Position numbers and translations under genes: made by a program. A DNA stretch of 29,110 bases from a virus. The notes beneath the pieces were generated by a model. That model was not told the DNA's origin. It saw nothing but the letters and a program-made list of their open reading frames with translations, and did not search any database. The stretch lies in the IMG/VR virus record IMGVR_UViG_3300044904_000164, positions 1 through 29,110 of that record. The stretch is one strand, 5' to 3'. Below are positions 1 through 29,110 of the stretch, in pieces. Within the stretch, counting starts at the first letter, position 1, and each line of letters opens with the position of its first letter.

Positions 1-1
1 T

Positions 2-550
2 GACAGAGACAGGACAGGGACAGTGACAGGGATCGTCGCGCGCGCGCGCGACCTGCCCCCTCCTCAGAACACACCCACCAAGCCGCTCGGCTTCCGCCCC
101 CGTGTCGACGTCGCCTGGCCGGGTCGACCACCCGTCCCCGGATCCCTCCACGCAGAGTTCATCGACAAGCTCGGCGGGGACCGAGAGACCGCAGACAACG
201 AACTGCACGCCTGGTACCCCGTCGTCGCCGCCCACTTCGAAGGGCAACCCATCGGCGACGACGATTTCCGGTTCTGGCGCTTGCGCTTCCGCGAGAGGGT
301 GGGGAGCACGGCCGCCCCCTCGCCAGGCAACGGCCAGGATGCCGCGGCGCTCGCGCGCAAGCTTGGGCCCGCGTACACCGACGACTGGTACGCCGGGTGC
401 CACCACACCCCGAAGTGCGAGACGGGGCCGATGCACCGGCAACAACTCGGCATCGACGCGGCGAAAGTGAAGCCGAGCGACGACGTCTCCGACGAGGACC
501 TGGCCCCGCCCGGCATGGTGACAAATGCTAACTCTGGACGTCGAGGATGA
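2..550 (+). CDS. Hypothetical phage protein, 5' end probably outside the window
   Basis: The frame is open to the left edge of the window, so the gene probably starts upstream. The first possible start inside is GTG at 23, which has no well-spaced ribosome binding site. The visible part is proline- and charge-rich at first. A more globular segment follows (about residues 43-92 counted from the GTG) containing HAEFIDKLGG, LHAWYP and DDDFRFWRLRFRERVG. Segments of this look occur at the C-terminus of phage proteins near replication genes, but I cannot name a family. The stop overlaps the ATG of the sigma-like gene (ATGA), so the two are probably co-transcribed. That it is a coding sequence is fairly safe; the function is unknown. 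Confidence 0.6.
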   Translation, partial: DRDRTGTVTGIVARARDLPPPQNTPTKPLGFRPRVDVAWPGRPPVPGSLHAEFIDKLGGDRETADNELHAWYPVVAAHFEGQPIGDDDFRFWRLRFRERVGSTAAPSPGNGQDAAALARKLGPAYTDDWYAGCHHTPKCETGPMHRQQLGIDAAKVKPSDDVSDEDLAPPGMVTNANSGRRG

Positions 551-1155
551 CAACCCCCAGAAACGACGTCCGATTGGAACTGAAATTCAAGAACGCGCGG
601 CTCTGGCACCTGGTGTTCGATGAGCACGACAGCGTCGCGGCGTTCTGTCGCCACTACGGGCTCTGGGACGGCCAGGTCGGGCGCCTGCTCAGCCTCGAGG
701 ACAACCCGTATCGGAGGGGCTGTCGTCGTGGACAACTGCGTAGCGTCGCCGAGCGGCTGTGTGAAATCGCCCGAGTGGTGCCCGAAGACTTGTTTCCGCC
801 GAGCCTCTACGTCGGGATGGTGCCGTCGTCGATGGTTACAGAAATTCCTGCCGACCGGCTCATGCCGTTGTCGAGCGCGCCGAAGCTGCTGACAGCGCCA
901 GCGCAAGAGGACCTGGTCTCTCAGAACGAGCTCGCGCGGGACCTCGAGAACGTGCTGGCCACGTTGCCCCCGCGTGAGCAGAAGGTCGTCAGGATGCGGT
1001 TTGGTCTCGACAACGGCGACGAAAGCGCGCTGGAAGTCGTGGCCGAGGCGTTGAACGTGAGCGCGGAGCGCGTTCGTCAGATCGAAGCCCGGGCGTTGCG
1101 GAGGCTCCGGCATCCGAGCCGGGCGCGTCGCCTGCGAACTTTCCTGGAGGTGTGA
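547..1155 (+). CDS. Phage sigma-70 region 4-like transcription regulator with N-terminal helix-turn-helix
   Basis: A 202-residue protein. Residues about 131-201 closely match region 4 of housekeeping sigma-70 factors: the LPPREQKVVRMRFGLDNG segment, a helix-turn-helix with ERVRQIEARALRRLRHPSR (about 161-192), and a short acidic-hydrophobic end. In sigma-70 proteins this region reads the -35 promoter element and contacts the beta flap. Residues about 16-88 look like a Cro/C1-type helix-turn-helix (AAFCRHYGLWDGQVGRLLS). Sigma region 2, which binds -10 DNA and core polymerase, is absent, so this is not a complete sigma factor. It more likely redirects host RNA polymerase or acts as an activator, possibly of the late operon that follows; that role is inference. 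The ATG overlaps the previous stop. The region 4 assignment is strong. Confidence 0.85.
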   Translation: MTTPRNDVRLELKFKNARLWHLVFDEHDSVAAFCRHYGLWDGQVGRLLSLEDNPYRRGCRRGQLRSVAERLCEIARVVPEDLFPPSLYVGMVPSSMVTEIPADRLMPLSSAPKLLTAPAQEDLVSQNELARDLENVLATLPPREQKVVRMRFGLDNGDESALEVVAEALNVSAERVRQIEARALRRLRHPSRARRLRTFLEV

Positions 1156-1157
1156 GG

Positions 1158-1673
1158 GTGAGGACCCCCATCGAGCGGCATCCGGGCCTCCGGGGAGAGG
1201 CAGCCAGGGCACGCGCCCGGGACGGCGTTGAAGCCCTCTCGGATGCCGCCACGAGGGGCAAGCTCGAAACGTCCGCTTCACCCGGCACGAAGAGGTCGTA
1301 CCGACACAGGTTTGGCCTGCCGCTCGACCGAGAAATCAGTTACGCCGTGAAGGTGTTGAGGGAGGCCGGTGTGGAAACCTACGAATCGTGCGAGGGCGGC
1401 AAGGGCCACGCCTTTCTTGGACCGACTATTCGTTTTCACGGGGATAAGGCGGCAGGACTGAGGGCCGTCAGTGTCGCGTTGCAGCACGGACTGCCGGTAT
1501 CCGAACTGCACCGGTTGTGGTCTGTGATTGATGGCGAGTTGTCGGGCCCGACGTGGGAACTGACGTTCTTTCCAAGGAGCCGATTGGTCAGGATCCAGCG
1601 ACAAGCAGAGAGCGCCGGGTTGTTGGATGAAGTGGCCGACCCTGAGCCCCTTGAAGACGGATCAGTTCGCTGA
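1158..1673 (+). CDS. Conserved phage protein of unknown function
   Basis: The frame is open from GTG 1152, which overlaps the preceding stop. GTG 1158 lies seven bases after GGAGG (1146-1150) and is the better start, giving 171 residues. The first 45 residues are basic and low in order. The core contains EISYAVKVLREAGVETYESC, then GGKGHAFLGPTIRFHG, then WELTFFP. I recognise this Cys/Gly/His pattern from conserved hypothetical proteins of phages and genomic islands, but no reaction or partner is known to me. It sits in the block before the packaging genes together with the sigma-like regulator. The coding call is good; the function is unassigned. Confidence 0.7.
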   Translation: MRTPIERHPGLRGEAARARARDGVEALSDAATRGKLETSASPGTKRSYRHRFGLPLDREISYAVKVLREAGVETYESCEGGKGHAFLGPTIRFHGDKAAGLRAVSVALQHGLPVSELHRLWSVIDGELSGPTWELTFFPRSRLVRIQRQAESAGLLDEVADPEPLEDGSVR

Positions 1674-1827
1674 GGTGGCTAAACTGGCCTGCGTCGCCCT
1701 TGCCGACTTGGACCCGCGCCGGAAGCTCGAGCGCCCAAAGGCTCCACGAGGCGGCTGTAGCCCTGCGAGGGGCCTGGAGGCTGCCAAGCACGTCCGGGCG
1801 TCCGATCGTGGCGGGAAGGCGGCATAG
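1627..1827 (+). CDS. Possible small basic protein
   Basis: A 66-residue ORF overlapping the end of the previous gene by 47 bases. Codon choice (AAG, GAG, GCC, CTG and CGC common) resembles real genes here better than the competing frame upstream of 1895. There is no strong ribosome binding site and no recognisable domain. It fills most of a space of about 220 bases between two better-supported genes. It may be a real small protein or non-coding leader for the helix-turn-helix gene downstream. Confidence 0.35.
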   Translation: MKWPTLSPLKTDQFAEVAKLACVALADLDPRRKLERPKAPRGGCSPARGLEAAKHVRASDRGGKAA

Positions 1828-1894
1828 CGCAAGGCAGCGGGGCGGTCTAGGACCAGAGGGTAAGGGCGGGCGGAGACACGGGGAGACTCGAACC

Positions 1895-2227
1895 ATGACG
1901 ACGATTGCCGAGATGTTGGAACAGGTCGAGCCGGGCGCGTCCAAGCGCGGCGGATTCGTCAGCGGCAACGCGCTCGCCGCGTTCTACGGCATTTCGACGC
2001 GCACGATTCATCGGTACGCCCACGCGAAACGTTGCAACCACGTCCACATCGGCAAGCGCATCGTCCGCTATCGGCGCGATCAATTGCTGCGCATGATGGC
2101 CGAAGACTATCCGGAAGATCCGGACAACCGAATCGGACAGAAGCGCCAGATAGGACACAAGCGCCAGAAGCGCCAACGCCCCTTTCACACCTCGCCCGTT
2201 CGGCGCATGGTAGAGCCGACTCGATGA
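1895..2227 (+). CDS. Small helix-turn-helix DNA-binding protein (excisionase/MerR-like)
   Basis: The frame is open from ATG 1700, but that extension looks non-coding. ATG 1895 is preceded by GGGGAG (1880-1885) at good spacing, giving 110 residues. Residues about 20-70 look like a winged-helix or excisionase-type fold: FVSGNALAAFYGISTRTIHR, then a wing-like stretch HIGKRIVRYRRDQLLRMM. Proteins of this size bind DNA as phage excisionases, repressors or replication-site binders. The C-terminus is strongly basic and repetitive (QKRQ, HKRQ, KRQR) and is encoded by a short direct repeat of aagcgccaga around 2140-2175. The target and direction of regulation are not visible. Confidence 0.65.
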   Translation: MTTIAEMLEQVEPGASKRGGFVSGNALAAFYGISTRTIHRYAHAKRCNHVHIGKRIVRYRRDQLLRMMAEDYPEDPDNRIGQKRQIGHKRQKRQRPFHTSPVRRMVEPTR

Positions 2228-2336
2228 CGTCGAGCGGCTCATCCACGCCATGTGACGCCTGACCCTCTCGCCACCGTCTCCTCCCGCCCGAGGCGCGTCC
2301 GCGCTGTCGGGCTCTTCGTGTGTACGCGAGGGCCGC

Positions 2337-2786
2337 ATGCCTAGCGCGATGCTGAGGGGGTGCCTCGCACAAGGATGCGCTGCACTCGTGGAGCGCGGCT
2401 ACTGCGCCGAGCATGCACCCGGGGCCGCACGCGCGCGAGACGACGGACGCGCCACGCCCACCGAGCGCGGCTACACGTCCTCGTGGCGGCGCTTCCGACT
2501 GCGCTTCGGACATCTCTTGATTTCCCATGGGATTGTGCCGGCCTGTGGATCTGCGCTCCCGGGAGGTCCCCTCATGCGGGAGAGCCGATGCAGGGCCGAG
2601 GGGCTCGTGAACAACCGGGACCTGCACCTGCACCACGACCCGCCGCTCACCGCAGCCGAGCGTAAGAACAAGCGGGCCGTAGAAGACCCGATGCGCTGCG
2701 GACTCTTGTGCAGATCGTGCCACTCGGCGGCCACGGCGAGGGCGATGGGGCATAACAGTGCAAGTGACAGGGGGATATACACTTAG
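2337..2786 (+). CDS. HNH endonuclease of the packaging module
   Basis: A 149-residue protein with an N-terminal cysteine cluster (CLAQGC at 9-14, then GYCAEH) and a C-terminal HNH fold: RGYTSSWRRFR, the LHLHH motif at 96-100 and CGLLCRSCH at 121-129, with the Cys125-x2-Cys128 zinc pair. HNH proteins next to terminase genes in HK97-like phages are known to be needed for terminase cutting of packaged DNA. The position directly before the small terminase fits that role. It could instead be a free-standing homing endonuclease. The 109 bases before it (2228-2336) and the 94 bases after it (2787-2880) hold no gene I can support. Confidence 0.85.
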   Translation: MPSAMLRGCLAQGCAALVERGYCAEHAPGAARARDDGRATPTERGYTSSWRRFRLRFGHLLISHGIVPACGSALPGGPLMRESRCRAEGLVNNRDLHLHHDPPLTAAERKNKRAVEDPMRCGLLCRSCHSAATARAMGHNSASDRGIYT

Positions 2787-2883
2787 CGGTCTTGGTCAAC
2801 ACGGCGCCAAGGTACCGCACTGGCTCAACAGCTCGCGCACGGACAGGTTCCAATGTGCCTGACGGGTTCAAAGAGAGGCCGTG

Positions 2884-3438
2884 ATGGGCGGTAAGGGCAG
2901 CGGCGGCGCGCGTCTCGGTTCGGGTCCCTCCCGGAAGGTCGGCTCCGTCCGATGGCAGCGCGAACAGCGGCGCCTGAGGCACTCTCCAAGGGCCGAAAGC
3001 GTTCGGAAAGCATCCCCGATCGCGTCTGTGCCAAAGCCGAAGGACCTCCCGGCGGGCCAGTCGGCCGTGTGGGACATGCTGGCGCCCCACGCGCTGGCGC
3101 AGCGGACCCTAACGCCTGCGACGGCCTTCGCGTTTCGGGAGTTGTGCGAGGCCGTCGTGTTGAAGCGTGACGTGCTGGCTGTCGTCGAGCAGGACGGGCT
3201 GATGCAGAACCGGCTGAGCACGAAGATGGACCAGGACGGTGGCGGGGAGCAGGTCTTCGAGAGCAAGGCGCACCCTCTGATCGCGAAGTGGACAGCACTC
3301 CTGGTCCGCGTCGAGGCCGGGCTGACGAGATTTAGGCTTTGTCCGATGGGCAAAGAACTAGCGCTGGTTGAGGAAGTCAAGGACGAGTGGGCGGAATTCG
3401 ACGTTCCGTTGAGCGTGATTCAGGGCGGGAAGGCATAG
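2884..3438 (+). CDS. terS: Terminase small subunit (P27-like)
   Basis: Starts at ATG 2884, five bases after GAGAGG (2873-2878); GTG 2881 in the same frame is less well spaced. The 184-residue product begins with a Gly/Lys/Arg-rich tail (GGKGSGGARLGSGPSRK). An alpha-helical middle with LPAGQSAVWDMLAPHAL and a segment ending in LTRFRLCPMGKELAL follow, as in P27-type small terminases that recognise phage DNA and load the large subunit. It lies between the HNH gene and the large terminase, the usual HK97-type order. The gene ends at an amber TAG. The same frame then stays open for 26 codons and encodes a helix-turn-helix-like segment, described separately. Confidence 0.85.
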   Translation: MGGKGSGGARLGSGPSRKVGSVRWQREQRRLRHSPRAESVRKASPIASVPKPKDLPAGQSAVWDMLAPHALAQRTLTPATAFAFRELCEAVVLKRDVLAVVEQDGLMQNRLSTKMDQDGGGEQVFESKAHPLIAKWTALLVRVEAGLTRFRLCPMGKELALVEEVKDEWAEFDVPLSVIQGGKA

Positions 3439-3519
3439 CGAACGCTTGCGCGTGAGTATGGCGTGGCTCGAAGCAATGTCGGCCTCATCGTTACCGGTAA
3501 GACCTGGGTGGCCGCATGA
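3439..3519 (+). other. In-frame helix-turn-helix-like remnant after the terS amber stop
   Basis: Immediately after the TAG of terS, the same frame encodes 26 codons ending in a TGA that overlaps the ATG of the large terminase. The predicted segment includes LAREYGVARSNVGLIVTGKT followed by W. This is the pattern of the small helix-turn-helix seen at the end of many phage HNH or regulatory proteins. It has no start codon of its own. It may be the decayed end of a lost gene, or a C-terminal extension of TerS made by amber readthrough. The resemblance is by eye only. Confidence 0.4.
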
Positions 3520-5873
3520 CCGACCCGATCACGGCCTACGCGCAAGACGTCGTGGACGGGAAGATCCCGGCCGGGAAGTTCCACGTACTTGGATGCAGGC
3601 GGCACCTCCGCGACATGGCGCGACAGGGCGCGGCAGGGTGTCCGTTTCGGTTTGACGTCGGGAAGGCCGAGAGGTTCTTCCGCTTCGCCGAGAAGCTGAA
3701 GCATTACAAGGGGAAATGGGCGGGGACGCTCATCCACCTCGAGCCGTGGGAGAAGTTCATCGCCGGGAGCGTCGTCGGATGGGTTCATGTCGAGACGGGT
3801 CTTCGCCGATTCAGAACCGCACTGGTGCAGGTGCCCCGCAAGAACGGAAAATCGCTCTTGGCGGCCATCGTGCTGCTTTACGTGACGTTCTTCGATGACC
3901 CGCCTGAGCCCGGGGCGCTTGGTGTCTGCATTGCAACGAAACGCGACCAGGCGAAACTCGTCTTCGAGGATGCAAAACAACTTGTGAAATCGTCGGGCCT
4001 CAAGCGTCGCATCACGGTGCAAGTGGCCAGTCTGCACCGTGACGACACGGCATCAAAAGCTGAACCGCTCGGGGCCGATCACGACGTTGCCGATGGACTC
4101 AATCCCAGTTTCGTTTGCGTTGACGAGATGCACGCGATGAAGGATCGCGGCCTGTTGGACGTCGTTGAGACTGCGACCGGCGCGAGAGAGCAGCCGGTGA
4201 TCTTCGAAATTACGACGTTTGGAAGTGAGCCGGTATCCCCATGGGGCGATCAAAACGACTACTCGCAGAAGATTCTCGAAGGAGTGCTGGTAGACGAATC
4301 GTTCTTCGTGTTCACGGCCCATGCCGACTCTGTTGCTTACGACGCCACATACCAATTTGACAGAGCGTTGCGTGAACTGGTCGAAGGTTGCTCATGTCGA
4401 TTAATGGAATTGGACGTCCCAAAACTTACGACTCCGCCCCAGCCTGCCATCCAGCCAGAAAGTCCTTCTGTCGGGGGTTGTGCAAGCCTTGCTATGACAG
4501 ATGTCTTAGAGATAGAGACCCCGGCTATCAGGCTAGGCAGCGGGCCAACGTCCGGGCGTGGACAATCCGAAATCCGGAGCGCGTCAGCGCAAGCCGGGAT
4601 AGATGGGCTAGGGAGCACCCAGACAAGGTTAAGGCGTCCCGTAGGAAAGGCCATCTTAAAAGAGACTTTGGAATCTCAGTCGAAGAGTACGACCGACTGT
4701 ATTCAGCACAGCATGGACGGTGCGGCATTTGCTCCGTCGAATTTGACGTGCTTGCCGTGGACCACTGCCACAATTCGCTCAAGATTCGCGGATTGCTTTG
4801 CAAACCCTGCAATGCCGGACTCGGATTTCTCGGAGATTCTGAAGTCGGCGTACAGCGAGCACTCGACTACCTGCGCCGTGAGGAGACATCGTGTTGACGG
4901 TCCATCGCTGATTGTAAGGATAGAGCCTGACGACTGGACGTTACCCGAGACAGCTCAGAAGGCGAACCCGAATTATGCCGTGTCGGTGAGCCCTGAAGAC
5001 CTGGCCGCGAAGGTGTTGAAAGCGAAGGGCATCCCGTCCGCTGCGGCCTCATACAAGATCAAGCACCTCAACCTGTGCGTGTCGGCGGCGAATCCCTGCC
5101 TCTCGGTGGACGGCTGGCGTCGCGGCCAGAACCCCGCCGCGCTCAGCCGAGAAGCGTGGCTCGCGGAACTGGACCACGCCGTCTGTTTCGCCGGTATCGA
5201 CCTCGCCAGCAAGCTGGACCTGTGCGCGCTCTCGCTCGTCTTCCCTCCGGCCCCAGGCCGCGCGTCGTGGCGAGTGATTCAGCGGATCTGGACGCCCGCC
5301 GAGACGCTCGTGGATCGGGCGCATCGCGACCGGGCTCCGTATGGCATCTGGCGCGATCAGGGCTGGCTCACCGCGACCGAAGGTACACAGATCGACCACC
5401 AATTGATCCGCGCGGTGCTCATCGAGGCCCGCGAGAAATACGACCTGCACTTGTGCGGCTTCGACCCCTGGCACGCCGACACGCTCGTCACGCAACTGAA
5501 GACTGAAGACGGCTTCGGCGAAACGCAGGTGCTCGGCATCCCACAAACGTATGGGGGCATGTCGAGTGCGTGCCTGAAGATGCAGGCCGAGATCGCCTCG
5601 GGGACTATCGACGCCTTCGGGTGTCCGGTCACGGCGTGGTCGGTGTCCAACGTGGTCGACAACCACGACGGGAAGGGCAACCTGATGTTCGCCAAGGGTA
5701 AGAGTCGCGGGCGAATCGATCCCGTCATCTCGGCCACGATCGGCATGTCGCTCGCGTTGAAATTCGGATGGGCCGTTCAACCGAAGCCCCGTCGTCGTGG
5801 CGTCGCGAAGATCTGGCAACCCGGGGTCGGCTTTGTGCCGGCCGTTCCCGAGGAGTCACAGCCCCATGCGTAA
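3516..5873 (+). CDS. terL: Terminase large subunit, interrupted by an in-frame endonuclease insert
   Basis: The packaging motor ATPase and nuclease. The ORF encodes 785 residues. The ATPase half has Walker A VPRKNGKS (106-113) and Walker B FVCVDEMHAM with Asp203/Glu204. The nuclease half has FAGIDLASKLD with Asp562, CGFDPWHADT, and a C-terminal RIDPVISATIGMS. Residues about 272-469 (nt about 4329-4925) match nothing expected of a terminase and separate FFVFTAHAD from PDDWTLPETAQKANPNY, which are normally nearly adjacent. Without this block the protein would be about 587 aa, normal for the family. The block keeps the terminase frame open but carries an endonuclease gene in another frame. The gene may need splicing or be inactive. 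Confidence 0.9.
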   Translation: MTDPITAYAQDVVDGKIPAGKFHVLGCRRHLRDMARQGAAGCPFRFDVGKAERFFRFAEKLKHYKGKWAGTLIHLEPWEKFIAGSVVGWVHVETGLRRFRTALVQVPRKNGKSLLAAIVLLYVTFFDDPPEPGALGVCIATKRDQAKLVFEDAKQLVKSSGLKRRITVQVASLHRDDTASKAEPLGADHDVADGLNPSFVCVDEMHAMKDRGLLDVVETATGAREQPVIFEITTFGSEPVSPWGDQNDYSQKILEGVLVDESFFVFTAHADSVAYDATYQFDRALRELVEGCSCRLMELDVPKLTTPPQPAIQPESPSVGGCASLAMTDVLEIETPAIRLGSGPTSGRGQSEIRSASAQAGIDGLGSTQTRLRRPVGKAILKETLESQSKSTTDCIQHSMDGAAFAPSNLTCLPWTTATIRSRFADCFANPAMPDSDFSEILKSAYSEHSTTCAVRRHRVDGPSLIVRIEPDDWTLPETAQKANPNYAVSVSPEDLAAKVLKAKGIPSAAASYKIKHLNLCVSAANPCLSVDGWRRGQNPAALSREAWLAELDHAVCFAGIDLASKLDLCALSLVFPPAPGRASWRVIQRIWTPAETLVDRAHRDRAPYGIWRDQGWLTATEGTQIDHQLIRAVLIEAREKYDLHLCGFDPWHADTLVTQLKTEDGFGETQVLGIPQTYGGMSSACLKMQAEIASGTIDAFGCPVTAWSVSNVVDNHDGKGNLMFAKGKSRGRIDPVISATIGMSLALKFGWAVQPKPRRRGVAKIWQPGVGFVPAVPEESQPHA
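4329..4928 (+). mobile_element. Insert of about 600 bp inside the large terminase gene
   Basis: Bounded by the terminase codons for FTAHAD (ending 4328) and for PDDW or DDW (starting 4926 or 4929). The length is a multiple of three, and the terminase frame has no stop across it. It contains a complete endonuclease VII-like gene with its own ribosome binding site, leaving only about 65 bases before and 30 after. By eye it is less GC-rich than the surrounding sequence. I see no convincing group I core (P3-P8, P7 pairing), and the flanks are too short for an ordinary intron. One possible group I boundary (T at 4329, G at 4929) would restore ADYDW, but P1 pairing is not evident. Exact ends are uncertain by a few codons. 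Confidence 0.7.
4394..4897 (+). CDS. Endonuclease VII-like HNH homing endonuclease nested in terL
   Basis: A 167-residue protein in a different frame from the terminase. ATG 4394 follows GAAGG (4383-4387) by six bases, so it can be translated independently. The N-terminal third has CRGLCKPCYDRC, a basic linker rich in RNPE/REHPDK repeats follows, and then the recombination endonuclease VII domain: GISVEEYDRLYSAQHGRC, zinc pairs Cys110-x2-Cys113 and Cys136-x2-Cys139, and DHCHN at 123-127 carrying the catalytic His. The ending GLGFLGD and ALDYLRRE is typical. Free-standing proteins of this family are common phage homing endonucleases that cut uninterrupted alleles so the insert spreads by repair. 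All key residues are present, so it may be active. Confidence 0.9.
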   Translation: MSINGIGRPKTYDSAPACHPARKSFCRGLCKPCYDRCLRDRDPGYQARQRANVRAWTIRNPERVSASRDRWAREHPDKVKASRRKGHLKRDFGISVEEYDRLYSAQHGRCGICSVEFDVLAVDHCHNSLKIRGLLCKPCNAGLGFLGDSEVGVQRALDYLRREETSC

Positions 5874-6117
5874 GGCGTTCGTGAAGATCGGCGGGTGGGT
5901 CCGCCGCGTCCTGCAGGGGGTCGGTGCCACCGTGCGATCGAATGCCGAGGAGCTCGCCGTCGGCGCCGGCCTGGTCCTCATCACGGTCGGCCTCTGGCCG
6001 CCCCTTGGGATCAGCGCGCTGGTCGTCCCCGGGGCGGCTCTCGTCTATGTGGCCTTGCCGTCGCGCCTGCCGTTTGTCCTGCGTCCGCCCGACGTGTCAT
6101 CCAGAGGGAGGAAGTGA
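5866..6117 (+). CDS. Small membrane protein between terminase and portal
   Basis: Starts at ATG 5866 inside the last codons of the terminase gene and ends at a TGA overlapping the portal ATG. The 83-residue product has a basic amphipathic N-terminus (RKAFVKIGGWVRRVLQ) and two hydrophobic segments, LAVGAGLVLITVGLW and ISALVVPGAALVYVAL, joined by a PPLG turn. This is the pattern of a two-pass inner-membrane hairpin. Small membrane proteins at this position occur in other HK97-like phages, but no function is established to my knowledge. Confidence 0.75.
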   Translation: MRKAFVKIGGWVRRVLQGVGATVRSNAEELAVGAGLVLITVGLWPPLGISALVVPGAALVYVALPSRLPFVLRPPDVSSRGRK

Positions 6118-7751
6118 TGGGCCTCTTTGCACATCTCGCTCCGACCGCGCTGCCGGCTCGGATGCGCGCCTCGTCGAACGAGTACAACCAGGCATTCTTC
6201 AGCGGGGCCGACCTGCCACCGGATTGGGTCGGCTCGCTCACCGCCGCCGGCGTCCGGGTGTCGCCCGAGCTCGCGATGACGCTGAGTGCCGTGTACTGCG
6301 CGGTCTCGACGATCGCCTACGACCTGGCGACGCTGCCGGTGCAGATCTTCGCGCGGCACCAGGGCGACAACGGCGACGACGTCGTCAGGCCCTACTACGG
6401 CGCGGGCATCGACAGCAGCAACGGCATCCGGTCGCTCGCCTACATGCTGATGTACCAGCCGAACGCCTTCCAGACCGCGAGCGAGTTCTGGCTCAGCATG
6501 ATCCCGCAGTTCCTGCTCCGGGAGGAGGCGTACGCGGAGATGGTCTATGCGCCCAGTGGGGCGATGGTCCAGCTCGTGCCGCGTCATCCCGACCGCGTGA
6601 AGGTCGACCGGCTCCCATCGGGACGGATGCAATACCGGCTCACTGAGCGGACCGGCGAGCCGCGGTACCTCACCCAGGATGAGATGTTCGTCATTCGCGG
6701 GCTGTCACTCGGCGCAGGCCTGGAGGGGGCGTCGCGTGCGACCTTCGGCGCGAATCCCATGGGGACCGCGCTCGCCGCTGGGCGCGCGGCGGGCCGTTTC
6801 TTCAAGAGCGGCATGACGGCCTCGGTGATCGCCACCTACGCCGGCGGCCTGATGGAGGACGAACAGGAGAAGGCGCTCCATCAGAGCCTGACTCGCTATG
6901 CGGCCGGCGCCGACAACGCCTTCGGATTGCTCCTGGTGCCCGATGACGTGAAGGTCGCCAACCTGAGCGTCGAGCCGGACAAGGCCCAGATGATGGCCGC
7001 CCAGGAATGGGGCGTGCTTGATGTCGCGCGCCTCTTCCGGATCGACCCCTCGAAATTGATGATCAAGGGGCCCTCCCAGACCGGCAGCGCGAACGAGCAA
7101 GACGAAATCAAGCACGTCTCGAACTGCCTGCGGCCCAACGCGCACGTCATCGAGCAGGCGATCCAGCGCGACCTCATCGTTGTGAAAGACACCTACTTCG
7201 CCGAGTTCCTCCTCGAGGAGAAGCTGCGCGGTGACACGGCCGCGCGCGCCGAGTACTTCTCCAAGGCGCTCGAGGGGCCCTGGATGTGGCCCAGCGAGAT
7301 CCGCCAGCGCGAAAACATGAACCCGGATCGGGCCCTCGACGAGCTCGCCAAGGTCAGGTATCGGCCAGGGACACCCAAGGGATCGCCCACTTCAGGCGCC
7401 GCGCCGGCGCCGCCGTCCGGACGGGCCGCGCTCAAGGGCATGCTGGCCGTCCACGACAACGCGGTGCGGGCCATTCGAAGGGAGCGCGTCGCGATCGAGA
7501 AGCTGGCGAAGAAACACGCGAGCGACGTCCCCGGCTGGCAGGCGAGCCTGCGGGAGTTCGAGGCCGAGCACGCCGGCTTCATCGCGACGACCATGCGCCT
7601 GCCGATCGAGGTGGCCCGGGCCTACGCGGCGCAGCATGGGTCACGGCTCGAGGCCCACGGGATCGTGATCTTCGATGAACACTGGGAGCGCGCCGAGGCG
7701 GACGATCTCGCGGCGCTCGCTCTGGACCCTGAAGCGGCTGCCGCCGCGTAG
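6117..7751 (+). CDS. Portal protein (HK97 family)
   Basis: ATG 6117 follows GGGAGG (6106-6111) by five bases, giving 544 residues; upstream in-frame codons are shadow of the previous gene. The protein forms the dodecameric ring through which DNA is packaged and the tail is attached. Family features are SAVYCAVSTIAYDLATLPVQ near the N-terminus, LLREEAYAEMV, the DEMFVIRG segment, a GANPMG loop, FFKSGM, and AAQEWGVLDVARLFRIDPSK followed by a QDEIKHVSNCLRP-type helix. The C-terminal 140 residues after the clip/stem core are charged and helical. It is directly followed by the prohead protease. Confidence 0.93.
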   Translation: MGLFAHLAPTALPARMRASSNEYNQAFFSGADLPPDWVGSLTAAGVRVSPELAMTLSAVYCAVSTIAYDLATLPVQIFARHQGDNGDDVVRPYYGAGIDSSNGIRSLAYMLMYQPNAFQTASEFWLSMIPQFLLREEAYAEMVYAPSGAMVQLVPRHPDRVKVDRLPSGRMQYRLTERTGEPRYLTQDEMFVIRGLSLGAGLEGASRATFGANPMGTALAAGRAAGRFFKSGMTASVIATYAGGLMEDEQEKALHQSLTRYAAGADNAFGLLLVPDDVKVANLSVEPDKAQMMAAQEWGVLDVARLFRIDPSKLMIKGPSQTGSANEQDEIKHVSNCLRPNAHVIEQAIQRDLIVVKDTYFAEFLLEEKLRGDTAARAEYFSKALEGPWMWPSEIRQRENMNPDRALDELAKVRYRPGTPKGSPTSGAAPAPPSGRAALKGMLAVHDNAVRAIRRERVAIEKLAKKHASDVPGWQASLREFEAEHAGFIATTMRLPIEVARAYAAQHGSRLEAHGIVIFDEHWERAEADDLAALALDPEAAAAA

Positions 7752-7757
7752 GAGACG

Positions 7758-8813
7758 ATGATGAAGTACCTGCACCTGCTGCACTACGTGTCGAGCACGC
7801 CCTGGGCGATCTTGCCGACGAAGCTCTCCGAGATGATGTCGGTCCTGGCCATGCGGGCGAACGGGGAGGCTTTCACGGCCGAGGAGATCCGCGCGCGGAT
7901 CGGCGACGCGCGACAGCCGATGTCGCCCGCGAAAGGCCACGTCGCCGTGGTGCCGCTCTTCGGCGTGATCGCCCACCGCATGGGCGGCATGGCGGAGTCG
8001 AGCGGGGGCGCGTCTGCGGAGCGGTTCGCGGCTGTCATCCACGCCCTGGCCCAGGACGAGAGTGTGGGCACCGTGCTGATTGACTGCGACTCGCCGGGCG
8101 GGACGATCGCCGGCGTGCAGGAGGCGGCCCAGGCGGTCTACGACCTGGCGCAGACGAAGCGCGTTGTGGCGATTGCCAACTCGGCGATGGCCTCTGCCGC
8201 GTATTGGATCTGCAGCCAGGCGAACGAAATCGTCGCGATCCCGAGTGTATTCGATCCGGTCGTCGGGTCGATCGGGGTGTTCACGGTGCACAAGGATCTC
8301 AGCGGCGCGCTCGACCAGGCCGGCATCAAGGTCGAGTTCATCTCGGCTGGCAAATACAAGGTCGATGGCAACGAGTTCGGCCCGCTGAGCGAGGAGTCGC
8401 GCCGGGCGATGCAAGCGATGGTGGATGCCGCCTACGCGCGGTTCACGGCCGACGTAGCGCGTGGCCGGAAGGTCTCGGCCTCCGACGTGCGGTCGGGATT
8501 CGGCGAGGGCCGCGGGCTGTCGGCGAAGGACGCCAAGGCGGCCGGACTCATCGACCGGATTGCGACCTTCGATGACACGCTCGCCCGGCTGTGCGGAACC
8601 CGCGGCCAGGTGGCGATGGGCGCCGGCATGTCAGCGGGCCCTATCAGTGACGAGCTCGTGCGAGACGGATCGGTGAACGTGGAGACGGCGGTTGCCGCTG
8701 CATTTCCCTCCGCCGATGAGCTCGAGCGTGCCGCCCTGGACGCACAGCAGCAGGCCGAGCACGAGGCTGATCAGGAAGTCGCCCTGTTGGCGGCGATTCT
8801 CGGCCGGGAGTAG
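7758..8813 (+). CDS. Prohead maturation protease, S49 (SppA/ClpP-like) family
   Basis: A 351-residue protein with the S49 fold. GHVAVVPLFGVIAHRMGG opens the first strand, CDSPGGTIAG forms the oxyanion loop, the catalytic Ser is in NSAMASAAYW (Ser146), and the Lys is in SAGKYKVDGNEFG (Lys199). The spacing of about 53 residues matches SppA-type Ser/Lys dyads. In HK97-like phages with this protease, it cleaves the N-terminal scaffold region of the capsid protein and itself inside the prohead. It lies between portal and capsid genes, separated from the portal by six bases containing part of a GGAGA site. The last 60 residues are acidic and helical, as expected of a targeting or scaffold tail. Confidence 0.92.
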   Translation: MMKYLHLLHYVSSTPWAILPTKLSEMMSVLAMRANGEAFTAEEIRARIGDARQPMSPAKGHVAVVPLFGVIAHRMGGMAESSGGASAERFAAVIHALAQDESVGTVLIDCDSPGGTIAGVQEAAQAVYDLAQTKRVVAIANSAMASAAYWICSQANEIVAIPSVFDPVVGSIGVFTVHKDLSGALDQAGIKVEFISAGKYKVDGNEFGPLSEESRRAMQAMVDAAYARFTADVARGRKVSASDVRSGFGEGRGLSAKDAKAAGLIDRIATFDDTLARLCGTRGQVAMGAGMSAGPISDELVRDGSVNVETAVAAAFPSADELERAALDAQQQAEHEADQEVALLAAILGRE

Positions 8814-8817
8814 ACGC

Positions 8818-8997
8818 ATGGGCCGAGAGCAGCGGGCGAACCACGCGCGGTGGCAGTGGCTCTACGAGCGCGGGCCGGTGCGGCGGATCTGGATCGCGGT
8901 CCGGTTCTTCTACACGGCGCGACGGCGGGCGAGATTGCACGGCCAGTTCTGGGGTTGGCTCACCGGGCGCTGGGAGTTGCCGAAGGGGGTCGCATGA
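8818..8997 (+). CDS. Small basic hypothetical protein
   Basis: The 59-residue ORF starts at ATG 8818, just after the protease stop, and overlaps the next gene by ATGA. It is rich in Arg and Trp (WQWLYERG, RRIWIAVRFFYTARRR, GWLTGRWELP), with one modestly hydrophobic stretch. It is possibly amphipathic and membrane- or nucleic-acid-associated. I do not recognise a family. Tight packing between two probable genes is the main support. Confidence 0.55.
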   Translation: MGREQRANHARWQWLYERGPVRRIWIAVRFFYTARRRARLHGQFWGWLTGRWELPKGVA

Positions 8998-9257
8998 CGG
9001 CCGATAAGCGTCCCGTCGGGCGGCCGCCGATCTCTCGGAGCGAGCCGAGCGTGTCGCTGCATGTCCGACTCCCGGCCTCGCAATACGACAGATTGGTCCG
9101 AGAGGCCCAGTCTGCTCGCAGGGATTTTCCGGCGTTCGTGCGCGAGCGTCTATTTCGTGTCAACAAATCGACAAGTGGCGACAACGGGCGCAACGTAGTC
9201 CTTACAAGCGTGGCTGACGCACCGTCCGGTCTGAGACCGGCGCCGGCGCGACAGTAA
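8994..9257 (+). CDS. Small ribbon-helix-helix-like DNA-binding protein
   Basis: An 87-residue protein starting with the ATGA overlap. KRPVGRPPISRSE resembles an AT-hook-like arm (GRPP). It is followed by VSLHVRLPASQYDRLVREAQ and FPAFVRERLF, the strand plus two helices of a CopG/Arc-type ribbon-helix-helix domain (about residues 18-57). Such proteins usually dimerise and bind operators. Its location just before the structured leader of the capsid gene makes local regulation possible, but that is inference. The last 30 residues look disordered. Confidence 0.6.
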   Translation: MTADKRPVGRPPISRSEPSVSLHVRLPASQYDRLVREAQSARRDFPAFVRERLFRVNKSTSGDNGRNVVLTSVADAPSGLRPAPARQ

Positions 9258-9285
9258 CAACAATCCGGCGACTCTGAGAGGCGTT

Positions 9286-9339
9286 CGGTTGTTTCGGAAC
9301 CGGCAGGTCAATTCCTGCGCGGCTCTGATTCAGCCGCGC
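9286..9339 (+). other. Tandem hairpins in the capsid gene leader, partly tRNA-like; possible attenuator/terminator
   Basis: Three stems follow one another. The first is CGGTT (9286-9290)/AACCG (9298-9302) with a seven-base loop GTTTCGG. The second is GCAGG (9303-9307)/CCTGC (9314-9318) with loop TCAATT. The third is GCGCGGCT (9317-9324)/AGCCGCGC (9332-9339) with loop CTGATTC, followed by cctttgcttt. The first two resemble the anticodon arm (TTC at the anticodon position after T) and T arm of a tRNA, but no acceptor stem pairs. The last hairpin is strong enough to act as a weak terminator or an mRNA-stabilising structure before the highly expressed capsid gene. Confidence 0.5.
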
Positions 9340-9362
9340 GCCTTTGCTTTAGGAGTCGCACC

Positions 9363-10760
9363 ATGGATTTGAAAGTCGTCAGGCAGCGAAACGCGAGCCT
9401 CCTCGCCGAGATCGTCGAAGCGAAGAAGGCGCGCGCCGGAATCGGCAACCTCGCCGTTGCCGAGAATCGCGCGTTGAGCGAGACCGAGCGGGCCGCCTTC
9501 ACGGCCGCCGGAACCAAGATCACCGACCTCGAAGCCTCCCTCGCCGAGAACAAGGAACTGCTCGACGCCGCCGAGGCCGCGAACGCCGCCGAGCGCGATT
9601 TCCGCGCGTCCTCGACCCCCGACCCCGACGCCGCAGCCGGCGCAGCGGCCCTGGTCGCCGCGGGCGTCAAGCAGCACCGCGTCGAAGTTCCGGACAAGTC
9701 GAAGCAGCTCGGCTTCTTCGGCCGCCAGCTCCAGGCCGTCCGGTCGTTCTTCGCCGAGGGCGGATTCGCGCACATCTCCGGCGAGGACCGCAACGTCCTG
9801 GAGCCGATGATGGCTGCGGCCACCGGCATGGGCTCGGACGTCAGTTCGGACGGCGGATTTTTGGTCGCGCCCGACCGCTCCACCACGATCATGCAGCGGA
9901 TGTACGACACCGGTCAGATCCTGAGCCGCGTGAACCGGATCCCGGTCTCCGCGAGTTCGAACGGGATCCAACTCCCGGCGATTGACGAGACCAGCCGCGC
10001 CGACTCCTCGCGCTACGGCGGGATCGTGTCGGGCTGGCTCGGTCAGGGCAGCACGTTCGCGTCGGTGGCCGGCAAGCCTCGCTTCAGGATCATGGATCTG
10101 AAGCTCCGCAAGGTGGGCGCGTTCCTCTATGCGACGGACGAGCTCCTGGCGGACAGCGTGGCGCTCGAATCCTGGATCAACAAGTACCTGCCGCTCGAAC
10201 TGACGTTCCGCGTCGAGAACGCGATCGTCAACGGCACGGGCTCGAACCAGCCACTCGGCCTGCTCAACTCCGGCGCGGTCATCACCGTGACGCGCGTCAA
10301 GGCGTCGCACGTGACCTCGGTCGACCTCCAGGCGATGCTGGCGCGCATGTGGGCGCCCCTGCGGTCGCAGGCCGTCTTCCTGATCGACCAGAGCGTCGAG
10401 ACCGACCTCGCCGTGCTGTCGATCCCGATCGGCACCGCGGGCGTGCCTGATCCGCTCTACCGGCCGATGGGCAGCGTGTCTGGCCAGGTGTATGCGACCT
10501 ACGCGGGCATCCCGATCATCCCGGTGGAGCACTGCGCGGCCCTCGGGACCTCGGGCGAGATCATCCTCGTCGCGCTGCCTGAGTACACGCTGATCGACAA
10601 GGGCGGCGTCGAGCAGGCGGTGTCCATGCACGTCGCGTTCATCACCGACGAGCAGGTGTTCCGATTCGTGCAGCGCGTGGACGGCCAGTGCAATTGGAGA
10701 GCAGCGCTCCAGCCGAAGTCCGGCGGAGACACCCTCTCCTGCATCGTGGTGCTGAGCTAG
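9363..10760 (+). CDS. Major capsid protein (HK97 fold)
   Basis: A 465-residue protein with AGGAG (9351-9355) before ATG 9363. Residues 1 to about 105 are a charged coiled-coil delta region (KKARAGIGNLAVAENRALSE and on) that acts as built-in scaffold and is normally removed by the prohead protease. The mature part begins near MAAATGMGSDVSSDGGFLVA. It shows family marks such as SRVNRIPVSASSNGIQLPA, GWLGQGSTF, the P-domain helix DLQAMLARMWAPLR, SVETDLAVLS and a C-terminal VHVAFI-like segment (MHVAFITDEQVFRFVQRVDG). Hundreds of copies form the icosahedral shell. The gene is isolated by short non-coding leaders on both sides, consistent with high separate expression. Confidence 0.95.
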   Translation: MDLKVVRQRNASLLAEIVEAKKARAGIGNLAVAENRALSETERAAFTAAGTKITDLEASLAENKELLDAAEAANAAERDFRASSTPDPDAAAGAAALVAAGVKQHRVEVPDKSKQLGFFGRQLQAVRSFFAEGGFAHISGEDRNVLEPMMAAATGMGSDVSSDGGFLVAPDRSTTIMQRMYDTGQILSRVNRIPVSASSNGIQLPAIDETSRADSSRYGGIVSGWLGQGSTFASVAGKPRFRIMDLKLRKVGAFLYATDELLADSVALESWINKYLPLELTFRVENAIVNGTGSNQPLGLLNSGAVITVTRVKASHVTSVDLQAMLARMWAPLRSQAVFLIDQSVETDLAVLSIPIGTAGVPDPLYRPMGSVSGQVYATYAGIPIIPVEHCAALGTSGEIILVALPEYTLIDKGGVEQAVSMHVAFITDEQVFRFVQRVDGQCNWRAALQPKSGGDTLSCIVVLS

Positions 10761-10824
10761 GGCGTAGCCCTCGGGTTCAGAGAGCGACGAACCAATAGGT
10801 TCTGAGATCGAACAGGAGAGAGAC

Positions 10825-11301
10825 ATGTTCTACGAACAGCACCAGATCGTTCCGATGCTGGCCCCGGTCGACATCGCCAACGGGTCCTCGGACACCGACT
10901 CGGTCAACATGGGCAAGTTCGCCGGCCTCGAAGTGCTCATCAGCCTCGGCGCACTGACGGGCGACGCGGGCACGCTGCGGTTCTACGGCGGCGCGACGAA
11001 TGGCGCCAAGACCACGGAGATCTTCCCGTACTACCAGCTCGGTGGGGCCGCGGCTGGGACCACGGCATCGGACGTGCTCGGCGCGCGGACGGTCGTGCCG
11101 GCGGGCGGCATCGTGCTGACCTCGGCGGCGAGCTGGACCGGCAAGGTCATCAAGGTCGAAGTGCCGGCCGACTCGATGCCGGACGGGATGCCCTGGCTGA
11201 CCATCGCGAAGGCGGTCGGATCCGCGACGGTGGCCCTGGTAGCCATCGTGGCGGTCGGGATCGCCCGCTACGAGGGCACCACGCACACCACGTCCGTCTA
11301 G
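10825..11301 (+). CDS. Probable capsid-associated structural protein
   Basis: A 158-residue protein, with AGGAGAG shortly before ATG 10825. The sequence is beta-rich and low in charge: DIANGSSDTDSVNMGKFAGL, LRFYGGATN, a mostly Gly/Ala/Thr middle, then TIAKAVGSATVALVAIVAVG. Genes of this type directly after the major capsid gene often encode decoration or minor head proteins. I do not recognise the family from sequence. The 64 bases between it and the capsid gene hold only weak short inverted repeats. Confidence 0.75.
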   Translation: MFYEQHQIVPMLAPVDIANGSSDTDSVNMGKFAGLEVLISLGALTGDAGTLRFYGGATNGAKTTEIFPYYQLGGAAAGTTASDVLGARTVVPAGGIVLTSAASWTGKVIKVEVPADSMPDGMPWLTIAKAVGSATVALVAIVAVGIARYEGTTHTTSV

Positions 11302-11303
11302 CC

Positions 11304-11516
11304 ATGCGGCTGCGGACGTTGGCCGGCTCGCATGCCGGCGAGATTCGGGACTATGACGGCGCGGCTGGACTGGCCGCGCTCAGGACGGGGATGGCCGAGC
11401 GGGTCGAGCCATCCCCGACCACGACTCCGGCCATCGCGCCTGAGCCGATACTCACGCGATCGGTCGCGGCGTCTTCGCGTCGAGGCCGTCGCGCCGTTGG
11501 AACCACCGCGGCGTAA
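11304..11516 (+). CDS. Small head-region protein
   Basis: A 70-residue ORF starting two bases after the previous stop. The first half (MRLRTLAGSHAGEIRDYDG and GMAERVEP) resembles short beta-barrel-like phage proteins found between capsid and connector genes, which usually begin with a basic strand, a G-x-H-x-GE turn and an acidic end. The second half is a Pro/Thr/Arg-rich tail without evident fold. The role is unknown, and a structural or assembly part is likely from position. Confidence 0.6.
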   Translation: MRLRTLAGSHAGEIRDYDGAAGLAALRTGMAERVEPSPTTTPAIAPEPILTRSVAASSRRGRRAVGTTAA

Positions 11517-11521
11517 GCAAA

Positions 11522-11537
11522 TCGCCCTTCGGGGCGA
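11522..11537 (+). other. UUCG-tetraloop hairpin between structural genes
   Basis: TCGCCC (11522-11527), loop TTCG (11528-11531) and GGGCGA (11532-11537) form a perfect six-pair stem closed by C-G around a UUCG tetraloop, an exceptionally stable RNA hairpin. No T-run follows, so intrinsic termination is unlikely. It may stop exonucleases or shape translation of the gene starting at 11552. Confidence 0.6.
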
Positions 11538-11551
11538 ATGGAGCACGTCTC

Positions 11552-12052
11552 ATGCCCTATACGAACGTCTCTTCCGCCTGGGTCGGCGGCGACCTCTACT
11601 TCTACGACAAGAACGGCAACGAGATTTTCCACATCGACGGCACGAACCGTGCCCTCGCGATGCACGCTTCCGCCTCGCTCTCGGGCACGGGCCTGACGGC
11701 GCTGCTGGCGGCCGGCCTCGGTACGTCGGTGACCTACGTCAAGACGGACAGCGGCACGAAGACGCTGCTCGCCGCGAACGCCACCAAGGGCCGCGGCGTG
11801 CTGGTCCTGGTGACGATCAATGAAACCTACGCCAACGTCGGGGGCGCTCAGCCGACCGTGAAGATCGGCGAGACCGGGACGACCGAGAAGGGCATCGCTG
11901 CGGCCACGCTCACCGGCGCGACGGCGGGGTCCATCTTCGTGGCGGGGTTCACGAACACGGCGACGGACGCGATTATCGCCACGCTGACGGCGGCGACCGT
12001 GACCGCGACGGGCGGCTGCACCATCACCGTGCTGGCGCTGCCCAACTCGTAA
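11552..12052 (+). CDS. Probable head decoration or minor structural protein
   Basis: A 166-residue protein with GGAG (11540-11543) before ATG 11552. The N-terminal part has WVGGDLYFYDKNGNEIFHID, which looks like a capsid-anchoring strand-turn-strand. The rest is Thr/Ala/Gly-rich with alternating hydrophobic positions (VKIGETGTTEKGIAAATL, CTITVLALPNS), as expected of an all-beta domain exposed on a virion. The family is not recognised; the role is inferred from composition and position. Confidence 0.7.
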   Translation: MPYTNVSSAWVGGDLYFYDKNGNEIFHIDGTNRALAMHASASLSGTGLTALLAAGLGTSVTYVKTDSGTKTLLAANATKGRGVLVLVTINETYANVGGAQPTVKIGETGTTEKGIAAATLTGATAGSIFVAGFTNTATDAIIATLTAATVTATGGCTITVLALPNS

Positions 12053-12158
12053 GCGGCCTCGAGGGGGCGACGGTTCGGCACGGCGGCAGCTACGGCCCGC
12101 CAGCGCGTCGGATGTTGGACTGGCTCCCCCTCATTTCTAGCGAAGAGAGAGGCCTGAC

Positions 12159-12536
12159 ATGGCTGTCGGCACCTGCACGTTGACTGAAGAGGTCTACGGA
12201 TCGATCAAGAAGGTCGTCTTTTCATGGGTCGCCGGCACGGGCGGCGAGGCCGGGACGGTCACCAAGCAGACCCTCAAGGACTACAACGGCGCGATCGAGC
12301 GCCTGGTGACGGTTCCAGGGGGAGCCCCGAACGCTCCGACCACCCTGTATGACGTCACCGTGACCGACGAAGACGGCAACGACGTCCTGATGGGCACCGG
12401 CGTCGATCGGTCGGCCACGGCCACTGAGCAGGTTCTTGGGGGCTCGCTGGGCGTGGTGGCGAATGACAAGCTGACGCTGAACATCGCGAACGCGGGATCG
12501 GGCAAGGCGGGACAGGTGTTCGTATACCTGCGGTGA
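12159..12536 (+). CDS. Probable structural protein of the head-tail region
   Basis: A 125-residue beta-rich protein with AGAGAGG just before ATG 12159. It contains GSIKKVVFSWVAGTGGEAG, YDVTVTDEDGNDVLMGTG and LTLNIANAGSGKAGQVFVYL. Sequences with this pattern are common in siphophage head or neck regions and are annotated as unknown. The 106-base gap before it (12053-12158) holds GAGGGGG near its start and CCCCCTC near its end, which could pair over a long distance, but I see no gene there. Confidence 0.7.
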   Translation: MAVGTCTLTEEVYGSIKKVVFSWVAGTGGEAGTVTKQTLKDYNGAIERLVTVPGGAPNAPTTLYDVTVTDEDGNDVLMGTGVDRSATATEQVLGGSLGVVANDKLTLNIANAGSGKAGQVFVYLR

Positions 12537-12543
12537 TCTCTCG

Positions 12544-13170
12544 ATGAGCCTTTCACTTTTCGCACCGCCTGCGGATGAGCCCCTCACGCTCGAGGAGGCG
12601 AAGGCGCATTGCCTGATCGGCTCGGCGATCACGGACCAGGACGCGTTGCTCGAGGCGTTCATCCCGGGCGTGCGCGAGCGGGCGGAACAGGCGACCGGCC
12701 GAGCGATGCTGATCCAGACGTGGGACCTGGTGCTCGACGGCTTCCCCCGCGAGCCCTACATCGAACTTCCGAAGCCGCCCCTGGTGAGCGTGACCTCGAT
12801 CACCTACCGCGACACCGGCGGCGTGCTGCGGACGTGGGCCTCCACGAACTACCTGGTGGAGGCGCCGGCCGGGCCCCGGTGCGCGCGCGGCCGGATCTCC
12901 CTCCCTTTCGCCGCGATCTGGCCCATCACGCTACCGCAAGCTGGGAGCGTGACGGTACGGTTCGTCTGCGGCTACGGCGACGCGGGCGACGTGCCGGCCC
13001 TGTTGAAGGTGGCGATGCTGCTCGACGTCGGCACCTGGTATCTGAATCGGGAGAGCGTCCTGACCGGCGCGCGCGAGCAAGCGATCGAACTGCCCTTGGG
13101 CTCGAGCGCAGTGTATCGCGCCTACCACTCTCCGGCGACGCAGCGGTTGCCCTACGGAGGCACCCGGTGA
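12544..13170 (+). CDS. Head-tail connector protein (gp6-like)
   Basis: A 208-residue protein. The opening ADEPLTLEEAKAHCLIGS, the helix DALLEAFIPGVRERAEQATG, and TWDLVLDGFP, then PPLVSVTSITYRDTGG, are hallmarks of the HK97 gp6 / phiE125 gp8-type connector. This protein forms a ring under the portal and supports tail joining. The C-terminal half continues with SVTVRFVCGYGDAGDVP, LKVAMLLDVGTWYLNRE and an end-loop typical of the family. The stop overlaps the GTG of the joining protein. Confidence 0.88.
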   Translation: MSLSLFAPPADEPLTLEEAKAHCLIGSAITDQDALLEAFIPGVRERAEQATGRAMLIQTWDLVLDGFPREPYIELPKPPLVSVTSITYRDTGGVLRTWASTNYLVEAPAGPRCARGRISLPFAAIWPITLPQAGSVTVRFVCGYGDAGDVPALLKVAMLLDVGTWYLNRESVLTGAREQAIELPLGSSAVYRAYHSPATQRLPYGGTR

Positions 13171-13733
13171 TCGGACAGATGCGCGAGAGGATCGTGCTCC
13201 AGTCTCCGGATCCAGTGGCCGTTGTCGTGGCCAGCCTGACGCAGGTGGCCGGACTGGCCACGGCGACGACGGCCCGGGCGCACGGGTTCGCGACAGGTGA
13301 CTACATCACGACGGCGGGCGCGACGCCGGCCGGCTACTGCGGTCGATTCCAGGTGACGGTGACCGGGACGAAGACGTTCACCTACGTCGTGGCGGCCAAC
13401 CTCGCGACGCCGGCCACGGGCACGATCACGGCCACCTACGCTCGGGACGCCCTGGGCGGGACCAAGGTCGGTTGGACGACCGTGGATACCGTGGCGGCTG
13501 AGATCGTGCCGATTCGGGCCGCAGAGCGCCTTCAGGCGGCCGCCATTCAGGCCGTGACGGGCTACCGATTCAGGATCTATGCGCGCGGCGACGTGACGGC
13601 GAAATGGCGGGCGCTCTGGACGCCGTCGCAGCCGGCCGGATCGCCTGAACACACGCTCGAGCTGCACGGGGTCATCCCGGACGGCGACGGTCGGCGATTC
13701 ATGTTGATCGAATGCAGCGAGGTCCGGGCATGA
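13167..13733 (+). CDS. Head-tail joining protein with an inserted beta-rich cassette
   Basis: GTG 13167 follows GGAGG (13156-13160) by six bases and overlaps the previous stop; 188 residues. The protein starts like a head-tail joining/head completion protein (MRERIVLQSPD), and its conserved remainder is RDALGGTKVGWTTVDTVAAE, ERLQAAAIQAVTGYRFRI and KWRALW. Between them, residues about 16-92 form an extra block containing ARAHGFATGDYITTAGATP, then FQVTVTGTKTFTYVV. Normal relatives pass almost directly from LQSP to the DALGG segment. The block resembles the small domain often labelled FCCH-like in phage proteins. The stop overlaps the next ATG. Confidence 0.85.
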   Translation: MIGQMRERIVLQSPDPVAVVVASLTQVAGLATATTARAHGFATGDYITTAGATPAGYCGRFQVTVTGTKTFTYVVAANLATPATGTITATYARDALGGTKVGWTTVDTVAAEIVPIRAAERLQAAAIQAVTGYRFRIYARGDVTAKWRALWTPSQPAGSPEHTLELHGVIPDGDGRRFMLIECSEVRA

Positions 13734-14149
13734 CGGATACCGCCCAGCCCATCGCGGCGCTCGTGAGCGGCGTCTTTGCGGCGCTGAACGCGCCGAGCGT
13801 GACGGCGCTCGCCACCGGCGGCGTCTACAACGACCTCCCGCCGAATCCGACCTATCCGTGCGTGCGGTTGTGGGCCCGCGGGAAGCCGGTCGGACCGATC
13901 GCTGGGCACAGCATCTGGGAGGCGGACGTCGAGATCTGGATCTACTCGCTCTTCAGCGGTGACAGCGAGGCGCTCGCGCTGGCCGAGGTAATCGGCGGGC
14001 TGCTGCACTACCAGCCGCTGACGACTCCTGGCTGGAACACGGTCCTCGTCGCCTGGGAAGACATCTTCTCGGCGGCCGATGAGGATCTCGAGGGCCAGCT
14101 GCTGAAGGCGTGGGTGCTGTCGTTCCGCGTGCATCTGGAGCGTGCGTGA
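13730..14149 (+). CDS. Tail terminator/completion protein (DUF3168-like)
   Basis: A 139-residue protein with an ATGA start overlap. TAQPIAALVSGVFAALNAP, then GGVYNDLPPNPTYPCVRL, ADVEIWIYSLFSGDSEALAL and a final VLSFRVHLERA are typical of DUF3168-type proteins. These form the ring that ends the tail tube and docks it to the head. Its place after the joining protein and before the tail tube gene is the usual order. The last codons overlap the zinc-ribbon gene. Confidence 0.8.
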   Translation: MTDTAQPIAALVSGVFAALNAPSVTALATGGVYNDLPPNPTYPCVRLWARGKPVGPIAGHSIWEADVEIWIYSLFSGDSEALALAEVIGGLLHYQPLTTPGWNTVLVAWEDIFSAADEDLEGQLLKAWVLSFRVHLERA

Positions 14150-14364
14150 TGGGGCTACTGGACAAGATCGCGGACAGGGTCGCGGAGAAGATCGTCGCCA
14201 GCGATGGCTCATCCTCCCCGTCTCCGGCTCGACGGTCGACCTCGCGACCCTGTCCGCGCTGCGGCGCGAAGGCAGACCGGCGCGTCGAGTCCTGCGGGTT
14301 TGGACCAGTGAAGTCGATTCTGTGTGGCGCCTGCGGCCATACGTTCGCGGAGGAGGAAGTGTAA
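14149..14364 (+). CDS. Small zinc-ribbon protein, 3' end probably altered by the TnpB element
   Basis: A 71-residue protein starting at ATG 14149, which overlaps the preceding TGA by one base. The N-terminus is helical (LLDKIADRVAEKIVAS). The C-terminal half is a zinc ribbon with CPRCG, a further Cys in RRVESCGFG, and CGACGHTF. It ends with EEEV just where the IS200/IS605-type element appears to begin. If the element were removed, the frame could read a few more codons (GTG TTA TGC TTA TGA) and end in an ATGA overlap with the next tail gene, so the present stop may be supplied by the element. Function unknown. Confidence 0.65.
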   Translation: MGLLDKIADRVAEKIVASDGSSSPSPARRSTSRPCPRCGAKADRRVESCGFGPVKSILCGACGHTFAEEEV

Positions 14365-14510
14365 ACGACCATCGCCCAAAGGCGACGGCTTTCCACCTAG
14401 CTGGCGCGAGCCAGTTGGCAGCTCTGAGGCCGGTTTACATAGGCGGCCTGAGCCAAGAACGCGAGGTTTTTGGCAGCGTTGAAGTCGGCGGAAACGGTGT
14501 AGCCACAATG
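14362..14510 (-). ncRNA. Predicted omega (right-end) guide RNA of TnpB
   Basis: In TnpB elements the guide RNA scaffold is transcribed with the end of tnpB and the right-end hairpin, and the guide comes from the DNA next to the element. Here that scaffold would cover the last 110 or so bases of tnpB and the hairpin at 14372-14385. The guide would be the reverse complement of the end of the zinc-ribbon gene (about 14342-14361). The extent is inferred from family knowledge, not from a detected covariance model. Confidence 0.4.
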
Positions 14511-15491
14511 CACACAGCGGAACTCGGCTTGCGTTCGTCGGTTGGATTTCTCGCAATGGCCACACGTGCTGCACGTGCGGCTGGTATTGCGAGGGTCTAC
14601 CGCGACGACGACAACGCCCGCCATCTGCGCCTTGTATTCAAGGAACGACCGCAACTGTGCGAAGGCCCATCCGTGCTGGCGATTGCGCTGTGCCCGCCGA
14701 ACCGTGGTCCGCGAACGGATATGCGTCAAGTCTTCGACGCCGATCCCTCGTGCCGTGTCCTTGGCGGTAGTGACGATGCGCTTACTGATGCAGTGGTTCT
14801 CGTGGCGACGAAACAACAACTCGACCTGAGCGAGACGTTTCAGCTTCTTCCTGGCCCCGCGCGTGTTGCGCTTTTGCAGGGCCCGGCGTTGCCGAGCGTG
14901 TTTCCGCCGCACGGTTTCGATGGCCGCTCCGGAGTAGGTAGTGCCGTCACTATCGGTGGCGAGCGAGACGATGCCCAAGTCAACGCCCAGGAAGTCAGCT
15001 GGGTCGACGGGGGCGCCGTCTGGAACGGTGATGCAGGCGTAGAGGTAGAAACTCCCGTCGCGCAGAACGAGGTCGCACTGACCCTTGATGCGGTCGAATC
15101 GTTGGCGCTGGTACTCTCCGAAAACGAGCGGGATGCGCTCGCGTCCGTCGAGAGTGAGCACGCTGGCAGCATCCACACCCTTGAAGGACAACAAGCGCTG
15201 GTCATAGACCATCGCCCCGTCGGGCCTAAAGATTGGGCATCGACTTTTGTCGCGGCGAAAGACTGCGACGGCCTTGCCGATGGCGCGGACGGCCATCTGC
15301 GACGACAGTCCGAATCGATCTCGCAATTCTCGATAACAACGCGAATGGATGCTGGGCTGGGCGAACACGTGTGCGTCGAATCCGACGCGCGCGGCGTAGG
15401 TCGCAGCGGCGTTGAACGCGCGCATGGTTCTCAGGAGCAGCGCTCTTTGACCGGGAGACGGAAGCAGGCGCAACTGAAGAGTCAGCGTCAC
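14397..15491 (-). CDS. tnpB: TnpB RNA-guided nuclease
   Basis: A 364-residue protein from GTG at 15491. An N-terminal OrfB helix-turn-helix/wedge region leads to a RuvC nuclease with all three acidic residues: Asp171 in FLGVDLGIVSLATDSDG, Glu253 in GIGVEDLTHI and Asp336 in SADFNAAKNLA. Between the last two lies the zinc ribbon Cys307-x2-Cys310 and Cys326-x2-Cys329, after DPRNTSRTCSTCG. A basic bridge helix (RKHARQRRALQKRN) follows RuvC-I. TnpB proteins use an RNA from the element's right end to cut DNA next to a short target-adjacent motif, which favours retention of the element. No truncation or frameshift is seen, so it may be active. Confidence 0.93.
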   Translation of the reverse strand: MTLTLQLRLLPSPGQRALLLRTMRAFNAAATYAARVGFDAHVFAQPSIHSRCYRELRDRFGLSSQMAVRAIGKAVAVFRRDKSRCPIFRPDGAMVYDQRLLSFKGVDAASVLTLDGRERIPLVFGEYQRQRFDRIKGQCDLVLRDGSFYLYACITVPDGAPVDPADFLGVDLGIVSLATDSDGTTYSGAAIETVRRKHARQRRALQKRNTRGARKKLKRLAQVELLFRRHENHCISKRIVTTAKDTARGIGVEDLTHIRSRTTVRRAQRNRQHGWAFAQLRSFLEYKAQMAGVVVVAVDPRNTSRTCSTCGHCEKSNRRTQAEFRCVHCGYTVSADFNAAKNLAFLAQAAYVNRPQSCQLARAS

Positions 15492-15586
15492 GGTTCAAGT
15501 GTAGGACAAATAACATCCGTAGTCAACGCGAGGAGGCGAGACGTCCCCTGCCATCAAATGGCAACGGTGTGCGTCTCGTTATGCTT

Positions 15587-15844
15587 ATGACAGGCAAGGA
15601 CTACGTGGCCAAGACCACGATCTGGAACAAGGAAGGCGAGATCGTCGCGGACATCGGCCAGGCCTGCGATCGGGTGGCCCCTGAGAGCCTCGGATGGCTG
15701 CTCGCGGGCGGGCACATCGGGGCCGTTGAGCCGAAGACGCCCGCGCCTGCCCCGGTTGCGGCCTCGACACCGTCGGTGCCGACTCCCGCGGTCAAGGTCG
15801 ATCCGCTCGTGACCCGTGAACCGAAGACCGGAGGCGATGAGTAG
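15587..15844 (+). CDS. Small tail-region protein (start next to the IS element)
   Basis: The frame is open from GTG 15569, inside the element's left-end hairpin. ATG 15581 and ATG 15587 are the plausible starts; 15587 (MTGKDYVAKTTIWN) gives 85 residues and would form an ATGA overlap with the zinc-ribbon gene if the element were absent. The fold part reads EGEIVADIGQACDRVAPESL and LLAGGHIGAVEP, and a Pro/Ala/Thr tail follows. Similar short proteins lie before tail tube genes in siphophages; the function is unknown. The insertion upstream has probably removed its original coupled translation. Confidence 0.6.
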   Translation: MTGKDYVAKTTIWNKEGEIVADIGQACDRVAPESLGWLLAGGHIGAVEPKTPAPAPVAASTPSVPTPAVKVDPLVTREPKTGGDE

Positions 15845-16822
15845 ATGGCGAAGCATGGTTCTCCGGATGTTCCGTTTGTTCTGGTCGGCGGGCGCAGCCT
15901 CCTGGCCGTGGTGACGGACTTTGTCCAGGACGCCGAAGCGGTCACCGAAGAAACGACACCCCTCGGCGCGACGTGGCCGACGAACGCCCCGGTTGGCGAA
16001 ATCAAGGCGACGCTGTCGTTGAACGGTTTCTATGACGACTCGGTCGGCAGCATCGACGAGGCGCTGGCCGCCAACGAGGCGGCGTCTCAGGTCGTGGCCT
16101 ACGGCGTCGAGGGCAACACGGCCGGGAAGCAGTTCGTCGGCCTGGCCGGGGCCTACGGCTCGAAATACTCGCGGGCCGTCAGCCGCGGGGCCCTGCACAA
16201 AGTGGCCGTGACCTGCACCGTCTCGGGCAATCAGGACGAGGGCGTGATCCTGCACCCGCTGGGCGCGGAGACGGCGGCCGGAGACACGCACCTGACCTCG
16301 GTCGACCGTTCGACCGAGACGAAGACCACCAAGATCCCGATCACGTCGTCCTCGGTGGCCGCGCAGACGGTCATCACCACAACGGTCCCGCACGGACTGA
16401 CCGACCAGGACGTGGTGGTGATCGCGGGCCACGCGGGCAGCACGCCGGCGATCTCGGGGCCGTACACGGCGACGGTGACCGGCCTGTCGACCTTCACGAT
16501 CCCGGTGAACGTGTCGGTCGGCGGCACGGGCGGCACGGTGGTCCGGGCCATGTCGGCAAACGGCGGGTATGCATACCTGATGGTGCCGGCCCTGACGCTC
16601 GGCGGGTACACGAACCTGGCCGTGCTGGTGAAGCACTCGCTCGACAACACAACTTTCATCACCCTCGGGACGTTCACGGTGGTCACGACCGCCCCTGCGG
16701 CCCAGCGGCTCGTGGTCGCAGCGGCCACGCCGGTCTATCGGTATCTGGACTGCGCCTGGGCGTGGACGGGATCGGGCTCGGGCATGTCGGCGACGTTCAT
16801 GGTGGGGTTCGCGCGCGGGTAG
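15845..16822 (+). CDS. Major tail (tube) protein with inserted FCCH-like cassette
   Basis: A 325-residue protein whose ATG directly follows the previous stop. The first 150 residues look like a siphophage tail tube protein: VTDFVQDAEAVTEETTPLG, LSLNGFYDDSVGSIDEAL and GALHKVAVTCTVSG. A block at about residues 157-239 contains VPHGLTDQDVVVIAGHAG, YTATVTGLSTFTIPVNVSVG and GGTVVRA. After it, GGYAYLMVPALTLGGYTNLA and VKHSLDNTTF continue a beta-sandwich domain that in relatives follows the TSVD segment directly. A shorter relative lies at 17132-17554. Hexamers of such proteins stack to form the tail tube. Confidence 0.8.
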   Translation: MAKHGSPDVPFVLVGGRSLLAVVTDFVQDAEAVTEETTPLGATWPTNAPVGEIKATLSLNGFYDDSVGSIDEALAANEAASQVVAYGVEGNTAGKQFVGLAGAYGSKYSRAVSRGALHKVAVTCTVSGNQDEGVILHPLGAETAAGDTHLTSVDRSTETKTTKIPITSSSVAAQTVITTTVPHGLTDQDVVVIAGHAGSTPAISGPYTATVTGLSTFTIPVNVSVGGTGGTVVRAMSANGGYAYLMVPALTLGGYTNLAVLVKHSLDNTTFITLGTFTVVTTAPAAQRLVVAAATPVYRYLDCAWAWTGSGSGMSATFMVGFARG

Positions 16823-16825
16823 ACG

Positions 16826-17035
16826 ATGCGCGCCACCTCACGCGAGCTGCTCGATCGGATGAAGCACGCCTCGGGCGAAGTGGAGCGGTTCTTTCGGATT
16901 CGGCTCGCGGAAGCGGAAAGCCCGGACGATGCCGAGCAGGCGCGGATCGGGCTCAGGAATGCGGTCGGGGCCCGGCGTGCGCTGGACCGATGGCCGGTGA
17001 CGGAGCGGACGGGCGCCGGCAGCGCCCACAACTAA
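16826..17035 (+). CDS. Small helical tail-region protein
   Basis: The 69-residue ORF starts three bases after the tail tube stop. It is strongly helical and charged (SRELLDRMKHASGEVERFFR and ESPDDAEQARIGLRNAV), with a short disordered end. I do not recognise a family. The position between two related tail proteins and good codon use support coding. The 96 bases after it contain only the ribosome binding region (GGAG, 17121-17124) of the next gene. Confidence 0.6.
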   Translation: MRATSRELLDRMKHASGEVERFFRIRLAEAESPDDAEQARIGLRNAVGARRALDRWPVTERTGAGSAHN

Positions 17036-17131
17036 CCTCGCAAGCCCTCTCAGTGGCTTCCGCCCATGTGGGCCGCCCCGCTGAGCCGCCTTGTGACTAC
17101 CACGCCGAACAACGGCGACTGGAGTCTCACA

Positions 17132-17554
17132 ATGGCAGCTGGAAAACATGGGAGCCAAGAGGTCGTCGTCGCCTTCGATGATTCGGGCGGCAGCGCCCAG
17201 ACGATGACGCCGTACATCACCGACATCAACGGGCTCGACATCGAGGCCATCACCGAAGAGAGCACGGCGTTCGGTGACACCTGGATGAAGAACCTGGCGG
17301 TCGGCGTCTCCAAGGGCGCCGACATCTCGCTCGGCGGGTACTACGACGACACGGCCACCACGGGTCCGGACGCGATCTTCAACGCGCTGCCGGCCGGGCC
17401 GGCGACGGCGACGCGCACGCTCACGATCACGTTCGCCACCGGCAAGACGTTCTCGTGCGAAGTGATCATCGTGAAGTACACGAGGACGCTCGCGCGCAAC
17501 GCCCTGACCAAGTTCACGGTGCTGTTGCGGCCGTCCGGGACGATCACCGGGTAG
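17132..17554 (+). CDS. Second tail tube-like protein
   Basis: ATG 17132 follows GGAG (17121-17124) by seven bases, giving 140 residues; the longer frame from 17066 lacks a site. MTPYITDINGLDIEAITEES, then FGDTWMKNLAVG, ISLGGYYDDTATTGPDAIF, and CEVIIVKYTRTLARNALTKF match the N-terminal domain of the 325-residue protein at 15845-16822 (TEETTPLGATW, NGFYDD), so the two are paralogues. One may form the tube and the other a minor or alternative tube protein. This shorter one lacks the C-terminal and inserted domains. Confidence 0.8.
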   Translation: MAAGKHGSQEVVVAFDDSGGSAQTMTPYITDINGLDIEAITEESTAFGDTWMKNLAVGVSKGADISLGGYYDDTATTGPDAIFNALPAGPATATRTLTITFATGKTFSCEVIIVKYTRTLARNALTKFTVLLRPSGTITG

Positions 17555-17573
17555 TCGGCAGAGTCAGTCATGC

Positions 17574-17617
17574 GGCGGCGAGGTTCCGTCGGCAGAACGC
17601 CGGCTGCCCTCGCCGCC
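17574..17617 (+). other. Long GC hairpin before the tail chaperone gene, terminator-like
   Basis: GGCGGCGAGG (17574-17583) pairs perfectly over ten bases with CCTCGCCGCC (17608-17617). Inside, GCAG (17592-17595) pairs with CTGC (17604-17607). CCCTTT follows. The structure lies between the second tube gene and the chaperone gene at 17640. It could reduce transcription downstream of the abundant tail tube mRNA or protect that mRNA's 3' end. The short T-run makes full termination uncertain. Confidence 0.55.
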
Positions 17618-17639
17618 CCCTTTCAGTAGGAGTCAGATC

Positions 17640-18107
17640 ATGGCGCTCGTTTCTTTCCTCCCGCCCGTCCGTCGCGAGATCCCGCACGAACCCGATCAGT
17701 GGATGGACTTCCGCAAGCCGGCCTCGAAGGACGTTCGGGCGGCCCGGAAGCTGGCCGAGGCGGAAGGCCGACAAGGGCTCAGGGACTTCGGGGCAGAGAT
17801 CGTCACCGCGCTGCAGTCGAAGACCGACAGCAACGACGACGCGGTCATGCGGCGGATTGCCAAGCTCGCGGCGGAGCAGGAATACCACGCCGACCAGTTC
17901 GACCGTGGGGCGCTGCTCGCGGCCTCTATTCGTGGATGGTCCTACATGGTTCCCGATGGGACGGCCGTCCCCGTGAACCCGGAGAACATCGGGCTCCTGG
18001 ACGAGCAGACCGCGCGGTGGGCCGTGCAGCAGGTCATTGACCTGATGCAGCCGCCCTCCCTGGAGGCCGACAAAAGCGACGCTCCAGCAGCTGCACCGAG
18101 CGCTTGA
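17640..18107 (+). CDS. Tail assembly chaperone, short form (gpG-like)
   Basis: A 155-residue protein after TAGGAG (17626-17631). It has REIPHEPDQWMDFRKPASKD, helical middle parts (AARKLAEAEGRQ, MRRIAKLAAEQEYHADQF) and ENIGLLDEQTARWAVQQVID, ending in an Ala/Pro tail. Position just after the tube genes and before the tape measure is that of gpG, which with its frameshifted longer form coats the tape measure during tail assembly. The tail after VIDLMQPP is low-complexity, as expected where the frameshift window lies. Confidence 0.75.
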   Translation: MALVSFLPPVRREIPHEPDQWMDFRKPASKDVRAARKLAEAEGRQGLRDFGAEIVTALQSKTDSNDDAVMRRIAKLAAEQEYHADQFDRGALLAASIRGWSYMVPDGTAVPVNPENIGLLDEQTARWAVQQVIDLMQPPSLEADKSDAPAAAPSA

Positions 18108-18399
18108 CGGCGAGAAGGGCGCGGAGTCGCCCTTCGGGTGGTTCCTCTCGCAGGCATGCGAGAGCTTCCACTGCATGCCGACTCGGATGCTGTGGGAACT
18201 GGAACACGACCCGGACCAGTGGGTGTCGCGGATCCTGATGCTTCGGGCGTATGCCGAGACGAAGCGGCAGTGGGACCTGAAGCCGGAAGACGTCCCCAGT
18301 GGGCCGTTGAAAGACCTGGTCGAGGAGTTCACGTTCGGGCCGATCGAGGAACGGCTGGCCCGGATGAAGGCGAAGGCAGGGGGTAGCGAAACGTCATGA
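18076..18399 (+). CDS. Tail assembly chaperone extension (gpT-like frame), made by frameshift
   Basis: The +1 frame relative to the gpG-like gene is open from 18046 and encodes ESPFGWFLSQACESFHC, PTRMLWELEHDPDQWVSRIL and YAETKRQWDLKPED, clearly protein-like and typical of the T part of G-T chaperones. It has no ATG, GTG or TTG before 18175, and that ATG lacks a ribosome binding site and would cut off the conserved start. The likely product is a G-T fusion of about 252 residues. A candidate slip site is GAC AAA AGC (AAAA at 18072-18075). CCC TCC C at 18054-18060 is an alternative. Confidence 0.7.
   Translation, partial: ATLQQLHRALDGEKGAESPFGWFLSQACESFHCMPTRMLWELEHDPDQWVSRILMLRAYAETKRQWDLKPEDVPSGPLKDLVEEFTFGPIEERLARMKAKAGGSETS
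18114..18135 (+). other. Perfect hairpin just after the gpG stop
   Basis: GAAGGGCG (18114-18121) pairs with CGCCCTTC (18128-18135) around the loop CGGAGT. It begins six bases after the TGA (18105-18107) of the short chaperone form, inside the coding frame of the extension. This placement suits an RNA structure that slows ribosomes near the shift or stop, though it is about 38 bases beyond the best slip site. Confidence 0.5.
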
Positions 18400-18818
18400 G
18401 CGCGGACTTCGACACCTCGGCGGTCATCGCGGATCTCACAGCGATGCAGTCGCAGTTGGCCAGCGTCGGGGAGCTGGTGGCGGCCGAGACGGAGTCTGTC
18501 CAGCAGCAGGCGCGGGCGATGGCGAAGACGCCGGCGGGTCGGTTCCAAACAGCCATTAGGGCCAAGGTGTTCCACAACGAGGACGGGACGACGCGCGGGT
18601 CCGTGTTCGTGATCCAGTTGCCGTGGATCCGGAACCTGAAGTGGCAGCGGCGGATCAACCCAACGGGAAACAAGTTGTGGCCGAAGCTACTTCCCGTGTG
18701 GATCGAGTCGGGCACTTCCAAGATGGCCGGTCGGCCCTACCTCTATCCGGCGTTCGAGGCTGGCCAGCGACGGCTTGATCGCGCCGTCGAGGCGTTGGTG
18801 GCCAGGATGGCCGCATGA
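18396..18818 (+). CDS. Minor tail/neck protein (HK97 gp10-like)
   Basis: A 140-residue protein starting with an ATGA overlap. The N-terminal half is a long amphipathic helix region (DLTAMQSQLASVGELVAAET, then QQQARAMAKTPAGRFQTAIR). The end has LPVWIESGTSKMAGRPYLYP followed by AFEAGQRRLDRAVEAL. The GT-x-x-M-x-x-RP-x-x-xPAF pattern is characteristic of HK97 gp10-type proteins. These usually lie with the connector genes, so its position between chaperone and tape measure is less common. The stop overlaps the tape measure ATG. Confidence 0.8.
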   Translation: MSADFDTSAVIADLTAMQSQLASVGELVAAETESVQQQARAMAKTPAGRFQTAIRAKVFHNEDGTTRGSVFVIQLPWIRNLKWQRRINPTGNKLWPKLLPVWIESGTSKMAGRPYLYPAFEAGQRRLDRAVEALVARMAA

Positions 18819-21800
18819 GCACCATTGTCCACACGATCAAACTAGTCACCAGCTACGCGGACGCGGTCGCCGGGATTCAGAAGTACGGGGACTCGATCAC
18901 CGCCTGCGCGCAGACGGTCCAGAAGAACGCGACCCTGCTCTCCGGCGACAAGCTGCTCGTCTCCGCGAACGCCCTCACGGCGGCGGTCGATAAGATCGGC
19001 GGGGCGACGACCCTCACCAACGCGCAACAGGCGAAGCTCAACGCGACGCTCACCGAAGCGATCGCGAAGTACCAGGCGCTCGGCCAGACGGCGCCCGCGG
19101 CGATGGTGGCGCTCGAGAAGGCCACCGAGACCGCCACGCAGCGCGTTGAGACCCTCGGGAAGGCGGGCACCGTCATGACGGCGGCGATCACGGTGCCGCT
19201 GCTCGCCGTCGGCGCCTTGGCGCTCAAGGCGGCGGTCGACTTCGATGCGGCGGGGCACATCATCCAGGCCACGACCGGCGCGACCGGTGACAAGCTGGCG
19301 GGCCTGCAGCAGTCGTTCTCGGCCGTGTTCGCCCAGGTGCCGGAGAGCGCCCAGGTCGTCGCGAAGGCGATCGCAGACCTGAGCGTGCGGACTGGCGAGT
19401 CGGGCACACAGCTCGAGGCGCTGGCGACGCAGGAACTCAATCTGGCGCGCATCGGGAACACCGAGGTCGGCCCGCTGATTCAGCAGACGACGCGGCTGTT
19501 CGCATCCTGGAAGATCGCGACCGACGAGCAGAGTGCGTCGCTGGACTACCTCTACAAGGTGTCGGCGCGCACCGGGGCGAACGTCGGCACACTGAGCGAG
19601 TCGCTGGTGACGTTCGGCCCGGTGCTGCGCAGTCTCGGGATCGACTTCGACCATGCGGCGGCCCTACTCGGATCGTGGGAGCAGTCGGGGCTCAACGCCG
19701 AGAAGATGCTCACCGGCCTGCGCATGGCCTACGCCAGCTTTGCCAAGCAGGGGATCGATCCGGCCACCGGGCTCCAGAACCTCATCACGAAGATGCAGGG
19801 CGCCAAGACCGAGAGCGAGGCGGCCAGTCTGGCGCTGTCGGTGTTCGGGAAGCGCACGCTGGCCGACATGGTGCCGGCGTTGGAGTCGGGCAAGTTCAAC
19901 GTGGACGCCCTGGTCGCAAGCCTGAAGGCGAGCACGGTCACGATCAACGACACGGCCTTTGGCACGATGAGCCTCTCGCAGCAGATGGAGGTGCTGAAGC
20001 ACGACTTCGAAGAGGCGCTGGTGCCGATCGGGAAGGTGCTTCTGGACACGCTGAAGGAAGCGAAGCCATTGCTCCAGGATGCCGCGGAACACCTCAGGAG
20101 CCTGGCGGAGGGGTTCCAGGCCCTGCCGAAGCCAGCACAGGAAGCCGCGATCGGTCTAGCCGGGATCCTGCTCATCGTGGGGCCACTCGCCATCGGCATC
20201 GCGAAGCTGGTGACGGCGCTGGAGACGCTGGGTGGGTCGGCGGCGTTCGGCCTGCTCGTGAAACTCGCAGGGAGCGCGGGTGGTATCACCGCCATCGGCG
20301 CGTTGATTGGCGGCGCGGTGACCGATCTCGGCCTGAAGGCCGCGATGGGTGGCCAGAACTTCAGTCAGGTTCAGGGCAATATCGCGGACGTGCTCAGCCG
20401 CAGCCACGGCGCGGTCGGGACGGAGCAGTACCTCCACTTCGAGACCTCCGAGACCGTCACGCCGGCGGCGCCGGCCGCTGCGGCCAGCGGGAAACGCCCG
20501 TGGGGCGGCGGCGACGTGATGAGCCCCGCCCAGAAGAAGGCGCTGGACGAACTTAGCGCATCGAGCGACCACCTCACGGCCTCGCAGAAGGCGTTGGCCC
20601 TGTCCTATCTCGAACTCGGCAAGAGCGCCTCGACCATCGCTGAGGCGAAGGGATGGGACAAGGCCGACCTCGAAGCCTACGCCAAGGAGATGCAAGGGCC
20701 GATCGAGGCCAGCACGACCATGATCAAGTTGGCCGACGACTTCGCCTCGGCGCAGCAGATCGATCTCTCGGCGGGCAGCGACTTCATGGCGCAGTACGGG
20801 AAGAAGGCCGACGAAGCCGTGATGAAGGCCCAGCGGTTCGGCGTGGCGGTCAAGGCGAGCGTGCAGGACGTGGCCGACGCCTACCGGAGCCAACAGGCGC
20901 AGGGGCTGCAGACCTGGATGGACGACCAGGTGAAGAACCTCGACGCGAAGTGGATGGCCAGCGAGGCCGCCGCGGCCCAGAAAGTGGCCGCCGCGCTCAA
21001 CGCCTCGCTCGTCACCGCGCTCGTGATGCGACAGGCCTACGGCGACAAGCTCGACGAGCTGGCGTCCACCGAAACCGACCGACAGCTCACGGAACTCGAC
21101 CGGCAGAAGCGCGCCGCGCTTCAGCAACTCGGCGAGGAGACGGTCGCGAACAAGACAATGTGGGAAGGCGCGCGCGCCAACATCGACCTCTACTTCGACG
21201 AGGAGGCCAAGCGGATCAAGGACTCCCACATCGAGTGGCAGGGGTACTTCGACGAGCTCGAGAAGTCGTTCAACGAGATCGGTCAGAACCTCGGCGGCGC
21301 GGCCGGCAACGTGGTCAAGGACATCGGCTCGATGTTCGGCGGGCTCAAGGGCTACCTGCAGCAGGTCAGCGCGCTCAGCGCGGATACGGCCAATCAGAAC
21401 TACTGGCAGAACCAGGCCGTCAACGCGTTCAACGCCGGCGACATCGACAGCATGGTGAAGGCCCTCGACAAGGCTGACAAGGCGACCACGAAGCTGAACG
21501 TCGACACTGCGGCCATGGCCCTCTCAGGCGTGGCCTCGTTTGCGAAGATCTCGTCGTCGGCCGGAGCCTTCTCGAATGTCGTGAACGGCGCGATTGGCGG
21601 CGTCGACCTCGGGTCGGCGATCGGCAAGGTGTTCGGATCCGTGTCGACATATATCCCGATCATCGGGGGCGTCATCGGCGCGATCGGGGGACTCATCGGC
21701 GGCCTCTTCGGCGGGGAGAGCGCGGCAGACAAGCAGGCCGACCAGAACATCCAACAAGTCAATACGGACCTGCTCAAGACATACGGGACGCTGCAGAACA

Positions 21801-23308
21801 TCCGCCTCGTCTCGCAACTGGTCGGATCGGACCTGTACAACCTCATCGCCGGAGCGGTGTGGGGACAGGCCGGACTGTCGGCCGAGCAGACGTCTGTCGA
21901 TGCCCTCGCGGCCGCTGAGCAGAAGCTGATCGACTCGATCGAGACGGGGTCGGGCGTGGCGACCCAGCAGTTGCTCGACCTAATGCAACTCTATAGCACG
22001 ATGTCGGGCCAGTACCTGACGACGGCCCAGGATTACTACACCGCGCAGACGAGCAACGCAGCGGCTGGGATCGTGGGCGTCGTGGAGGGGTTCCAGACCA
22101 GCATCAACGAACTCAACCGCCAGGTGGTGATCGCCGACGAGATGGCCGCGGGCATGACGGAGGACGCCGCCACGTCGGCCGCGGCGAGCATCACGACCAC
22201 GATGCGGCTGAGCGACACCGAGATCTACGGCCTCGGCGAGGCGGTGGCTGGCACGTTTGCCGAGATGATCTCGCGCGGGACGTCATTCGATGACACCTTG
22301 AAGGCGCTGCAGCCGGCCATCGATGACCTCCAGACGACACTCAAGGCGACGGGCCAGAACGGCGGCGCGGCCTTTGCGCTCATTTCCGGCATGGCCGCGA
22401 TCGCCGGAGACGCTGTGACCGGGCCGCTCTTCAGCGCGATCGAGAACGCGCGGACCGCGCTGAACGGCCTGCACAACGCGGGCATCCTGACGCAGGACAT
22501 GTTCACGGGGATCTCGGCATCGGCGACGGACGCCTACGCCCAGATCGTCGCGAGTGGAAAGGACGCGCAGACGGCGCTGGTGATGTCCGCGCCGGAGCTG
22601 CAGACCGTCTACGAACTGCAGAAGAACTTCAACTTCACGCTTGACCCGGCAACGCAGGCGCTGCTCGACAAGGCGATCGCGGCCGGCATCGTCGGCGACA
22701 AGCAACTCAGCGACACGGCCCAGGCGTCCCTCGCGCTGCAGAAGACGGCCGACGAACTCGGCGTCCTCGTCGATTGGTTCCAGAAGCTCTTCCCGCAAGC
22801 GATCGAGCAGGCCTTCGAGGCCGCCCTGGTTGCGGCGCAGAACGACCTCCTCACAAACCAGCCGTCGAACGGTGGCAGCAACTCGCTCCCAGGCAGCGGT
22901 GGAGGCGCGTCCGGCGGCGCCCCGACCGTCGAGCAGAAGGCCAGCGGCACGCGCGGATTCGAGTACTACGGCGCGGGCCGGATGGTGCAGCTGCATGGCT
23001 GGGAGGCCGTCGTGCCGATCGCACAGGCGAAGGCCGGGTCAGGGGCGGCCATGACGGCGGTGCTCGCGGCGCGCGCGGCCTCTGCTGCGGCGTCTGCGCC
23101 TGACCGCGGATACCTGCCGGGCGGCTACCCGGTCTCGGGCGGAGCGACAGCGGGAGGCGCGGGATGGATGGCGCCCCAGTCTTCTGGCGCGCCTTCGCAA
23201 ACCGTTGATCTCCATGTGCATTCTCCGGCCATCTATCTCGACGGCCGCGAGATCGCCGAGAGCACGGTCCGGCACATCCCTTCGGTCCTTCAGCAGAAGG
23301 GGTACTGA
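18815..23308 (+). CDS. Tail tape measure protein
   Basis: A 1497-residue protein, largest of the window. The N-terminal 450 residues match the TP901-type core: VDFDAAGHIIQATTGATGD, DLSVRTGESGTQLEALATQE, LGIDFDHAAALLGSWEQSGL and MQGAKTESEAASLALSVFGK. Hydrophobic segments at about 119-143, 443-468 and 947-967 (PIIGGVIGAIGGLIGGLFGG) fit insertion into the host membrane during DNA injection. Long coiled-coil regions lie between. The C-terminus has GFEYYGAGRMVQLHGWEAVV, the usual end motif. It sets tail length; at about 0.15 nm per residue, a tail of roughly 220 nm would be expected. Confidence 0.95.
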   Translation: MSTIVHTIKLVTSYADAVAGIQKYGDSITACAQTVQKNATLLSGDKLLVSANALTAAVDKIGGATTLTNAQQAKLNATLTEAIAKYQALGQTAPAAMVALEKATETATQRVETLGKAGTVMTAAITVPLLAVGALALKAAVDFDAAGHIIQATTGATGDKLAGLQQSFSAVFAQVPESAQVVAKAIADLSVRTGESGTQLEALATQELNLARIGNTEVGPLIQQTTRLFASWKIATDEQSASLDYLYKVSARTGANVGTLSESLVTFGPVLRSLGIDFDHAAALLGSWEQSGLNAEKMLTGLRMAYASFAKQGIDPATGLQNLITKMQGAKTESEAASLALSVFGKRTLADMVPALESGKFNVDALVASLKASTVTINDTAFGTMSLSQQMEVLKHDFEEALVPIGKVLLDTLKEAKPLLQDAAEHLRSLAEGFQALPKPAQEAAIGLAGILLIVGPLAIGIAKLVTALETLGGSAAFGLLVKLAGSAGGITAIGALIGGAVTDLGLKAAMGGQNFSQVQGNIADVLSRSHGAVGTEQYLHFETSETVTPAAPAAAASGKRPWGGGDVMSPAQKKALDELSASSDHLTASQKALALSYLELGKSASTIAEAKGWDKADLEAYAKEMQGPIEASTTMIKLADDFASAQQIDLSAGSDFMAQYGKKADEAVMKAQRFGVAVKASVQDVADAYRSQQAQGLQTWMDDQVKNLDAKWMASEAAAAQKVAAALNASLVTALVMRQAYGDKLDELASTETDRQLTELDRQKRAALQQLGEETVANKTMWEGARANIDLYFDEEAKRIKDSHIEWQGYFDELEKSFNEIGQNLGGAAGNVVKDIGSMFGGLKGYLQQVSALSADTANQNYWQNQAVNAFNAGDIDSMVKALDKADKATTKLNVDTAAMALSGVASFAKISSSAGAFSNVVNGAIGGVDLGSAIGKVFGSVSTYIPIIGGVIGAIGGLIGGLFGGESAADKQADQNIQQVNTDLLKTYGTLQNIRLVSQLVGSDLYNLIAGAVWGQAGLSAEQTSVDALAAAEQKLIDSIETGSGVATQQLLDLMQLYSTMSGQYLTTAQDYYTAQTSNAAAGIVGVVEGFQTSINELNRQVVIADEMAAGMTEDAATSAAASITTTMRLSDTEIYGLGEAVAGTFAEMISRGTSFDDTLKALQPAIDDLQTTLKATGQNGGAAFALISGMAAIAGDAVTGPLFSAIENARTALNGLHNAGILTQDMFTGISASATDAYAQIVASGKDAQTALVMSAPELQTVYELQKNFNFTLDPATQALLDKAIAAGIVGDKQLSDTAQASLALQKTADELGVLVDWFQKLFPQAIEQAFEAALVAAQNDLLTNQPSNGGSNSLPGSGGGASGGAPTVEQKASGTRGFEYYGAGRMVQLHGWEAVVPIAQAKAGSGAAMTAVLAARAASAAASAPDRGYLPGGYPVSGGATAGGAGWMAPQSSGAPSQTVDLHVHSPAIYLDGREIAESTVRHIPSVLQQKGY

Positions 23309-23311
23309 GCG

Positions 23312-25000
23312 ATGGCCTTCAAGTTGACCATCGCGCCACCGGGAGGGTCCGCAGTCGACAAGACCTCGCTCATCAGACAGACGGACAAGGCCACGATCAC
23401 GTTGCCGCTGAACGCGCGGGCGACGGCGCACTTCACCTGTCTGCCGACGCTGATCCCCGCGCGATTCTCCGAGGTCGTGTTCTACGCTCAGGACGGCACG
23501 ACACCGATCTTTGGCGGGGTGATCACCAGGCGGTCCATCAGGCCGCTCCATGACTACGCGGCGCCCTCGCTGGCCGACATCGACTGTGGTGATTACTCGA
23601 CCTATGCGGACGGCTGCTACACAAACCTCAGCTACAGCGGCACCGTGCAGCTCGAGACCGTCCTCGCCGATCTGGTGACGGAGAAGCTCGGGGCCCACGG
23701 CATCACCTATACGCCCGTGACGACAGGGAGCGCGCTGGCTCCGTTCTCGTGGTCGGGGTCGAACAAGCGGGTCAGCGACGCGCTGCGGGAGCTCAGCGAC
23801 AAGACCGGGTGGGTCTTCACGGTCTCGCCGGCGAAGGCCCTGACGATGTCCCTGCTGGGATCGGTCGCGGCGCCCTACAACCTGAGCGACGCCACGCCGC
23901 ACTGCCGAGAGTTGACCTGGGCGGACAGTGACTACCTGCCGAGCAATAAGGTCATTGTGACGTGTGGGCCGTCCGGAGCGGCCAGCCTAACGCAGGTCTG
24001 GACAGCGAACGGGACAGACACCTCATGGGTGACGTCGACGCCGGCCGCCGGGCTCGATCCGACCCATGTGACTGTCGGTGGCGCGATCAAGGTGGTCGGG
24101 GCCGGCGAGGCGTTCACCTGGGACAACCCTACGCATACCCTGGGTGTCGGGACGGATCCCACCCCGGCGTATGGGACCGTGATCAGCCTGGTCTATATCG
24201 GCCTCTTCCCGTTCGTGGTCACCGCGTCGGCGGCAGGTTCGCCCGTGATCGAGTATCTCTCGACGGCTCCGGATGTCACGACGGTCGCTGCCGGGCAGGA
24301 ATTGGCCGATGGGTTGCTGGCCAAGCTCAATCAGGCGCCGCGTGAGATCACCGTGCTCACGAATGACCAGGGCTGGGCGCCCGGACAGGCGCTGACCGTT
24401 GCTCTTTCGGCGCGGTCGGTGACCGGCGCGTTCATGATCACACAGGTGTCGATCGAACTGGTCACCGCGCAGACCTGGCACTACACGCTGACGGCAACGG
24501 AGACCACGACCTACCAGGGTAACTGGCTGGACCAATGGCGGACGCTCACCGGAGGCGGCGGATCGACCTCGGCGGGGTCGACGACGGTCAGTGGCGCGAC
24601 TAGCACAGACTTGGCGGCGGCGGTCGCGGTGCCGGTGTCCGTATCGCTGGCTGTGACGACGACAGAACAGGGCACGAATGTCTCGCCCAATACGGCGCTG
24701 GCCGTCGCGCAAGCCGTGAGGCGTCGACTCAGCACGACGCGCTTGGTGGGCGTGAGTCTCCAGGTGCGTGCCCGAGTGCTGTCTCCCGAGGGCGGCACCG
24801 TCACGCTCCATCTGCGCGACGTAACGAACAGCCTGACGGTGGGCTCAAGTACGGCAATGGCCCTGACGGCCGGCGTCGTCACTGAAATCATCTTTTCGGT
24901 GACGCCGACCACGGGCACTGCCGATTACGAGCTCTGGTGGGAAGCGACGACGGCCCCGATCAACCTCTCGCCGGGATCGGCCGTCTTGGAGAGCCTGTGA
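23312..25000 (+). CDS. Tail hub / baseplate protein
   Basis: A 562-residue protein three bases after the tape measure. The N-terminal part (RQTDKATITLPLNARATAHF, VVFYAQDGTTPIFGGVITRR) and middle (VSDALRELSDKTGWVFTVSP, WADSDYLPSNKVIVTCG) resemble siphophage tail hub proteins of the gp27/Tal-like fold. These close the tail tip and hold the receptor-binding protein. EITVLTNDQGWAPGQALTVA with a YTLTATETTTYQGNWLDQW end closes the hub part. After a Gly/Ser linker, the last 140 residues are a separate beta-sandwich-like domain (LVGVSLQVRARVLSPEGGTV), perhaps carbohydrate-binding. The stop overlaps the tailspike ATG. Confidence 0.8.
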   Translation: MAFKLTIAPPGGSAVDKTSLIRQTDKATITLPLNARATAHFTCLPTLIPARFSEVVFYAQDGTTPIFGGVITRRSIRPLHDYAAPSLADIDCGDYSTYADGCYTNLSYSGTVQLETVLADLVTEKLGAHGITYTPVTTGSALAPFSWSGSNKRVSDALRELSDKTGWVFTVSPAKALTMSLLGSVAAPYNLSDATPHCRELTWADSDYLPSNKVIVTCGPSGAASLTQVWTANGTDTSWVTSTPAAGLDPTHVTVGGAIKVVGAGEAFTWDNPTHTLGVGTDPTPAYGTVISLVYIGLFPFVVTASAAGSPVIEYLSTAPDVTTVAAGQELADGLLAKLNQAPREITVLTNDQGWAPGQALTVALSARSVTGAFMITQVSIELVTAQTWHYTLTATETTTYQGNWLDQWRTLTGGGGSTSAGSTTVSGATSTDLAAAVAVPVSVSLAVTTTEQGTNVSPNTALAVAQAVRRRLSTTRLVGVSLQVRARVLSPEGGTVTLHLRDVTNSLTVGSSTAMALTAGVVTEIIFSVTPTTGTADYELWWEATTAPINLSPGSAVLESL

Positions 25001-28000
25001 TGCGACGCGCGCCCTTCGCTTGCCTCGTCGTCTTGCTCCTGACGCCGGCCCTCGCGCTGGCGCTCATCCTGCTCTCGGCCGCCCATGCCACGGCGCAGAC
25101 CCGCACGGTAACGGCCGACCGGTTCCTGTCGAAACTGTCGCCGTGGGTCGACGTGACGGCGTATGCGGGGATCGACCGTACCGGCGCGACCGCCAGCAAC
25201 ACGGGGATCGCGGCGGCGATGGCTGCCTGCCCGGCGCTGACGCTGTATTCGACGTACGGCGGCGTCAATGCTCAGGGCGGCTGCACGATTTACTTGCCCG
25301 CGGGCCTCTACAAGGTGACGGGCAACCTGCCCTACAAGTCGGGGATGCGCTTCGTGGGGGACGGGCGCGGAACAGAGATTCTCTTTCAGCCGACCTCTTC
25401 GTCGACGGACCTGTTCTCGCCGGATTCTGGCTCGAGCTCCGTCGTCGACGTCCAGTGGCGGGACTTGATGATTTGGAACTGGAGCGCCAACGGGCGCGAC
25501 GGCATCCACATCGACAAGACGTACCACTTCCTCATCAGCAACGTGCTCGTGGCCGGATTCACCCGGTACGGCGTCTACGTGGGCGCCACCGGCGCCGGCG
25601 CGCAGTACTACAACCGGATCGACGCGGCGGAGCTGTACAACAGCGCCACCAACCTCTACGTAGACACGGGGGCGAACGCCCTCACGATCTCGGGCGGCCA
25701 CATCAGGTCCGACGTGCTGAACAAGTGGGACTCGACGCCGTTCCCGACGCCCGACTACCTCGCCGTCGTCAAGGCGACGAACACAACGTTTCGCGGCACG
25801 GCGTTTGAAGGTGCGCCGACCTACGCGCTCATTCACGACCAGGGCGCCGGGACGAGCTTTGAGGGGTGCTACCTGGAGAACACGGCCCTGAGCGGGGCGC
25901 CGTTCGCGGTCCGTGACGTGTCGATGGACAAGTACGGGCCGATGCGCCTGACGGGGGCACTGACAGGCGGCACGCTCGCGGTGAAGTACGAGAATTTCGA
26001 CCGGACCGGCGAGGCCACCGTCTGGGAGCAGAGTGCGCCGACCGACCTGTCCTACGGCGCGCCGCAGCCAATTCCGGCCATCGTGAACGGGTCGTTTGAC
26101 AAGGGCGTGTACCAGTGGACGACGTGGATGAACCACGCGACCGTGACCCGCGACACCGCGACCACGTTCAACAGCGCCGCGAGCCTGAAGGTCGTTCACT
26201 CCGGCGACGGCTCCGACCACTTCATATACCAGGCCGTCGACCTGTCGAAGTACATGAACAAGCAAATCTACATCACCGCGATGGTCTACTGGACGACCGG
26301 CGGGTCGTATCCGCAGCTGTATGTGGACATGGGCCAGGGTGTCCGCAACCGGTTTATGTCTCCGCTCGTGGACTTCGGAAACCACTGGCAGATGTGGGGC
26401 GCGTCGGTCAATGTCACGCACGCGATGTCGAACGTCGACATCGTGTTCCCGGGCAACCCTAGCCAGAACGGCACGGTCACAACGAACGGGACGACGACCC
26501 TGACGGGCGTGAGCACGCAATTCACCTCGACGCTCGCGGCGGGCGACGTCATCTACGTGACCGGCGAGACGGCGCGGACCGTCTCGACTGTGCCGAGCAA
26601 CACCTCGTTGACGGTGAGTGTGGCGTTCAGCACGACCGGTAGCGGCAAGACCCTCACGAAGAAGACGCCGACTGGAACGACGGTCTACGTGACGAATGTC
26701 CAGATGTGGACCGGTGGGCGACCGACGACCCCGGCGCAGCTGCAGGAAACCTACCGCGCGACGGCCGCGCCGACGACCGGCACCTGGGCCACGGGCGACC
26801 TGGTCGACGACTCGACGGCCGCGACACAGGGCTGGCAGTGCACCTCTGGCGGCACGTCGGGCACGTGGATCCCCCGGGCCCAGTGGACGCGGACAGGGAC
26901 GACCATCAAGCCCGTGAACGCGGGCGACGCCGTCAACGCCACGACCTATGTTGCGCAGGCGACCGGCTGGCAGATCACGGACTACGGCTCGGCGGACTTC
27001 CGCTTCCTCTTCACCGACGAGCTTCGGGCGAAGCTGTTCACGGCGGATAGCGAGAGCGTCCTGGCGGGCTCGTCGATGGTGACGAAGTCGTACAGCACCG
27101 TCTCGCAGACGTTCACCTGTCCCGCCGCCGGCGCGACGGCCACGTTGTGGGTCAAGGACGCGGCCACGTTCGGGGACGCCGCGGTGTTCGTCGCGAACGA
27201 CTGGGTCGTGCTGCACAACGTGAGCCGAGCCGTGTTCGGCCCCTTCACGATCGCCGATTGTGTCGGCCAGGTGTCGAGCTACGCCGACGGGTCGGGCGCG
27301 AACGCGGGCCAGCAGTCCTGGACCTTCACGCGCGGGACCGGCGGCAACGCCGGGGGGATGAGCACCGGCGGGACCATCGCGGTCGACCAGCTCGTGATGG
27401 ACATGGGCGTCTCGGGCAACGGCGTCGTGGAGACGACCGCGGTGGACGGCACGGCGAGCGTGAATGCGCCCTACCTCCAGATCAAGACGTGGGCGACCTC
27501 TCCGGTAGCGGCGAACTGGACCACGCGCGTGCGGGTCGGGAACCTGCTCGGCGCGACCGGCAGCGCGGAATGGGGTCTCCTCGCCGGCACCTACGCGGCC
27601 ACGAATGGCACGTTCTTCCGCGCGAGCGACACGAATTTCGATCTGCAGGGCATCACGGCGAAGTGGTGGGACTCGACGACGAACGTGATCACTATTGCGC
27701 CGAACAGCGGATCGCCCTACCTCGGCCTCGGCAACCCGGCGCCATCGGCCTGCTGCACGACGGCGGGGATCTTCCTCGGCTGGGACCACGCCGCGACGAA
27801 GGCCAAGGCCAGCTTCTATTCGGACACCAACAACTACTTGACCTTCGACGGCACGAAGGTGACGTGGAAGGCGGCGAACACCGCACTCGACAGCAGCGGG
27901 AACCTGACGGCGTCGAGCGCCACGCTCTCCGGCTCCGTCACGGCATCGAGCGGGGCGATTGGCGGTTGGACGCTCGGCGCAACCTCTCTCACAAGTACGT

Positions 28001-28770
28001 CGGGTGGGAACACGGTCGGCATGTACTCATCCGGCACCAATTCATTCGTGGCCGGTCCAACTGGGGCGCCCACCTTCACTGTCACGCCAGCGGGCCAGAT
28101 GACGGCGACGGGCGCCACGCTCACGAACGGCCAGATCGTGTTCGACAACGGCACCTTCATGAAGGTGGCGGGGATGGGCTTCGGGTCGACGTCGCAGTTT
28201 ATCGAGTGGTGGGGCCCACACCTCGCTTCGCTGTCATCTTGCACCGAAGCGAATGCCGTCTACTACCTCAAGACGGACGGAAGCGCCTACTTCGGCGGGG
28301 CGCTGCTCGCGGGCCTGTTGCGGAACTCCACGTCGGCGACCGTGCTCAACGATACGAACGTCGCGACGCTCGGCGGCTTCAGCTCGAACGGCGGAAGCAT
28401 CACCACGACGTGGGGCTACGACTTCTACGCGAACAAGACGTACATCCCCAGCGACATCGCGGGCTGGACGGCAGCGGACAGAACGGCCCCGACGGCGACG
28501 TTCCGCTTGGAGCGGTCAACGAACGGTGGCACGAGCTACTCAACGGTCTGGAACAACACGGTCTGCGCGGGCACCGTGAACGCCGAGGCGCCAAACGGCG
28601 TCGACCCCGGCTACATCACGAAGCAGGTCAACTGCGGGGGCACCTACGCGGACCCGGACCACAACACGAATGCGCGGGCGTACCGCCTCAGCTTCGTGAG
28701 CGACGCGCACGTCTTTCTGCCGGGCGGGGTCACGCGAAACACGCTGGCGCTCGGGTCGGTTGAACAGTAG
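25000..28770 (+). CDS. Large tailspike with pectate-lyase-like beta-helix and an N-terminal signal peptide
   Basis: A 1256-residue protein from ATG 25000 (upstream frame is shadow). Residues 1-32 look like a Sec signal peptide: basic start, long hydrophobic run, cleavage near HATA/Q. Residues about 45-340 fit a pectate-lyase-type beta-helix (GGCTIYLPAGLYKVTG, MRFVGDGRGTEILF, WNWSANGRDGIHIDKT). Residues about 365-570 resemble a family 4/9 carbohydrate-binding module (IVNGSFDKGVYQWTTW, YQAVDLSKYMNKQIYITAMV) with a small cassette inserted before its last strand. Further beta domains follow, including the SSGAIGGWTLG motif of fibre proteins. The role is binding and probably cutting a surface polysaccharide. 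Confidence 0.85.
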   Translation: MRRAPFACLVVLLLTPALALALILLSAAHATAQTRTVTADRFLSKLSPWVDVTAYAGIDRTGATASNTGIAAAMAACPALTLYSTYGGVNAQGGCTIYLPAGLYKVTGNLPYKSGMRFVGDGRGTEILFQPTSSSTDLFSPDSGSSSVVDVQWRDLMIWNWSANGRDGIHIDKTYHFLISNVLVAGFTRYGVYVGATGAGAQYYNRIDAAELYNSATNLYVDTGANALTISGGHIRSDVLNKWDSTPFPTPDYLAVVKATNTTFRGTAFEGAPTYALIHDQGAGTSFEGCYLENTALSGAPFAVRDVSMDKYGPMRLTGALTGGTLAVKYENFDRTGEATVWEQSAPTDLSYGAPQPIPAIVNGSFDKGVYQWTTWMNHATVTRDTATTFNSAASLKVVHSGDGSDHFIYQAVDLSKYMNKQIYITAMVYWTTGGSYPQLYVDMGQGVRNRFMSPLVDFGNHWQMWGASVNVTHAMSNVDIVFPGNPSQNGTVTTNGTTTLTGVSTQFTSTLAAGDVIYVTGETARTVSTVPSNTSLTVSVAFSTTGSGKTLTKKTPTGTTVYVTNVQMWTGGRPTTPAQLQETYRATAAPTTGTWATGDLVDDSTAATQGWQCTSGGTSGTWIPRAQWTRTGTTIKPVNAGDAVNATTYVAQATGWQITDYGSADFRFLFTDELRAKLFTADSESVLAGSSMVTKSYSTVSQTFTCPAAGATATLWVKDAATFGDAAVFVANDWVVLHNVSRAVFGPFTIADCVGQVSSYADGSGANAGQQSWTFTRGTGGNAGGMSTGGTIAVDQLVMDMGVSGNGVVETTAVDGTASVNAPYLQIKTWATSPVAANWTTRVRVGNLLGATGSAEWGLLAGTYAATNGTFFRASDTNFDLQGITAKWWDSTTNVITIAPNSGSPYLGLGNPAPSACCTTAGIFLGWDHAATKAKASFYSDTNNYLTFDGTKVTWKAANTALDSSGNLTASSATLSGSVTASSGAIGGWTLGATSLTSTSGGNTVGMYSSGTNSFVAGPTGAPTFTVTPAGQMTATGATLTNGQIVFDNGTFMKVAGMGFGSTSQFIEWWGPHLASLSSCTEANAVYYLKTDGSAYFGGALLAGLLRNSTSATVLNDTNVATLGGFSSNGGSITTTWGYDFYANKTYIPSDIAGWTAADRTAPTATFRLERSTNGGTSYSTVWNNTVCAGTVNAEAPNGVDPGYITKQVNCGGTYADPDHNTNARAYRLSFVSDAHVFLPGGVTRNTLALGSVEQ

Positions 28771-28783
28771 GGGGAGGATGACG

Positions 28784-29095
28784 ATGAGAACAGTGATCGC
28801 AGTGGTGGTTCTGGCGGTGATGGTGTCGTGTTCGCTCGTGGCCGTGGCGCAAGAGGTCAAGGTGACCGCGCCCGCGGCTGTCGCCGCGCCTTCCGTGCCG
28901 GCGTACACGGAACTGGAGCAGGCCAAGCTGGAGAATATCGAACTCCAGAAGGTCATCCTGCAGACTCAGTTCGCACAACTCATGGCCAAGCGCGAAGCGC
29001 TGCTGGTAGCGTGCGAAAAGACGCATCCAGGCTGGGCGATCAACCGGGAGACGTTGGCCTTCGAACCGGTGAAGGCGGCGACTCCGAAGAAGTAA
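28784..29095 (+). CDS. Small secreted-type coiled-coil protein
   Basis: GGGGAGG (28771-28777) touches ATG 28778 and is six bases before ATG 28784, so 28784 is the better start (103 residues). Residues 1-22 are a signal peptide (MRTVIAVVVLAVMVS, cleavage near VAVA/QEV). A short linker and a charged coiled coil follow (YTELEQAKLENIELQKVILQ), then KTHPGWAINRETLAFEPV. Proteins of this layout follow tail fibre genes in other phages of unknown hosts; I know of no established function. A Cys within the hydrophobic run is not in a good lipobox. The last 15 bases of the window hold nothing. Confidence 0.75.
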   Translation: MRTVIAVVVLAVMVSCSLVAVAQEVKVTAPAAVAAPSVPAYTELEQAKLENIELQKVILQTQFAQLMAKREALLVACEKTHPGWAINRETLAFEPVKAATPKK

Positions 29096-29110
29096 CTCGG
29101 CCGGCGGCGG

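Follow-up and report, generated by a model that had tools for sequence, protein, structure and literature searches.

Gene order at the locus and the insert in terL

The window, by which we mean the whole stretch of DNA that was analysed, is a 29,110-base virus contig from IMG/VR, assembled from a metagenome; its virus is uncultured. The gene order is that of a head-tail module, with an HNH gene, TerS, TerL, portal, S49 protease, capsid and tail genes in succession, and a sigma-factor-like gene lies at the left end (547-1155; phrog_351, 2e-18). The position of the HNH gene beside TerS resembles that in phages whose HNH protein helps packaging. The features on which the analysis turns are as follows.

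2337-2786: HNH endonuclease gene, just upstream of TerS (phrog_144, 4e-14)
2881-3438: TerS gene
3516-5873, + strand: terL, a single frame of 785 codons running through the insert (PF03354, PF20441; phrog_9, 2.7e-129)
3516-4328, + strand: N half of TerL, the ATPase domain with Walker A/B and coupling motif, ending ...FFVFTAHAD (alignment of 19 homologues)
4329-4928, + strand: interval of 200 codons, 198 inserted plus two variable native codons
4383-4387, + strand: Shine-Dalgarno-like gaagg, 6 nt upstream of the endonuclease VII (EndoVII) ATG (from the sequence)
4394-4897, + strand: EndoVII-family gene, 167 aa, out of frame with terL (PF02945, 8.8e-20)
4878-4880, + strand: TerL-frame GTG, 17 nt upstream of the EndoVII stop, a candidate restart for the C half
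4929-5870, + strand: C half of TerL, the linker from DDW and then the nuclease domain (PF20441)

Uninterrupted homologues read ...FFVFTAHAD-xx-DDWTLPETARKANPNYG... across this region. In the window HAD ends at 4328 and DDW starts at 4929, with 200 codons (4329-4928) where the relatives have two, so that the extra sequence amounts to 594 nt, or 198 codons, its exact edge being ambiguous within the two variable codons. HAD-xx-DDW or its equivalent is found in about 20 relatives (55-76% identity) and in about 130 more distant ones, and Pfam places the TerL_ATPase (PF03354) and TerL_nuclease (PF20441) domains on either side of the insert. An earlier note on this DNA had described about 200 extra codons between terminase motifs, with both halves intact, and had proposed the homologue alignment; that alignment confirms the presence and position of the insert, puts the number of codons at exactly 198 and fixes the junctions to within two codons.

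Among 153 TerL loci, the window included, 148 are uninterrupted, one (L049) is frameshifted and carries no insert, and the window is the only one with an insert. In three of the 153, one half alone could be matched, so that both halves were readable in 149 homologues, 148 of which are insert-free. The frameshifted locus (L049, 435-2211) has its TerL in two overlapping frames, through a frameshift or an assembly error. A scan with the C half of TerL returned distant homologues only. When the insert DNA was compared with phages the only match was one of 61 bases, in a Gordonia EndoVII gene, and the peptide that the TerL frame specifies there was unmatched at E ≤ 1 among 50,697 phage records and belongs to no Pfam family. 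The possibility that the insert is a genuine TerL domain, for which the earlier note had suggested looking among homologous terminases, is rejected on these grounds: none of the 148 uninterrupted TerLs has the residues, and the peptide is unmatched in the phage records.

The nested endonuclease gene and the open host frame

The EndoVII reading frame starts at an ATG at 4394 and stops at TGA (4895-4897), giving 167 residues. Its protein matches PF02945 (8.8e-20), phrog_2914 (3e-33) and, by profile, T4 endonuclease VII, and its catalytic residues are intact, including the zinc-binding CxxC pairs and the DHxH...CN core (here DHCH and the final N). The gene was described at the outset as a complete endonuclease in another frame with its own ribosome binding site, and the Pfam match and the gaagg at 4383-4387 bear this out. 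Its product is predicted to be an active nuclease. The reading frame fills 167 of the 198 insert codons, leaving about 65 nt of the insert upstream and 25-31 nt downstream, and the TerL frame is the EndoVII frame +1. This DNA-cutting gene is probably selfish.

The TerL frame is open throughout the insert, as the earlier note had it: the host frame has no stop codon, against 15 and 3 in the two others. An open TerL frame of this length has P = 0.00025 under mononucleotide shuffling. Given the EndoVII protein, the probability rises to 0.046 when the gene is recoded synonymously with the codon usage of the window, and to about 0.06 when its own codons are permuted; the divisibility of the insert length by three adds a further chance factor of one third. 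Taken alone, then, the case in the window is only modestly unlikely by chance.

Recurrence in other genes

Further cases were sought by searching for EndoVII relatives and then testing each for a host frame covering it. A scan of bacterial genomes with a single EndoVII query found no relative; an EndoVII alignment as the query yielded 13 loci, of which two lie within TerL inteins. The richest set lies in a family of SNF2-type helicases, where one site holds seven distinct frame-preserving inserts (L145, L165, L171, L177, L181, L182/L183 and L187), alongside 70 uninterrupted loci and one that is split. Another site in the same family has a frame-preserving EndoVII insert of its own (L340/L341), and a gene of the dGTP diphosphohydrolase type (dGTP_diPhyd_N; L361) contains an out-of-frame EndoVII insert that keeps the host frame. 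The occurrence is sporadic at the helicase site, and in terL the insert of the window is a single case. The split helicase (L004) is interrupted by EndoVII with a stop and then an ATGA restart.

The nucleases in the helicases occupy either of the alternative frames, and homologous EndoVII genes do not always share one (L182 differs from L145 and L187), yet the frame-preserving inserts always leave the host frame open. In L165 the nuclease start has been lost while the helicase frame is still open, and this insert looks like a decayed remnant.

Six TerL inteins also carry an out-of-frame EndoVII. Three are in Gordonia phages Angelicage (L074) and Fosterous (L077) and Mycobacterium phage Phlyer (L078), and the others (L148, L324 and L331) are in one IMG/VR contig and two MAGs. 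The three phage genes are annotated as terminase only, despite the nested EndoVII. The TerL of L331 (1509-5081, from a Candidatus Berkelbacteria MAG) seemingly has two intein/Hint regions, and an EndoVII frame of 260 codons is nested in the first. We found no discussion of EndoVII nested in TerL inteins in the literature that we searched, which did not extend to preprints, and no priority is claimed.

When synonymous codons were permuted within each gene, the 13 nested genes together gave p = 6e-7 for open host frames, a figure to be read as a guide and not as an exact probability because some of the genes are related. The excess of open host frames is strong. The intein cases were found via open frames and are biased for this statistic. 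The helicase inserts, on the other hand, were found by homology of both flanks, so that out-of-frame ones could have turned up; the only one known, L004, was found via its nuclease. The L361 insert, examined later, has p = 0.00075 for its open host frame by itself.

State of the terminase

The motor and nuclease residues of TerL that are invariant among its relatives are kept in the window. Departures from otherwise invariant columns number 5 of 112 in the N half and 4 of 89 in the C half, within the range of the uninterrupted relatives, and no decay was seen at invariant positions. AlphaFold2 predicts residues 1-272 and 471-756 well for the most part (pLDDT mostly 80-95, in the C half to 750) and places insert residues 273-467 below pLDDT 50, with a pTM of 0.54. 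Among solved structures the best match is the HK97 TerL (6z6d), and the protein has what an HK97-type large terminase has, namely both domains, ATPase and nuclease, with the motor and catalytic residues conserved. The insert lies after the strand FFVFT and before the linker helix.

Composition along the gene is uneven. Codons 121-271 of TerL (3876-4328) have a GC3 of 0.66, versus 0.84 elsewhere in TerL (p = 1.8e-5, with boundaries chosen post hoc), and the nearest relatives seemed to switch, yet other relatives are equally patchy. An imported tract 5' of the insert is conceivable, but a co-conversion tract around the insert is not claimed, the group-informative-site test being null (p = 1.0 for the window).

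One alternative is that the insertion inactivated terL, so that packaging is wrecked, the virus is defective or a dead copy was assembled. A stretch of 198 disordered residues beside the motor could well abolish packaging, and the window is a single case among TerLs. Set against this are the preserved frame and catalytic residues, the lack of decay at invariant positions and the intactness of the rest of the head-tail module, and we regard inactivation as unlikely. An inactivating insertion of very recent date would look no different, so the activity of TerL is something that we infer.

Searches for introns and inteins

A second alternative is self-splicing: the insert would be an intron of an unusual kind carrying the EndoVII reading frame, and its removal from the mRNA would leave TerL free of any loop. 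The search with Rfam group I and group II models that the earlier note had recommended was carried out; it gave no match at E ≤ 10 in 4200-5060 (861 nt), and across the whole window nothing reached the gathering score. The models without a match at E ≤ 10 include RF00028, which represents the conserved group I catalytic core. The positive controls, all of group I, were recovered: T4 td at 40.3 bits in a search of comparable size, and, in a 65-kb search, T4 nrdB at 35.7 bits and the EndoVII-bearing group I intron of L121 at 54.5 bits. Rfam sensitivity is imperfect and unusual introns can be missed, since td was missed in the 65-kb search. Folding of the insert RNA gave no more structure than in shuffled sequences (z = 0.45).

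The L121 locus (2739-3327) is a group I intron (RF00028, 54.5 bits) that carries an EndoVII reading frame and interrupts a capsid-like gene. The insert had been judged to lack the length for a group I intron together with an ORF, a claim that fails here: L121 packs both into about 590 nt. The length argument is accordingly dropped, and it is the RNA search, not the length, that argues against an intron. The same locus speaks for an intron insofar as it shows that EndoVII does occur in one of similar length, and a junction after TCT would fit, weakly, the group I rule of U before the intron and G at its end. A spliced element, by contrast, needs neither an open host frame nor a length divisible by three, and the terL insert and the seven helicase inserts have both. 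Together with the empty search, this makes an intron quite improbable.

An intein, or a degenerate one, is rejected. An intein would be recognised by a Hint or intein splicing domain, by an initial C or S, and by a final N with C, S or T after it. Pfam found no intein or Hint domain in the TerL of the window, whereas PF14890 was found in the six other EndoVII-bearing TerLs, only some 30 codons of the insert lie outside the ORF, and the residue after the insert is E or P. The earlier opinion that the terminase-frame peptide is not an intein was thus correct.

Split or domesticated genes as alternatives

Another reading takes terL to be a split gene, in which the C half would be restarted near the EndoVII stop (at GTG 4878, or at 4980 or 4986) and the two halves would assemble. 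A precedent of sorts is provided by the L004 helicase, split by EndoVII with its stop and ATGA restart, and GTG 4878 lies 17 nt ahead of the EndoVII stop. These three GTGs in the TerL frame also correct the earlier statement that there is no start codon near the junction, though none has an obvious Shine-Dalgarno sequence. Without a stop to end the N half, the read-through fusion would still be produced, and an open frame of 198 codons would be unnecessary; this reading appears very unlikely.

Least probable of all is a domesticated EndoVII, a nuclease of the packaging module that would trim or debranch DNA on behalf of the terminase and be kept inside terL for co-expression: T4 EndoVII does resolve branched DNA ahead of packaging, and EndoVII adjoins the terminase genes in Arthrobacter phage MargaretKali, but none of the 148 uninterrupted TerLs contains the gene, a separate HNH gene lies beside TerS in this virus, and the same nesting is found in helicases and a nucleotide hydrolase.

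Proposed explanation

The reading that we favour, with a probability of roughly two in three, is that the insert is a mobile EndoVII gene of the homing type that needs neither RNA nor protein splicing and is read through by its host. The gene sits out of frame in the variable two-residue loop that ends the TerL ATPase domain, and EndoVII would be made from its own Shine-Dalgarno sequence and ATG. Ribosomes starting at 3516 would read through the insert to give a TerL of 785 residues, in which a disordered loop of 198 residues joins the last strand of the ATPase domain (FFVFTAHAD) to the linker helix. The nuclease may cut the uninterrupted terL of co-infecting phages, and repair would then copy the insert in. 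The only survivors would be insertions divisible by three with a stop-free host frame. Of the options that had been listed at first, a tolerated protein insertion is the best supported, by the lack of an intron signal where controls gave one, the kept frame, the AlphaFold2 domains and the lack of decay; an intron and wrecked packaging have fared worse.

Two links in this explanation call for caution. Site-specific homing by the EndoVII family is not a given, because T4 EndoVII is structure-specific. Also, since neither a second terL with the same insert nor an uninterrupted sister strain was found among the 153 TerL loci, we infer mobility at the terL site from the other loci.

Comparison with known systems

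The closest published parallel is the ShiLan domain, in which an HNH gene is inserted out of frame in a methylase of an actinophage, one that the authors called non-essential (PMC11855218; earlier PMC9957025). Both inserts are in frame and of about 200 codons, have no stops in the host frame, are mostly filled by an endonuclease and have the same relative frame; neither has a detectable intron or intein, and the host-frame product of each is predicted to be unstructured. The ShiLan authors likewise expected no splicing and a loop (PMC11855218). The systems differ in the host gene, an essential packaging motor in the window and a dispensable methylase in ShiLan, and in the nuclease, EndoVII (PF02945) as opposed to HNH_3 (PF13392), although the subfamily is arguably not defining; the published Pacc40 case also differs from ShiLan in nuclease subfamily. 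They differ, too, in the nuclease start, which has a Shine-Dalgarno sequence in the window and no detectable ribosome-binding site in ShiLan (PMC11855218). The virus of the window is uncultured, and the further cases found here, unlike ShiLan, extend beyond actinophages. With a segment in frame and absent from homologues, an open host frame, and an HNH/His-Me nuclease filling most of it, the terL insert resembles the out-of-frame endonuclease insertions of the ShiLan type and may, by analogy, be placed with them.

The TerL inteins with nested EndoVII share with the window an EndoVII inside terL, the same relative frame and an open host frame. In them the nuclease lies within the intein, whose splicing domain (PF14890) would restore TerL, whereas the window has no intein. 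The group I intron of L121 shares the nuclease family, the location in a head gene and a length of about 590 nt, but it matches RF00028 and breaks the host frame, and the window does neither.

In phage Aeh1, nrdA is reportedly split by the free-standing homing endonuclease MobE. This case and the L004 helicase are like the window in that a nuclease of the homing type has inserted as an ORF only, with no intron. In both of them the host gene stops and restarts, while in the window the host frame is continuous.

Implications

If the favoured reading is true, an essential motor works with a loop of 200 residues arising as a by-product of the code of another gene, and splicing is not needed for a selfish gene to spread through essential genes. 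Annotation will miss such nucleases and take the antiframe peptide for domains. The phenomenon described in 2025 in a dispensable actinophage methylase would be extended to a second nuclease family and to further hosts, namely TerL, helicases and a nucleotide hydrolase, in uncultured viruses well outside the actinophages. Whether genes of the EndoVII type constitute, next to introns and inteins, a third and widespread class of intervening element is in our view an evenly balanced question. Such an element would be a homing gene free of splicing that persists only where an alternative frame is open; the host protein, even one as essential as a packaging motor, would tolerate about 200 antiframe residues, and selection would keep the frame, which could outlast the nuclease itself, as L165 may illustrate.
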